Source: Quadrisphaera sp. RL12-1S (GTDB lineage: Bacteria > Actinomycetota > Actinomycetes > Actinomycetales > Quadrisphaeraceae). From it: a stretch of DNA of 64,000 bases. Below are positions 1 through 64,000 of this stretch, piece after piece. The stretch covers positions 1 through 64,000 of the forward strand of contig NZ_JACNME010000011.1 in the NCBI RefSeq assembly GCF_014270065.1. Reading direction: 5' to 3'. Positions within the stretch are counted from its first letter, which is position 1. Every line of letters begins with the position of its first letter. Below the pieces are notes generated by a model. It saw nothing but the letters and a program-made list of their open reading frames with translations, was not told the DNA's origin and searched no databases. A program made the position numbers and the translations under genes.

Positions 1-50
1 TAAGCACGCCGCCAGCGTTCGTCCTGAGCCAGGATCAAACTCTCCGTTGA
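1..50 (-). rRNA. rrs: 16S rRNA, 5' end only
   Basis: The minus strand reads the start of a bacterial 16S rRNA, including the universal AGAGTTTGATCCTGGCTCAG primer site followed by GACGAACGCTGGCGGCGTG. The mature 5' end is close to position 50. Only the first 50 or so bases are in the window; the rest of the rRNA operon lies to the left of base 1. The leader and promoter are at 204-302. Confidence 0.97.
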
Positions 51-203
51 TGTGATAAACCCACCCACACCCAAAAGCACAGGCAGGCCAACACCCGATC
101 AAGACCGAAACCGATCAAGACCAGAGAAAACGATCTGGCACGAAAAAGACGTCATCTGACATCCAACTCGAGCCAACAAAAGTTGGCATCGACATTCGGC
201 ACG

Positions 204-219
204 CTGTTGAGTTCTCAAG
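204..219 (-). promoter_or_regulatory. Conserved rRNA leader box
   Basis: On the minus strand this reads CTTGAGAACTCAACAG, about 150 bases ahead of the 16S 5' end. A TTGAGAACTCAACAG-like element is a recurring feature of actinobacterial rRNA leaders and is thought to act in processing or antitermination. The match is by memory of the family, not by alignment. Confidence 0.6.
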
Positions 220-273
220 AAACGAACACACACCGATCCCAGACCTCACGGCCGTTCACGGGGCAACTTCCCT

Positions 274-302
274 ACAGTAACCAGGTCCAGCGCCAGGATC
301 AA
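274..302 (-). promoter_or_regulatory. rRNA operon promoter
   Basis: Minus-strand -35 TTGATC (297-302), a 17-base spacer, and -10 TACTGT (274-279), pointing at the 16S gene. Predicted transcription start near 266-268, giving a leader of about 215 bases that carries the box at 204-219. It is the best sigma-70-type match in the 293-base gap; other rRNA promoters could lie inside the same gap. Confidence 0.6.
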
Positions 303-343
303 GACCCCGGTCCGCTCTTCCCGTCCGGAAGCGAGATGAAACA

Positions 344-2782
344 TTACCCCCACCCCACCCCCACACCAAATCGCGCCCCTGACCTGCGGCGATGCGACCG
401 GGGCCTTCCGCCACGTCCCTCAGAGGGGGTCCGGCGCAGCCTCAAGGCGTTGCCGATCACGCTCACGGAGCTCAGCGCCATGGCCGCGGCGGCCACCTCG
501 GGGGACAGCAGCACGCCGACCGCGGGGTACAGCACCCCTGCGGCCAGCGGGATGCCCAGGCCGTTGTAGGCGAAGGCGAACCAGAGGTTCTGCCGGATGT
601 TGCGCATGGTGGCCCGGGAGAGCGCCACCGCCCGCACCAGGGCCTGGAGGTCGCTGTGCAGCAGCACGACCCCCGCACCCTCCACGGCCACGTCCGTCCC
701 GGACCCCATGGCCACCCCGACGTCGGCGGCAGCGAGGGCGGGCGCGTCGTTGACGCCGTCCCCCACCATCGCCACGACGCGGCCCTGCGAGCGCAGGTCG
801 GCCACGAAGCGCGCCTTGCCCTCCGGGCGCACCTCGGCCTCCACGCGCTCGATGCCGAGCTCAGCGGCCACGGCTGCGGCGGTCCCCCGCGCGTCACCGG
901 TGAGCACGACCACCTCGAGCCCCTGCGACCGCAGCGCCGCCAGGGCGGCGGGAGTGCTCTCGCGGACGCGGTCGGTGATCGCCAGGAGCCCGACGGCGCG
1001 CCCGTCCACCGCGATGAGCACCGCCGTGCCCCCGCTGGCGCGCACCTGCGACGCGGGCCCGGCCAAGGAGCCGACCCCGTCGGCCCCCTCCTCCTCGAGG
1101 AACGCCGGGCTGCCGACCAGCACCGCGCGGCCCTGCACCACGGCGCGGACACCGCGGCCGGCAGGTGCCTCGAACCCCTCGGCCGCCGGGACCTCCAGCC
1201 CCCGGTCACGCGCGGCCTCCAGCACCGCCCGGGCGAGGGGGTGCTCGCTGCCTCGCTCGGCCGCGGCGGCCCAGCGCAGCACGTCGTCGTCGTCGTCATC
1301 GGGGCCGCTGGTGGCCGCCAGCCGGGCCGACGGGCGGCCCTCGGTGAGGGTCCCCGTCTTGTCGAGCACGACGACGTCGACCCGCTGCAGCCGCTCGAGC
1401 GCGGAGGCGTCCCGCACGAGCACGCCGAGCTGGGCGCCCCGGCCCACCCCGACACCGACGGACACCGGCGTCGCCAGCCCCAGCGCGCAGGGGCAGGCGA
1501 TGATCAGCACCGACACGCCGACGACGAGGGCGTGCGGGAGACGGGGCTCGGGCCCGGCCAGGGCCCACACGAGGAAGGCCGCCAGCGCGACGCCCACCAC
1601 CACGGGCACGAACACCGCCGACACCCGGTCGGCCACCCGCTGGACGGGAGCCCGCGAGCGCTGGGCCTCCTGGACGGACGCGACGATGCGGGCCAGCACG
1701 GTGTCCCGCCCGACCCCCTCGGCCCGCAGGAGGAAGCCGCCGCCTGACGCGGTGGTGCCGCCCACCACGCGGTCGCCGACGCCCTTGGTGACCGGCATGG
1801 GCTCACCGGTCACCAGCGACTCGTCGACGGTGGACCGGCCGTCGACCACGACGCCGTCCACGGGGACGCGTTCGCCGGGGCGCACCCGCAGGACGTCGCC
1901 GACGACCACCTCCTCGAGCGGCACCTCGGTCTCCTCCCCCGGGGACGGGGAGCTGCCGCAGGAGCTGCCGGCGCTGACGCGCACGGCCGTCGGAGGGGCG
2001 AGGTCCAGCAGGGCGCGGACGGCGCCGGAGGTGCGCTCGCGCGCCCGCAGCTCGAGGACCTGCCCGACGAGCACGAGCGCCACGATGACGGCGGCCGGCT
2101 CGAAGTACGCGGCGGGGCGTCCGTCCTGCCCCCTCAGCTCCAGCGGGAAGGCGCCCGGGAGGACCGTGGCGACCAGGCTGTAGGCGTAGGCGACGCCCAC
2201 GCCCAGGGCGATCAGGGTGAACATGTTCAGCCGGCCCGTGCGCACCGACGTCCAGCCGCGCCGGAGGAAGGGCCACCCCGCCCACAGCACCACGGGGGTG
2301 GCCAGGACCAGCTGCGCCCAGCCGGACGCCGCGGGAGTCACGGCCCGGTCGAGCCCGGGCACGAGGTGGCTCCCCATCTCGAGGACGACGACGAGCGCCG
2401 CGAGCACGGCGGCGACCCGCAGGCGGCGGGTCATGTCGGCCAGCTCGGGGTTGGGTCCCGCCCCAGCGGTGACCTCCAGAGGCTCGAGGGCCATCCCGCA
2501 CTCCGGGCAGCTGCCGGGTCCGCGGTGACGCACCTCGGGGTGCATGGGGCACGTGTAGGTGGCGTCCGCTCCGCCGTGGTCGCTCGCGGGCCGGTGGCCC
2601 TCGTGGCCGGGACTGCGCTCGTCGCCGGCCAGGAAGCGGGAGCGGCAGTGCTCGGAGCAGAACGCGTAGCGGTGCCCGTCCCGCTCGGCCGTGAGGGGCC
2701 CGTCGGGGTCCACGGACATGCCGCACACCGGGTCGACGGACCGCGCGGCGGTGCTCGTGGACGCGTGCTCGTGCTCAGCCAC
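344..2782 (-). CDS. Heavy-metal P1B-type ATPase, probably Cu+ exporter
   Basis: 812-residue membrane pump that exports soft metal ions using ATP. The N-terminus has a YHS metal-binding segment (DPVCGM, then FCSEHC, about residues 15-50) and a CPMHPE...CPECGM heavy-metal-binding segment (about 75-105) in place of the usual HMA domain. Core motifs are intact: TGEPMPVTK, ion-channel CPC at 430-432, phosphorylated DKTGT with Asp474, SEHPLA and [14 protein letters not shown] signature plus the CsoR-like operator directly upstream favour Cu+/Ag+. Start chosen at GTG 2782 because a TACCAT -10 box lies six bases before it (leaderless). A poly-Asp stretch follows the phosphorylation domain, encoded by a GTC-type triplet run near 1279-1299. 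The gene is the last before the rRNA operon, on the same strand. Confidence 0.93.
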
Positions 2783-2790
2783 CCGTCCAT

Positions 2791-2808
2791 GGTACCCCCG
2801 GGGGGTAT
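2791..2808 (-). promoter_or_regulatory. CsoR-like operator
   Basis: A near-perfect G/C palindrome, ATACCCCCCGGGGGTACC on the minus strand, nine bases before the ATPase start and overlapping the 5' part of its TACCAT -10 box (2788-2793). Copper sensor CsoR binds sites of the form TACCCCN(n)GGGGTA in actinobacteria. Position over the promoter and the metal-pump target make repression relieved by Cu+ the likely mode. No csoR gene is in the window. Confidence 0.75.
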
Positions 2809-2832
2809 CTGTGACGGGCCGGCGCGGTCCCG

Positions 2833-3867
2833 TCACCGCGGGACGACGACGTCCTCCACAGCGCCGGTCTGCGACGACCGGACCGTCGCCTCCACGACCG
2901 CGAGGCTGGCCAGGTTGTCGCGGCCGGTGACCTCCGGCGGAGGACCGCCCGCGGCCGCACGGGCGAACTGCTGCAGCCCCGCCGCGCGTCCCCACAGCGC
3001 CGACACCTCCAGCTCGACGGGGGTCTCGTCCCCGTCGGGACCCCGCAGGACGAGGGCGTCGTCCGCCGGAGGCGCCTCGCCGCCGTGGCGGCTCGCCAGC
3101 TGCAGCTCGCCGAGCTCGCCGGTGATGCTCCACTCCCCCGCCCACGGCGTGGGACGACCGCGCGACAGCCAGCTCCCGCGGTAGCTCGCCACCAGACCGC
3201 CGGTCATCTCGAGCAGCACCGAGGCGACGGCGGGCTCGACGAAGCGGCTCCACGGCGGGGACGAGGTCACGGCGTGCACGCGCTGGACCTCCCGCCCGGT
3301 GACGAACCGCAGGAGGTCGACGTGGTGGATCGCCATGTCCACCAGGAGCGGCTGGGGGAAGCGGTAGTGGGGGTTGGTCGCGGCGGGCGCGTCGTTGGAC
3401 CACTTCCGGAAGTCGACCGCGACGGCCGAGAGCTCCCCGAGCGCGCCCTCGCGCAGCAGCCGGCGCGCGGCCCGCGGTGCGGGGTAGGCGCGGTAGTTCT
3501 GGCTGACCTGCAGCACCAGCCCGAGCTGCTCCGCCCTGACCACGGCGGTCGCGGCCTCGGCGGCCGTGGGCGCGAAGGGCTTCTCGACGAGCACGTGCAG
3601 CCCCGCCTCGAGCGCCTCCAGGGCGAGCGGGACGTGCGCGCCGACGGGAGCGGTGATGAGGACGCCGTCGGCCTCGACCTGTCGCAGCGCCTGCTCCAGA
3701 GAGGTGGCGCAGGCGCGGTCGGGCAGGTCGTGGGCGTGCTGGAAGGCCGCCAGCCCGGCGGTGTCGGGCTCGACCACGGCGACGCGGTCGACCTCGGGGA
3801 CCCGCGGCAGCACGGTCCGCTCCCAGTCCCTGCCCCACCCGCCGAGCCCGATGTGCACCAGTCGCAT
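2833..3867 (-). CDS. Gfo/Idh/MocA family oxidoreductase
   Basis: 344 residues. NAD(P)-dependent sugar or inositol dehydrogenase-like protein. The N-terminal Rossmann fold begins HIGLGGWG, with VEKPFAPT (the EKP motif) near residue 95-100; the C-terminal half has the beta-sheet substrate domain with a [10 protein letters not shown] stretch carrying the usual His pair. Substrate cannot be read from sequence. ATG start at 3867 is preceded by CAGGCT six bases upstream, a weak -10-like box. It stands alone: the next gene to the left is the metal pump under its own operator, and the next to the right ends 57 bases away. Confidence 0.85.
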
Positions 3868-3923
3868 GCACCGAGCCTGGTCCACTCCCGCGGAGCCGGC
3901 GAGGGCGGGGCCCCTGCCGGCCC

Positions 3924-5615
3924 TCAGCCCTCCGAGGGCGACCGCGGGGGCCGGGGGCGACCGACCGGCGTGGCCGCGAGCGCCCGCAGCGACGCGAGCA
4001 CCCGGCCGCGGCGGCCGGCGGGCCCCGCCTGCTGCGGCTCCACGGCCGGGGCGGGCAGCGCGACCACGAGGTCGGCGGGGGCGAGGCCGTCGACCACCTC
4101 GACGGCGGCTGGTCCGTCGGCCCAGGCCGCCGGGTCCACCTCGACGTCCGTGCCGGTGGCGCTGACGACGACGCGGGCCCCGCCCGGGCGGTGCAGGACG
4201 GCGACGGCGCCGTCCCACAGCGCCGTGCTGGCCGAGCCGTCCGCGTGCCGCACCTGCACGCCGTCCTCACCGAGGACCAGGCGCGCCGTGCCGCCGTCGG
4301 CGGGCACCCAGGTGCGACCGGTGAGGGGGCCGCGCTCGTCAGCGCGGGCGAGCGGCAGCCCCGCGGGGGCGCTGACGTCGTGGGGGACCTGCAGCAGGCC
4401 GGCGCCGAGCGCGGTCCGCAGCGCCTCGAGCACGTCGGCGGGGCTCAGGGTGCGCGCCTGCTCGAGCAGGCGGGCGTGCGGCGCGACCGCCGGCGGCTCG
4501 GCCAGGCCCGACAGCAGCCACGCCCGCGCCAGCTCGTCCAGCTCGTCGAGCTCGTCCAGGGGGCCGGTGGCGGACAGGTCGGACACCCACCGGGACAGCT
4601 CCGCGTCCGGGAGCGGTTCGCTGCAGGCGCGGGCGGTGGCGTCCTGCACGGCGTGCAGGGCGTCCTGCGCCGGGTCCGCCGCGGCGTGGACCGCCAGGCC
4701 GAGCTCGAGCACGCCGCCGCCGACGGGCGTGACCTCCACCTCGACGTCGGTGGCCGCCGCACCGCGCAGCCTCAGCTCCTCGAGCGCGAGGCGGTGCAGC
4801 CACCACCACCCGGCGTGCGCGGCGGCGCCGTCCTGCGCGAGCGCGGTGACCGCCACGGACCCCGAGGGCCCCTCCACGCGGGCGGGCAGGGAGAGCTGGG
4901 GCGCCTGCGGCGCGGACGCCGGCGACGCCTCGCCGGAGAGCAGCGGCAGGACCCAGCCGGGGGCCCGCGGCCCGGTCACCGACAGGACGGCGTTGGACGC
5001 GGAGAACCAGCGCTCCACCCAGCGGGTGAGCGCTGCCCCGTCTGCGGTGGGAGCGGCGAGCTCGGAGGTGGCGAGCTGGCCCCAGCCGCGCATCCCGTGG
5101 CGGGCGGTGCGGAGCAGGTCCCAGCTGCTGGGCAGGCGCAGGTCCGCCTCGGCCTGCAGGTGGCCGACCTCGTGGGCGACCTCCTCGGGCAGGACCTCGC
5201 CGAGGGACGCCAGGCCCTCGCAGAGCGCGACCAGCCGGTCGCGGACGTCGCTCTCGGAGCCGGTGGCCGTGAAGACGACCTCCAGCGGCGAGGTGCACGG
5301 CCGGTGCCAGGGCTCGGCGGGACGCTCCCCGTCCGCCTCGAGCCCGACGTCCGTGAAGCGGTGCGCCAGGTGGGCCACGAGGTGGGTGAGGCCCCGCTCG
5401 GGCAGCCGCTCGTCGACCGCGCCGACGCGGAAGGCGAGCCGCGCGCGCACCGGTCCCGGCGCCGGCAGCCACGCCACGCGCAGACCGCGGCGCGTGGCGC
5501 CGAACTGGACGCCGCGCGGCTCGCGCGCGGCGTCCTCGGGGGCCTCGGCCGCGACGGGCAGCGGTGCGGCGGCCGGGGGCGCCGGAGTCGTCATCGGGAC
5601 GGCCGTGGTGGTCAC
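3924..5615 (-). CDS. M16 peptidase-like protein lacking the zinc motif
   Basis: 563 residues. The first half resembles the N-terminal domain of M16 (insulinase/pitrilysin) peptidases: [11 protein letters not shown] followed by a helix reading [12 protein letters not shown], where active enzymes have the inverted zinc site HxxEH (GIAHFLEHM). Here the catalytic Glu is Ala, so peptidase activity is unlikely. The middle matches the second M16 domain loosely; the last 200 residues look like a separate beta-rich domain rich in Val/Ala. No signal peptide. Acidic DELDELDEL run near 4531-4560. Start uncertain: GTG 5615 has GGAGG immediately adjacent, ATG 5594 is an alternative. M16 dead subunits normally pair with an active partner, but none is nearby. 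Confidence 0.65.
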
Positions 5616-5687
5616 CCTCCGGGCATCGGCACGAGGCGCCGGTCGCTCAAGCGCCGGGACCGGGCCGCTCGCGCCCCGGGGCGGTGC

Positions 5688-8388
<2,701 letters not shown>

Positions 8389-8395
8389 GCCCGCC

Positions 8396-8425
8396 CCTGG
8401 CGGCTGCGGCGCCGCAGCCGCCAGG
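8396..8425. repeat. 30-base perfect palindrome
   Basis: CCTGGCGGCTGCGGC followed directly by its exact reverse complement, eight bases after the aldo/keto reductase stop and ten bases before the next gene start. It could fold as a terminator stem for the reductase, though it has no loop and no T-tract, or act as an operator for the GNAT-AAA+ gene, since its right end overlaps a CAGGAT -10-like box of that gene. Confidence 0.6.
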
Positions 8426-8434
8426 ATCACGCGG

Positions 8435-9742
8435 GTGAGCCGCGTGACGATGCGTCCCTTCCACGCCGACGACGTCGAGGGGGTGCTCGCGCTGTGGGAG
8501 GCCTCGGCCCGCACGGCCGGTCAGCCGGTGTACGGGCTGGCCGAGGTGCTCGCCTCCTGCGAGAAGGACCACGCCGTCCTCGCCCACGAGGCCGGACGCC
8601 TGGTCGGCGCCGTCGTCGGGCGCGCCGCCCACGCCCAGGGGTGGGTGGTCTTCCTCGGGACCGCGCCCGGGCACGAGGACCTGGGACCGCGCCTGCTGGC
8701 CGCCCTGGAGCGGGAGATGACGGGGTCCGGCCTCACCAAGCTGTCAGCCCTGCTCACCGACGACCCCACCGCCCTGGGCGCCTTCCACCGCCAGGGCTTC
8801 CGCACCCTCAAGGACCTGCACTACCTCGAGCGCGACCTGCCCCTGCAGCGCGCCGAGGTCGCCCTGCTCGCCGAGCTCGGCGGGCGGATGCTGCCCCGTG
8901 ACCGCTGGGACGCCATCGGCGGCATGACCGAGGAGAAGGGCCTGCTGGAGCGCCGCCTGGTGATCCCCCTGGCCCACCCCGACGTCGCCGACAGGTTCGG
9001 GGTGGCCCCGCCGCGCGCCGTGGTCCTGTTCGGCCCGCCCGGCACCGGCAAGACCACCTTCGCCAAGGCCATCGCCTCCCGGCTGGAGTGGCCCTTCGTG
9101 GAGGTCTTCCCCTCCCGCCTGGCCGCCGACCCCGCCGGGCTGGCCGGCGCGCTGCGCGACACCTTCACCAAGATCGCCGCGCTGGAGCACGTGGTGGTGT
9201 TCATCGACGAGGTCGAGGAGATCGCCGGCAGGCGAGGGGGTGAGCCGCCCAGCCCGCTGCAGGGCGTCACCAACGAGCTGCTCAAGCTCATCCCGGCGTT
9301 CCGGGAGCAGCCCGGGCGGTTGCTGGTGTGCGCCACCAACTTCATCCGCGCCATCGACGGGGCGTTCCTGCGCCACGGGCGCTTCGACTACGTGCTGCCC
9401 ATCGGGCTGCCCGACGCCGCCGCCCGCCACGCGATCTGGCGGGCGTACCTGCCCGCCGGTGCGGCCAGCCGGCCGGGAGGTGTGGACCTGGCCGAGGTGG
9501 TCGCGCACAGCGAGGGCTTCTCCCCCGCCGACATCGAGTTCGCCGCTCGGCGCGCCTCCCAGGCCGCCATGGAGCACGCCCTCGCCAGCGCCGGCGACGG
9601 CGGGGAGGTCGGTGCCGACGGCGGCCCGCTGGGGCCGACCACGCAGGACTACCTGCGGGCCGTGGCCAGCACCCGCGCCACCGTCTCCGCGGAAGCGGCC
9701 GCCGAGTTCGCCGAGGACATCACGACGCTGGCGCGCCTGTGA
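8435..9742 (+). CDS. GNAT domain fused to classical AAA+ ATPase
   Basis: 435 residues in two parts. Residues 1-135 form a GNAT acetyltransferase fold (MRPFHADDVEGVLALW, then FHRQGFRTLKDLHYLERDL); the acetyl-CoA loop is degenerate (GHEDLGPRLL). Residues 150-435 form a classical AAA ATPase: Walker A GPPGTGKTT, Walker B VVFIDEVEE, sensor CATN, second region of homology FLRHGRFDYVLP with arginine finger, and the helical lid FSPADIEFAARRA. The AAA part is closest in style to FtsH/Cdc48-type modules, so the protein may remodel other proteins, with the GNAT part as a sensor or substrate binder. GTG start; CAGGAT lies seven bases upstream. The end overlaps the convergent gene by 23 bases. Confidence 0.85.
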   Translation: MSRVTMRPFHADDVEGVLALWEASARTAGQPVYGLAEVLASCEKDHAVLAHEAGRLVGAVVGRAAHAQGWVVFLGTAPGHEDLGPRLLAALEREMTGSGLTKLSALLTDDPTALGAFHRQGFRTLKDLHYLERDLPLQRAEVALLAELGGRMLPRDRWDAIGGMTEEKGLLERRLVIPLAHPDVADRFGVAPPRAVVLFGPPGTGKTTFAKAIASRLEWPFVEVFPSRLAADPAGLAGALRDTFTKIAALEHVVVFIDEVEEIAGRRGGEPPSPLQGVTNELLKLIPAFREQPGRLLVCATNFIRAIDGAFLRHGRFDYVLPIGLPDAAARHAIWRAYLPAGAASRPGGVDLAEVVAHSEGFSPADIEFAARRASQAAMEHALASAGDGGEVGADGGPLGPTTQDYLRAVASTRATVSAEAAAEFAEDITTLARL

Positions 9743-10115
9743 CGCGCCGGCCCCGGCCACCCTCGTCGTCGTCGCCGCCGTCGTCCAGCGCGGAGAACCA
9801 GTCCGCGTAGGGCGTCGTGCGGGCGAGGTGGCGGGTGAGGTCGGGGGCGCCGTCGTCCCACCACACGGGGCCGCGCTCGCCGAGGGCCTCCTTGGCCGCC
9901 TGCACGCGGGAGCGGGCGGCGGCACGCGCGTCGTCGTCGCCGGAGCGCAGGGCCGCGCCCTTGGCGCGGCGCGCGGCCATGAGCTCGGCCACCAGGCGCT
10001 CGCGCTCGGCGCCCTCCAGGCGCGGGTCGCTGCGACGCCACAGGCGGCCGCGCACCACGAGGTAGCGGCCGTCCGGCGTCACCGGGGGTTCGCCGCGGCG
10101 CGCGTCGGAGCCCAC
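9720..10115 (-). CDS. Conserved actinobacterial/rhizobial hypothetical protein
   Basis: 131 residues, soluble, charged. Recognisable family pattern: YLVVRGRLWRRSDPRL, a helix with LMAARRAKGAAL, and VQAAKEALGERGPVWWDD. These proteins are sometimes mislabelled as Tol transporter parts; no function is established. Start GTG 10115 lies six bases after TAGCGT on the minus strand, so probably leaderless. The 3' end overlaps the convergent AAA+ gene by 23 bases. Confidence 0.75.
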   Translation of the reverse strand: MGSDARRGEPPVTPDGRYLVVRGRLWRRSDPRLEGAERERLVAELMAARRAKGAALRSGDDDARAAARSRVQAAKEALGERGPVWWDDGAPDLTRHLARTTPYADWFSALDDGGDDDEGGRGRRVTGAPAS

Positions 10116-10206
10116 CCGGAGACGCTAAGCGACCGCGGTCCCCGCCGCCGTGTGACGAGTGCGTTTCGCACCGCCCGCGCGCCCGGGACGGGCGCGACCA
10201 TGGTCC

Positions 10207-10593
10207 ATGGCCGTCACCGACCCGCCCGCCGTGACGCTCCCCACGCCGAGCGCGCCCCCCGCCGCACCCCCGAGCACGAGGCCCGGCGCGGTGCTGCCCG
10301 AGGCGCGGCAGGTGGTCCTGCACGTGCCGGAGAAGCGGCGCTACGAGGTGCACGTCGGCGGGAGGCGCGCCGGTTTCACCGAGTACTTCGAGTCCGAGGG
10401 GCGGCGGGTGTTCGTCCACACCGAGGTCGGCCAGGCGTTCAGCGGTCGCGGCCTGGCCAGCGCGGTCGTGCGGCACGCCCTCGAGCAGACCCGCACCGAC
10501 GGCCGGCGGGCGGCGGCCATCTGCCCCTTCGTCAGCCGCTGGGTGGCCGCGCACCCGGAGTTCGACGACGTCGTGGTGCAGCGCCGCCCCTGA
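10207..10593 (+). CDS. Small GNAT-like (YjdJ-type) acetyltransferase
   Basis: 128 residues. After a Pro-rich N-terminal 40 residues, the compact YjdJ-type GNAT fold follows: YEVHVGGRRAGFTEY, VFVHTEVGQAFSGRGLAS (the acetyl-CoA loop with G-x-G), and ICPFVSRWVAAHPEF. This family is often called GNAT or 'N-acetyltransferase' without a known substrate. ATG start chosen; in-frame codons reach back to 10159 but start inside a less family-like region. Confidence 0.8.
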   Translation: MAVTDPPAVTLPTPSAPPAAPPSTRPGAVLPEARQVVLHVPEKRRYEVHVGGRRAGFTEYFESEGRRVFVHTEVGQAFSGRGLASAVVRHALEQTRTDGRRAAAICPFVSRWVAAHPEFDDVVVQRRP

Positions 10594-10648
10594 CCCGGGG
10601 CGCCGGCCGACGAGCGGCGGGCGGCGGGTCAGGGGCGGCAGAGGTGAG

Positions 10649-11653
10649 TCAGCGCCTGGTGGAGAAGGCGGCGTCGAAGGCGGCGGCCGGCGGGGAGATC
10701 CTCGCGAGCTCCCTCACCATCGCCAGCGCCTGCGGAGCGCCGACGAGGCGGTCCATGCCGGCGTCCTCCCACTCCACGCTGGTAGGACCGGCGTAGCCGA
10801 TGGCGTTGAGGGTGCGGAAGATCGGCTCCCAGTCCACGTGGCCGTGGCCGGCGGTGACGAAGTCCCAGCCGCGGCGCGGGTCGGCCCAGGGCAGGTGCGA
10901 GCCCAGCCGGCCGTTGCGGCCGTCGAGGTGGCGGACCGACTCCTTGACGTGGACGTGGTAGATCTTCTCGGCGAAGTCCTGCAGGAACATCACCGGGTCG
11001 AGGTCCTGCCAGATGAAGTGCGACGGGTCGAAGTTCAGCCCGAAGCCGGGGCGGTCGAGCACCTCGAGGGTCTTCTTGGCGGTCCAGTAGTCGTAGGCGA
11101 TCTCGCTGGGGTGCACCTCGAGCGCGAAGCGCACCCCGACCTCGTCGAAGACGTCGATGATCGGGTTCCAGCGACGGGCGAAGTCCTCGTACCCGCGCTC
11201 GATCATCCCGGCGGGCGGCGGCGGGAACATGGCCACGCACTTCCAGATGGAGGAGCCGGTGAAGCCCGTGACGGTCTTCACGCCCATCTTGGCGGCGGCG
11301 CGGGCGGTCATCTTCAGCGCGTCGGCCGCGCGCTGGCGCACGCCCTCGGGCTCGCCGTCGCCCCACACGCGCGGGGAGAGCATGTCCTCGTGGCGCTCGT
11401 CGATCGGGTCGTCGCAGACGGCCTGGCCGGTGAGGTGGTTGGAGATGGCGAAGACCTGCAGGCCGTTCTCGGCCAGGACCCTCTGCTTCTCCTCGAGGTA
11501 GCCGTCCTCCTCCACCACGCGGTACGGGTCGAGGTGGTCGCCCCAGCAGGCGATCTCGAGGCCGTCGAAGCCCCACTCGCCGGCCAGCCGGGCCACCTCG
11601 GTGAAGGGCAGGTCGGCCCACTGGCCGGTGAACAGCGTGATCGGTCGCGTCAT
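10649..11653 (-). CDS. Sugar phosphate isomerase/epimerase-like TIM barrel
   Basis: 334 residues of the AP-endonuclease-2 superfamily TIM barrel. Metal-binding residues are visible in FALEVHPSEIAYD, GLNFDPSHF, YHVHVKE and TSVEWEDAG. Relatives are isomerases, epimerases or 3-keto-sugar processing enzymes that often act with Gfo/Idh/MocA dehydrogenases, two of which are in this window. AGGAG ribosome site eight bases before ATG 11653. A 22-base hairpin sits upstream at 11696-11717. Confidence 0.85.
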   Translation of the reverse strand: MTRPITLFTGQWADLPFTEVARLAGEWGFDGLEIACWGDHLDPYRVVEEDGYLEEKQRVLAENGLQVFAISNHLTGQAVCDDPIDERHEDMLSPRVWGDGEPEGVRQRAADALKMTARAAAKMGVKTVTGFTGSSIWKCVAMFPPPPAGMIERGYEDFARRWNPIIDVFDEVGVRFALEVHPSEIAYDYWTAKKTLEVLDRPGFGLNFDPSHFIWQDLDPVMFLQDFAEKIYHVHVKESVRHLDGRNGRLGSHLPWADPRRGWDFVTAGHGHVDWEPIFRTLNAIGYAGPTSVEWEDAGMDRLVGAPQALAMVRELARISPPAAAFDAAFSTRR

Positions 11654-11695
11654 CGTCGAAGCTCCTGCTCGTCAGCGGTGGTGGTGCCCCAGCAT

Positions 11696-11717
11696 GGACC
11701 TACCGGGTGGTAGGTCC
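11696..11717. terminator. Hairpin between aspartase and isomerase genes
   Basis: GGACCTACC, loop GGGT, GGTAGGTCC: a perfect nine-base stem. It follows the aspartase stop by 12 bases on the minus strand, so a terminator is simplest, but it has no T-tract and lies 43 bases before the isomerase start, so it could also be an operator. Confidence 0.4.
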
Positions 11718-11728
11718 GGAGCGGGGGG

Positions 11729-13192
<1,464 letters not shown>

Positions 13193-13225
13193 GGCGGCGA
13201 GCCTAGCCACGCCCCGGACGCCGCC

Positions 13226-14065
13226 TCAGGAGGGTCGCGGCCGGGGCGGCTGCGCCCCCTCGTGCTGCACGGTGACCGCCGCGGCGGCGGTGGCGGCCTC
13301 GACGGCGGCGCGGCGGTCGTCTCCGGCGGCCAGCCGGGCCGCCAGGACCCCGCAGAAGGAGTCACCGGCGCCGGTCGTGTCGACGACGTGCTCCACCCGG
13401 CGTCCGGGGACGACCAGGTCGCCCCACCGCGAGCCGTCGGCGCCCAGCGTGACGAGCAGCGACCACGGGTGCTGGCCGTCGGCCTCCAGCAGGGCCGCCT
13501 CGTGCTCGTTGACGACCACCGGGTCGGCCAGCTCGAGCACGTCGGCGGGCAGCGCGGCGTAGGGGGCGAGGTTGAGCACCACGCGCGCTCCCCGCGCTGC
13601 TGCCCGCCGCGCGCCCTCGGCGACGACCTCCAGGGGCAGCTCCAGCTGCGCCAGCAGGACGTCCCCCGGCCCGAGCGCCGCGGCGGCGTCCAGCGCCGCC
13701 AGGTCCTCCGCGCCGACCCGGTGGTTGGCGCCGGGTGCGACGACGATGGTGTTCTCGCCGCCGGCGTCCACGCAGATGACCGCGGTCCCCGTGGGGGTGC
13801 CGTCCACGGCGCGGGCCGCTGAGACGTCGACGCCGAAGGCCTCCAGCCGACGCAGGTACTCGCGCCCGGCGTCGTCGTCCCCGACGGCGCCCACCAGCAC
13901 CGTGCCGGCACCGGCGGCGGCCGCTGCGACGGCCTGGTTGCCGCCCTTGCCGCCGAAGCGGCGCTCCAGGCCGCCCGCGAGCAGCGTCTCACCGCCCCGG
14001 GGGTGCCGCTCCACCTGCAGGTGCAGGTCGACGTTGACGGACCCCAGCACGACCACCCTGCCCAC
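13226..14065 (-). CDS. rbsK: Ribokinase-like PfkB carbohydrate kinase
   Basis: 279 residues. Phosphorylates ribose or a similar sugar with ATP. Features: VLGSVNVDLHLQVERHP at the N-terminus, the PfkB signature GGKGGNQAVAAAAAGA, and DTTGAGDSFCGVLAARL with the catalytic Asp in the anion hole. Slightly shorter than typical ribokinases (about 300). No rbs transporter genes adjoin, so the exact sugar is open. Start GTG 14065 follows TAGGCT by seven bases (leaderless). Confidence 0.88.
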   Translation of the reverse strand: MGRVVVLGSVNVDLHLQVERHPRGGETLLAGGLERRFGGKGGNQAVAAAAAGAGTVLVGAVGDDDAGREYLRRLEAFGVDVSAARAVDGTPTGTAVICVDAGGENTIVVAPGANHRVGAEDLAALDAAAALGPGDVLLAQLELPLEVVAEGARRAAARGARVVLNLAPYAALPADVLELADPVVVNEHEAALLEADGQHPWSLLVTLGADGSRWGDLVVPGRRVEHVVDTTGAGDSFCGVLAARLAAGDDRRAAVEAATAAAAVTVQHEGAQPPRPRPS

Positions 14066-14094
14066 AGCCGTCAGCCTAGGCGCCGCGCCGGCCC

Positions 14095-14418
14095 TCAGTC
14101 GTCCAGCTGGAGCTCGCCCAGGCGCGACCAGTCGTCCTGCGGGAGCTGGAAGTTCACGATCCGCGGGCGCTCGGCCACCTTCTCGCCGAGCGTCCTCATG
14201 GCGTGGGCGAAGTGGTCGCTGCTGACGTGGGGACCGGCGCCATCGTCCGTGAAGGCCTCGAGCAGGACGTACTCGGTCGGGTCCTCGACGCTGCGGGACC
14301 AGTCGAAGAAGAGGTTGCCGGGCTCGGCGCGGGTCGCCTCGGTGAAGTCGGCCACCGCCTCCAGCCAGCTGTCCGCGTGCTCGGGCTTGATGCGCCACTT
14401 CACGGCGATGAAGATCAT
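14095..14418 (-). CDS. Antibiotic biosynthesis monooxygenase (ABM) family protein
   Basis: 107 residues, a single ferredoxin-like ABM domain: MIFIAVKWRIKPEHADSW at the start and NLFFDWSRSVEDPTEYVLLE, then DHFAHAMRTLGEKV. Small cytoplasmic quinol monooxygenase-like (YgiN) proteins of this kind are usually of unknown substrate. ATG 14418 is preceded by AGGGGAG, a good ribosome site. Divergent from the FIST gene. Confidence 0.88.
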   Translation of the reverse strand: MIFIAVKWRIKPEHADSWLEAVADFTEATRAEPGNLFFDWSRSVEDPTEYVLLEAFTDDGAGPHVSSDHFAHAMRTLGEKVAERPRIVNFQLPQDDWSRLGELQLDD

Positions 14419-14586
14419 CGGAGCTCCCCTCAGGACGTCGGCGTCCGGTGCGACCGGCGTGACCACCCTAGGCGTGACGAGCGGTTGCGCCGAACGGGGC
14501 ACGTCCGGCGCGGAGGGCTCCACACGAGGCCCCCGACCGCCGAGGAAGAGGGTTGCGCGCCGGAGCCGGCGCACGAGGAGAGAAGC

Positions 14587-15738
14587 GTGGACGTGGTGAC
14601 CGCGCGCTGGACGGCGCGCAACGGCTGGAGCCCCCGGCTGCCCGACTGGGACGGACTGAGCACCCTGCTGCTGGTGCTGGGCGACTCCGACCTGCTGGAC
14701 GGGACCGGGGACGCCTCCGCCGCCCTGCGGGAGGTGGTGGACGCCCACCCCCGCTCGGTGGTGGTCGGCTGCTCGACCGCCGGCCAGGTGGTGGGCGCCG
14801 AGGTCGCCGACGGCGGACTCACCGCCTGCGTGGTCCGCTTCGCCACCTCGCGCCTCGCGCTGGAGGCCTCCGCGGTCACCGCGGCAGGCTCCGCCGAGGT
14901 CGGCCGCGAGCTCGGGCAGCGCCTGCGCAGCCGCGGTGACGACCTCGCCTGGGTGCTGGTGCTGGCCGACGGCCTGGACGTCAACGGCAGCGCTCTGGCG
15001 GGCGGTCTCGCCGGGGGCGCGGGTGACGGCGTGCTCGTGACGGGAGGCCTGGCCGGGGACGGGGACAGGTTCGAGCGGACCTGGGTGCTCGTGGACGGCA
15101 GGCCGGTGGCCGCCAGCGCGACCGCCGTCGGCGTGTACGGCGCCGACGTGCAGGTCCGGGCGAGCTCGCGCGGCGGCTGGTCGCCGCTCGGCCCCCAGCG
15201 CTCGGTGACGCGCGCCGAGGGCTCTCTGCTGCTGGAGCTGGACGGCCGTCCGGCGCTGGACCTGTACCGCGAGTACCTCGGTGACCGCGCGCAGGGCCTG
15301 CCCGGCACGGCGCTGCTCTTCCCGCTGCAGGTGCGCACGCCCCAGCGGCCCGACCGCGACCTGGTGCGCACCGTGCTCGGGGTGGACGACGCCGCGCGCA
15401 GCATGACCTTCGCCGGCGACGTCCCCGAGGGCTCCGTGGCCCAGCTCATGCGCACCACCACCGGGGACCTCGTCGACGCCGCCGGAGACGCCGCAGCGGC
15501 GGCCGCGCTGCCCGCGGGCCCGCCGGTGCTGGCCCTGGCCGTGAGCTGCGTGGGCCGCCGCCTCCTCCTGGGACGGCGCACCGAGGACGAGCTCGACGCC
15601 GTGGTGGACCGGCTCGGCGGCGACGACCAGGTGGTCGGCTTCTACTCCTACGGAGAGCTGTCGCCCGCCGGCTCCACCGGGTGCGACCTGCACAACCAGA
15701 CCATGACGCTGACCCTGCTGCGGGAGGCCGCCTCGTGA
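14587..15738 (+). CDS. FIST N- and C-domain sensor protein
   Basis: 383 residues covering both FIST domains. FIST_N: LLLVLGDSDLL, VVVGCSTAGQVVG, LADGLDVNGSAL and VTGGLAGDGDRF; FIST_C: DLYREYLGD, FPLQVR, and the closing VVGFYSYGELSPAG with HNQTMTLTLL. FIST proteins are predicted intracellular sensors of small ligands such as amino acids, working with signal output proteins. GAGGAGAG ribosome site before GTG 14587. Its stop overlaps the start of the GGDEF-EAL gene (GTGA), so the two are translationally coupled and probably act as sensor and output. Confidence 0.92.
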   Translation: MDVVTARWTARNGWSPRLPDWDGLSTLLLVLGDSDLLDGTGDASAALREVVDAHPRSVVVGCSTAGQVVGAEVADGGLTACVVRFATSRLALEASAVTAAGSAEVGRELGQRLRSRGDDLAWVLVLADGLDVNGSALAGGLAGGAGDGVLVTGGLAGDGDRFERTWVLVDGRPVAASATAVGVYGADVQVRASSRGGWSPLGPQRSVTRAEGSLLLELDGRPALDLYREYLGDRAQGLPGTALLFPLQVRTPQRPDRDLVRTVLGVDDAARSMTFAGDVPEGSVAQLMRTTTGDLVDAAGDAAAAAALPAGPPVLALAVSCVGRRLLLGRRTEDELDAVVDRLGGDDQVVGFYSYGELSPAGSTGCDLHNQTMTLTLLREAAS

Positions 15739-17237
15739 CCGAGATGCACCGGACCCTGGAGCGGCAGCTGCGCCGCCTCGGCGTCGACCCCGCGGCGGCC
15801 CCCGCCGGCGACGGCTGGACCGAGCTCCTCGCCGTCGTGAGCCGGACCTACACCGAGGCCGACGAGGAGCGCTACACCCTGGAGCGCTCCCTGGAGGTCT
15901 CCACCCGCGAGATGCGCGGCCTGCACGACGCGCTCAGCCAGCGGGCCCTGCAGGACGCCCTGACCGGGCTGCCCAACCGCGCGGCTCTGCTCGCGCACCT
16001 GCAGGGGCTGCTGGGCGCCGGGCGCTCCGGACGGGGCGCCACCGCCCTGTTCGTGGACCTGGACGGCTTCAAGCAGGTCAACGACAGCCTCGGGCACGCC
16101 GCCGGGGACGAGCTGCTCGTGCGGGCCGCCGAGCGCATCCGGTCCTGCCTGCGGCCCACCGACATCGTGGCGCGCCTGGGGGGCGACGAGTTCGTGGTGG
16201 TCTGCGAGGGCGCCGACGCGGAGGCCGCCGCGGCCGTGGCGTCCCGCGTCAGCGCGCAGCTGTGCACCCCGTTCCGGGTGGACGGCCACGACGCGGTGGT
16301 GAGCGCCAGCATCGGCCTCGCGACCGCGGAGGGGCCGGGGGCCGACGCGGAGCAGCTGCTGCGGTGCGCCGACCTGGCCATGTACGACGCCAAGGTGGCC
16401 GGCAAGGCCCGCACCTCGGTGTTCGACGCGAGCATGCAGTCCGACGTCGACTCGCGGGTCTCGGTGCGCAGCGCGCTCAGCGAGGGCGTGCGGCGCGGCG
16501 AGCTGCGGCTGGCCTTCCAGCCGCAGGTCACCCTCGCCGACGAGCGCCTGACCGGCGCCGAGGCGCTGGTGCGCTGGGAGCGGCCCGGCCACGGGCTGCT
16601 GACCGCCAGCTCCTTCGTGCCCGCCGCCGCGGAGGGGGCGCTCGTGGTGGAGGTCGACCGCTGGGTGGTGGGCGAGGCGGTCCGACGCGCCGCCACCTGG
16701 TGCCGGGGCGGGCGGACCCTGTCCGTCAACGTCTCGCCGCGCACCCTGGAGAGCACCGTCCTGGTGGACGAGCTCAGCACCGCCCTGCACCGGTGGGACG
16801 TCCCGGCGCGCGCCGTGGAGCTGGAGGTCGGCGAAGCGGGCCTGGGGCGGTGCTCGACGGCCGCGAGCCGCACGCTGGAGCGGCTCGCCGGCCTCGGGGT
16901 CGGCCTGGCCGTCGACGACTTCGGGACCGGGAGCACGTCGCTGGCCCACCTGGGGCGCAGCGGCGCGCGGACGCTCAAGGTGGACGGCTCCCTCGTCGCC
17001 GACGTGGACACCGCCGCCGCGGCGGTATCGGTCGTCGGGGCCGTGGTGGCGATGGCCCACGCCCTGGGGGTGGCCGTGGTGGCCGAGGGCGTGGAGCGCC
17101 GCTCGCAGGCGGAGGTGCTGCGCGAGCTGGGCTGCGACCGGGCCCAGGGCTTCCTCTTCGGGAGCCCTGGCGACGGCACGGCCCTGGACGCCCGCTTCGG
17201 CACCGCCCGCGCCTCCGCGGGGAGCCCCGCGCGCTGA
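15735..17237 (+). CDS. GGDEF-EAL c-di-GMP signalling protein
   Basis: 500 residues, soluble. A short helical linker (ERYTLERSLEVSTREMRGL) precedes a GGDEF domain with intact LGGDEFV and an inhibitory-site RPTD five residues upstream, then an EAL domain with EALVRW, NVSPRTL, DDFGTGSTSL, LKVDGSLV and AEGVERRSQ. Both active sites look largely intact, although Arg after LKVD is replaced by Gly. It could make and break c-di-GMP. No membrane segment: the sensing partner is presumably the overlapping FIST protein. Confidence 0.93.
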   Translation: MTEMHRTLERQLRRLGVDPAAAPAGDGWTELLAVVSRTYTEADEERYTLERSLEVSTREMRGLHDALSQRALQDALTGLPNRAALLAHLQGLLGAGRSGRGATALFVDLDGFKQVNDSLGHAAGDELLVRAAERIRSCLRPTDIVARLGGDEFVVVCEGADAEAAAAVASRVSAQLCTPFRVDGHDAVVSASIGLATAEGPGADAEQLLRCADLAMYDAKVAGKARTSVFDASMQSDVDSRVSVRSALSEGVRRGELRLAFQPQVTLADERLTGAEALVRWERPGHGLLTASSFVPAAAEGALVVEVDRWVVGEAVRRAATWCRGGRTLSVNVSPRTLESTVLVDELSTALHRWDVPARAVELEVGEAGLGRCSTAASRTLERLAGLGVGLAVDDFGTGSTSLAHLGRSGARTLKVDGSLVADVDTAAAAVSVVGAVVAMAHALGVAVVAEGVERRSQAEVLRELGCDRAQGFLFGSPGDGTALDARFGTARASAGSPAR

Positions 17238-17262
17238 GACGCGGCCGGTGAGCCCGTGCTGG

Positions 17263-17335
17263 GGCCAGCAGCGGGACTCGAACCCGCAACCCCTCGTTTA
17301 CAAGACGAGTGCGCTACCAGTTGCGCCATGCTGGC
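17263..17335 (-). tRNA. tRNA-Thr (anticodon TGT)
   Basis: A 73-base cloverleaf on the minus strand: acceptor GCCAGCA/TGCTGGC, anticodon arm CTCGT-CTTGTAA-ACGAG with anticodon TGT reading ACA, and T-arm GCGGG-TTCGAGT-CCCGC. CCA appears to be encoded at 17260-17262. It sits between the GGDEF-EAL gene and the SDR gene. Confidence 0.95.
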
Positions 17336-17395
17336 CTGCGCACCCGCACCGGGTGCGCCACCCCCAGACTAGGCCGCTCGAGCGCCGCCCGGGCC

Positions 17396-18460
17396 TCACT
17401 GCGCCGACCACCCGCCGTCGGAGGCGAGCACGGCCCCGCTGACGTTGACGCCGTCGTCGGACAGCAGGAACGTGATCGAGGCCGCCAGGTGCTCGGGCTG
17501 CGCCGGCTCGGGGAGGGTGGCGAGCAGCCCTCCGACCCGCTCAGCGCCCAGGGCCGAGGCGAAGCGCGCCTCGATGCCGGTGATGACGGGCCCGGGGGCG
17601 ACGGCGTTGACGCGGATCCCGAGGCGGGCGTACATCACCGCCGAGCTGCGCGTCAGGCCCACGACGGCGTGCTTGGACGTGGTGTAGGCAGCACCCGCCG
17701 CGGACCCCCGCAGCGCCGCCTCGGAGGCCACGTTGACCACCGAGCCGCCGCCGCGCGCGAGCATCAGCGGCACCACGGCCCGCGTGAGCCGCATCATCCC
17801 GTCGACGTTGACCCGCATGACGCGCTCCCAGACCGCGTCGGTGACCTCGTGGACCGGCGTCATGTCGTCCATGACGCCGGCGACGTTCGCCAGACCGGCC
17901 ACGTCGGGCCCGGCCGCCTCGACGACGCGCGCGACCCCGTCCGCCGCGGTGATGTCGGCGACGACGACGACGAGCTCGCCGCCGGCCTGCTGCGCCCTGG
18001 GCCCGAGGTCGGCGGCGAGCGCGTCGAGGCGCTCGGCGACGACGTCGACGGCCACCACCCGGCCGCCCTCGCGGGCCGCCCTGGACGCGGTGGCGCGGCC
18101 GATGCCGGACCCGGCCCCCGTCACCACCACCGTCTGCCCCGCGAAGCGGCCGGGCACGGTCCGCTCCCGCCAGGGCGGCCGGACCGGGCCGGCACCGGCC
18201 ACCACCCCCGGCGGGATGGCGCCGGCGTCGTCGTCCCCGCCCGGGTCGGGTGCGGCGCGGCGCACCAGGTCGGCGACGGCCTCGGCCGGCAGCCGCCCGC
18301 CGCTGAGGGCCACCAGCCGCTCCAGCGGCAGGAGCCGGACCGGCGCCAGCGCGGTCTCGTCCTGCCCGCCGGCGGCGAGCAGCTCGCGCAGCAGCGGCCC
18401 GCCGCTCGGGTGGTCGAGCCAGGCAGCCACGGTGGACCCTGCCGTCAGCGGAGCGGACAC
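17396..18460 (-). CDS. SDR oxidoreductase with N-terminal extension
   Basis: 354 residues. The C-terminal 250 are a classical short-chain dehydrogenase: VVVTGAGSGIGRA (cofactor loop), NVAGVMDD, and catalytic Ser...YTTSK with Tyr and Lys (AAYTTSKHAVVG), then VNAVAPGPV. The first 90 residues are an extra helical domain reading PLLRELLAAGGQDETALAPV and RLPAEAVADLVRRA, of unknown role. GGAGGT lies four bases before GTG 18460; GTG 18484 would add eight residues. Divergent from the ThuB-like oxidoreductase, with 121 bases between them. Confidence 0.85.
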   Translation of the reverse strand: MSAPLTAGSTVAAWLDHPSGGPLLRELLAAGGQDETALAPVRLLPLERLVALSGGRLPAEAVADLVRRAAPDPGGDDDAGAIPPGVVAGAGPVRPPWRERTVPGRFAGQTVVVTGAGSGIGRATASRAAREGGRVVAVDVVAERLDALAADLGPRAQQAGGELVVVVADITAADGVARVVEAAGPDVAGLANVAGVMDDMTPVHEVTDAVWERVMRVNVDGMMRLTRAVVPLMLARGGGSVVNVASEAALRGSAAGAAYTTSKHAVVGLTRSSAVMYARLGIRVNAVAPGPVITGIEARFASALGAERVGGLLATLPEPAQPEHLAASITFLLSDDGVNVSGAVLASDGGWSAQ

Positions 18461-18581
18461 GGTGACCTCCGGCGTCGTGCGCACCGGACACCACCGTCGG
18501 GCCGGAGGCGCCGACGCTAGCGCGCCCGCACGGCGTCCCCCGGCCGGTCGGACCGCGGCGCCTGCTGGTAGACCGGGGTGC

Positions 18582-19685
18582 GTGCCAGACGAAGGAGTCC
18601 TGAAGGTCGGCGTCGTGGGGCTCGGGTGGGCGGGCCAGCAGCACCTGGACGCGTACGCCGCGCGGCCCGACGTGCAGGTGGTGGCGCTCGCGGGCATGGA
18701 GGCCGACCTGCTGGCCTCCCTCGGCGAGGCCCACGGCGTGCCGCACCGCCTGGCGCGCTGGCAGGACCTCCTCGAGGTCGAGGGGCTGCAGGCGGTGAGC
18801 ATCGCGGTGCCCACCGCGCTGCACGCGCCCATCGCCGTCGCCGCCCTGGAGCGCGGCCTGCACGTGCTGTGCGAGAAGCCGATCGCCCGGGACGCCCCGG
18901 AGGCCGCCACCATGGTCGAGGCGGCGCGCGCCGCGGGGCGCGTGCTGGAGGTGGTCTTCAACCACCGCCAGCGCGGGGACGTGCGGGCCCTGCGGCAGCT
19001 GGTGGCCTCCGGGGAGCTCGGCCGGCCGTACGCGGCCCGCTCCTGGTGGCTGCGCCGCCGCGGCATCCCCATGCTCGGCAGCTGGTTCACCAACGCCGAG
19101 GCCTCCGGCGGCGGGCCGCTGGTGGACATCGGCGTTCACTGCCTCGACTGGGCGCTGCACGTGCTCGGCGAGCCCCGGGTGGTGGCCGCGAGCGCGGTGA
19201 CGCACTCCGAGCTCGGTCCGCGCGGGCTGGGCGGCAGCCGCGGGGGCAGCAAGACGCTGTCGGGTGAGGCGTCGGCCTACGAGGTCGAGGACCTCGCGCA
19301 CGCCTTCCTGCGCCTGGAGGGCGGCGGCCTGCTGCAGGTGGAGACCTCCTGGGCGGTGTTCCGCGAGGCCGCCGACCAGATGGGCATGACCGTGCGGGGC
19401 ACCGACGGCGGCGCCGAGCTCGTCGTCGAGGGGAACCCCGACCCGGTCGGCGAGCTGAGGGTGTTCACCGACAGCCCGCTCACGGCGGACGGCGAGGCCG
19501 CCGACCGGACCGTGGAGGTGCAGCCGGGGCGCGGGCACGCGGCCGTCGTGGACGCCTTCGTCGAGGTGGTGCGCGGTGACGCCTCCGCCTGGGGTGACCA
19601 CGACGGGTCGCTGGCGCTGGAGCGCGCCCGGATCATCGACGCGTGCTACCGCTCGGCGCGCGAGAACAGGGAGGTCGCGCTGTGA
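18582..19685 (+). CDS. ThuB-like Gfo/Idh/MocA oxidoreductase
   Basis: 367 residues. Rossmann start [21 protein letters not shown] (EKP motif), and the substrate domain with [21 protein letters not shown] containing the conserved Asp and His. ThuB of rhizobia, with which ThuA pairs, oxidises trehalose and related disaccharides at C3. The stop overlaps the next gene's GTG (GTGA), the thuB-thuA arrangement. Start GTG 18582 is the best available; no strong ribosome site. Substrate not proven. Confidence 0.85.
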
Positions 19686-20446
19686 GCGCTGGGTCGGGAG
19701 AGGGCCGGATCAGGGTCACGGTCTGGAACGAGGGCGTGCACGAGGCGCGCCAGCACCCGGAGTGGATCGGGGAGATCTACCCCGACGGCATGCACGGGGC
19801 CATCGCGGCGGGCATCACCGAGCACCTGGGCGAGCGCGCCGCGGTGCGCACGGCGACGCTGGCCTCCGAGCCCGACCACGGCCTCACCGAGGAGGTGCTC
19901 GCCGGCACCGACGTGCTGCTGTGGTGGGGCCACGCGGCGCACGAGCAGGTCAGCGACGAGGTGGTGGCGCGCGTGCACCGGCACGTGCTGGCCGGGATGG
20001 GCTTCGTCGGACTGCACTCGGCGCACTACTCCAAGATCTTCACGCGCCTGCTGGGCACCACGTGCTCGCTGGCGTGGCGCAACGAGGGCGAGCGGGAGCT
20101 GGTGTGGACCACCGACCCCTCCCACCCCATCGCGCGGGGCGTGCCCAACCCGATCGTCATCGAGAAGCAGGAGATGTACGGGGAGCCGTTCGGCATCCCC
20201 CACCCCGACGAGGTGGTGTTCCTGTCCACCTTCGCCGGCGGCGAGGTCTTCCGCTCGGGGGTGACCTACCAGCGCGGGCAGGGCCGGGTCTTCTACTTCT
20301 CCCCCGGGGACCAGGAGTACCCGGTCTACCAGCACCCCGACGTGCGCCGCGTCATCGCCAACGCGGTGGTCTGGGCGCACCGGCCGGAGGTGGAGCGCCT
20401 CAGCGAGGAGCAGCTGGGCTGCACCAACCCGCCGCGCCGCTTCTGA
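19682..20446 (+). CDS. ThuA-like trehalose utilisation protein
   Basis: 254 residues, ThuA family with a class I glutamine amidotransferase-like fold. Seen: [45 protein letters not shown], and [23 protein letters not shown]. Rhizobial ThuA acts with ThuB in disaccharide catabolism through 3-keto sugars. GTG start overlaps the upstream stop, so the pair is translationally coupled. Ends 15 bases before the convergent MFS gene. Confidence 0.92.
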
Positions 20447-20461
20447 GCGGGTGCCGGCGCC

Positions 20462-21730
20462 TCAGCGGCTGAGGACGTCGGCCTGTCCCGCCCGCTCGCC
20501 GCGGGGCGCCGGGAGGTCGGACGCGGCAGCGTCGGCGACCTCCGGGGCGCGCCAGCCGCCCACCAGCACGGCGAGCCCGGCCAGGACCAGACCGGCGGCC
20601 CCGACGGCGGCGAAGCCCCACTGGGCGCCGAACCGGTCCACGGCCACGCCCGTCAGCGGTGCGCCGAAGGCGTCGCCCAGGGTGAGCGCGGACGCGTGCA
20701 CGCCCAGCGCCAGGCCCCGCACCGTGGCGGGGGTGGCGTGGGTGAGGGCCTCGGCGGTGCCGGCCATGAGCGGGGCGCAGAACAGCCCGGTCGGCACGAC
20801 GAGCAGCGCGAGCACCGGCCAGCTGCCCGCGAGCGAGACCGGCAGCGCCGTGCCCGCCAGCAGCAGGAGCACCACGAGCGGTGACGGCCGGTGCTGCAGG
20901 GCGCCGAAGACGAACCCGCCCGCCAGCGACGCCAGGCACCAGACGGCGAAGACCAGGCCGAGGTGCGGCACGGCGTCCCACGACGTCATGACCGCCGAGA
21001 GGGCGGTGTCGGTGCCGCTCACGGTGACGGTGGCCGCCGACGTCACGAGCAGCAGCGCCACCACGGGCCGGCTCAGCCAGCTGCGCAGGCGGGGCCGCGC
21101 CGCGCGCTCGCCGTCGGCGAGGGTGCGCGCGAGCTCCCGGGTGAGCTCGGCGTCGCGCACGGGCGGGTCGAGCGCGTAGAGGGCGGCACCGGCCACGAGC
21201 ACCAGGCCGGCGACCGCCGCCAGCGTCGTGGTGGCCGTGGTGGCCGTGTAGAGGGCGATGCCGGCAGCTGGTCCGACCGCGAAGCTGACCTCCACCGCCA
21301 TGGAGTCGAGCGAGAAGCCGGGGCGGCGCTGCTCGGGCGCGAGCATCGCCGCCAGCGCCTGGCGGGTCACGGAGAACACCGGCAGGGACAGCACGCCCGC
21401 GAGCAGCGCGGCGGGCAGCAGGACGGCGTACTCCAGGTGCGGCGCCACGGTCCAGAAGGCCGTGGACGCGACGGTGGTGACGGCCACCACGGGACGCAGT
21501 CCCACCCTGTCGACGGTGCGGCCGACCAGCGGCGCGCCCACCGCGGCGCCCACCGCGAAGGCGGCGCCGAGCAGGCCGGCGAGCCCGTAGCCGCGCCCGA
21601 GGTCGAGCACCACGTGGAGGGTGAGGACCACCGGGGCGGCGGCGATGGGGATCCGGGCGAAGAGCCCGATGAGGATGACGGCGGGGACGCCGCGGCGCGC
21701 GAGGACGCGGCGGTAGACAGCGAGCGACAA
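20462..21730 (-). CDS. MFS transporter
   Basis: 422 residues with about twelve hydrophobic helices and the major facilitator loop motif GAPLVGRTVDRVGLRPVV after the second helix. The cytoplasmic central loop (ELARTLADGERAARPRLRSW) separates two six-helix halves. Direction and substrate cannot be read; its position between ThuA and GH127 makes a sugar or sugar-acid transport role plausible. TTG 21730 is the start in frame with the first helix; ribosome site weak. Confidence 0.85.
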   Translation of the reverse strand: MSLAVYRRVLARRGVPAVILIGLFARIPIAAAPVVLTLHVVLDLGRGYGLAGLLGAAFAVGAAVGAPLVGRTVDRVGLRPVVAVTTVASTAFWTVAPHLEYAVLLPAALLAGVLSLPVFSVTRQALAAMLAPEQRRPGFSLDSMAVEVSFAVGPAAGIALYTATTATTTLAAVAGLVLVAGAALYALDPPVRDAELTRELARTLADGERAARPRLRSWLSRPVVALLLVTSAATVTVSGTDTALSAVMTSWDAVPHLGLVFAVWCLASLAGGFVFGALQHRPSPLVVLLLLAGTALPVSLAGSWPVLALLVVPTGLFCAPLMAGTAEALTHATPATVRGLALGVHASALTLGDAFGAPLTGVAVDRFGAQWGFAAVGAAGLVLAGLAVLVGGWRAPEVADAAASDLPAPRGERAGQADVLSR

Positions 21731-22016
21731 CGACGATCCGTTCAGGTACCAGCGCCGACGGGCGCAGCGGCCGGGTCAGCACCCCGGCGGTGGGCCGGCC
21801 CGTGACGCGGACCCGCAGTGTCGACAATGCCAGACCGGCGCCGCTGATTCCCCACCGCGCAGGGCCACCCGCGTGGCGGATCGCCGGTCGGCACCGTTCT
21901 GCGCCACCCGATCCGTCGCCAGGGGGGCCGAGAACCGGTCGAGGACGCCCGTCGGGGCCGCTCGCGCACCCGGCTGGACGGGCGGGCGAGCGGCCCCGGC
22001 GGGAGTTCGGGCGGAG

Positions 22017-24023
22017 TCAGCGCACGGGCAGCCAGACCCGCATGGGGCCCACCCCGCGGTTGGCCCACACCGCGTAGGGGATGGCGGTGAGCTCGACGTC
22101 CTCGCCCTGGTCCGGCTCGGGGGCGGTGGCGGGCAGCCAGGTGGCGGCCGCCCCCTCGTGGCCCGCCGAGCGCCCGCGGGGGTGGAGGACGACGACCCCG
22201 CCGAGGAGGTCGTCGCGGCGCTCCGCGCCCACCGGCGCGCTCGCGTCGACCACGACGTCGTCCACGAGGACCCCGTCGGGCTGGTCGACCTGCTCGAGGG
22301 CGTAGACGAGCGGACCGCGCTCCAGGGCGACGGCGCCGCGGGCGTCGTCCACGCGGCGGTCGGCGCGGGAGAGCCGCACGTCGAGCGGCAGGTCGAGCTG
22401 GAGGACGTCGCCCGCGGCCCAGGCCCGGGTCACGCGCAGGTAGCTGCCGGGCTGCGGGGCGAGCTCGTCGTCCCCGACGCGGGCGGTGGCGCCGGCGGCC
22501 CACGCGGGGACGCGGACCGACAGGGTCCACTCAGCGCCGTCAGCGGGCTCGCCCTGGCCGACCTCCTCCACGCGCACGCGGACGCCGCCGTCCCACGGGT
22601 ACCCCGTCTCCACGGCGAGGCGCACAGCTCCCACGCCGTCGACCTCCGCGGTCAGCGAGCTCGGGGCGAACAGGTGCAGCTGGACGCCCGCGGTGCCGTC
22701 GACGGCGCCCGTGGTGGCGAGGTACCCGTCGAGGCTGGAGAGCGTCCGCATGATGTTGGGCGGGCAGCAGGCGCAGTCGAACCAGCCGCGACGGCCGTGG
22801 GCGGGGCTGCGGTTCTCGAACGGGTGCGAGGAGTCCCGGAACTGCAGCGGGTTGACGTAGAAGTACTCGTCGCCGGACAGGGAGACGCCCGCCGGGAACC
22901 CGTTGTGGAGCATCCGCTCGGCGGCGTCGGCGTACCGGGCCTCACCCGTGGCCAGGAGCATCCGCCAGGCCCACTGGACCCCGCCGATGGCCGCGCAGGT
23001 CTCGGCGTAGGCGCGGTCGCTGGGCAGCTCGTACGGGTCTCCGAAGGCCTCCCAGTCCCAGCGCGACCCGAGACCGCCGGTGATGTACGTCTTCGTGGCC
23101 CACATGTGGGCGAACTGGCGCTCCAGGGCCGCGAGCAGCTCGGCGTCCCCGGTCTCCGCCGCCACGTCCGCAGCCCCGGCCGTGAGGTAGACCGCGCGCA
23201 CCGCGTGGCCCTCCACCGTGGTGGCCTCGCGCACCCGGACCCGGTCGGAGAAGTAGGTGCTCTCCTTGCCGTGCCCCTCGATGATCCCGGTGCCCCGCGC
23301 CTCGACCATCCACCGCGCCAGCTCCAGGTAGCGCCGCTCGCCGGTCTCGCGGAAGAGCTCCACCAGGCCCATCTCGACCACCGGGTGGCCGTCTATGTCA
23401 CGCACCTGGCCCTCGCCGTCCCCGAAGGTGGCGTCGAGGTGGTCGGCGAGCTTCACGGCGACGTCGAGGAGGCCGCGCTCCCCCGTGGCGCGGACGACGG
23501 CGACGGCGGCCTGGAACAGGTGGCCCGCGCAGTACATCTCGTGGCTCCACGGCAGCTCCGCGTAGCGGCCGCGCCTCATGAGCGAGCCGTCCTGCTCCTG
23601 GACCACGGAGTCGAGGTAGCCGTCCTCGGCCTGGGCGGCGGCCACGACGGCGGTGAGCTCGCGGATCCAGCCGAGCAGCTGCTCGCTGGGCTCGCGCCCG
23701 TGCTCCCACGCCGCCGCCTCGAGCCACTTGTAGACGTCGGAGTCCATGAAGATCGGACCGGTGACCCGCGCGCCCTCGGGGGCGGTGCCCGCCGCGATCC
23801 GCAGGTTGGTGAGGTTGCCGGCGCTCTCCAGCCGCTCACGGCCGGAGGGGATCGCGTTGTCGCGGTTGGCGCGCTGGCGGTCGGCCCAGTAGCCGCCGGT
23901 GATGCGCGCGGCGCCGGGGGCCACGGGCTGCAGGGGCGTGGCGCCCGGGGTGGGACGCGCCGGCCCGGCGGTCGTCACCGCGCGGGTGGGGGCGGTGGTC
24001 GAGGCAGTGGTCGTGGTGGCCAC
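22017..24023 (-). CDS. Glycoside hydrolase family 127 beta-L-arabinofuranosidase
   Basis: 668 residues, full length for GH127 (HypBA1 of Bifidobacterium is 658). Releases L-arabinofuranose from plant hydroxyproline-linked arabinans. The Zn-dependent Cys catalysis site is complete: Glu325, Glu341 and Cys343 in AYAETCAAIG, and Cys419-Cys420 in CACCPPN, equivalent to HypBA1 Glu322, Glu338, Cys340, Cys417 and Cys418. No signal peptide, so it acts on imported oligosaccharides. AAGGA ribosome site before GTG 24023. Divergent from a LacI regulator with a candidate operator between. Confidence 0.92.
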   Translation of the reverse strand: MATTTTASTTAPTRAVTTAGPARPTPGATPLQPVAPGAARITGGYWADRQRANRDNAIPSGRERLESAGNLTNLRIAAGTAPEGARVTGPIFMDSDVYKWLEAAAWEHGREPSEQLLGWIRELTAVVAAAQAEDGYLDSVVQEQDGSLMRRGRYAELPWSHEMYCAGHLFQAAVAVVRATGERGLLDVAVKLADHLDATFGDGEGQVRDIDGHPVVEMGLVELFRETGERRYLELARWMVEARGTGIIEGHGKESTYFSDRVRVREATTVEGHAVRAVYLTAGAADVAAETGDAELLAALERQFAHMWATKTYITGGLGSRWDWEAFGDPYELPSDRAYAETCAAIGGVQWAWRMLLATGEARYADAAERMLHNGFPAGVSLSGDEYFYVNPLQFRDSSHPFENRSPAHGRRGWFDCACCPPNIMRTLSSLDGYLATTGAVDGTAGVQLHLFAPSSLTAEVDGVGAVRLAVETGYPWDGGVRVRVEEVGQGEPADGAEWTLSVRVPAWAAGATARVGDDELAPQPGSYLRVTRAWAAGDVLQLDLPLDVRLSRADRRVDDARGAVALERGPLVYALEQVDQPDGVLVDDVVVDASAPVGAERRDDLLGGVVVLHPRGRSAGHEGAAATWLPATAPEPDQGEDVELTAIPYAVWANRGVGPMRVWLPVR

Positions 24024-24057
24024 GCGGATCCTTCTCTCGCAGCGTTGCGGAACAGCC

Positions 24058-24071
24058 GGAACACGTTTTCT
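24058..24071. promoter_or_regulatory. Candidate LacI-family operator
   Basis: GGAACACGTTTTCT, an imperfect palindrome centred on ACGT (five of seven symmetric pairs), the shape expected for LacI-family sites. It lies in the 196-base region between the divergent GH127 and lacI genes. A related GGAAAACCCGGAACG sequence occurs about 90 bases further right. Confidence 0.4.
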
Positions 24072-24219
24072 CAACCGTAGTCACCGCTCCGCGGCAGGAC
24101 AACCCCGCGCCGGTGATCCCTTGCGCGGTACTCTCGGCCCCCGGCGGCGCCGGGGACGGAAAACCCGGAACGCTGTTGCTGGGTGCAGTGGGGCGCAGCT
24201 GAGCGGACGGGAGGGCGCG

Positions 24220-25245
24220 ATGACGGGCAGGGCCGTCCCGCGGCGAGCGGTGCCGCGCATCGTGGACGTCGCCGCGCTGGCCGGAGTCTCCCCCGGCACC
24301 GCGTCCAAGGCCCTCAACGGCACCGGGCAGCTGCGCGCGGGGACCGTGGAGCGGGTCCGCCGCGCCGCCGACCAGCTCGGCTTCACCCCCGACGGCGTGG
24401 GGAGGGCCCTGTCGTCGGGGCGCAGCTTCACCGTGGGCCTGGTCACCACCGACAGCTTCGGGCGGTTCACCATCCCCGTGCTCCAGGGCGCGGAGGACGC
24501 CCTCGGCGCCGGTGACATGGCCGTGCTCCTGTGCGACACCCGCGACGACGCGCTGCGCGAGAAGCACCTGCTGCGGATGCTCGTGAGCCGCCGGGTGGAC
24601 GGGATCATCGTCACCGGCCGGCGCACCGACCCCCGCCCGCCCGTGGACCTGGGCGGCGCCCCGCCCGGGGCGGTGCCCGTGGTCTACGCCTTCCAGCCCT
24701 CGGCGCGCGCGGGCGACACCAGCGTGGTGGTCGACGACGCGGCCGGCGCCGCCGACGCCGCCCGGCACCTGCTCGACCTCGGCCGGCGGCGCGTGGGCCA
24801 CGTCACCGGGTGGCAGGAGCACCACAGCGCGCGGGCCCGCGCCGAAGCGGTGGCGGCGGAGCTCGGAGACGCAGCCGCCGGCGAGCCGCTCTTCGGCGCC
24901 TGGAGCGAGCAGTGGGGGCGCCAGGCCGTGGACGTCCTGCTGCGCCGCCACGCCGACCTCGACGCCGTCAGCTGCGGCAGCGACCAGATCGCCCGCGGGG
25001 TCTGCGACCGGCTGCGCGAGCTCGGCCGCTCGGTGCCCGAGGACGTCGCCGTCACGGGCGTGGACGACTGGGACGTCATGGCGCTGGCCTCGCGCCCGCC
25101 CCTGACCACGGTGGACCTGCGCCTGGCCGAGGTGGGCCGGCGGTCCGCCCAGCTGCTGCTCGACGCCGTGGACGGCCGGGAGGTGCCGTCGCGCACCGTG
25201 CTGCCCGCCCAGCTGGTGCTGCGCGCCTCGACCCTGGGCAGCTGA
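24220..25245 (+). CDS. LacI-family transcriptional regulator
   Basis: 341 residues. N-terminal LacI HTH with hinge: IVDVAALAGVSPGTASKALN and a long second helix; then a periplasmic-binding-protein-like effector domain with VGLVTTDSFGRFTIPVLQG, VDGIIVTGRR, DDAAGAADAARHL and VTGVDDWDVM. Probably senses a sugar and represses the divergent GH127 gene, and perhaps the ThuAB group. GGGAGG ribosome site before ATG 24220. Confidence 0.92.
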   Translation: MTGRAVPRRAVPRIVDVAALAGVSPGTASKALNGTGQLRAGTVERVRRAADQLGFTPDGVGRALSSGRSFTVGLVTTDSFGRFTIPVLQGAEDALGAGDMAVLLCDTRDDALREKHLLRMLVSRRVDGIIVTGRRTDPRPPVDLGGAPPGAVPVVYAFQPSARAGDTSVVVDDAAGAADAARHLLDLGRRRVGHVTGWQEHHSARARAEAVAAELGDAAAGEPLFGAWSEQWGRQAVDVLLRRHADLDAVSCGSDQIARGVCDRLRELGRSVPEDVAVTGVDDWDVMALASRPPLTTVDLRLAEVGRRSAQLLLDAVDGREVPSRTVLPAQLVLRASTLGS

Positions 25246-25267
25246 CCGACCGGCTCCCCGGGGACCG

Positions 25268-25966
25268 TCAGACCAGCGCCAGCCAGCTGGACCAGAAGGC
25301 CTGCGCCACGAGGACGACGACGGCGAGGTAGCTCAGCACCACGGCCACGAGCCGGTACTCGGCCAGCGTCGCGGCGGCGCGGCGCAGACCCGCGGGCACC
25401 GGGACGACCCCGCGGTCCAGGCTGTCCGCCGTCGTGGTCCAGAACATCGGGATGACCACCGCCCACACCACCATGCAGTAGGGGCACAGGGCCTTGATCT
25501 CGTACAGGCTCTGCGTGATCAGCCAGCTGATGAAGACCAGCCCCAGCGTGATGCCCACCTGCCAGCCCGCCCGCACCCACCGGGGCAGGCCCACGCCGGA
25601 CAGCAGCAGCACCCCGAGGGTGGTGGCGATGGCGAACGCGGCGATGCCGAGCAGCGGGTTGGGGAACCCGAACAGCGCCGCCTGCGGCTGCGACATCACC
25701 GACCCGCAGGAGATGAAGGGGTTGACGTCGCACGAGGGCTTGTAGGCGGGGTTCGCCGCCAGCTTGAACCGCTCGACGGTCAGGGTGAAGGCGGCGAGGA
25801 AGCCGATGGCCCCACCGGCGGTGAGCAGGAGCCCGAGGCGCCGCGGGGAGACCGGGTCCGCCGAGAGGTGCCCCTGAGCAGCGCGGACGTCCTCGCCGTC
25901 GTCGTCCCGGGAGGACGGTGACGACGCCCGGGGGGCGGGCGGCCGCACACCGCTGCGCGTGCTCAT
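25268..25966 (-). CDS. VKOR family quinone-linked thiol oxidoreductase
   Basis: 232 residues, membrane protein with about five helices. The vitamin K epoxide reductase domain has the redox CPYC pair (KALCPYCMVVW) and the loop Cys pair in SCDVNPFISCGSVM. In actinobacteria VKOR reoxidises a DsbA-like partner, passing electrons to menaquinone. Its ATG overlaps the stop of the upstream DsbA-like gene by one base, giving a two-gene disulfide-bond operon. Confidence 0.93.
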   Translation of the reverse strand: MSTRSGVRPPAPRASSPSSRDDDGEDVRAAQGHLSADPVSPRRLGLLLTAGGAIGFLAAFTLTVERFKLAANPAYKPSCDVNPFISCGSVMSQPQAALFGFPNPLLGIAAFAIATTLGVLLLSGVGLPRWVRAGWQVGITLGLVFISWLITQSLYEIKALCPYCMVVWAVVIPMFWTTTADSLDRGVVPVPAGLRRAAATLAEYRLVAVVLSYLAVVVLVAQAFWSSWLALV

Positions 25967-26742
25967 CAGCCAGCGATCCCGAGGGCGGTGGCGATCTCCT
26001 GCTGGGTGGGGGCCCCCTGGCCGCTGGCGCCGGTGAGGGGCTTGCCGTCGACGAAGACCGTGGGGGTGCCCTTGACCTTCGGGCCGTCACCGCTCTGGGC
26101 CATGGCCGCCTGCGTGGTCTGCTTGACGAAGCCCTCGTAGGTGCCGTCGGCGATGCACGAGGAGACGTTCTTGGCCCCCGCCTGCTCGGCGATGCCGATG
26201 AGCTTGTTGTCGGTCAGCCCGTTGCCGTTCTCCTCCGGCTGCTGCTGGTACATCGCCGTGTTGTAGGCGAAGAAGTCGAAGCCCTGCTGCCCCACCACGC
26301 AGAAGGCCGCGTTGGCGGCGCGTGTGGAGTAGCGGTTGCCGTTGGACATCTGGTCCAGGAAGGAGATCGGCCGGTACTCGATCTTGAGCGTCCCGGCCTT
26401 GGCCTGCTGGTCCAGCCACGGCCCCACGGTCGGCTCGTACGCCTTGCAGACCGGGCACTGGTAGTCCTCGAAGAGCGTCACGGTGTGCGGCGCCGAGGCG
26501 CTCCCGACGATGATGCCGCCGTCGGACGTGACCCCGGCCGGGGCGGCAGCCGGCTCTCCGCCGCCGGCGCGGCTGATCCCGAAGGCCACCGCGCCGATGA
26601 CCAGCACCAGCGCGACGGCCGCGGCGGAGATGGCCAGCACGCGGTTGCGCCGCTGCTTGCGCGCCTGCGCCTCCCGCATCTGGCGGGCCTTCTCGCGCGC
26701 GGCGTCGCGGCGGGCGTCCTTGGTGGTGGGCCGGTCGGGCAC
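25966..26742 (-). CDS. DsbA-like membrane-anchored thioredoxin-fold oxidase
   Basis: 258 residues. A Lys/Arg-rich N-terminus, one membrane anchor (VLAISAAAVALVLVIGAVAF) and an extracytoplasmic DsbA-like domain with active site QCPVCKAYEP and cis-Pro KGTPTVFVDG. Introduces disulfide bonds in exported proteins; VKOR downstream is the expected electron acceptor. GGAGGAAG ribosome site before GTG 26742. Confidence 0.93.
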   Translation of the reverse strand: MPDRPTTKDARRDAAREKARQMREAQARKQRRNRVLAISAAAVALVLVIGAVAFGISRAGGGEPAAAPAGVTSDGGIIVGSASAPHTVTLFEDYQCPVCKAYEPTVGPWLDQQAKAGTLKIEYRPISFLDQMSNGNRYSTRAANAAFCVVGQQGFDFFAYNTAMYQQQPEENGNGLTDNKLIGIAEQAGAKNVSSCIADGTYEGFVKQTTQAAMAQSGDGPKVKGTPTVFVDGKPLTGASGQGAPTQQEIATALGIAG

Positions 26743-26811
26743 GGGGCTTCCTCCAGGGTGTCCGGTCAGCCCACAGGGTACGTGCGCCGCCTGGGAGGTC
26801 CCTGGAACGCG

Positions 26812-28806
26812 TCAGCCGAGTCCGGGCGGCGCGGTGGTGAGGGGGGTCCAGTCGGGCGCACCGCCGCTGTTCACCACCACGATCACGCAGGCCAGGAGCA
26901 CCAGCGCGAGCACCGCGACGGCCACCAGGCTGCCCGTGCGGCGCGGCAGCGCACCGCGCACCGCCGTGCGCGAGCCGCGGCGCACCGTGCGGCTGCCCGG
27001 CCCCCACCAGGCGGTGACCGTCCCGACCGCGACCGCCGCCGCCAGCGGCAGCGCCTGCCCGGGCACCGGGGTGCTCTGCGGGGCGATGGCCCAGCCGACC
27101 AGGAAGGCCGTGCTCACCGCCATCGCGGCGGGCAGCAGGAGCGCGGGGACCGAGGTCAGCACGGCCAGCACCAGCTGACCGGGCAGGGCCAGGGCCACCA
27201 CGGCCCCGTCCGTGCGGCGCGGGCCCCTCTCGTAGCGGCGCCGGACCGTCGCCGCCACGGCCCGGTCCACGGTGCGCGCCAGGACGACGGCGCAGGCGAC
27301 CGCGACGGCCGCCACCAGCGGCGCGACGGCGCCCAGGGCCGCGGCCACGAGCAGCAGCAGGAGCAGCACCGCCCCCGTGGCCGGACGCCCGGGCTCGGCG
27401 CCCTCCCCGATGGGCGCGTACGGGGACTCCGGCGGTGCGGGCTCCGGCCGCTCGTACCCCCGCGGCGGCTCGTAGGCCTCGGTCGGGAGCGGGCGGGCCC
27501 CCGCGCGCTCGGCGTCGTCGTCGTGGAGGACGGCCGGGGAGCGGTGCGGTCCACCCGGGACCGCGCGGTGGGCGCCGTCGTACCCGGGACCGGGGTCGCG
27601 GGGCGCCACGGCCGGCGGCGGGACGACCTGGGTCTGGTCGAGCGAGGCGTCCGACGGCAGCACGCGCGTGCTGTCGGGCTGGCGCGCCCCCACCACCTCG
27701 GTCGGTGCGGCGGGCGCGAGCCCGCGGGCGGGGGGCTCGGGCCACGGGACGGGCGCCGCCTCCGGCGGGGCACCCCGCAGCGGCGGTGCGGACTCCGGCA
27801 TGACGCTGGTCTCGGGCAGCACCGTCGACGCCACCGCCGCGGGGGCGGCGGGGGCTGGCGGCGCGGCGGCGACGGCCGCCGTGGGCGCCGCGCTGGAGCC
27901 GGTGCGCACCGGCGGCCAGGTGCCCGCCCCGGGGTCCAGGAGCCCCTGCACGGCCTGGCGCAGGCGGCGCGGGGCCGGCCGGAGGGCGGGCTCGGGCGAG
28001 AGGGCCGACCGCAGGAGGTCCACCAGCGGCGCCGGGGTCCCCGTGAGGTCGGCGACGCCGCGCCGGACCCGGGAGAGCACCGCCTCGGAGGGCCCCGTGC
28101 CGAAGGGCGGTCGCCCCGTCGCGGCGAAGGCGAGGGTCGCCGCCCAGCCCCACCAGTCGCCGGAGGAGGTCGGGGCGGCGCCGTCGAGCACCTCCGGGGC
28201 CAGGTAGCCGGGGGTCCCCATGACGAGGCCGGCGCTGGTCAGGCGGACGTCGTCGGCGACCTGGGCGATGCCGAAGTCGATGACCACGGGGTCCCCGTCC
28301 GCCACCAGGACGTTGCCCGGCTTGAGGTCGCGGTGCACCACGCCCGCGTGGTGGATGGCCGCGAGCGCGTCCCCCAGGCCCAGGCCGAGGCGCCCGAGGG
28401 CTGCCGGCCCCAGCGGGCCCTCCCGCTCCACGAGCACGTCGAGCGGCGGCGCGGGGACGAACTCGGTGACCACGTAGGGCTGGTCGGCCTCCGGGTCCGC
28501 GTCGAGCACCTCCGCGACGCGCGGGGAGCGCACCCGCTGGAGCGCGTCGACCTCGCGGGCCAGCCGGCTGCGGGCCGAGGGGTCCGCCGCCACGTGCGGG
28601 CGCAGCACCTTGATGGCGACGGCGCGGCCGGCGGGGTCGAGCCCGAGGTGGACCACCCCCATGCCGCCGCCGCCGATCACCTGCAGGAGGCGGTAGGGCC
28701 CGAGCCGCCCGATGACGGACGGCGTGGCCGGGCCCTGGGCCGCTGGGCCGGGCGCGCGGGACCCGGCGCCGTCGCGCGCGCCGAGCCCCGAGGTCCTGGC
28801 GTCCAC
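26812..28806 (-). CDS. Membrane Ser/Thr protein kinase (PknB type)
   Basis: 664 residues. Kinase domain near residues 30-295: GGGGMGVVHLG, VAIKVLRPH (ATP lysine), VVHRDLKPGNVLV (catalytic), IDFGIAQV (DFG), GTPGYLAPEV. A long Pro/Ala-rich disordered linker follows, with several Thr-rich TQVV-type segments that could be phosphosites, then a cluster of hydrophobic helices near the C-terminus. No PASTA repeats, so ligand input is unknown. Start GTG 28806 lies six bases after TACCGT. It adjoins no partner phosphatase. Confidence 0.9.
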   Translation of the reverse strand: MDARTSGLGARDGAGSRAPGPAAQGPATPSVIGRLGPYRLLQVIGGGGMGVVHLGLDPAGRAVAIKVLRPHVAADPSARSRLAREVDALQRVRSPRVAEVLDADPEADQPYVVTEFVPAPPLDVLVEREGPLGPAALGRLGLGLGDALAAIHHAGVVHRDLKPGNVLVADGDPVVIDFGIAQVADDVRLTSAGLVMGTPGYLAPEVLDGAAPTSSGDWWGWAATLAFAATGRPPFGTGPSEAVLSRVRRGVADLTGTPAPLVDLLRSALSPEPALRPAPRRLRQAVQGLLDPGAGTWPPVRTGSSAAPTAAVAAAPPAPAAPAAVASTVLPETSVMPESAPPLRGAPPEAAPVPWPEPPARGLAPAAPTEVVGARQPDSTRVLPSDASLDQTQVVPPPAVAPRDPGPGYDGAHRAVPGGPHRSPAVLHDDDAERAGARPLPTEAYEPPRGYERPEPAPPESPYAPIGEGAEPGRPATGAVLLLLLLVAAALGAVAPLVAAVAVACAVVLARTVDRAVAATVRRRYERGPRRTDGAVVALALPGQLVLAVLTSVPALLLPAAMAVSTAFLVGWAIAPQSTPVPGQALPLAAAVAVGTVTAWWGPGSRTVRRGSRTAVRGALPRRTGSLVAVAVLALVLLACVIVVVNSGGAPDWTPLTTAPPGLG

Positions 28807-28951
28807 CCCGCCACGGTACGCGGAGCCGGTGCCGCGCGCCCTCGTGGCGCGTCGGGGCGGGAGTCGCGGGGCGGACGACGCCCGCCTAGGGTCGGGGCCG
28901 AGCCGACCCGGGGTCGGCGCAGCTGTCGGACGAGCGGGGAGTTGACGCCGG

Positions 28952-30418
28952 GTGCCGCAGGGCGTGGGCGAGTACGACTTCGTGGTGGTGGCCAACCGCC
29001 TCCCCGTCGACCGGGTGGTCGCCGAGGACGGCAGCACCACCTGGCGCACCTCCCCCGGCGGGCTGGTGACCGCGCTGGAGCCCGTGATGCGGCGCGCCGA
29101 CGGCGCGTGGGTCGGGTGGAGCGGTGACGCGGGCGAGGCCCCGGAGCCCTTCGACGGCGAGGACATGCGGCTCGTGCCGGTCCCGCTGTCCGAGGAGGAG
29201 GTCGCGACCTACTACGAGGGCTTCTCCAACGACACCCTGTGGCCGCTCTACCACGACGTCATCGCCGTCCCCACCTACCACCGCGCCTGGTGGGACGCCT
29301 ACGTGAAGGTCAACCGCCGGTTCGCCGAGGCCGCCGCCGGCCAGGCCGCCCGCGGGGCGACGGTGTGGGTCCAGGACTACCAGCTGCAGCTGGTGCCCGC
29401 GGTGCTGCGCGAGCTGCGCCCCGACCTGCGCATCGGCTTCTTCAACCACATCCCGTTCCCGCCCTACGAGCTCTTCGCGCAGATGCCGTGGCGCCGCCAG
29501 GTGGTCGAGGGTCTGCTCGGCGCCGACCTCGTGGGCTTCCAGCGCCAGTCGGACGCCAACAACTTCCTGCGGGTCTGCCGGCGGCTGCTCGGCATCGACA
29601 GCAGGCGCCACCGGCTCACCGTGCGCGACGAGGAGGGCGCCGAGCGGCTGGTCCACGCCGCGGCGTTCCCCATCTCCATCGACACGCCCGCCTTCGAGGA
29701 GCTGGCGGCCCGACCGGCGGTGCAGTCGCGGGTGACCGAGGTGCGCTTCGAGCTGGGGGCCCCGCGCAAGCTGCTGCTGGGCGTCGACCGGCTCGACTAC
29801 ACCAAGGGGATCATGCACCGCCTCAAGGCCTACGGGGAGCTCCTGGACGACGGCGCCGTGGACCCCGAGGACACGGTGCTGGTGCAGGTGGCGACCCCGA
29901 GCCGGGAGCGCGTGGACAGCTACCGGCAGCTGCGCGACGAGATCGAGCTCGCGGTGGGGCGCATCAACGGCGAGCACGGCTCCATCGGGCGCGCCGCGGT
30001 GCACTACCTCCACCACAACCAGCCCCGCGAGGAGATGTCCGCGCTCTACCAGGCCGCCGACGTGATGCTCGTGACGGCGCTGCGCGACGGCATGAACCTC
30101 GTGGCGAAGGAGTACGCGGCCTCGCGGCTGGACGAGCGCGGCGTGCTGGTGCTCAGCGAGTTCACCGGGGCCGCCGACGAGCTGAGCGGTGCGCTGCTGG
30201 TCAACCCGCACGACATCTCGGGCCTCAAGCGCGCGGTGGCGGAGGCCCTCGCCATGCCCGACAAGGAGCAGACGCGGCGCATGCGGCAGCTGCGCCGCCG
30301 GGTCCGCCTCCACGACGTGACGCGGTGGGCGGAGGCCTTCCTGTCAGCCCTGGAGACCGGGCACGGCTCCGGGTCGGCCACCCCCGAGGCCGAGCAGGCC
30401 GCGGCGGGTGCCCCGTGA
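28952..30418 (+). CDS. otsA: Trehalose-6-phosphate synthase
   Basis: 488 residues, GT20. Makes trehalose-6-phosphate from UDP-glucose and glucose-6-phosphate. Seen: [61 protein letters not shown] and [13 protein letters not shown]. Shorter C-terminal tail rich in Gly/Ser. The stop overlaps otsB (GTGA), giving a coupled pair for osmo- and desiccation protection. Confidence 0.96.
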
Positions 30419-31203
30419 GCGCGCTGCCGGACGGCCTGCGGGAGGCGGTGAGCGGCCTGGCCGCGGCACCGGCGGTGCTGCTGGCCTTCGACTTCGACGG
30501 GGTGCTCGCGCCGATCGTCGAGGAGCCCGGCTCCGCCCGGGCGCTGCCCGCCAGCGCCGAGGCGCTGGCGGCGCTGGCGGCGCTGGACGCCGCGGACCGC
30601 GTCCGCGTGGCGCTGGTCAGCGGTCGCGCGATGGACTCCCTGCGCGAGGTCAGCGGGCCCCCCGAGGGGGCGCTGCTGGTGGCGAGCCACGGCGCCGAGG
30701 GCGACGGCGTGCCCAGCGAGCTCGACGACGACCAGCGCGCGCTGCTGGGCCGCGTGGTGGACGCGGTCCACGCGGTGGTCGAGGCGCACCCGGGGACGTC
30801 CCTGGAGCTCAAGCCGGCCGGAGCCGTGCTGCACACGCGGTCGGCGGACCGCCGCGCCGCCGCCGAGGCGTCGCGGCAGGTCGAGGAGGGCCCCGGGTCC
30901 TGGGAGGGAGTGCGGTCCCTGCGCGGCAAGGAGGTCGTCGAGCTCAGCGTGGTGGAGGCCGACAAGGGCAGCGCGCTCACCGCCCTGCGCGACCGGCTCG
31001 CCGAGCGCTCCGGCGCACGGCCCGCGGTGCTCTACGCCGGTGACGACGTCACCGACGAGGACGCGTTCCGCGCCCTCGACCGCTCCGCCGGTGACGTCGG
31101 CGTCAAGGTGGGCGAGGGCGAGACGGCGGCGGAGTTCCGCGTGGGCACCCCCGAGGACGTCTCAGCCCTGCTCCAGCACCTTGTGAGCGTTCTCAGGGGC
31201 TGA
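30415..31203 (+). CDS. otsB: Trehalose-phosphatase
   Basis: 262 residues, HAD superfamily. Dephosphorylates trehalose-6-phosphate. Motif [10 protein letters not shown] (Asp nucleophile), [16 protein letters not shown] and motif [20 protein letters not shown] start overlaps the otsA stop. After this gene there is a 168-base gap to msiK. Confidence 0.95.
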
Positions 31204-31371
31204 GCCCGGGCCGCGGGGGTTCCGCGGGAGGGCGGTCTAGGGCAGTATGTGCCGCGGACACCGGCGTCCGACCTCGGTCGCCGGTAGCCCTTCGCACGGC
31301 CACAGACGGCCGGGCGGAGTCCCTCACTCGGATCGTCCGGCACGTTCCTGCCGGTGGGAGGACGCTTTCTC

Positions 31372-32445
<1,074 letters not shown>

Positions 32446-32484
32446 GCTCCGCTCGCAGAGCAGCTCAGCACCACCTGGTCCACC

Positions 32485-32520
32485 CCGAGGGGCGTCCCGC
32501 TGCGGCGGGGCGCCCCTCGG
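32485..32520. terminator. Bidirectional intrinsic-type terminator
   Basis: A 16-base stem starting CCGAGGGGCGTCCCGC and closing GCGGGGCGCCCCTCGG with a TGCG loop; one G-U-type mismatch. It sits between the convergent msiK and recR genes, the place where a shared terminator is expected. No T-tract, as common in high-GC actinobacteria. Confidence 0.8.
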
Positions 32521-32524
32521 CGCG

Positions 32525-33124
32525 TCACACGTCGAGGAGACGACGCCCCTCGAAGGCCCGGCCCAGCGTGACCTCGTCGGCGTACTCCAGGTCACCGCCC
32601 ACGGGAAGGCCCGAGGCGAGGCGCGTGACCCGCAGCCCCATCGGCTTGAGCATGCGGGCCAGGTAGGTGGCGGTGGCCTCGCCCTCGAGGTTGGGGTCGG
32701 TGGCCAGGATCACCTCGGTGACCTCGCCCGACGCCAGGCGCGCCAGCAGCTCGCGGACGCGCAGGTCGTCGGGGCCGACGCCCTCGATGGGGCTGATCGC
32801 GCCGCCGAGCACGTGGTAGCGACCGCGGAACTCCCGGGTGCGCTCGATCGCGACGACGTCCTTCGGCTCCTCCACGACGCACAGCACGGTGGGGTCGCGA
32901 CGCACGTCGAGGCAGATCCGGCACTGCTCCTCCTGCGCGACGTTCCCGCAGACCGAGCAGAACCTCACCCGGCGCTTGACCTCCGTCAGCGCCGAGACGA
33001 GCCGGGCCACCTCGTCCTCGTCAGCCGCGAGCAGGTGGAACGCCAGGCGCTGGGCGCTCTTGGGCCCCACCCCGGGCAGCCGCCCCAGCTCGTCGATGAG
33101 GTCCTGGACCGCGCCCTCGTACAC
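32525..33124 (-). CDS. recR: Recombination mediator RecR
   Basis: 199 residues, exactly the family length. Works with RecF/RecO to load RecA at gaps. N-terminal Hh[18 protein letters not shown], zinc finger [16 protein letters not shown], and a Toprim domain with [19 protein letters not shown]. Start GTG 33124 lies six bases after TAGGCT, so a leaderless promoter sits between dnaX and recR, in addition to any read-through from dnaX. Confidence 0.97.
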
Positions 33125-33210
33125 GCGGCGAGCCTACGTGCCGCTGCCGACCACCCGGGCCACGACGCCCGTTCCCCGGGCCCTCGGTGGCGGGCCCGCC
33201 GGCCGGGGCC

Positions 33211-35904
33211 TCAGCGGCGCTCGTCGACGGACAGCACCCGGCCGCCCAGCAGTCGCTGCACCACGGGCAGGCCCACCTGGCCGGACCCCTCGGCGTCGGG
33301 GTCGTCCCGGCTGGGCTCGTCCTCGGGAGCGGTCTGCGCACGAGCGGCCTGCCCGCCAGCAGAGGCGTCGCCGCCTCCGGCCGCGGCCCCCGCGGCGGAC
33401 CGCATGGCGGAGCGCGCGAGGTCGGCACCGCTCAGGGGCCGCCCCGGGGCGGCGCCGCGGTGGACCGGCTGAGCGACCGGCTGGACGACCGGCTGCGGGG
33501 TCGGCGGGGTCGGCGGGGCAGCGCCCGGCGACGAGGACCCAGAACCGGCCGGTCCGCCCGTCGGGGGGGCCTGCAGGGACGACGACGGTCCGGATGCGGT
33601 CGCAGGACGGCGCCGGGACAGCTCGCCGGTGTCGGCCCACGGGTCGTCGTGCTCCGGAGGCGGGGGCTCGCCGTCGTCGGGGGGCTCGGGGGGTGGGGCG
33701 TCCTCCCAGGGGGGCGGCGCCGCGCTGCGCTGCCGCGCCCGCTGGACCGACGCGCCCCTCGGAAGGTCCTGCGAGGGGGCTTCCCGCTCCGGGTCCGTGC
33801 GCCCCGGGGCGTGCGTCGGCCGCTGCTCCGGGCGTGGGCCAGCACCCGGGTCCGCGGACCGCTCGGGCGAGGGCTCGCTCCCGGCCTCCGGCCCACCGGC
33901 CCGAGCCGCTGGAGCCGCTGGAGCCGTCGGTGCGGTCGGTGCCGCCGGCGGGCGGCTCGACGGGGGCTGGGCCGTGGCACCGGGCACGGGGATGCCCGCG
34001 TTGACGGCGACGACCTGGCGGTCGAGGCCGATGACGGCGATGAGCGCCTCGCGGACGAAGTCGGCGTGCGGACCGATGCTGAACGCCTGGAGGGTGTTCG
34101 GACGCGCGAACTGCAGCACGACGCGCTGCTCGTCGACGTGGGCCACCTGGGCGTCCTGGCTGACGCGGGTCCAGGTGCGGCGCTTGACGCTGGCCAGGTG
34201 GTCGAGGACGTCGGGCCACATCCGCCGCACGGCCTCGGTGGAGTGGGCGTCGGCGGGCCCTCCCGTCGGCACACCCCCGACCGGGTCGGGCGAGACCGCC
34301 ACCGGGGTGGGCGCCCCGGCCTGCTCGGGGTCGGCCCCCGGCGCGGATGCGGGCTCGCGCTCCTCCGGGGACCGGTCGGGGCCGGTGCCGGGGGCGACGC
34401 GGGCGGCCTCCGCCGCCGCGGCGGGGAGCACGGGCGCCTGCTGGGCCTCGCGCTGCGGCTCCTCCGGGACGCGGTCCGCGGGGCCGGTGCGGTCGCGCCG
34501 GTCGTCGTCAGCAGCGCGCTCGGCGCGCTCGGGCGCCTGCTCGGGGACGGCGGACGGGGCGGGTGCCGCCCCGTCCCGGCGACGGGCGATGAGGTCGCGC
34601 ACCTGGCGCGCACCGCGCGGCTCGCCGTCCTCAGCCGGCGGCTCCGGGCGGAGGTCGGCGGCGCTGGGGTCGGCGTGCAGCGAGCGCGCCGCGCCCTCGT
34701 GCTCCGCGGCGGGAGCGCCACCGGAGGCGGGGACGCCGCCGGGGACGGACAGGCGCCGCTCGACGCGGTCGAGGCGGGCCGCCAGGCCGCGCTCGCCGTC
34801 GTCGGCGGCGGGCAGCAGCATGCGGGCGCACAGCAGCTCGAGGTGCAGCCTCGGCGACGTGGCGCCGGTCATCTCGGTGGAGGCGGTGTTGGCCAGGTCC
34901 GCGGCGCGGGACAGCTGGGCGGCGCCGAAGCCCGCCGCCTGCAGCGCCATCCGCTCCAGCTGGTCCGACGGGACCCCGGGGAAGACCTGGGAGGCGCGCT
35001 CCCCCACCGCCTGCACCACGACGAGGTCGCGCAGTCGCTGGAGCAGGTCGTCGACGAAGCGGCGGGGGTCCTGCCCGGAGGAGATGACGCGGTCGACCAC
35101 CTGGAAGACCGTGGCGCCGTCCCCGGCGGCGAAGGCCGCGGTGACGTCGTCCAGGAGGGTCGCGTGGGTGTAGCCGAGCAGTCCCACCGCGTGCTCGTAG
35201 TCGATGCCGCCCGGCCCGGCCCCCGCGGCCAGCTGGTCGAGGACCGACAGCGAGTCGCGCACCGAGCCGGCACCCGCCCTGACCACCAGCGGCAGCACGC
35301 CGGGGCCCACCTGCACCCCCTCGGTGTCGCACACCTGCTGCAGGTGCGCCTGCAGGACCTGCGGCGGGACCAGCCGGAACGGGTAGTGGTGGGTGCGTGA
35401 GCGGATGGTGCCGAGCACCTTGTCGGGCTCGGTGGTGGCGAAGATGAACGCGATGTGCGACGGGGGCTCCTCGACGATCTTCAGCAGCGCGTTGAAGCCC
35501 TGGGGCGTCACCATGTGCGCCTCGTCGATGATGAAGACCTTCTGGCGGTCCCGCGCCGGGGCGAAGGTGGCCCGCTCGCGCAGCTCGCGCGCGTCGTCGA
35601 CACCGCCGTGGCTGGCGGCGTCGATCTCGACGACGTCGAGGCTGCCGGGTCCGCCCCGGGCGAGCTCGACGCAGCTGTCGCAGGTGCCGCAGGGGGTGTC
35701 GGTGGGGCCCTGGGCGCAGTTGAGGCAGCGGGCGAGGATGCGGGCCGAGGTGGTCTTGCCGCAGCCGCGCGGACCGGAGAACAGGTACGCCTGGCCGATG
35801 CGGCCCGAGCGGAGCGCCGCGCGGAGCGGGTCGGTGACGTGCTCCTGCCCGATGACCTCCGCGAAGGAGTCGGGGCGGTAGCGGCGGTACAGGGCGGTGG
35901 CCAC
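33211..35904 (-). CDS. dnaX: DNA polymerase III subunits gamma and tau
   Basis: 897 residues. Clamp-loader ATPase of the replisome. AAA+ region: Walker A GPRGCGKTT, zinc Cys cluster (CLNC, then CGTCDSC), Walker B IIDEAHM, and ALLKIVEEPP. Domains III onward follow, then a very long Pro/Ala/Gly-rich tail of about 450 residues after the clamp-loader body (roughly from residue 400), interrupted by one conserved helical block around 570-650 (TEAVRRMWPDVLDHLASV). The tail is low-complexity and longer than in most bacteria. GGGAGG site nine bases before GTG 35904. Confidence 0.95.
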   Translation of the reverse strand: MATALYRRYRPDSFAEVIGQEHVTDPLRAALRSGRIGQAYLFSGPRGCGKTTSARILARCLNCAQGPTDTPCGTCDSCVELARGGPGSLDVVEIDAASHGGVDDARELRERATFAPARDRQKVFIIDEAHMVTPQGFNALLKIVEEPPSHIAFIFATTEPDKVLGTIRSRTHHYPFRLVPPQVLQAHLQQVCDTEGVQVGPGVLPLVVRAGAGSVRDSLSVLDQLAAGAGPGGIDYEHAVGLLGYTHATLLDDVTAAFAAGDGATVFQVVDRVISSGQDPRRFVDDLLQRLRDLVVVQAVGERASQVFPGVPSDQLERMALQAAGFGAAQLSRAADLANTASTEMTGATSPRLHLELLCARMLLPAADDGERGLAARLDRVERRLSVPGGVPASGGAPAAEHEGAARSLHADPSAADLRPEPPAEDGEPRGARQVRDLIARRRDGAAPAPSAVPEQAPERAERAADDDRRDRTGPADRVPEEPQREAQQAPVLPAAAAEAARVAPGTGPDRSPEEREPASAPGADPEQAGAPTPVAVSPDPVGGVPTGGPADAHSTEAVRRMWPDVLDHLASVKRRTWTRVSQDAQVAHVDEQRVVLQFARPNTLQAFSIGPHADFVREALIAVIGLDRQVVAVNAGIPVPGATAQPPSSRPPAAPTAPTAPAAPAARAGGPEAGSEPSPERSADPGAGPRPEQRPTHAPGRTDPEREAPSQDLPRGASVQRARQRSAAPPPWEDAPPPEPPDDGEPPPPEHDDPWADTGELSRRRPATASGPSSSLQAPPTGGPAGSGSSSPGAAPPTPPTPQPVVQPVAQPVHRGAAPGRPLSGADLARSAMRSAAGAAAGGGDASAGGQAARAQTAPEDEPSRDDPDAEGSGQVGLPVVQRLLGGRVLSVDERR

Positions 35905-35982
35905 GTCAGCATCCTCCCGTCCGCCTACGACACTGCCGACAGCTCCGGCGCAGCGCCTGTGGACAGCGGGGCCGGACAGGGA

Positions 35983-36073
35983 AGGACCCCTCGCGCACCC
36001 ACCAGAGCCCACCTGCCCTTGCTGCCTTCCGGCCCTGGGGGGGTTCAGCAGGATGGCGCCGCACGAGGGGCCG
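35983..36073 (-). ncRNA. ffs: Small SRP RNA (4.5S type)
   Basis: The minus strand shows the SRP domain IV hairpin GGCCGGAAGGCAGCAAGGGC with the conserved GGAA tetraloop and AGCA bulge region. Flanking arms GGCCCCTCGTGC and GCGCGAGGGGTCC close the helix. It lies just upstream of dnaX on the same strand, the usual place in actinobacteria. Ends are set by the closing stem and are approximate. Confidence 0.93.
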
Positions 36074-36167
36074 CCGACACTGTAGCGCGCCGCCGCCGGC
36101 CGGCCGAGCGCCCCGCCGGGGGTGGCACCGCTGACGGCCGCCCCGGCCGTCCGGTATCGTCAGCGGC

Positions 36168-36252
36168 GGAGGATTCGCCTAGTGGCCTATGGCGCTCGCC
36201 TGGAACGCGGGTTGGGTTAACGCCCTCGCGGGTTCAAATCCCGCATCCTCCG
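36168..36252 (+). tRNA. tRNA-Ser (anticodon GGA)
   Basis: 85 bases: acceptor GGAGGAT/ATCCTCC with discriminator G, anticodon arm CTCGC-CTGGAAC-GCGGG with anticodon GGA reading TCC, the long variable arm typical of tRNA-Ser, and T-arm GCGGG-TTCAAAT-CCCGC. A TATCGT box lies about eight bases upstream. Followed by a strong hairpin at 36259. Confidence 0.96.
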
Positions 36253-36258
36253 CACTCG

Positions 36259-36286
36259 GGGCCCGGACGCAGCAGCGTCCGGGCCC
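36259..36286 (+). terminator. Intrinsic terminator of tRNA-Ser
   Basis: GGGCCCGGACGC, loop AGCA, GCGTCCGGGCCC, then TTCT: a perfect 12-base stem with a short T-rich tail six bases after the tRNA. Confidence 0.85.
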
Positions 36287-36386
36287 TTCTGCTCCACCCC
36301 TGCGCGGACCGGGCTGTCGGACCCCTCTGGGACGGTGCCGGGGTCGACGAGGAGGCGCCGCCGCGGTGCCGTGCGAGGAGGTCTGC

Positions 36387-36605
36387 GTGCCACAGGACGT
36401 GCTGGAGGAGCTGGACTGCCCCTGGTGCTCGGCGCTGCGGCCGTTCGAGGTCCCTCCGTGCGCCGAGGGACACGGAGGGGCGTGCCCCGAGCGGGTGTGC
36501 ACCGCCTGCTCGGGGGCCCTGCTGGTCGGTGGGACCTCCCTCGCGGCGACCGGTCCCGCCGCGGTGTCCAGCACCCGGGGACGGCACCTGGCGGTCGTCG
36601 CCTGA
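36387..36605 (+). CDS. Small zinc-ribbon-like protein
   Basis: 72 residues. Cys pattern CPWC, then CAEGHGGAC and CTAC suggests a zinc ribbon; the C-terminal half is small and hydrophobic to Ser-rich. GAGGAGG lies five to six bases before GTG 36387, a strong ribosome site that argues for a real gene; an upstream in-frame GTG at 36366 would add seven residues. Located between tRNA-Ser and the next gene on the same strand, 34 bases apart. No family recognised. Confidence 0.6.
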   Translation: MPQDVLEELDCPWCSALRPFEVPPCAEGHGGACPERVCTACSGALLVGGTSLAATGPAAVSSTRGRHLAVVA

Positions 36606-36639
36606 GGCCCTCCGGACGGCTCGGCGTAGGGTCGACGGG

Positions 36640-36939
36640 GTGATCTTCGCCCGCGTCGGAGACTCCCGGCCCTATCCCGAGCACGGCTGCGACACGCCCC
36701 GCCAGTGGGCCGCCGTGCCACCGCGGCAGGTGCGCCTGGACGAGCTGGTGACCACCAAGCGCACGCTCGACCTGGGCAGCCTGCTGTCGGAGGACTCGAC
36801 GTTCTACGGAGACCTCTTCGCCCACGTGGTCCAGTGGCGCGGCACGCTCTACCTCGAGGACGGGCTCCACCGGGCCCTGAGAGCGGCGCTGCAGCAGCGC
36901 AGCGTGCTGCACGCGCGGGTGCTGGTGGTCCCCGACTGA
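36640..36939 (+). CDS. Conserved actinobacterial protein, often called VapB-like
   Basis: 99 residues. Strongly conserved pattern in actinobacteria: VGDSRPYPEHG, PPRQVRLDELVTTKRTLDL, DSTFYGDLFAHVVQW and YLEDGLHRALRAALQQR. Databases label it as a VapB-family antitoxin, but there is no toxin gene next to it and it lacks an obvious AbrB/RHH fold, so the label is doubtful. Start GTG 36640 follows TAGGGT by seven bases (leaderless). Ends three bases before the convergent permease gene. Confidence 0.85.
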   Translation: MIFARVGDSRPYPEHGCDTPRQWAAVPPRQVRLDELVTTKRTLDLGSLLSEDSTFYGDLFAHVVQWRGTLYLEDGLHRALRAALQQRSVLHARVLVVPD

Positions 36940-36942
36940 CGC

Positions 36943-38022
36943 TCAGGCGCCACGGCGACGGTGCACGAGCAGCGCGGCGAACACCGGCACGCCCACCAGC
37001 GCGGTCCCGACGCCCACGGGCAGCGGGGTCGGCGCGAAGACCACCCGGCCCACCGCGTCGACCCAGACCACGAACACCGCTCCGAGCACCGCCGCCACGG
37101 GCACCAGCCGCAGGTGCGACTGCCCCACGAGCAGGCGCGCGGCGTGCGGCAGCACCAGCCCGACGAAGCCCACGGCTCCGACCGCGCTGACCAGGGCGGC
37201 GGTGAGCAGCGCGGTGAGCACGAGCAGGGCCGCCCGCAGGCGCGCCACGGGGACGCCGAGGGAGGACGCGAGGTCGTCGCCGAAGGCGAGGGCGTCCAGC
37301 GAGCGGGCGGCCACCACGCACACCGCCACCCCGACGAGCACCACCGAGCCCGTCAGCACGACGTCGGGCCACCTCACCCCCTCCAGCGACCCGAGCAGCC
37401 AGAACATGACGCCGCGGACCTGGTCGGAGTCGGCGACGGCGAAGACGACCAGCGAGGTGAGCGCGGAGAAGAGCTGGGTGCCGGCCACCCCGGCCAGCAC
37501 CACCACGGTCGTGCCGCCGCCGGCCAGCCGGGTCAGCCCCAGCACCGCGGCGAAGGCCAGCAGCGCCCCGACGAACGCCCCGCCGGACAGTCCCAGCACC
37601 CCGCCGCCCAGGCCCATGACCCCGATGACGACGGCGCCGGTGGAGGCCCCCGAGGAGATCCCGAGGACGAAGGGGTCGGCCAGGGCGTTGCGCAGCAGGG
37701 ACTGGAGCACCACGCCGCACACCGACAGGCCCGCGCCACAGGCCGCGGCGACGAGGGCCCGCGGCAGGCGCTCCTCCCAGACGATGGCGTCCTCGGAGGC
37801 GCGCACGGGGATGCCGGCGCCGGTCAGGTGGTTCAGGAGCACGTCGCGGACGTTGACCAGCGAGACGTCGGCGGGCCCCAGGGTGGTGGCCACCCCGACC
37901 GACCAGACCAGCAGGACGGCGCCCACGACCAGGACAGCCGCCGGGACCAGCCCCCGTCGGCCCAGACGACCGACGGCCGCTGCGCGGGACGGCGACGAGG
38001 GCGCCGCCGTCGTCCTGCTCAG
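36943..38022 (-). CDS. FecCD-type iron-siderophore ABC permease
   Basis: 359 residues with about nine to ten membrane helices. BtuC/FecCD family landmarks: RLPRALVAAACGAGLSVCGV, LADPFVLGISSGASTGAV, and the C-terminal GFVGLVLPHAARLLVG coupling region. The start is most likely CTG 38022, which overlaps the stop of the binding-protein gene (CTGA) and has AGGA six bases upstream; no ATG, GTG or TTG lies in frame between that point and deep inside the upstream gene. No ATPase gene follows. Confidence 0.85.
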   Translation of the reverse strand: MSRTTAAPSSPSRAAAVGRLGRRGLVPAAVLVVGAVLLVWSVGVATTLGPADVSLVNVRDVLLNHLTGAGIPVRASEDAIVWEERLPRALVAAACGAGLSVCGVVLQSLLRNALADPFVLGISSGASTGAVVIGVMGLGGGVLGLSGGAFVGALLAFAAVLGLTRLAGGGTTVVVLAGVAGTQLFSALTSLVVFAVADSDQVRGVMFWLLGSLEGVRWPDVVLTGSVVLVGVAVCVVAARSLDALAFGDDLASSLGVPVARLRAALLVLTALLTAALVSAVGAVGFVGLVLPHAARLLVGQSHLRLVPVAAVLGAVFVVWVDAVGRVVFAPTPLPVGVGTALVGVPVFAALLVHRRRGA

Positions 38023-39089
38023 AGCTCGTCCTGGTGCTCGTCGTACCAGGCGCGGACCTTCTCCAGGCCGTCGACGAAGCGGATGGAGGGGTTCATCTCG
38101 GCTCCGTGCAGGGCGATGTACCGCTGGTGCTGCACCGCGTCCAAGGTCGAGGTGAGGGGGTCGGCGGCGAGGAAGGCGGTCTTGTCGTCGAGGCGGTCGC
38201 CGCTGAACCTGTCGCGCTGCAGGTCGCCCAGCACCAGCACGTCGGGCTGGGCGGCCACGACGGTCTCCCACCCGGTGGCGGCCCAGTCCTCGGGCTGGCT
38301 CGCGAAGGCGTTCTCCAGCCCGGTCGGTGCGGTGAGCAGCGCGGGCGCCCCGAGGCCGCCGGCGACGTACGGCGTCGAGGTGTCCGCGAACCAGAACGCG
38401 ACCGTCGTGCCCGACAGGTCCAGGCCCTCGGTGGCGGCGGCCGCGCGCTGCTGGAGCCGGTCGACGAGGGCGTCCCCGCGGTCGGCGACGTCGAAGACCT
38501 CGGCCAGCTCGTGGACCTCCTGGTACACCGCCTCCACGGTCACCGGGCGGGTGCGGGTGCCGCCGCCGTTGATGCTCGTGGAGCCCTCGCAGTCAGTGGG
38601 CGACAGGTAGCTGTCGACACCGGTCTCCGCGAGCCGCGCCCGGGTGGTGACCCCGCCCTCGGCGAAGTGGCGCCCGAAGGAGGCGGTGACGAAGTCGGGG
38701 TCGGCGCCCAGGAGCACCTCGTAGGTGGGAGCGTCGTCCGCCAGGCGCGGCACGGAGGCGTTCGCCTCGGCGAGCTCCGGCAGCACGGGGTCGGTCCAGG
38801 AGGCGGTGCCGACCACGCGGTCGGCGAGCCCCAGCGACAGCAGGATCTCGGTGGAGCCCTGGTCGAGCGAGGCGACGCGCTGCGGCGGGGCGTCGACCAC
38901 CACCTGCTGGCCGCAGTTGTCCAGCACGAGCGGGTACTGGGTGCGCCCCTCGCCGGCCGGTGCGACCGTCGGGGGCGCCTGGACGGGCTCTGAGGCGCCG
39001 CAGCCCGCGAGCGCGCCGACGAGGACGGCGGCGAGGGCGGCGGCGAGCGCACCGGTGCGGGCGCGGGACGGGGACGGGCGGATGGGCAC
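38019..39089 (-). CDS. Iron-type ABC substrate-binding lipoprotein
   Basis: 356 residues. Signal peptide with lipobox LAGC (Cys near residue 30), then a class III periplasmic-binding fold of the FecB/FepB type: PPQRVASLDQGSTEILLSLGL and later WETVVAAQPDVLVLG. Binds ferric siderophore or a related metal chelate outside the membrane. GGAG ribosome site before GTG 39089. Upstream DtxR box at 39147 implies iron repression. Overlaps the permease by four bases. Confidence 0.9.
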   Translation of the reverse strand: MPIRPSPSRARTGALAAALAAVLVGALAGCGASEPVQAPPTVAPAGEGRTQYPLVLDNCGQQVVVDAPPQRVASLDQGSTEILLSLGLADRVVGTASWTDPVLPELAEANASVPRLADDAPTYEVLLGADPDFVTASFGRHFAEGGVTTRARLAETGVDSYLSPTDCEGSTSINGGGTRTRPVTVEAVYQEVHELAEVFDVADRGDALVDRLQQRAAAATEGLDLSGTTVAFWFADTSTPYVAGGLGAPALLTAPTGLENAFASQPEDWAATGWETVVAAQPDVLVLGDLQRDRFSGDRLDDKTAFLAADPLTSTLDAVQHQRYIALHGAEMNPSIRFVDGLEKVRAWYDEHQDEL

Positions 39090-39146
39090 GAGGCTGCTGC
39101 TCCGGGGGGCTGGGACGTGCGGGGGGCCGAGCTCAGGGGCTCGCAG

Positions 39147-39165
39147 TGAGGTGAGGCTAACCTAT
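39147..39165. promoter_or_regulatory. DtxR/IdeR iron box
   Basis: TGAGGTGAGGCTAACCTAT matches the IdeR/DtxR consensus TTAGGTTAGGCTAACCTAA at 16 of 19 positions. It lies 58 bases before the binding-protein gene, overlapping TAGGTT/TAGCCT -10-like boxes on the minus strand, and 120 bases before the divergent GGDEF-EAL gene. Predicted action: iron-loaded IdeR represses the transport genes. Confidence 0.88.
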
Positions 39166-39284
39166 GCATGGCCGGTGATCTCGTGGCCGGCGCCACCGCG
39201 GGGGCGGCCCCGCTCCGCGGTGGTGGTCTCCCGGCGGGGCGGATCACTGACACACTCCACCCTCGTGTCCCCCCGGAGGTCGGC

Positions 39285-41180
39285 GTGAGCGAGGTGCCCC
39301 AGGCACTGCTCGAGGCGGATCCGGTGGTGTGCGTCGACGCCCTCGGCCAGCCCCTGAGGTCCGTGCTGGCGGCCACCCCGTGCTGGCAGGTGGACGAGGC
39401 CTTCCGCGCCGACCCCGACCTGGTGTGCCTCGCCGTCACCGGCGACGGCGAGGACGACGGCGGCGCAGCGGGCGCTCCGAGGACGCCCGGGCTCCTCTCG
39501 CGCGCCGACTTCCTCAACGCCATGAGCGGTCGCTTCGGCTACGGCCGCTCCCTCCACGCCCGACGGCCCGTCGGCCAGTTCGCCGACCGCGACGTGCTCG
39601 TGCTGGACGCGCGCACGAGCGTGCCGCGGGCCGCGGAGCTGCTCCTGGCCCGCGAGCGGTCGCGCCGGTTCTCCGAGGTGCTGGTGCGCCGCCCGGACGG
39701 GGAGCTGCGGCTGCTCGAGGCGGAGCACGTCTTCCGGGCGCTGTCGGCGCAGCTCGCGGTGGAGGCCCTCACCGACCCGCTGACCGGGCTGGCCAACCGG
39801 GCGCACTTCCTGCGCCGCCTCGGCGAGGTCTGCGCGGGCACCGGGGGCGCCGTCGTCGCCTTCGTCGACCTGGACGGCTTCAAGGCCGTCAACGACTCCT
39901 CCGGGCACGCCGCCGGTGACCAGCTGCTGCGCTGCACCGCCGACCGCCTCCGCGGCTGCGCGGGCCCGCGGGCCGTGGTGGCCCGCCTCGGCGGCGACGA
40001 GTTCGCGGTGCTCCTCCCCGACGCCAGCTCCTCGGACGGCCACCGGCTGGCAGCGGCTCTGCAGTCAGCGCTGGCGCGTCCGCACGAGCTGGGCGGCAGG
40101 GTGCTGCCCGGACGGGCGAGCGCGGGTGTGGCGGTGTGCGCGGCCCTGCCGGCCGAGCCCAGCGCGCTGCTGCACGAGGCCGACCTCGCCGCCTACCGCG
40201 CCAAGCAGGCCGGTGGCCAGCGCTCGGAGGTGGTGGACGCCTCGTGGTGCAGCGCGGCGGCACCGGTGTCGCCCGACCGGCGCGCCTTCGAGGCGGCTGC
40301 CGCGGCCGGGCAGCTGGAGGTCCACTACCAGCCGATCGTGGCGGTGGCCGACGGGGCGGTGCGCAGCCTCGAGGCGCTGGTGCGGTGGCGCCACCCGGAG
40401 CGCGGCCTGCTCGCCCCGGGCGACTTCCTGGACGACGTCGCCGCGGCCGGCTACTCCGCTGACCTCGACGTCCACGTCCTCCGCACGGCGCTGGCGCAGT
40501 GGGGGCGGTGGGTGGCCGAGCACGGCGACGCGGTGCCCGCCCACCTCAACGTCAACCTCTCGGTGGCGGGACTGCTGTGCCCGGAGCTGCCCGCGGTGGT
40601 GGCACGGGAGCTGGCGCACTGGGACGTGCCGTCACGCGCCCTGCGGCTGGAGCTGCCGGAGGTGGCCACCGCCGCGCACCTGCGCGCCGCCCAGCCGGCG
40701 CTGCGTGCGCTGCGGGCGCTCGGCGTGGCCATCACCCTCGACGACGTCGGCAGCGGGTCGGCCGGGCTCAGCCACCTGTCGGAGCTGGTCGTGGACGGCC
40801 TCAAGATCGACCGCCGGTTCGTGGAGCAGGCGCTGGACGACGTGCGGTCGGCCGTCGTCGTGCGCACCCTCGTCGAGCTGGGCCACGGCCTCGGCGTTCC
40901 GGTGACCGCCGAGGGGGCCCGCAGCCCGGCGCACCTCGACCTGCTGCGGCAGATGGGCCCCGGGCGCTGCCTGCTCGCCCAGGGCAGCGCCGTGAGCGAA
41001 CCCCTCCACCCCGATGACGTGCCGGCCCTGTGGGGCTGCCCGGGGAGCAGCGCAGACGTCGGCACGGACGTCACAGGAGGCGGCGGTCGCTGGCCCAGCG
41101 CGTCAGCTCGTGCCGGTTCGACAGCTGCAGCTTGCGCAGCACCGCCGAGACGTGGGTCTCCACCGTCTTCACCGAGATGA
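39285..41180 (+). CDS. CBS-like, GGDEF and degenerate EAL protein
   Basis: 631 residues. An N-terminal sensor region of about 170 residues contains a CBS-like stretch (FGYGRSLHARRPVGQFAD, VLVRRPDGELRLL). GGDEF domain is intact (LGGDEFAVL) but has no RxxD inhibitory site. EAL domain keeps EALVRW, LNVNLS and LKID but has DDVGSG for DDFGTG and EGAR for EGVE, so hydrolase activity is doubtful. GGAGG lies five bases before GTG 39285; an upstream ATG at 39168 would overlap the promoter region. The last 110 bases overlap the convergent LuxR gene. Confidence 0.88.
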   Translation: MSEVPQALLEADPVVCVDALGQPLRSVLAATPCWQVDEAFRADPDLVCLAVTGDGEDDGGAAGAPRTPGLLSRADFLNAMSGRFGYGRSLHARRPVGQFADRDVLVLDARTSVPRAAELLLARERSRRFSEVLVRRPDGELRLLEAEHVFRALSAQLAVEALTDPLTGLANRAHFLRRLGEVCAGTGGAVVAFVDLDGFKAVNDSSGHAAGDQLLRCTADRLRGCAGPRAVVARLGGDEFAVLLPDASSSDGHRLAAALQSALARPHELGGRVLPGRASAGVAVCAALPAEPSALLHEADLAAYRAKQAGGQRSEVVDASWCSAAAPVSPDRRAFEAAAAAGQLEVHYQPIVAVADGAVRSLEALVRWRHPERGLLAPGDFLDDVAAAGYSADLDVHVLRTALAQWGRWVAEHGDAVPAHLNVNLSVAGLLCPELPAVVARELAHWDVPSRALRLELPEVATAAHLRAAQPALRALRALGVAITLDDVGSGSAGLSHLSELVVDGLKIDRRFVEQALDDVRSAVVVRTLVELGHGLGVPVTAEGARSPAHLDLLRQMGPGRCLLAQGSAVSEPLHPDDVPALWGCPGSSADVGTDVTGGGGRWPSASARAGSTAAACAAPPRRGSPPSSPR

Positions 41181-41757
41181 ACAGCTGGCGGGCCACGTCC
41201 TTGTAGGCGTAGCCGCGGGCGATGAGGCGCATCACCTCGCGCTCGCGGGCGGAGAGCCGGTCGAGCTCGGCGTCGGTGGTGGCGACCTCGGCGATGCCGC
41301 CGACCGCGCCGAAGGCGTCCAGCACGAAGCCGGCCAGGCGCGGGGAGAACACGGCGTCGCCCTCGGCCACGCGGCGCACCGCGTCGGCGAGCGAGGCGCC
41401 GTCCACGGTCTTCGTCACGTAGCCGCGCGCGCCGGCGCGCACCACGGCGATGACGTCCTCGGCGGCGTCGGAGACGCTGAGGGCGAGGAAGCGCACCGGC
41501 TGCCCGTCGGCCCGCTGCGCGCCCGCGCAGCGGCGGAGCACCTCAGCGCCGCCGCTGCCGGCGCCGCCGGGTGCGTCACCGCCCGGCAGGTGCACGTCGA
41601 GGAGCACGACGTCGGGCGCGTGGCGCTGGACGGCCTCCACGGCGGCGCCGACGTCCCCGGCCTCACCGACCACCACGAGGTCCGGCGGGAGCACGGCCCG
41701 CACACCTGAGCGCACCAGCGCGTGGTCGTCGACGAGGAGCACCCGCAACCCGCTCAC
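41071..41757 (-). CDS. NarL/LuxR-family response regulator
   Basis: 228 residues. Receiver domain with VLLVDDHALVRSGV and phospho-Asp in VVLLDVHLP, carrying a Gly-rich insert (GGDAPGGAGSGGAEV), then a LuxR HTH: LSAREREVMRLIARGYAYKD and VKTVETHVSAVLRKL. Start GTG overlaps the stop of the kinase gene (GTGA). Output of the two-component pair with 41754-43103. Confidence 0.95.
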   Translation of the reverse strand: MSGLRVLLVDDHALVRSGVRAVLPPDLVVVGEAGDVGAAVEAVQRHAPDVVLLDVHLPGGDAPGGAGSGGAEVLRRCAGAQRADGQPVRFLALSVSDAAEDVIAVVRAGARGYVTKTVDGASLADAVRRVAEGDAVFSPRLAGFVLDAFGAVGGIAEVATTDAELDRLSAREREVMRLIARGYAYKDVARQLFISVKTVETHVSAVLRKLQLSNRHELTRWASDRRLL

Positions 41758-43103
41758 AGCCCTGCTCCGTCCTGCTCGTCCTCCGGCGGGACCACCCCGG
41801 TGGGACCAGCGGCCCCGGCAGCTGCAGCGCCCCCCGCGCCCGTGCGGAGCACCACCTCGGTGCCTCCGCCCGGGGCGGGACCGACCTGTGCGGAACCGCC
41901 CGCCCTCGACATCCTGCCGAGGACCGACTGGCGCACACCGCGGCGGTCCGCGGGCACCGCGTCGGGGTCGAAGCCGTCCCCGTGGTCTCGCACGAAGGCC
42001 TCGGCACCACCGGTCCCGGCCTCCACGTACACCTGGACCGGCGGACGGCCGTGGCGCACGGCGTTGAGCACCGCCTCCCGCAGTGCGGCGACCAGCGCCT
42101 CCTCGACGCGCCCCACCTCGCGGTCCCCCACCACGACCACCTGCACGGGCACGCCGACGGCGTCCTCGACGTCCGCGGCCTCGGCACGCACCCGATCGGC
42201 CAGGGTCCGCTCCGGCCCCTCGTCCCCCGCACGCGCCCGCCCCCCGTAGAGCCAGTCGCGCAGCTCGCGCTCCTGGCGGCGGGCGAGGCGGGTGACGGTG
42301 GCGGGGTCGTCGCTGTGGCGCTGCAGCAGCGCGAGGGTCTGGAGCACGGAGTCGTGCAGGTGGGCTGCCACCTCGGCCCGCTCGGCCTCCCGCAGCCGGG
42401 CGGTCCGCTCGTCGCCGAGGTCCCGCACCAGCCGGAGGACCCACGGGGCCACGACCAGCGCGGTGCCGCCGAGCACCGCGAGCGCCGCCACGGCGCCGGG
42501 ACCGAGGGCCTGCGCCTGGGCGCCGCCGAGGGCCAGCAGGACCAGGCCGCCGACGGCTAGGGCGGCGCCGAGCACCGCGCGGCGCGTGCCGTCCGGTGTG
42601 CCGCCACCCACCTGCACGAGGAGGGCGGTGCGCCGGGCGGGCTCCAGCGACCCCCACGCGACCACCGCTCCGGCGAGCCCGGCAGCGACGGGCACGAGGA
42701 CGCCGGAGGCGACGTCCGCGCTGCTGCGCTGCAGGACCAGCTGGACGCCGGTGGCCAGGAGCACGGCGCCCACCACCAGCTGCGCCCCCGCGCCTCCGGA
42801 GGGGCTCCACCGCACCAGCCGCTCCACGGCACCTCGCCCGTCCCCGGCCCCGGCCGGGACGTCCTCGCCGTCCACCGGCACGAGCGCCCACAGCAGGGCG
42901 TACCCGACGAGCCCCGCTCCGCCCGCGGCGACCAGGCCCAGCCACAGCACCCGGGCCACGGCGACGGGCAGGTGCAGGTGGCGCGCGGTGCCCGCTGCCA
43001 CCCCGCCGGCCCAGCGGCCCCGGGCCGGGCGGCGCAGCGGCGGTCGCTGCGGTCGCCGGCGGCGCGTCCCGGCGGCGGGAGCGGCGGCGCTCGTGGTGCT
43101 CAC
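41754..43103 (-). CDS. PspC-domain sensor histidine kinase
   Basis: 449 residues. N-terminal PspC domain (GRWAGGVAAGTARHLHLPVA) with its two-part membrane segment, three or four more helices, a NarL-type dimerisation helix with phospho-His in AAHLHDSVLQTLALL, and a HATPase_c domain (N box EAVLNAVRHG, G box DHGDGFDP). Acts with the overlapping LuxR regulator. Such PspC kinases are thought to monitor envelope stress with a divergent PspC protein, present here. GTG 43103 chosen at the PspC boundary. Confidence 0.93.
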   Translation of the reverse strand: MSTTSAAAPAAGTRRRRPQRPPLRRPARGRWAGGVAAGTARHLHLPVAVARVLWLGLVAAGGAGLVGYALLWALVPVDGEDVPAGAGDGRGAVERLVRWSPSGGAGAQLVVGAVLLATGVQLVLQRSSADVASGVLVPVAAGLAGAVVAWGSLEPARRTALLVQVGGGTPDGTRRAVLGAALAVGGLVLLALGGAQAQALGPGAVAALAVLGGTALVVAPWVLRLVRDLGDERTARLREAERAEVAAHLHDSVLQTLALLQRHSDDPATVTRLARRQERELRDWLYGGRARAGDEGPERTLADRVRAEAADVEDAVGVPVQVVVVGDREVGRVEEALVAALREAVLNAVRHGRPPVQVYVEAGTGGAEAFVRDHGDGFDPDAVPADRRGVRQSVLGRMSRAGGSAQVGPAPGGGTEVVLRTGAGGAAAAGAAGPTGVVPPEDEQDGAGL

Positions 43104-43255
43104 CGGTCCATCGTCGCGGCGCGTGCGCCGCCGGTCACGCGTGCGCCACCCTGGGCGCACCCCGGTCCGCCCCTGAGCCGGGGCCGTCACGACCAGGGTC
43201 GGGTCAGGGTCCGTCCCGGATCCTCCCGGCCCGGCTGCGGAGGACGCTCGACGCC

Positions 43256-44575
43256 ATGACCTCCACCCCCAGCACCGCGCCCGGCTCAGGACCCGGCTCA
43301 GGACCCGGCCCAGGCCCCTCCGGGAGCAGCTCCTCCTCGCGCACCGCCTTCTGGGGCTGGCTGGAGCGCCTGGACCTGCGCCGCTCCGACGAGCGGTGGC
43401 TGGGCGGTGTCGCCGCCGGCACCGCCGAGCGCCTGGGCGTGGATCCCGTGCTGCTGCGGGTCGTCGTGGTGGTCGTCGCGCTCCTGGGCGGCGTCGGGCT
43501 GGTCCTGTACGCCGCGGCGTGGCTGCTGCTCCCGGACCGCGAGGGGCGCATCGAGGCCCGGGCGCTGGTCGGCGGGCGGGTGTCGGCCTCGGCGGTGCTG
43601 GCGCTCGGCCTGGTGGCGCTGGCCTCGGCGGTCCCCAGCCCGTGGTCGTGGGTGGCGGACGGCCGGGTGGTCAGCGGTGGCGACGTGGTCTCCCTCGTCG
43701 TCGTCGGCGTGGTGCTGGCGGTCGGGGTGGCGATGCTGCCGCGGCTGGTGCCGGCCTCGGCGGGCGGTGTCCGCCCTGACGGGCAGCCGGTGGGCGCAGC
43801 GGTGCGCAGCGCCTGCGGAGGACCGCGGCGCGCGTCGCGCCCGGCGGTGCCGGCGTGGGTGACGACGGCGGTGCTCGGCGCGGCGCTGCTCGTGGGGGCT
43901 GCGGCGTGGCTGGCCGTCCGGCCGCAGCAGCTGGCGCCGCTGGGCCTGGACCGGCAGGGCTGGTCCGCGTGGTCGGCACCAGCGGGTGGGCAGCTGGACC
44001 TCACGACACCGCAGGTCGTCTCCGTCGCAGCGGCAGCAGCCACCGCCGTGGTGGCCCTGGCGCTGGTGGCGGCAGGGCTGGCGGGGCGGCGCGGGGACGG
44101 CCTCGGGTTCTGGGCGTTCGCCGGCGCGACCACGGCGCTCCTCGCGCTGGCGGTGCCCCCCGGCGCCGACGTGCGCGGCGTCGGCGACGTCGACTGGCGG
44201 CCGCTGACGGTGGCGCAGGCCGAGCGGGGCTACGCCTCCTGGGCCGGTCAGGCGACCCTCGACCTGCGCTCCCTGGCCGACGACCCCGCCGCCGCGGGCG
44301 CCACCGTGGACGTGGAGCTGCGGCACGGCGTCGGCGAGGCCCGCGTGATCGTGCCCACCGGCGCCGACGTGGAGGTCCGCACCAGCGGCGTCATCGGCGA
44401 GGTGGTCACCAGCGGCCCCGGGTGGACCACCCGCGGCGCCGACGACGGCTTCTTCACCAGCACCACCTCGAGGGCGCCGGCGACGACGACGGACGGCACC
44501 CTCGAGCCGGTCCACCTCCGCGTGGACGCCCGCACCGCCATCGGCCAGCTCGAGATCGTCAGGAGCGCAGCATGA
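43256..44575 (+). CDS. PspC-domain membrane protein
   Basis: 439 residues. A GSGPGSGPGPG-type low-complexity N-terminus, a PspC domain (RWLGGVAAGTAERLGVDPVL, then LYAAAWLLLPD), four or so further helices, and a C-terminal extracytoplasmic beta-domain resembling the LiaF/cell-wall-response fold (VDVELRHGVGEARVIVPTGA). Divergent from the PspC kinase; likely the third component that modulates it. The ATG 43256 has GGAGGA 12 bases upstream. Overlaps the next gene (ATGA). Confidence 0.85.
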   Translation: MTSTPSTAPGSGPGSGPGPGPSGSSSSSRTAFWGWLERLDLRRSDERWLGGVAAGTAERLGVDPVLLRVVVVVVALLGGVGLVLYAAAWLLLPDREGRIEARALVGGRVSASAVLALGLVALASAVPSPWSWVADGRVVSGGDVVSLVVVGVVLAVGVAMLPRLVPASAGGVRPDGQPVGAAVRSACGGPRRASRPAVPAWVTTAVLGAALLVGAAAWLAVRPQQLAPLGLDRQGWSAWSAPAGGQLDLTTPQVVSVAAAAATAVVALALVAAGLAGRRGDGLGFWAFAGATTALLALAVPPGADVRGVGDVDWRPLTVAQAERGYASWAGQATLDLRSLADDPAAAGATVDVELRHGVGEARVIVPTGADVEVRTSGVIGEVVTSGPGWTTRGADDGFFTSTTSRAPATTTDGTLEPVHLRVDARTAIGQLEIVRSAA

Positions 44576-44850
44576 GCCCCGACCAGACCCTCCCCCAGCC
44601 GGCACCAGCCCCCTCCGACGAGCAGCCGACCGAGCAGCAGACCGAGCAGCCGACCGAGCCGGCTCCCGGTGGCCCCCACGTCCCGAGCCTCGTGACGGGT
44701 CTGGCGGCCCTGCTCGTGGCGGTCCTCGTGGGTCTGGGCGTGCTGGCGGACGTCCGGGTGGACGCGGGCGCCGTGGCCGCTGTTGCCCTGGTGGCGCTGG
44801 GCGGCCTGCTCGTGGTGGGAGGCCTGGTGGCCGGCGTCCGCGGTCGCTGA
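44572..44850 (+). CDS. Small membrane protein next to PspC gene
   Basis: 92 residues. An acidic, repetitive N-terminus ([13 protein letters not shown]) and two hydrophobic helices ([19 protein letters not shown] and the last segment). Starts with ATG overlapping the upstream stop, so cotranslated with the PspC protein. No recognised family. A strong terminator follows. Confidence 0.75.
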
Positions 44851-44889
44851 CCCGACCCGCGACGACCGGAGCGAGCTGCCAGACGACGA

Positions 44890-44919
44890 GACGGCGGCGC
44901 CCCTGCGGGCGCCGCCGTC
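44890..44919 (+). terminator. Intrinsic terminator of the PspC operon
   Basis: GACGGCGGCGCCC, loop CTGC, GGGCGCCGCCGTC followed by TTCGT: a perfect 13-base stem 40 bases after the last PspC-operon gene and just before the tRNA-Ser on the other strand. Confidence 0.8.
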
Positions 44920-44926
44920 TTCGTGG

Positions 44927-45013
44927 CGGTGGCGGTGGGATTTGAACCCACGGAGAGCTCTCACCCTCACACGCTTTCGAGGCGTGCTCCTTAGGCCGCT
45001 CGGACACGCCACC
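44927..45013 (-). tRNA. tRNA-Ser (anticodon CGA)
   Basis: 87 bases on the minus strand: acceptor GGTGGCG/CGCCACC with discriminator G, anticodon arm CACGC-CTCGAAA-GCGTG with anticodon CGA reading TCG, long variable arm, T-arm GTGGG-TTCAAAT-CCCAC. Second tRNA-Ser in the window. Confidence 0.95.
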
Positions 45014-45023
45014 GCGGAAGACA

Positions 45024-46018
<995 letters not shown>

Positions 46019-46105
46019 GGGGCTCATCGTGGCGCAGACGGGCGCGGCAGGCGAGGCCCCGGCGGCGCGTCCACGGACCTCCTCGGATGGGTAGGGTCGT
46101 CGACC

Positions 46106-46741
46106 GTGCGCGTGCAGGTCGTCGACCACCCCCTGGTGGCCCACAAGCTGACCGTCCTGCGGGACGCGAAGACGGAGTCGCCGACGTTCCGGCGCCTCGC
46201 CGACGAGCTGGTCACGCTGCTCGCCTACGAGGCGACGCGCGGGGCGCGGGTGGAGCCGCAGGAGATCTCCACCCCGGTGGCGACCACCACGGGCGTGAAG
46301 CTGGCCAGCCCGAAGCCGCTCGTGGTGCCGATCCTGCGCGCCGGCCTGGGCATGCTGGACGGGATGACCCGCCTGCTGCCGACCGCCGAGGTGGGCTTCC
46401 TGGGCATGGTGCGCGACGAGGAGACGCTGCAGGCCAGCACCTACGCGCACCGCCTCCCGGACGACCTCTCGGGCCGGCAGTGCTACGTGCTCGACCCCAT
46501 GCTCGCCACCGGCGGCACGCTGGTGGCGGCGATCCGCTACCTGTTCGAGATCGGGGCCACGGACGTCACGGCCGTGTGCCTGCTGGCGGCTCCGGAGGGA
46601 CTGGACGTGGTGACGTCGTCCTTCGGCGCGGACGCCCCCATCACCGTGGTGACGGCGGCCGTCGACGAGCGCCTGGACGAGAACGGCTACATCGTGCCCG
46701 GTCTGGGTGACGCCGGGGACAGGCTCTACGGGGTGGTCTGA
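46106..46741 (+). CDS. upp: Uracil phosphoribosyltransferase
   Basis: 211 residues. Salvages uracil to UMP using [31 protein letters not shown], and the PRPP loop DPMLATGGT, then [10 protein letters not shown]. Start GTG 46106 follows TAGGGT by eight bases, so probably leaderless. Converges on the sigma gene with three bases between stops. Confidence 0.97.
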
Positions 46742-46744
46742 GGC

Positions 46745-47557
46745 TCAGGCGGCCTCGGCCTCGGCGTCCTCGAGCTGCGTGCGCAGCCGCTCGAGCGTGC
46801 GCGCCAGCAGCCGGGACACCTGCATCTGGGTGACGCCGATGTCCGCGGCGATCTGGCTCTGCGTCCACCCGCGGAAGAAGCGCAGCGACAGGATCCGGCG
46901 GTCCCGCTCGGGCAGGGACGCGAGCAGCGGGGCCACGCTCACGTGGTCCACCAGCCTGTCGATGGCGCCGTCGTCGCCGCCCAGCGTGGCGCCCAGCGGC
47001 GTGCCGTCGGCCTCGCCGTCGAGGGGGGCGTCCAGGGAGGCCAGGTGGTAGTCCTGCGCGGCGGCCAGCGCCTCGATGACCTCCTCGGCGTCCACGCCGA
47101 GGTGCTCGGCCAGCTGCGGGACGGTCGGTGCGCGGCCGATCTTCTGGGTGAGCTCGGCCGCGGCGGCGCCCAGCGACAGCCGCAGCTCCTGGAGGCGGCG
47201 CGGCGGGCGCACCCCCCACTGCCGGTCGCGGAAGTGGCGCCGCAGCTCCCCGGTGATGGTGGGCACGGCGTACGGCAGGAAGCCGCGCCCCTTGCCGGGC
47301 TGGTAGCCCTGGGCCGCCTTGACCAGCGCGAGGCAGGCGACCTGCACGAGGTCGTCCAGCTGCTCCCCGCGGTCCCGGAAGCGCGCCGCGAGGGCGCGGG
47401 CCACCGGCAGGTTGAGGACGACGACCTCGTCCAGGAGGCGGGCGCGCTCCGCGGCGCCAGCCGTGGACGCGCGCAGCAGCAGGTCTTCCGTGGCCTGCTC
47501 GCGCGCGCTCCCGGCGCCCTCGGTGCGGGCCGCAGGGGCGTCGGCGGACGCGGTCAT
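46745..47557 (-). CDS. SigB/SigF/SigG-type RNA polymerase sigma factor
   Basis: 270 residues, group 3 sigma. Region 2 with NLPVARALAARFRDRGEQLDDLVQVA, region 3 PPRRLQELRL, and region 4 ILSLRFFRGWTQSQIAADIGVTQMQVSRLLA as the HTH. Directs general-stress or developmental genes in actinobacteria; no anti-sigma (RsbW type) or antagonist gene adjoins. AGGAG six bases before ATG 47557. The 185-base gap upstream also drives the small acidic proteins to the right. Confidence 0.94.
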   Translation of the reverse strand: MTASADAPAARTEGAGSAREQATEDLLLRASTAGAAERARLLDEVVVLNLPVARALAARFRDRGEQLDDLVQVACLALVKAAQGYQPGKGRGFLPYAVPTITGELRRHFRDRQWGVRPPRRLQELRLSLGAAAAELTQKIGRAPTVPQLAEHLGVDAEEVIEALAAAQDYHLASLDAPLDGEADGTPLGATLGGDDGAIDRLVDHVSVAPLLASLPERDRRILSLRFFRGWTQSQIAADIGVTQMQVSRLLARTLERLRTQLEDAEAEAA

Positions 47558-47709
47558 CGAAGGCTCCTGTGCTCTCGCGTCGTTCGCCGCTGAGGCGCGG
47601 TCGCCGGACGTCCGCGGTGGGCGGTCGCTACGGCGACCGCCGGGCGCGGGTCCCGGACGCGGACCAGCACAGCACCGGCCAGGACCCCCGGCAAGCCGAG
47701 CCAGGAGTG

Positions 47710-47734
47710 GTTCAACCCCCCAGCCGGTGGTAGG
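47710..47734 (+). promoter_or_regulatory. Possible SigB/SigF-type promoter
   Basis: GTTCAA (47710-47715), 12 bases, TGGTAG (47728-47733) resembles the stress sigma consensus GTTTAA-N12-14-GGGTAT at five of six and four of six positions. It would start transcription at about 47740-47743, essentially at the ATG of the next gene. A UACG-looped hairpin lies upstream (47620-47641, stem GGCGGTCGC). Placed next to a sigma gene of the matching type, it may be regulated by it. Confidence 0.35.
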
Positions 47735-47742
47735 CAGGGCTC

Positions 47743-48036
47743 ATGCCGGAACCCGCGCCCGAGGCCCAGCACGACCGCCAGGTGCTGCTGCAGCAGATCG
47801 TCTCCGAGGTCCACGCCGAGCACGCCGGCGAGGACGTCGACGTGGTCCGCGAGGCGCTCAGCGCGCGCATCGCGGAGCGCGGTTTCCCCGAGCAGCCCCA
47901 GAAGTGGGTGGACGACACCGCCGGCGAGGTGAGCCAGGGCCGGCACGTGGTGGTCGACCGGGAGCTCGGCGTCGACGCACCGCTGGAGGAGACGGCCGGC
48001 AACGCCCACGAGAAGACCCGCGAGGAGAGCCGATGA
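47743..48036 (+). CDS. Small acidic conserved protein
   Basis: 97 residues, Glu/Asp/His-rich and soluble. A helical block DVVREALSARIAERGFPEQPQKWVDD, then a charged tail. Similar short actinobacterial proteins exist without assigned function. ATG 47743 overlaps the next gene by four bases at its end, and may be under the stress-type promoter above. Confidence 0.7.
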   Translation: MPEPAPEAQHDRQVLLQQIVSEVHAEHAGEDVDVVREALSARIAERGFPEQPQKWVDDTAGEVSQGRHVVVDRELGVDAPLEETAGNAHEKTREESR

Positions 48037-48278
48037 GCCAGCAGGACCGGACCAGCAGCGCCGCCACCCCCCTCGGGACCGGCACCGACGACGACCCCAC
48101 GGCAGGCCTGCCGGAAGTCTCCGAGGCGGACGTCGCCGCCGCGATGGGCGTCAGCTCGGTGCCCGACGAGGTGCGCGTGGTCTCCGACGACGCCGACGAG
48201 ACCGGCCAGGTGATGGACGCGACGGGGCGCCTGAGCGAGCCCGCCGAGGAGGAGCCGGAAGGTCACCGGGCGCAGTAG
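48033..48278 (+). CDS. Small acidic protein, unknown
   Basis: 81 residues, no hydrophobic segment, strongly acidic. Contains EVSEADVAAAMGVSSVPDEV and a tail of acidic residues; probably disordered. Starts with ATG overlapping the previous stop and ends about 70 bases before the next gene. No family recognised. Confidence 0.65.
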   Translation: MSQQDRTSSAATPLGTGTDDDPTAGLPEVSEADVAAAMGVSSVPDEVRVVSDDADETGQVMDATGRLSEPAEEEPEGHRAQ

Positions 48279-48348
48279 CCCCCGCGCCCGGTGGTCACCC
48301 ACCACCGGGTGCACCGCTCCCCCGCACCACCACCAGCGAGGCGCTCCC

Positions 48349-49263
48349 GTGCAGACCTTCCTGCCCTTCCCCGGCTTCGCCAGGAGCGCCGAGGCCCTCG
48401 ACGGACCGCGGCTGGGCAAGCAGCGGGTGGAGGTGCTGCAGGTGCTGCGTGCCCTCGAGCTGCCCGAGTACGGCTGGTCCGGCCATCCGGCGGTGGCCAT
48501 GTGGCGCGGTCGGACCCCGGCGCTGGTCTGCTACGGGTTGGCGTGCGTGCGGGAGTGGACCTCGCGCGGCCACGCGGACACGACGGCCGCCCAGGTGGCG
48601 GAGTTCGCCCCCGAGACCGCGGACGCCTCCCAGGAGGAGCTCGCGGTCTCGGGCCAGCTGCCGTCGTGGCTGGGCGGGCGCGCCCTGCACCGGTCGCACC
48701 GCTCCAACCTCCTCCGCAAGGACCCCGCCCACTACGGCCCGCGCTTCGAGGCCGGGCTGCCCGACGACCTCGACTACGTCTGGCCGGGGTCGGACGACCT
48801 GCCCGAGCGGCCCGCCGCGGTGGGCAGGGCGCTGTGGGTGGTGCGGGCAGCAGACCCCACCACGCTCGGCGTGCTGGTGGACCGCGGCGTGGTGGGCCTG
48901 GACACCGGCAGCGGCATCGACGTCCCAGCCGACCTCGAGCAGGGAGCCGGCGGCCTGCGCGCCCTGCTCGCCGCGCGCGCCGAGCAGACGGGGACGAGGC
49001 GCCGTCCCGGCAAGGCGCTGCGCCAGCTGGAGGCCCTCGTGACCGAGGTGTCCGTCGACGACGAGGTCGCCGTGCCCGTCCAGGAGGGGCGGGCCCTGCT
49101 CCTCGGGAGGGTCACCGGGGAGTACTCCTTCGCCGGCAGCGCGGCGCTGGTGCCGCACCGCCGTCCGGTGCGCTGGGTCGGCGTGGTGCCGCGGGCGGCG
49201 CTCGCCCGCCCGGCGCAGCTGCAGGACCCGCGCTCGCTGTTCCGCGTGGTCCTCACCAGCTGA
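48349..49263 (+). CDS. MSMEG_6728-like glycosylase domain fused to EVE-like domain
   Basis: 304 residues in two modules. Residues 1-150 match the MSMEG_6728 family, related to pyrimidine-dimer glycosylases: MQTFLPFPGFARSAEALDG, LGKQRVEVLQVLRALE, GWSGHPAVAMWRG, and LHRSHRSNLLRKDP. Residues 165-304 resemble the EVE/PUA-like modules found in restriction enzymes that read modified bases: ALWVVRAADP, VVGLDTGSGIDV, LLLGRVTGEYSF and VRWVGVVPRAAL. A base-lesion or modified-base role is the natural reading. GTG 48349 starts the family's usual MQTF. Confidence 0.8.
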   Translation: MQTFLPFPGFARSAEALDGPRLGKQRVEVLQVLRALELPEYGWSGHPAVAMWRGRTPALVCYGLACVREWTSRGHADTTAAQVAEFAPETADASQEELAVSGQLPSWLGGRALHRSHRSNLLRKDPAHYGPRFEAGLPDDLDYVWPGSDDLPERPAAVGRALWVVRAADPTTLGVLVDRGVVGLDTGSGIDVPADLEQGAGGLRALLAARAEQTGTRRRPGKALRQLEALVTEVSVDDEVAVPVQEGRALLLGRVTGEYSFAGSAALVPHRRPVRWVGVVPRAALARPAQLQDPRSLFRVVLTS

Positions 49264-49273
49264 CGGTCCCTGC

Positions 49274-51811
49274 TCAGGCGAGGCCGGGGGGCACCACCCG
49301 CGGGCCCGCCTCCGGCGGGCGGGGACGGTCCTGCGGGTGCAGGCGCACCGCGACCAGCGCGACGTCGTCCTCGGGCTGGGTGCTGACCAGCTCGCTGAGG
49401 AGCTGGTCGCAGAGGTCCTGCAGCGGCAGGTGACCCCGCTCCGCGAGCAGACGGCGCAGGCGGTCCAGCCCCACGTCGATCGACTGGCCGCGCCGCTCCA
49501 CGAGCCCGTCGGTGCACAGCAGCACCGTGCTGCCCCGCTCGACCAGCTCGACCCCCTCCTGGCGCACCACCGACGGGTCGATCCCGAGCAGCAGGTCGGG
49601 CTCGTCGACCTCGAGCGCGACCACGGAGCCGTCCGGGTGGAGCACGAGCGGCGGTGGGTGCCCGGCACTGGACCAGCGCAGCGCCGTGGTGCCCTCCGCT
49701 CGCTCCTGCGCGCCCTGCTCCAGGCGCAGCACGGCCGCGGTGGCCGTGGTGGAGATGAGCAGGCCGGGGATGGCGGCGTCGAGGCGCTCGAGCACCTCGG
49801 CCGGCCTGGCCCCCGTGGTGTAGGCGATGCCGCGCAGCAGCCCCCGCAGCTGCCCCATGGCGGCGGCCGCCGCGGTGTCGTGCCCGACCACGTCACCGAT
49901 GACGACGACGGTGGCGCCGTCGGGCTGGACGAACGCGTCGTACCAGTCACCGCCCACCTGGGCGGCCACGCCGGCGGGCAGGTAGCGCACGGCCACCTCC
50001 ACGTGGTCCGGCTCGGGCGGCGCGGTGAGCAGGCTGCGCTGGAGCTCCTCGGCGAGCTGGCGCTGGCGCTCGTAGAGGCGTGCGTTCTCGAGGGCTGTGC
50101 CGGCTCGGGAGGCGACCTCGCGGGCCGTGGCGAGGTCCTCGGCACCCGGGGCTCCGCGCTGCTGCCCCCAGAACAGGGACAGCGCTCCCAGGGTCGTCCC
50201 GTGCGCCGTCAGCGGCAGGACGCAGCAGGCCTCGGGGGCCAGCTCGGCGACCAGCCGGCGCGCCTGGTCGTCCCCGAGCGCCGCCTGCACGACGGCGGTG
50301 GCATCAGCCGGGACCAGCTGCGGCTCACCGGTCGCCAGGGCCCGCAGCAGCGGCGCGGCGCCGGTGAGGCCGTGCGCCCGCCGGGCGGCGTAGCGCTCCA
50401 CCAGCGGCACCCGACCGGGGTCCCGGTGGGCCCAGCCCACGTCGCGCAGGGCACCGCCGTCCTCGACCAGGGACACCACGGACCAGTCGGCCAGCGCCGG
50501 CACCACGAGCGCGGCGAGGCGCGCGACGGCGGTGCGGCCGTCCAGCACCTCCGTCAGCTGCTCGGTGGTGCGGGCGAGCAGCCCCAGCCGCGCCGCGGCG
50601 GCGTCGGCGCTCTCCTGGGCGCGGCGGCGCTCGGTGATGTCGAGGGAGGAGATCGAGAGCCCACCCGGGCTCGGCCAGACCCGCACCTCGTACCAGCCGT
50701 CCACGGGCCCGGGGCGGTGCGCCTCGAAGGCGGCGGGGTTCCCGCTGGCGAGGGCGCCGCGGCAGCGGCGCTCGAGCTCGCCACCCACCGCGCCCGGGAC
50801 CAGCTCCCACAGCGACCCGCCGATCAGCTCGGTCCGCGTCCGGCCGAGCAGGCGCTCGGCCGCGGCGTTGACGTAGGTGAAGCGGAAGGAGTCATCGAGG
50901 CTGGCGAAGGCCGCCGACATGCTGTCCAGGACGCGGGCCACCCGGGCCTCGCCCTCGTGCACCTGGGTGGTGTCGTACGCGGCCCCCACCACGCGGACCG
51001 GGCGCCCCTCCTGGTCGCACAGGGTGCGACCCCGTGCCTGGACCCAGCGCACCCCTCCGCCGGGGCGCACCACCCGGTACTCGGCCTCGTACTCCCCGCA
51101 GGTGTCGATCGAGTGCTGCAGCGCCGCCGAGACGCGGTCGCGGTCGTCCGGGTGCAGGTAGGAGCTGAAGGCCTCGATGGTGCCGCCGAAGGCCTCGCGC
51201 TCCACCCCGAAGACCTCGAGCAGGCGGGCGTCCCACTCGAGCTCTCCCGTGGCCAGGTCCCAGTCGAAGCTCCCCACCCCGGCGGCGTCCACGGCCAGCT
51301 GGACGCGCAGGCGGCTGCGCTCCCCCTCATCAGCGGAGAGCACCAGGGCGAGCTCGGCGGAGGCGCTGGCCGCGAGGTGCCCCAGGGCCTCGACCTCGTG
51401 GTCCTGCCAGGTCCGCGGCACCGGTCCGAAGGCGCACAGGACTCCCCGGGTGCGTCCCTCCTGGGCCAGCGGCACCCCGAGGTAGGCCCCGACCGCGGCC
51501 GACGCGGCGTGGGGCTCCGAGGACCGCGGGTCCGCGGCGACGTCCCCGACGGCGACCACGCGACCGTGGAGCACGACCAGGTCGCAGAGGGCGTCCACCA
51601 CCGGCTCCGCGCCGGACGGCGCCACCCCGGTCGGCGTCCCGGCCGAGGCGGCCACCTCGTGCACGCCGTCGCGCACGAGGTGGACCTGCGCCCACGGCGC
51701 ACCGGTCAGGCGGGTGGCGAGGTCGGCCAGGCGTCCCAGCCCCGGGGCACCCGCGGTGGCGCGGTCGTCGGAGCGCTCGGCCCAGGCAGCCACGCGACCA
51801 CCCTCCACCAC
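49274..51811 (-). CDS. GAF-PAS-PAS-GAF-SpoIIE phosphatase
   Basis: 845 residues, soluble. An N-terminal GAF (LATRLTGAPWAQVHLVRDGV), two PAS domains (LAVDAAGVGSFDWDLATGEL with WVQARGR; then SFRFTYVNAAAERLLGR), a second GAF (GWAHRDPGR onward) and a C-terminal PP2C/SpoIIE phosphatase (GGDWYDAFVQ, VIGDVVGHDTAA, CTDGLVERRG, DDVALVAVRL). Such proteins dephosphorylate anti-sigma antagonists of the Rsb type in response to signals. GGAGGTC precedes the start; GTG 51811 or the adjacent GTG 51814 are both possible. Confidence 0.93.
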   Translation of the reverse strand: MVEGGRVAAWAERSDDRATAGAPGLGRLADLATRLTGAPWAQVHLVRDGVHEVAASAGTPTGVAPSGAEPVVDALCDLVVLHGRVVAVGDVAADPRSSEPHAASAAVGAYLGVPLAQEGRTRGVLCAFGPVPRTWQDHEVEALGHLAASASAELALVLSADEGERSRLRVQLAVDAAGVGSFDWDLATGELEWDARLLEVFGVEREAFGGTIEAFSSYLHPDDRDRVSAALQHSIDTCGEYEAEYRVVRPGGGVRWVQARGRTLCDQEGRPVRVVGAAYDTTQVHEGEARVARVLDSMSAAFASLDDSFRFTYVNAAAERLLGRTRTELIGGSLWELVPGAVGGELERRCRGALASGNPAAFEAHRPGPVDGWYEVRVWPSPGGLSISSLDITERRRAQESADAAAARLGLLARTTEQLTEVLDGRTAVARLAALVVPALADWSVVSLVEDGGALRDVGWAHRDPGRVPLVERYAARRAHGLTGAAPLLRALATGEPQLVPADATAVVQAALGDDQARRLVAELAPEACCVLPLTAHGTTLGALSLFWGQQRGAPGAEDLATAREVASRAGTALENARLYERQRQLAEELQRSLLTAPPEPDHVEVAVRYLPAGVAAQVGGDWYDAFVQPDGATVVVIGDVVGHDTAAAAAMGQLRGLLRGIAYTTGARPAEVLERLDAAIPGLLISTTATAAVLRLEQGAQERAEGTTALRWSSAGHPPPLVLHPDGSVVALEVDEPDLLLGIDPSVVRQEGVELVERGSTVLLCTDGLVERRGQSIDVGLDRLRRLLAERGHLPLQDLCDQLLSELVSTQPEDDVALVAVRLHPQDRPRPPEAGPRVVPPGLA

Positions 51812-51945
51812 GACCTCCGCTCACCGGCTCGCGTCGGCCGCGGTGTCCCCCGTGCCGCCCCCGTGCTGGACCAGCCACCCGGACCGCCGCAAGGCCCGGT
51901 GCGTGGGAGCAGTCTGGGGCACGGAGGGCGCTCGGCGCAGGCTCC

Positions 51946-51981
51946 GGTCCCACACCGGCGCCCTGCAGCGCGGGTGGGACC
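51946..51981 (-). terminator. Hairpin after 51992-52480 gene
   Basis: GGTCCCAC at 51946-51953 pairs with GTGGGACC ending at 51981, with further G/C pairing inside. It lies 11 bases after the stop of the small gene on the minus strand. Possible terminator; no T-tract. Confidence 0.4.
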
Positions 51982-51991
51982 GGCGGCTGCG

Positions 51992-52480
51992 TCAGCGGCG
52001 AGGCCCCCGGGGGGTCCCCCGGCTGTCGAGCACGGCGCGCAGGCGGGGCATCGGGGCCGAGGTGACGCCCTGCTCGCTGGACAGGGCGGGCACCACGCGG
52101 AGCACGGGCGGCCCGGCCGGGGCCGGGGGTCTCGCGGCGTCGGGCCCGCCGTCGCCGGTGGCCTCGGCGGCGCGCACCGCCTCCAGCTGCGGCGCGTGCA
52201 CCGCGCGGGGGCGGCTGGGCAGCTCGCCCGCGGCGGGGCGGCGCACGAGCCCGAACGCCATCACGGGACCGAAGACGCTCAGGGGACCCGGGCCCGCGGG
52301 CGACGGCAGGCGCAGCACCGAGCCGGTGCCGCCCCCCGCGGCCACCGGGGCCACGGGACCGGTGGGGGCCGCCTCGTCGGACGTCGCAGCAGCAGCGAGG
52401 GCCTGTGCGCCGCGCACGACCCGGGCGCGCTGGCGCCACACGTCGAGGTCGACCACCGGTGAAGCAGGTGCAGCGGACAT
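51992..52480 (-). CDS. Small protein, unknown, Pro/Ala-rich
   Basis: 162 residues. Opens with PVVDLDVWRQRARVVRGAQAL, then a long Pro/Ala/Gly-rich disordered region, with short blocks such as PAAGELPSRPRAVHAPQLEA. No domain recognised. GGAG eight bases before ATG 52480. The region upstream (52481-52727) is less GC-rich than its surroundings and has tandem repeats. Confidence 0.6.
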   Translation of the reverse strand: MSAAPASPVVDLDVWRQRARVVRGAQALAAAATSDEAAPTGPVAPVAAGGGTGSVLRLPSPAGPGPLSVFGPVMAFGLVRRPAAGELPSRPRAVHAPQLEAVRAAEATGDGGPDAARPPAPAGPPVLRVVPALSSEQGVTSAPMPRLRAVLDSRGTPRGPRR

Positions 52481-52580
52481 TCCTGGCTCCGATCTGGCTG
52501 GCGGGCCGGCCCCGGACACCCCGGGGACTGCGTGGTGCTGGTGTGTGGTGCTGGTGTAGCGAAAGATGCTCAGGTTAAGA

Positions 52581-52607
52581 CTGCGACTCATGTGACTCGT
52601 GTGACTT
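52581..52607. repeat. Three tandem 9-base direct repeats
   Basis: CTGCGACTC, ATGTGACTC, GTGTGACTT in direct succession on the plus strand, sharing the core TGNGACT. It lies in an unusually AT-rich intergenic region 101 bases before 51992-52480 on the minus strand. Spacing of one helical turn between cores suggests a multimeric regulator site. Confidence 0.55.
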
Positions 52608-52727
52608 GAGAGAAGTTAGAGGAATCTGAGGCAGTCAGCCAGCACCGCTGCGGCGTGTCGCCGCACGTCGTGGGACCACCCGCGACCTCAGCCGCGCGCC
52701 CGGGTGGTCCCGCACCGGGCGCTCGGC

Positions 52728-53894
52728 TCAGGTGGGGGTGCCGCCGGCGCGGCGCACGGCCGCATCGCGCTCGGCCTGGCGGTCCGCGACCGCCACGGGG
52801 TGGCGCGGGGAGCCACCGCGCTCGTCGTCGACCTCCCCGCCGCGGGCGAGCCGGAGCCGGCGGCCCAGGGCGACGTCCTCGGCGCGCTTGCGCGCGGCCT
52901 GGTCGCTCTTGCGGGTGTCGCGCGGCGGCAGCTGGAGCTCCTCCTCGGCCTCGATGCCCGCCTGGAGCTCGCGGCCGCGCTCCAGCTCGGCGTCGAGCTC
53001 GGCCCCGAACAGCAGCGCGAGGTTGGTGATCCACAGCCAGAGCAGGAAGACGACCACCGCGGCGAAGCTGCCGTACGTCTTGTCGTAGCTGCCGAAGTTC
53101 GCCACGTAGAGGCCGAACAGGCCCGAGGCGAGGGCCCACACGAGGATCGCCACCACGGCGCCGACGCTGGTCCAGGTCCACTTCGGGCGCTCGATGTTGG
53201 GCGTCACCTGGTAGAGCACGGCGACCACGACGACGACGATGAGCGCCAGCACCGGCCACTTCGCGATGCCCCAGGCGGTCACGGCGGCAGACCCGAGACC
53301 GATCACGTCACCCACGGACCGCGCCACGGGACCGGAGACCACGAGGATGATGAGAGCGGCGACCACGAGCACCACGGCGATGACGGTGACGAGCAGCTGG
53401 GTCGGGCGCATGACCCAGACGGGGCGGCCCTCGGTGATGCCGTAGATGCGGTTCATGGCGCGGGAGAAGGCACCGACGTAGCCCGAGGCCGACCACAGCG
53501 CCCCCAGGAGGCCGACGACGAGGCCGACGCCGGCGCCCCGGCTCTGCTGGAGCTGGCTGATGACGGGCTCGAGGTTGCTCACGACGTCCGCCGGCGCGAA
53601 GCCGCCGATGATCTCGAGCAGCGCCTGCGTGGTCTGCGGGCCCTGCCCGAGCACGCCGACCAGCGAGATGACGGCCACCAGGCCCGGGAACAGCGCCAGG
53701 ACGGCGTAGTGGACGAGGGCCGCGGCCAGGTCGAGGCAGCCGTCGCCGGTGAACTCGCGCACCGTCTTGCGCAGCACGTAGACCCACGAGCGCCGGGTGA
53801 GGTCGGTGGGGTCGTCCGGCTTGCGGGGGTCGTCGGGTGCGGGCGCGGTGCGCGCCTTCTGCGCGGTGCTCGCGTGGTCGACGTCGGAGCTCAT
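52728..53894 (-). CDS. YihY/BrkB-family membrane protein
   Basis: 388 residues. About six membrane helices of the YihY family, with the signature GCLDLAAALVHYAVLALFPGLVA near the N-terminus and ANFGSYDKTYGSFAAVVVFLLWLW later. Function unsettled despite historical RNase BN annotation. Long charged cytoplasmic tail (residues 320-388). ATG 53894, weak ribosome site. Confidence 0.9.
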   Translation of the reverse strand: MSSDVDHASTAQKARTAPAPDDPRKPDDPTDLTRRSWVYVLRKTVREFTGDGCLDLAAALVHYAVLALFPGLVAVISLVGVLGQGPQTTQALLEIIGGFAPADVVSNLEPVISQLQQSRGAGVGLVVGLLGALWSASGYVGAFSRAMNRIYGITEGRPVWVMRPTQLLVTVIAVVLVVAALIILVVSGPVARSVGDVIGLGSAAVTAWGIAKWPVLALIVVVVVAVLYQVTPNIERPKWTWTSVGAVVAILVWALASGLFGLYVANFGSYDKTYGSFAAVVVFLLWLWITNLALLFGAELDAELERGRELQAGIEAEEELQLPPRDTRKSDQAARKRAEDVALGRRLRLARGGEVDDERGGSPRHPVAVADRQAERDAAVRRAGGTPT

Positions 53895-54027
53895 GCCGTC
53901 TCGCCAGGCCCTTCCAGCGGTGGTGCGCCGTGGGCTCGACGTCGCGGCAAGTCTGCTGGGCGGGGGACGGACCTGCGACTCCAGGTGGGGCTGCCGCCCG
54001 TCACCGGTCGGGGGCAGACTCCGTGCT

Positions 54028-54774
54028 GTGTGCGGTCGCTACGCCAGCAGCAGGTCCGACGCCCAGCTCGTCGAGGACTACGCCGTCGACGCCGTGGTCG
54101 GGCCCGAGGTGGGCCCGTCCTGGAACGTCGCGCCCACCCAGCAGGTGCGCGCCGTGGTGGAGCGCGAGCCCCAGGACGGCACCGGCGCGCAGCGCCAGCT
54201 CCGCACGCTGCGCTGGGGCCTGGTCCCCTCGTGGGCGAAGGACCCCGCCGTGGGCTCCCGCATGATCAACGCCCGCGTGGAGACCGTCACGGACAAGCCC
54301 GCCTACAAGCGGGCCGCGGCCCGCAGGCGCTGCCTCGTGCCCGCTGACGGCTACTTCGAGTGGGAGCGCCGTCCCGCGCCCGACGGCTCCGGCAAGGAGG
54401 TCAAGGTGCCGCACTTCCTGCACGCCGCCGACGGCGGCCCGCTGACCTTCGCGGGCCTGTACGAGCTCTGGAAGGACCCGGCGGTCGCCGACGGTGAGGA
54501 CCCGTGGCTGTGGACGGTCACGGTGATCACCACGCAGGCGCGCGACGAGGCCGGCCGCATCCACGACCGCAGCCCCGTGGTGCTGCCCGCGGACTTCCAG
54601 GGCGACTGGCTCGACCCGGCGCTCACCGACCTCGACCTGGTCCGCCAGGTGCTGGACGCCGTGCCACCGCCGCAGCTGGCCACGCACGAGGTGGGGCGCG
54701 CCGTGGGCAGCCCCCGCGTCAACGGCCCCCAGCTGGTGCTGCCCCTGGAGCAGCTGGGGGCAGGGGGCGCCTGA
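54028..54774 (+). CDS. SRAP (HMCES/YedK) DNA-protein crosslink protein
   Basis: 248 residues. Shields abasic sites in single-stranded DNA by a covalent crosslink. The start must be GTG 54028 so that Cys2, the catalytic residue in VCGRYA, follows it. WNVAPTQQV, RMINARVETV, DGYFEWE (active-site Glu) and IHDRSPVVL (His) complete the site. A CAGACT box lies seven bases before the start. Confidence 0.95.
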   Translation: MCGRYASSRSDAQLVEDYAVDAVVGPEVGPSWNVAPTQQVRAVVEREPQDGTGAQRQLRTLRWGLVPSWAKDPAVGSRMINARVETVTDKPAYKRAAARRRCLVPADGYFEWERRPAPDGSGKEVKVPHFLHAADGGPLTFAGLYELWKDPAVADGEDPWLWTVTVITTQARDEAGRIHDRSPVVLPADFQGDWLDPALTDLDLVRQVLDAVPPPQLATHEVGRAVGSPRVNGPQLVLPLEQLGAGGA

Positions 54775-54813
54775 GGGCCGGAGGCGACCCCGGGACGCCG
54801 GGGCGCCGCGGGG

Positions 54814-55662
54814 TCACTCGGCCAGGTTGGCGCTGATCACGTCCATCACCAGCGCCCTCGCCCGCGCGGTGGTCTCTCCGAGGCGGTCGGCGACCGCTGC
54901 CACCAGCCCCTCCACCAGCAGCGCCTGCGGGAGGCGCGAGGCGAGCGTGACCTCGTCGCGGAAGGTCAGCTCAGGGATGGTCACCACCAGCGCCACCGTG
55001 GCCGCCTGCGCGACGGGACTGCGCCCGAAGGACGTGACGGCCACGACGTCGGCCCCCGCCGCGGCGGCCGCGGCCACGGCCCGCAGCGACACCGCGCTCG
55101 TCCCGCTGCCGCTGATGACGAGCAGCAGGTCACCGGGTGAGAGGAGCCGGGCGCTGATCTGCTGGCCGATGGCGTCGCTCAGGACCTCGGCGGGACGCCC
55201 GACGCTGGTCAGCCGCGCCGCGGCGTCCTGCGCGAGCGGCGCCGAGACGCCGTTGCCCACCACCACCACGCGCCGGGCACCGGCGATGAGGGCCGTGGCG
55301 CGCTCGACGGCGTCGGCGTCCAGGAGCGCCAGCATGTCGGAGACCCGAGCGGCGAGCTGGGTGAAGACAGCGGCGACGATGGCCGCTGCGCCCTGGGGGT
55401 GCGGGAGCACCGCTGGGGCCGCAGCGGCGTCGCGCGCGAGCAGCACCCGCAGCTGCTGGTAGCCGGTGTAGCCCAGGCTCTGGCAGGTCCGCACCACGGT
55501 GGCGCGCGAGGCCCCGGCGAGGTCGGCGACCTGCTGGGAGCTCATCTCGACGATCTCCGCGGCGCGCTCGAGCAGCACCGCGGCCACGGCGCGCTCCGCG
55601 GGCAGCAGCGACGGCAGGAGGCTGCGGATGGTGGCGGCGACCGCCCCCGGCTGGTCCTTCAC
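54814..55662 (-). CDS. RpiR-family transcriptional regulator
   Basis: 282 residues. N-terminal HTH_6 (VAAVLLERAAEIVEMSSQQVADLAGASRATVV) and a SIS sugar-phosphate-binding domain (VVVVGNGVSAPLAQDA, LLLVISGSGTSAVSL). RpiR proteins sense phosphorylated sugars. Start GTG overlaps the stop of the phosphodiesterase (GTGA), making it the last gene of the operon it may control. A TGTTTCA-N16-TGAAACA site over the operon promoter is its likely target. Confidence 0.93.
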   Translation of the reverse strand: MKDQPGAVAATIRSLLPSLLPAERAVAAVLLERAAEIVEMSSQQVADLAGASRATVVRTCQSLGYTGYQQLRVLLARDAAAAPAVLPHPQGAAAIVAAVFTQLAARVSDMLALLDADAVERATALIAGARRVVVVGNGVSAPLAQDAAARLTSVGRPAEVLSDAIGQQISARLLSPGDLLLVISGSGTSAVSLRAVAAAAAAGADVVAVTSFGRSPVAQAATVALVVTIPELTFRDEVTLASRLPQALLVEGLVAAVADRLGETTARARALVMDVISANLAE

Positions 55663-56507
55663 GACACCACCGCCGCGGCGGGGCCCGTGGGACCGGCGGC
55701 CTCGGCGATGCTCCGGACCGCGGCGGCGTCGAGCGCGAAGACCTCCGCGCCGTCGTCCGGCCCGGGAGCCTCGACGAAGGTGACCCGCACCGCGCCGTCG
55801 TCCGACAGGTCGACCAGGTCCAGGCCCGCACCGACCACGGCCCGCTCCGTGCCGGCCGCGGCGAGGGGGTCGGAGTGGTTGGCCACCCCCGGCGAGACCA
55901 CCACGGGGATGCCCCGCACCTGCTGCACCATCCCGTGGTGGTAGTGCCCGGCGAGCACCAGGCGGACGCCGGCCGCCTCCAGCACGTCGAGGAGCGGCTC
56001 GGGCTCCACCAGCTCGAGCGCCCGGAGCAGGGTGCTGGCAGCAGGAACCGGCGGGTGGTGCAGCACCACGACGGCGCCGCCGGGGGCCGGCGGGGCGAGC
56101 GCCTCCGCGAGCCAGGTGAGCAGCCCTGGGGGCACGTGGCCGTAGCCGGCCCCGGGCACGGAGGTGTCGAGCGCCACGATCCGGTGGCCGCGCACGTCGT
56201 GCACGGCGCAGCGCGGCCCGAGGGCCAGCTCGAAGGCGGCGCGGTCGTCGTGGTTGCCGGGCACCGCCACCACCACCGCCCCGTGGTCCGCGGCGAAGCG
56301 GTCCACCCGCGAGCGCAGCGCGGCGTAGCTGGCCGGGCTGCCGTCGTCGGACAGGTCACCGGCGAGGACCACCGCGTCGAGGGGGCCCGCGGTCACCGCG
56401 CGCTGCAGCACCCGGTCGAGGGCGGCCGTGGTGTCGACGAGCCCGTGGTGCAGCGAGCCGTCACCGGTCAGGTGGGTGTCACTGAGGTGGAGCAGACGCA
56501 GCGTCAC
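55659..56507 (-). CDS. Class III phosphodiesterase (CpdA/GpdQ type)
   Basis: 282 residues. Calcineurin-like metallophosphoesterase with a complete two-metal site: LLHLSDTHL, VVLAGDLSDDG, VPGNHDD, VVLHHPPVP and LAGHYHHGM. Sequence style matches CpdA (cAMP) and GpdQ (glycerophosphodiester) enzymes. GGGGGAGG before GTG 56507 is a strong ribosome site. Situated in the phn operon, its substrate is presumably imported by the transporter. Reaction: hydrolysis of a phosphodiester. Confidence 0.9.
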   Translation of the reverse strand: MTLRLLHLSDTHLTGDGSLHHGLVDTTAALDRVLQRAVTAGPLDAVVLAGDLSDDGSPASYAALRSRVDRFAADHGAVVVAVPGNHDDRAAFELALGPRCAVHDVRGHRIVALDTSVPGAGYGHVPPGLLTWLAEALAPPAPGGAVVVLHHPPVPAASTLLRALELVEPEPLLDVLEAAGVRLVLAGHYHHGMVQQVRGIPVVVSPGVANHSDPLAAAGTERAVVGAGLDLVDLSDDGAVRVTFVEAPGPDDGAEVFALDAAAVRSIAEAAGPTGPAAAVVS

Positions 56508-57406
56508 GAGACCTCCCCCGCCGTGCGCTCGCGGCGCGTCCGCACGGCTGCGGCCAGGGGCAGGTCCCAGCGACCGGTGGTCACCCGGTGCCGCAGAGCG
56601 CCGCTGACCTGGTCGAGGGCCATCGTGATGACCACGACGACGACCATGAGCACGCCCACGACGTCCCACACCCGGAACTGGATGTTGTCGACGAGCATCT
56701 TGCCGATGCCGCCGGCGCCGATGAGCCCGAGGATGGCCGAGGCCCTCACGTTGATCTCGAACCGGTAGAGCCACAGGGCCAGCAGGTCGGGCAGCACAGC
56801 GGGCCAGACGCCCCAGCGCACCACCTGCCAGCGCGAGGCGCCGACGGCCCGAGCGGCCTCCACCGGTCCGCGGTCGGCGGCCTCGAACGCCTCGTACCCC
56901 CACTTGCCGAGGGTGCCGACGGAGCCGATGGCCAGCGCCAGTGCGCCGGTGAAGGCGGTCAGGCCGGTGACGGAGAGCATGAGGACGGCGATGACCACCT
57001 CGGGCACCGCCCGCAGGACCGCGAACACCGCCCGGACCGGCCACCGGACGAGGGCGGGTGCGAGGCCGTCGGTGGCCAGCAGCGACAGGGGCAGGGCCAC
57101 GACGACGCCGAGGACGGTGCCGAACCACGCCATGGCGACGGACAGCACCGTCGCGGACAGCGCGTCGGGCAGGTGCGTCCAGGCGGGCGGCAGCAGCATG
57201 AGGCCGAGCAGGTGCACGAGCCGACCCGGCAGCTCGGGCAGCGCGTCCCAGGAGACGTCGATCCCCCACACCGCGGCGGCCACGACGGCCACGACGACCG
57301 CCGTGAGCAGCCGCCGCACGAGGTGCAGGGGCCTGCGTGGACGCCCCGCCGCGCGCGGCGGGGCGGCGGGGGCGCTCGCCGGGCGCCGGTGCGCGTCGAC
57401 GCTCAC
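56504..57406 (-). CDS. phnE: Phosphonate-type ABC permease, second copy
   Basis: 300 residues, PhnE family, six or so membrane helices. Coupling loop EAARAVGASRWQVVRWGVWPA and the permease signature end FEINVRASAILGLIGAGGIG. About 100 residues of basic N-terminus precede the first helix. Start GTG overlaps the stop of the first permease. Forms a heterodimer with it. Confidence 0.9.
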   Translation of the reverse strand: MSVDAHRRPASAPAAPPRAAGRPRRPLHLVRRLLTAVVVAVVAAAVWGIDVSWDALPELPGRLVHLLGLMLLPPAWTHLPDALSATVLSVAMAWFGTVLGVVVALPLSLLATDGLAPALVRWPVRAVFAVLRAVPEVVIAVLMLSVTGLTAFTGALALAIGSVGTLGKWGYEAFEAADRGPVEAARAVGASRWQVVRWGVWPAVLPDLLALWLYRFEINVRASAILGLIGAGGIGKMLVDNIQFRVWDVVGVLMVVVVVITMALDQVSGALRHRVTTGRWDLPLAAAVRTRRERTAGEVS

Positions 57407-58214
57407 CGCAGCAGCCGCCGCCGGACGGTGGAGCTGAGCAGCTCCAGGAGCACGACCACGACGAGGACCTCCAGGATCACGGTGCTCAGGTAGTGGTACT
57501 GGTAGAAGGTCCGCACCTGGTCGATGAGCATGCCCAGCCCACCGGCGCCGACCAGGCCGATGACCGTGGAGGCGCGGACGTTGAGCTCCAGCACGTAGAC
57601 GGTCTGCGACAGCACGGTGGGTCCGACCTCCGGCAGCATCGCGCTGCGGTTGGCGCGCAGCCACGTGGCACCCGCCGCCAGCGCCGCCTCCTGGCCCCCC
57701 CTGTCGACGCCGTCGAGCGCCTCGGAGACGAGCTTGACGAGGATGCCGGTGTTGAACAGGACCAGCGCGAGCACGCCGGACAGCGCCCCGGTGCCCACCA
57801 CGGTGACGAAGACCGAGGCGAAGAGCAGGTCCGGGATGCTCCGCACGACGTCCATGACCGTCCGCACGACGCGCAGCACCGGGCCGTGGGGATCGGTGGC
57901 GCGGGAGGCGGCGAACGACAGGGGCACCGCCAGGACCACGCTCACCGCCGTCGCGATGACCGCCATCTGCAGGGTCTGCAGCAGCGCCGGCACGGTCCGC
58001 GGGATGAAGGAGTAGTCGGGCTGGACCAGCTGCACGAGCGTGCCCGTCGCGTTGCCGGCGTTGCGGACCAGGGCCGCGGGGTCCACCTGGACGACGACGG
58101 CCGACCAGGCGGTCACCACGACCACCCCGACGAGCACGAGGCCGGCCTTCCAGCCGCTGCGCACCCGGGCGGGGCGGCCCCTGACGACGGCCGTGGTGGG
58201 CGCGGGGGCGGTGG

Positions 58215-58218
<4 letters not shown>
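57403..58218 (-). CDS. phnE: Phosphonate-type ABC permease, first copy
   Basis: 271 residues, PhnE family. Coupling loop QEAALAAGATWLRANRSAML and LNVRASTVIGLVGAGGLG near the C-terminus. GTG overlaps the stop of the ATPase gene. Paired with the following PhnE in a transmembrane dimer. Confidence 0.9.
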
Positions 58219-59023
<805 letters not shown>

Positions 59024-59024
<1 letters not shown>

Positions 59025-60088
59025 CAGCCCAGTCCGATCGAGGCGGCGACGTCCGAGGTCTTCTGCAGCGCCGCCGGGTCGGCGTCGCGCAGGCCGGTGA
59101 TCTGGTAGATCGCGCTGAGGGCCTGCTGGCCCTCGGGGGTGGCGGCGTAGTCCTTCATGGCAGCTGCGACCTTGGTCTGCCACTCCTGGCTCAGACCGCT
59201 GGACAGCGAGACGCCGTCGTTGGGGATCGCGTCGGTGAGGGCGAAGACGACCACCTTCTGGCCGACGTCCGGGGTGTCCTTGGCCACCACGGAGCGGGCG
59301 TCCCAGTAGCTCGTGCCCACCTGCGCGTCCCCGTTGTAGACCGCCAGCACGCTCGCGTCGTTGGCGGTGACCTGGGTGACCTTGATGTCGCTGGAGACGT
59401 CGATGCCGGCCTTCTTCATCGCGGCGACCGGGAAGATGTAGCCGGCGGGCGAGGCGGGCTGCAGCAGCGAGACGGTGGCCCCCTTGATCTTGGGCAGCTC
59501 GTCGAGCCCGGCGGGACCCTCACCGCTCTGCGTGCCGTTGCAAAAGAGCATCCCGTCGGCGCCCGCCACCGGCTGGTCCGCGCAGTACTTCGCGGGGTCG
59601 TTGGTGAAGAACTGCGCCGCGTACGTGCTCTTGCCCTTGCGCTCGGACTGCAGGGCCGGCACGGCGCCGTACTTCTCGCAGGCCTGGCTCATCTGCAGGC
59701 TGGGCAGCATGCCGATCTGCGCCTGGCCGCTGCCGATGGCCTCGACGGCCGCCTGGTAGTCCTGCGTGATGACGCCCTTGACCGGGATGCCCAGTCGCTG
59801 GCTGAGCGCCTGCTCCAGCGGCTTGACGGTCTCGACCAGCTTGCTGGCGTCACCGGAGGGCACCAGGGCGAGGGTGAGCTGGGTGGGGGCGGAGGCCTTG
59901 TCGTCGGAACGGCCGGTGCAGACGGCGGCCGAGGACGCGCCGGCCGCGGGGCTGGTCGCGGCTGCGTCGGCCGCCTGCTGCGACGCGCCGCACCCGCTGA
60001 GGGAGGCGGTGGCGACCAGGGCGAGGGCCGCGGCACCGGCGAGGCCAGGGACGCGCGAGCGGGTGGTGCAGGAGGGGCGAGCGGGCAT
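59024..60088 (-). CDS. phnD: Phosphonate-type substrate-binding lipoprotein
   Basis: 354 residues. Signal peptide with lipobox LSGC near residue 33, then the PhnD/SsuA2-like fold: LTLALVPSGDASKLV, VKGVITQDYQAAVEAIGSGQ, IGMLPSLQM, and VGTSYWDARSVV. Binds phosphonate, phosphate ester or phosphite outside the cell. Cys-rich pairs (CEKYG, YCADQ, FCNGT) are notable. Ligand not decidable from sequence. Confidence 0.92.
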
Positions 60089-60187
60089 GGCGGAGTCCGT
60101 TCTGTCAGGGGTGATCGGGAGGAGGGGGAGGCAGAGGGGGGACAGGGGGGACAGGGGTGCGGAGCCGGGTGGGCCGGTGGCTGCGCC

Positions 60188-60949
60188 TCAGGCGCTGGAC
60201 GTGACCGCGAGCGGGTGGGCCCCCTGGAAGGCGGCGGGGTCCTCGGCCCAGGTGGTGATGCCGGCGTAGAGGCCTGGCAGGTCGGGCGCGGTGAGGTGGG
60301 CGGGCCCGGCGGCGTGGCCGAACCTGTCGACCAGGGCGGTCGAGCAGCCCGCGCGCAGGGGGGCGGCGAGGTCGTTGGCCCAGACGTCACCGACGGACAG
60401 CGCGCTCGCGGCCGGGCGGCCCCCCAGCAGCCGGGGCAGCAGGGCGTCCCACCCGGCGGGCTTGCCGGCGCTGGTGACGACCTCGTCCAGGACGTCGGTG
60501 AGGCCGAGCGCGACGAGCGCCTCGTCCACGCCCGTGCGGGGGGCGTTGGTCACGAGCACGCGGTCGACGCGGCCTGCGAGGCCGCGGAGGAGGTCCACGA
60601 GTCCCGGCGGGACCTCGACCTCGAGGCGCCCTGCGGCCAGAGCGGCCCGGCTGCTCGCGTAAGCGCGCTCGAGCACGTCGTCCGACGAGCCGGGAGCGAG
60701 GCGGGCTGCGATGTGGGCCACGGCCGCGTAGCCGTCGGCGTACCGGGGTGCCTCCGGGTGTCCGGAGAGGTAGCTCTCGAGCTGGTGGTGGAGCTCCCGG
60801 CCCGCGGTGGCACCGACCTCGGGGAGGCGCTCGCCGACGAGGTCGGCGGCGGCGGCGGCGTAGGCGAGCACGGGATCGTCGCCGGTGCAGACCGTGCCGT
60901 CGAAGTCGAGCAGGAGCAGCGGCCTGGCCGCGGCGGTGGAGCGGATCAC
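60188..60949 (-). CDS. HAD-family phosphatase
   Basis: 253 residues. Complete HAD core: LLLLDFDGTVC (Asp nucleophile), VLVTNAP, GKPAGWD (Lys), and VGDVWANDLAAPL. Unlike phosphonatase (PhnX) it has DFDGT rather than DxAGT, so a phosphomonoesterase is more likely than a C-P hydrolase. Start GTG 60949 lies seven bases after TAGCGT; first gene of the operon, 99 bases before phnD. Confidence 0.9.
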   Translation of the reverse strand: MIRSTAAARPLLLLDFDGTVCTGDDPVLAYAAAAADLVGERLPEVGATAGRELHHQLESYLSGHPEAPRYADGYAAVAHIAARLAPGSSDDVLERAYASSRAALAAGRLEVEVPPGLVDLLRGLAGRVDRVLVTNAPRTGVDEALVALGLTDVLDEVVTSAGKPAGWDALLPRLLGGRPAASALSVGDVWANDLAAPLRAGCSTALVDRFGHAAGPAHLTAPDLPGLYAGITTWAEDPAAFQGAHPLAVTSSA

Positions 60950-60956
60950 GCCGTGG

Positions 60957-61008
60957 ACGCTAGGCGTCCACGGTCGTTTGTTTCAAGAGGCTGCATCTGT
61001 GTGAAACA
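60957..61008 (-). promoter_or_regulatory. Promoter and inverted-repeat operator of the phn-like operon
   Basis: On the minus strand: -35 TTGAAA (60981-60986), 18-base spacer, -10 TAGCGT (60957-60962), and start codon at +1 (leaderless). An inverted repeat TGTTTCA (60979-60985) and TGAAACA (61002-61008), 16 bases apart, covers the -35. RpiR regulators commonly bind TGAAA-type inverted repeats, and the operon encodes one. Confidence 0.75.
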
Positions 61009-61045
61009 GGTGTTCATCCGTCGTTCACGGTGCCCGGGCCCCGGG

Positions 61046-61834
61046 TCATCCCTCCTCCCCTTCGTCACCGCCTCCGTCGGTGCGCAGGTGGGGTGCGCAC
61101 ACCGCGGCGACGACGGCGAGGGCGGCCAGCAGCGACGCCGAGGCGACGCCGCCCGCCATCACCCCGATGGCCACGAGCACGGCGCCGGCGCCCGCCACGA
61201 GGAGGGCCACCAGGGCCATCGGCGACATGCGCGGCGCGGTGCCCAGGAGCAGCACCAGGCCGGCGCCGCCCACCACGAGGGCGCCGGGCAGGTCCCACGT
61301 GCCCAGCGACAGCAGGCCGTGGGGGAGCTCGACCACGTGCTGGGTGGTCCACAGCGGCTGCGCGCGCGAGGCCAGCACCACGCCGGTCACGCCGGCCGCC
61401 AGGGCCAGCAGGCCCCAGCCGCGGCCGAGGCGCGCCGCCAGGGCCGGGTCGCCGCTGCGGCGCACCACGTCGAGGGCGCCCCAGCTGCCCGCGCCTCCGA
61501 CCACGAGGACGCCGTGGACGACGGCGAGCAGCACCACGGCCCACGCTCCGGCCTCGGCCTGCGCCGAGTCGCCCACGCCGAGCTGGACGGCTCCGGCCAC
61601 CGCGAGCGCGGCGCCGACGGCCGCCGCGGGCCGGACGAGCAGGCCCGTGAGCAGGGTGACGACGAGCGCCACCTCGAGGGCGGGCAGCAGCCAGCCGGCG
61701 GCGGCCTCCAGGCCGAGGCCGCCGGCGGTCCAGGTCTGGGCCCCCAGGCGCGGCAGCACGAGGTCCTGCAGCCACAGCAGGCCGAGCGCCACGCGCAGCA
61801 GCGCGAGCGCGAGGCCCTCGCCGCGGCTCCCCAT
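61046..61834 (-). CDS. DoxX-like membrane protein
   Basis: 262 residues with about seven hydrophobic segments; DoxX-type N-terminus LLRVALGLLWLQDLVLPRLG and a helix pair LLPALEVALVVTLLTGLLV. Function of this family is unclear, with proposed roles in redox and thiosulfate metabolism. GTGAGGC precedes ATG 61834. On the same strand as amylosucrase, 26 bases from it. Confidence 0.8.
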   Translation of the reverse strand: MGSRGEGLALALLRVALGLLWLQDLVLPRLGAQTWTAGGLGLEAAAGWLLPALEVALVVTLLTGLLVRPAAAVGAALAVAGAVQLGVGDSAQAEAGAWAVVLLAVVHGVLVVGGAGSWGALDVVRRSGDPALAARLGRGWGLLALAAGVTGVVLASRAQPLWTTQHVVELPHGLLSLGTWDLPGALVVGGAGLVLLLGTAPRMSPMALVALLVAGAGAVLVAIGVMAGGVASASLLAALAVVAAVCAPHLRTDGGGDEGEEG

Positions 61835-61860
61835 GCCTCACATGGTGGAGCCCGCACCCC

Positions 61861-63828
61861 TCACGGGCGGTGCAGCCACGCCGCCGACCAGGGGGCGAGC
61901 CAGACGTTCCCGTCATCTCCGACGTGCGCGGCGCGTCCGATGAGGGCGTCGCGGGCCCCGTCGAGGCCCAGCTCGGCCAGGCGCCACCCCGGGTAGTGCC
62001 GCCAGCCGTCGGTGGTGTTGTACAGGCACAGCAGGTCGCCCACGGGGTGGCGGCGCAGCACGGGCAGCACGCCCGGGTCGTGCAGCTCCAGCACCTGCGA
62101 GGGCACCGAGGCGTGCAGGTGCGGCAGCGAGGCGCGCACCTGCGCCAGGTGGCGCACCCCGGCGAAGAGCCGCCCGGGCACGGTCGCCTCGTCGTGGCGG
62201 GCGGCCAGGGCGCCCTCGTCCATCCACGGGCGGTGCGCCCAGCGGTTGTCGGCCTCGTGACCGGGCTCGGACGCCCACGCGTCGTCTCCCCGCAGGCCCA
62301 GCTCGTCACCCATCCAGAGGACGGGGATGCCTCCCCAGCCCATGACCAGCGCGTGGCCGAGGAGCACCTTCGCGATCCCCGCCTCGACACCGGCGCGGTC
62401 ACCGGCGACCTGCGCGTCCACGAGTCCGGTCAGGGCCGCCGTGGAGCCGGAGATGCGGCGGTCGCGGGTGACGGGGTTCTCCTGGAAGACCAGCCCCCGC
62501 GCCGTCGACCCGGGGAAGGAGCCGCTGAACCAGTCGGACAGGAACGCCCGGTGGTCGAACCCGTTCAGGCCCACCGCGGCCGCGTCCTCGTCGCTGACGG
62601 CCCAGCCGATGTCGTCGTGGCAGCGCACGTAGGTGATCCACGCCGAGCTGGTGGGCGCGGGGGGCAGCGAGCGCAGCGCGTGCGCGGCCAGGCGGGCGTC
62701 CTGCGAGGCGATCATCGACCAGAACTGGACCATGAGCGTGTTGTGGTAGGCCAGGTCGGAGACCCGGCCGTGGTGCTCGCCCTGCCCCAGGTAGGCGACC
62801 AGCTGCTGCGGCGAGACGATCGCCTCGGCCTTGAGGAGCACGCCGGGGCACACGACGCGGGTCAGGGCGCGCAGCACCTGGGTGAGGCTGTGGACCTCGG
62901 GCTGGTTCTGGCAGTCGGTGCCCAGGCGCTTCCAGATGAAGGCGATGGCGTCCAGCCGGAGCACCTCGACACCGAGGTTGGCCAGGAAGAGCACGATCTC
63001 GGCGTACTCGACCAGCACGTCGGGGTTGGACCAGTCGACGTCCCACTGGAAGCTGTTGAAGGTGGTCCAGACCCACCCCTGGAGCTCCTCGTCCCAGGTG
63101 AAGTTGCCGGGCGCGAAGTCGGGGAAGACCTCCGGCAGCGTGCGCTCGTAGGCGTCGGGGACGGCGCGGTCGGGGTGGACGTGGAAGTAGGCGCGGTACC
63201 GGGGGTCGCCCTCGCGGGCCTTGCGGGCCCACTCGTGCTCGCGCGCCACGTGGTTGAGCACGAGGTCCAGCACGAGGGACGTCCCCTGGGCCCGCAGCGC
63301 GCGGGCCAGGTCGCGCAGGTCCTCGACGTCGCCGAGGTCGGGGCGCACCGCCCGGTAGTCGGCCACCGCGTAGCCGCCGTCGCTGTCACCCTCGCGGGGC
63401 TGCAGGACCGGCATGAGGTGGAGGTAGGTGACGCCCAGCTCGCGCAGGTGCTCCAGGCGCCCCCGGACCCCGCGCAGGTCCCGGGCGTACCGCTCGGTGT
63501 ACGCGGCGTACCCGAGCATGGACGGCTCCTGGAACCAGTCAGGTCGCAGGGTGCGGGCCAGGTCGAGGCGGTGCAGCTCCGGCTCGCGCTCGGCGTAGGC
63601 GGAGGCGGCGGCGCGCAGCAGGCGCCGCTCCGACGCGGCGGCGACCTCGGGTGCGTGGACGGCCGTCAGACCGGCCCGCAGGTCAGGCCACCAGCGCTCC
63701 ACGCGCAGGGAGAAGAGCTGGCGCCGCTCCTCGGACAGCCCGGCGAGCACGTCACCGGCGACCTCGCCCAGGAGCACCTGGAGCTCGCCGGCCCCGTCCC
63801 TGGAGCCGCCCACCTGCACCACGTCCAC
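61861..63828 (-). CDS. Amylosucrase (GH13)
   Basis: 655 residues. Transfers glucose from sucrose to alpha-1,4-glucan, releasing fructose. Alpha-amylase catalytic triad present: nucleophile Asp293 in LRLDAIAF, acid Glu335 in LLKAEAIV, transition-state Asp405 in VRCHDDIGW, matching Neisseria amylosucrase Asp286, Glu328, Asp393. Other landmarks: YLHLMPVLQPREGDSDGGYAV, NHVAREHEWA, WDVDWSNPDVL. No signal peptide. GGGAGG five bases before GTG 63828; TTG 63831 is an alternative. TAGCGT -10-like box at 63874-63879. Confidence 0.93.
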   Translation of the reverse strand: MDVVQVGGSRDGAGELQVLLGEVAGDVLAGLSEERRQLFSLRVERWWPDLRAGLTAVHAPEVAAASERRLLRAAASAYAEREPELHRLDLARTLRPDWFQEPSMLGYAAYTERYARDLRGVRGRLEHLRELGVTYLHLMPVLQPREGDSDGGYAVADYRAVRPDLGDVEDLRDLARALRAQGTSLVLDLVLNHVAREHEWARKAREGDPRYRAYFHVHPDRAVPDAYERTLPEVFPDFAPGNFTWDEELQGWVWTTFNSFQWDVDWSNPDVLVEYAEIVLFLANLGVEVLRLDAIAFIWKRLGTDCQNQPEVHSLTQVLRALTRVVCPGVLLKAEAIVSPQQLVAYLGQGEHHGRVSDLAYHNTLMVQFWSMIASQDARLAAHALRSLPPAPTSSAWITYVRCHDDIGWAVSDEDAAAVGLNGFDHRAFLSDWFSGSFPGSTARGLVFQENPVTRDRRISGSTAALTGLVDAQVAGDRAGVEAGIAKVLLGHALVMGWGGIPVLWMGDELGLRGDDAWASEPGHEADNRWAHRPWMDEGALAARHDEATVPGRLFAGVRHLAQVRASLPHLHASVPSQVLELHDPGVLPVLRRHPVGDLLCLYNTTDGWRHYPGWRLAELGLDGARDALIGRAAHVGDDGNVWLAPWSAAWLHRP

Positions 63829-63937
63829 CAACGCCTCCCGCTCGGCTGCGCCGGCCGCTGCGGCGCGGCCGACACGCTATCCATCGGCGCACCCGCGGCC
63901 CAGGTGGTGGGGAACCACCCGGGGGACCCCGAGCACG

Positions 63938-63971
63938 ACCGCAGCCCCACCCGTTCGGGTGGGGCTGCGGT
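63938..63971. terminator. Strong hairpin upstream of amylosucrase
   Basis: ACCGCAGCCCCACCC, loop GTTC, GGGTGGGGCTGCGGT: a perfect 15-base stem. It lies about 60 bases before the amylosucrase promoter box, so it most likely ends a gene to the right of the window. Confidence 0.7.
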
Positions 63972-64000
63972 GGGCAGGGGACGCGCTCGGCTCGACGACC

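What the first reader, a model, noticed from the sequence alone, without database searches (positions are those of the whole stretch)
54814..60949. Phosphonate-type transporter operon with a phosphodiesterase and a HAD phosphatase but no C-P enzyme
Seven minus-strand genes are packed with 1-4 base stop-start overlaps apart from one 99-base gap: HAD phosphatase, phnD, phnC, phnE, phnE, CpdA/GpdQ-type phosphodiesterase, RpiR regulator. Phosphonate operons normally carry C-P lyase, PhnX, PhnW or PhnA; none is here. The combination of importer, phosphodiesterase and phosphatase suggests uptake of an organophosphate diester or cyclic phosphate, cut first to a monoester and then to Pi, with the regulator sensing the phosphorylated intermediate. 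This is inference from order and motifs.
Basis: partly seen in the sequence, partly recalled or inferred. Interest (0 to 1): 0.75.

Follow-up and report, generated by a model that had tools for sequence, protein, structure and literature searches.

The report
Phosphonate-type importer operon for phosphate esters
A compact bacterial gene set pairs a phosphonate-type importer with two phosphate-cutting enzymes and its own switch, and most likely brings in a small organic phosphate whole and strips the phosphate off inside the cell.

Summary
In detail: seven minus-strand genes (HAD, phnD, phnC, phnE, phnE, phosphodiesterase, RpiR) with one 99-base gap and overlaps of 1 or 4 bases. It is a conserved cassette. 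In the 80 best of 286 relatives, HAD precedes phnD in 79 and the seven-gene order occurs in 23; in 52, phnE2 and rpiR lie too close for a phosphodiesterase. HAD and RpiR are thus core there, the phosphodiesterase a lineage-specific part. A palindrome, TGAAC-N5-KTTCA, lies upstream in 30 of 32 loci of this lineage (window counted) and once in 1.4 Mb elsewhere: a likely operator. The genome also holds a phosphonatase-like set, apparently with its own importer and GntR regulator. By alignment, the PhnD pocket keeps two acidic positions that hold the amine of 2-aminoethylphosphonate in E. coli PhnD, lacks the tyrosine cap of phosphite/phosphate binders and lacks the pocket histidine. Best reading: import and cytosolic hydrolysis of a small organophosphate ester, possibly an amino-alcohol diester such as glycerophosphoethanolamine. 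The substrate is unproven; overall fold similarity is closest to phosphite-binding PtxB.

The parts
60188..60949 (-). HAD-fold phosphatase, first gene, no signal peptide seen by eye (cytosolic). Invariant D15, D17, T134, N135, K163, D188, D193; cap residues D72, Y74, R101 invariant in 62 sequences; its only Lys is K163
   Evidence: (AF2 pLDDT 94.8)
59024..60088 (-). PhnD-type substrate-binding lipoprotein (C33 invariant in 43 of 43 aligned)
   Evidence: the only PF12974 match in the genome
58215..59024 (-). PhnC, ATPase of the importer
   Evidence: TIGR02315 over cut-off
57403..58218 (-). PhnE1, permease
   Evidence: TIGR01097 over cut-off
56504..57406 (-). PhnE2, permease
   Evidence: TIGR01097 over cut-off
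55659..56507 (-). Rv0805-type binuclear metallophosphodiesterase, no signal peptide seen by eye, with motifs DTH, GDLS, GNHD, HHPP, GHYH
54814..55662 (-). RpiR-family regulator (HTH_6 + SIS; SGSGTS loop)
61002..61016 (.). palindrome TGAAC-ACCTG-TTTCA upstream of HAD, predicted RpiR operator
60951..60973 (.). perfect inverted repeat CCGTGGACGC-CTA-GCGTCCACGG just before the HAD start codon; possible second operator

Best explanation
An ABC importer of the phosphonate (PhnT) family captures a small organophosphate ester with the lipoprotein PhnD and brings it in whole (inferred). Inside, the metallophosphodiesterase (found only in this lineage) opens a diester to a monoester, and the HAD phosphatase frees Pi (inferred from families and absent signal peptides). 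RpiR is thought to bind a phosphorylated intermediate in its SIS domain and to control the operon through the palindrome at 61002-61016 (the site is shown to be conserved; binding is inferred). The older system (HAD-PhnDCEE-RpiR) would handle a monoester, and the phosphodiesterase would widen it to diesters. The PhnD pocket suggests an amine-bearing ligand, for example phosphoethanolamine or glycerophosphoethanolamine (weakest step).
For: Conserved cassette: HAD in 79 of 80 loci, RpiR in 75 of 80, seven-gene order in 23 of 80. The HAD has one lysine only (K163, motif III); no cap lysine is among the conserved columns of 62 HADs, and 60 of 79 homologues have none between motifs I and II, 18 have one, 1 was not scored, so the Schiff-base lysine of PhnX (recalled) is missing. 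Operonic phosphodiesterases, with copies moved elsewhere in Humibacter RRB41 and downstream in Propionibacterium, split from six Rv0805-like paralogues (90/93). Phosphodiesterase presence clusters on the PhnD tree: 4 changes against a shuffled mean of about 21, none of 500 shuffles as low. PhnD: Y111, Y156, S213, D263 and D291 align with E. coli Y47, Y93, S127, E177 and D205; T128, S129 and H157 become P214, A215 and N243. E177/D205 hold the amine of 2-AEP, and a His and a Ser (not named; S129 is my assumption) coordinate the third phosphoryl oxygen (PMC12718374); their loss would suit a ligand with two free oxygens, such as a diester. A PtxB tyrosine, taken to be its cap, aligns with D291. 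The genome has PstS over its cut-off, a Pit-like gene and a separate phosphonate-type set. In L075 the importer is followed by a homologue of a solved phospholyase (5g4i, E 2e-152) and a kinase-like gene. Upstream palindrome: 30 of 32.
Against: No binding, growth or enzyme data. By sequence profile and by fold the nearest solved binding proteins are phosphite-binding PtxB; GpxB ranks 27th. N243/A215 also occur in clades without the phosphodiesterase (48 of 48 clade II, 8 of 8 group A), so the diester argument from the pocket is not clean. D263 is invariant in every group aligned, also in loci without HAD, so it may be structural. Four of 20 fetched loci have RpiR but no HAD match. The phospho-lyase neighbourhood is one genome, starts about 140 bases after phnE2 and may be a unit of its own; there the HAD-RpiR pair sits on another contig beside an Ugp-like transporter. 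L067 lacks the phosphodiesterase, and its genome gives only E 8e-5. SIS domains usually sense sugar phosphates (recalled), and the nearest HAD folds include N-acylneuraminate-9-phosphatase. In B. longum subsp. infantis the corresponding gene is labelled 5'-nucleotidase/apyrase (PMC8477406, table). The palindrome was devised on the loci in which it was then counted.
Confidence: 0.58

Rival explanations
1. A high-affinity phosphate (or phosphite) importer, as PhnDCE of M. smegmatis; the HAD and phosphodiesterase are general hydrolases carried along.
For: PhnDCE of M. smegmatis imports Pi under GntR-type PhnF (PMC7866108, passages); E. coli PhnCDE takes up Pi (PMC6469041, abstract); PtxB is the nearest solved relative by profile and by fold; 5 of 20 fetched loci carry PhnDCEE with neither HAD nor RpiR match.
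Against: The tyrosine cap, STS motif and His that bind Pi in Synechococcus PhnD1 (passages) are not kept here (D291, P214, A215, N243). The HAD is present in 79 of 80 nearer relatives. The genome has a PstS over its cut-off and a Pit-like gene. A SIS-domain regulator is an odd choice for Pi (inference).
Confidence: 0.17
2. A true phosphonate importer whose C-P enzymes lie elsewhere, e.g. the PhnX-like/TIGR03364 set on contig 1.
For: TIGR03351 263.4 bits (cut-off 218.9) and TIGR03364 372.6 (285.1) in the genome; the acidic pair D263/D291 matches the 2-AEP-binding pair of E. coli PhnD.
Against: That set seems to have its own ABC importer (a lipoprotein binding protein by the look of its sequence and a permease-like frame matching TIGR02141 at 62 bits, cut-off 182.6) and a GntR-family gene beside it. 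The palindrome upstream of this operon occurs at only two other places in the genome, neither near that set. The local HAD lacks a cap lysine.
Confidence: 0.12
3. Uptake of cyclic nucleotides, e.g. 2',3'-cNMP from RNA decay, opened by the Rv0805-like enzyme and dephosphorylated by the HAD.
For: The phosphodiesterase's best solved relative is Rv0805 (E about 1e-43), ahead of 2zo9 'phosphohydrolase' (1.7e-18; GpdQ, recalled); Rv0805 acts on cyclic nucleotides (recalled). A B. infantis table lists a 5'-nucleotidase/apyrase gene with the same partners.
Against: The PhnT-family ligands in the papers read are small; a nucleoside would need a much larger pocket (inference; no pocket volume was computed). 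The operonic enzymes split from Rv0805-like paralogues in the same or related genomes.
Confidence: 0.08

Closest known systems
GpxB-type glycerol-1-/3-phosphate importer (Phaeobacter, Marinobacter; PMC12718374)
   Same: PhnT-family binding protein and importer for a phosphate ester
   Different: GpxB has His199, Arg223 and Thr247; here the matching positions are N243, D263 and D291 (mapped through E. coli PhnD). Reported from Proteobacteria and Haloferacaceae; HAD, phosphodiesterase or RpiR partners are not mentioned in the sections read
E. coli PhnCDE
   Same: Family; Tyr47, Tyr93, Ser127 and an acidic pair where the 2-AEP amine binds
   Different: No T128, S129 or H157 equivalent; two PhnE genes; no C-P lyase; HAD, phosphodiesterase and RpiR instead of GntR (PhnF)
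M. smegmatis PhnDCE (Pi importer; PMC7866108 passages)
   Same: Actinobacterial PhnDCE
   Different: GntR-type PhnF regulator; no HAD or phosphodiesterase mentioned in the passages read
B. longum subsp. infantis genes ACJ51153-ACJ51159 (table in PMC8477406)
   Same: Same set by name: metallophosphoesterase, two permeases, ATPase, PhnD, RpiR, HAD, with consecutive accessions
   Different: Different order by accession; metallophosphoesterase labelled 5'-nucleotidase/apyrase; the passages seen only list them as a putative phosphonate/phosphite/phosphate porter. Sequences not compared here
Rv0805 / GpdQ class of metallophosphodiesterases
   Same: Fold and metal-ligand motifs
   Different: Separate orthologous group tied to this operon; below the CpdA and SpdA equivalog cut-offs

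Membership tests
PhnT (PhnDCE) importer family | PF12974/TIGR01098 binding protein, TIGR02315 ATPase, TIGR01097 permease over cut-off | tested here: met
PhnD, phosphonate-specific equivalog TIGR03431 | score over 261.1 bits | tested here: not met
   88.3 bits
Phosphonate catabolic operon | C-P lyase (PhnJ), PhnX, PhnW or PhnA in the operon or under its regulator | tested here: not met
   none in the operon; genome; a TIGR03351/TIGR03364 set exists elsewhere beside a GntR-family gene
Phosphonatase (PhnX) | catalytic lysine in the HAD cap (recalled) | tested here: not met
   no Lys in the window HAD's cap; 60 of 79 homologues have none between motifs I and II
GpxB glycerol-phosphate binder | His199, Arg223, Thr247 (PMC12718374) | tested here: not met
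   N243, D263, D291 by the paper's equivalence with E. coli E177/D205 and H157; no direct alignment to GpxB was seen
Phosphite/phosphate PtxB/PhnD1 type | capping tyrosine, STS motif and His | tested here: not met
   D291, S213-P214-A215, N243; overall similarity is nevertheless highest to PtxB
E. coli PhnD-type amine pocket | acidic pair E177/D205 | tested here: met
   D263/D291 in 81 of 81 (window + 80), by sequence alignment only
Calcineurin-like class III phosphodiesterase (Rv0805/GpdQ) | D-x-H, GDxx, GNHD, HH, GHxH metal motifs | tested here: met
CpdA / SpdA equivalogs | NF008359 over 225 bits; NF050112 over 400 | tested here: not met
   78.8 and 63.7 bits
RpiR regulator | HTH_6 plus SIS domain with ligand loop | tested here: met
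   S184-G187 conserved in at least 95% of 75
Any of the above | measured substrate | not testable with these tools
   needs purified proteins or mutants

The most novel reading that the evidence does not exclude
A phosphonate-type importer re-tooled for an amine-bearing phosphodiester such as glycerophosphoethanolamine: the diester enters intact, is cut to a monoester by a dedicated phosphodiesterase and then to Pi and (amino)alcohol by the HAD, with RpiR sensing the monoester. An older monoester importer would have become a diester importer by gaining one enzyme, while its binding protein does without the contacts to the third phosphoryl oxygen.
Probability: 0.22. Interest if true: 0.65.

Novelty: new variant of a known kind. 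Interest (0 to 1): 0.5.

Why it matters
PhnDCE genes are commonly annotated as phosphonate uptake. This operon family, found here in many actinobacterial genera, argues that a sizeable branch of these importers takes up phosphate esters instead. It comes with testable pocket residues, a predicted operator and a two-enzyme order, so the substrate question can be put directly at the bench.

Tried and rejected
HAD as phosphonatase: rejected, since no cap lysine is conserved. Phosphodiesterase as part of the ancestral operon: not supported, as it was not found in any of the 20 loci and is absent from 52 of the 80, where the phnE2 and rpiR matches lie at most 135 bases apart. Counts of changes on a tree cannot by themselves tell gain from loss. 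A wider RpiR regulon: the palindrome has only two other sites in the genome, one inside a predicted coding frame and one beside a DctA-like gene (label from the look of the sequence), so no regulon is claimed. Flanking genes as substrate clues (a selection of frames was scanned): primase, prenyltransferase, FAA hydrolase, GtrA and others, with no common theme; only L075 is suggestive. The aminotransferase-like cluster near some Microbacterium loci is only 27% identical to the L075 phospho-lyase and was dropped. A HAD-PhnD joint open frame in L041 was judged chance (only the PhnD part matches a family). Composition gave no sign of foreign DNA (GC 0.71-0.78 from 50000 to the end). A residue-level alignment to GpxB was not obtained (print other chains), so its residues are mapped by the paper's stated equivalence. 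Gene frames in fetched loci come from my own simple caller and BLAST, not from annotation.

Papers: PMC12718374 start of text and sections 5, 7, 8; PMC10284923, PMC7866108, PMC5700983, PMC10132767, PMC8477406, PMC5082522 passages; PMC6469041 abstract and outline; others as search listings. Searches for a report of this operon or its substrate: whose listings showed none beyond the B. infantis table (only the papers named above were opened).

Full report
OBSERVATION. Overlaps are 1 base (phnD/phnC) or 4 bases (the other four junctions), and HAD to phnD is 99 bases. PhnD carries a lipobox cysteine (C33, invariant in 43 of 43 aligned). By eye, the HAD and phosphodiesterase begin directly with their catalytic domains, so both should be cytosolic. 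This is the only PF12974 protein found in the genome.

CONSERVATION. A PhnD search of 149 genomes of the same order gave 32 with a match. I read 20 of the listed places, in 18 genomes: HAD upstream in 11 of 20, RpiR downstream in 14 of 20 (four of these without a HAD match), phosphodiesterase in 0 of 20. Five have neither HAD nor RpiR and follow a shared gene cluster whose one scanned member is dnaG. A scan of named genomes found 286 relatives, of which the tool kept the best 80. In these 80: HAD before phnD in 79, RpiR in 75 (four contigs end too early, one lacks it nearby), phosphodiesterase between phnE2 and rpiR in 23, and none in 52, where the two flanking matches are at most 135 bases apart. 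The 23 come from Leifsonia, Humibacter, Luteimicrobium, Nakamurella, Arthrobacter, Psychromicrobium, Microbacterium, several MAGs, and records labelled Sporosarcina and Acidobacteria. In the window's own taxonomic family, 0 of 12 other genomes have a PhnD match, so the operon is sporadic there (gained or lost).

THE PHOSPHODIESTERASE. Its best solved match is Rv0805 (2hy1, and 3ib7 'Icc protein' with the same aligned sequence; E about 1e-43), then 2zo9 (1.7e-18; GpdQ, recalled). All metal-ligand motifs are present. Its operonic orthologues (window + 23) fall with a copy 56% identical elsewhere in Humibacter RRB41, whose operon lacks the gene, and with the copy downstream in Propionibacterium. 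They split from six Rv0805-like paralogues, one from the window's own genome (support 90/93). That tree is rooted at the midpoint, the paralogue rows are matched segments only, and several rows are flagged as long branches. On a quick PhnD tree (long-branch warnings; four truncated loci left unscored, L075 scored as lacking it) its presence needs 4 changes against a shuffled mean of about 21, 0 of 500 shuffles as low. One gain with a few losses or moves is my reading; the count cannot tell gain from loss. L067 has no operonic copy, and its genome gives only E 8e-5.

THE HAD. AF2 gives pLDDT 94.8. The nearest solved folds are haloacid-dehalogenase-class proteins (several engineered) and N-acylneuraminate-9-phosphatase, at TM-scores of about 0.5-0.6. 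D15, D17, T134, N135, K163, D188 and D193 are invariant in 62 sequences, as are cap residues D72, Y74 and R101. The window protein has a single lysine, K163; of 79 homologues, 60 have no lysine between motifs I and II, 18 have one and 1 was not scored. A phosphonatase mechanism, which needs a cap lysine (recalled), is therefore unlikely.

THE BINDING PROTEIN. The AF2 model (pLDDT 88.4) is closest to PtxB, then ArrX, E. coli PhnD and others; GpxB ranks 27th. By sequence profile PtxB is also nearest. Aligned to E. coli PhnD (gene), Y47, Y93, S127, E177 and D205 become Y111, Y156, S213, D263 and D291; T128, S129 and H157 become P214, A215 and N243. These eight positions are identical in the 24 sequences with the phosphodiesterase. 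PMC12718374 (section read) states that E177/D205 coordinate the amine of 2-AEP, that these are Arg/Thr in GpxB, and that a His and a Ser bind the third phosphoryl oxygen (the Ser is not named; I take it as S129). PMC10284923 (passages) and PMC5700983 (passages) describe the tyrosine cap that excludes larger groups in Pi/phosphite binders; a PtxB tyrosine that I take to be this cap aligns with D291. So the pocket looks open and acid-lined and lacks third-oxygen contacts, as a diester with an amine tail would need. Against this: N243/A215 also occur in 48 of 48 clade II and 8 of 8 group A proteins, whose operons have no phosphodiesterase; six Rhodococcus proteins keep the His; and D263 is invariant even in loci without HAD. 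The pocket argument is suggestive only, and no pocket volume was computed.

REGULATION. RpiR has an intact SIS loop (S184-G187, at least 95% conserved in 75). A palindrome TGAAC-N5-KTTCA lies upstream of HAD in 30 of 32 loci of the window's clade, window included (61002-61016), in 0 of 48 clade II loci, and once in 1,400,530 bases elsewhere in the loci. I devised the pattern on these same loci and some of them are near-copies, so the clade II and elsewhere counts are the control, not an independent test. The genome has three such sites in all; the other two look unrelated. Clade II has GGACG-N3-CGTCC instead in 36 of 48, with 3 elsewhere. The window also has a perfect 23-base inverted repeat with similar half-sites but two bases more in the middle at 60951-60973. 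Binding by RpiR is predicted, not shown.

REST OF THE GENOME. Contig 1 (from about 537.5 kb) holds PPK2 (TIGR03707), a phosphonatase-like HAD (TIGR03351), a TIGR03364 oxidoreductase and PstS (TIGR00975), all over cut-off. It also has a GntR-family gene (best TIGR02325 PhnF, 100.4 bits, cut-off 156.8), a frame matching a molybdate-type permease (62 bits, cut-off 182.6), a Pit-like gene (103.4, cut-off 800), and a lipoprotein binding protein and further pst-like genes recognised only by the look of the sequence. Hence phosphonate and Pi uptake seem to have their own genes. PhnJ and PhnA are not detected; PhnX and PhnW models match only below cut-off.

A SUBSTRATE HINT. In Propionibacterium cyclohexanicum (L075) phnDCEE is followed, after about 140 bases, on the same strand by an amino-acid permease (the ethanolamine permease model TIGR00908 matches below cut-off), an APH-type kinase, a close homologue of a solved phospholyase (5g4i, E 2e-152; 6tor, ethanolamine-phosphate phospho-lyase, 5e-80) and an SDR. 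Next come a TetR-like frame on the other strand (by look) and the phosphodiesterase. The HAD-RpiR pair is on another contig, divergent from a transporter whose best but sub-cut-off matches are UgpB, UgpA and UgpE. This one genome links the importer to ethanolamine phosphate or glycerophosphate chemistry; it could be coincidence.

VERDICT. The operon is real, conserved and most likely an organophosphate-ester uptake and hydrolysis system, a variant within the PhnT family. GpxB (PNAS, December 2025) already shows that PhnD-type proteins can serve phosphate esters, and the component list appears in a Bifidobacterium table (PMC8477406). What this work adds is the anatomy across actinobacteria, the core/accessory split, the predicted operator and the pocket signature. 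The exact substrate stays open.

Noticed in passing
own genome G000:C1:537500-556000 (L165): A phosphorus island: PPK2, TIGR03351 PhnX-like HAD, GntR-family gene, TIGR03364 FAD oxidoreductase, importer-like frames, PstS and pst-like genes, Pit-like gene.
   Followed up: partly
L075 12663-17417 and L143 5332-10299: Propionibacterium cyclohexanicum: phospho-lyase gene group beside phnDCEE; HAD-RpiR pair on another contig, divergent from an Ugp-like transporter.
   Followed up: partly
window 60951-60973; upstream of HAD in clade II loci: Perfect 23-base palindrome whose half-sites (GTGGACGC) resemble the different palindrome GGACG-N3-CGTCC found upstream of HAD in 36 of 48 clade II loci; spacing differs by two bases.
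   Followed up: partly
L038, L043, L045, L047, L051: A second kind of locus: phnDCEE without HAD or RpiR match, downstream of a shared gene cluster whose scanned member (L038) is dnaG; in the three examined (L038, L045, L051) PhnD keeps the His (GGH) and the third loop Ser of classical pockets.
   Followed up: no
L068 and L069: Arthrobacter-like operons in records labelled Sporosarcina and an Acidobacteria MAG: transfer or mis-binned/contaminated sequence.
   Followed up: no
own genome G000:C8:85032-85046: TGAACACAAGGTTCA between a two-component-system-like gene pair and a DctA-like carrier gene (labels from the look of the sequence); probably another regulator's site.
   Followed up: no
window 53797-54774 (+): SRAP/SOS-response-associated peptidase gene just beyond the end of the operon, on the opposite strand.
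   Followed up: no
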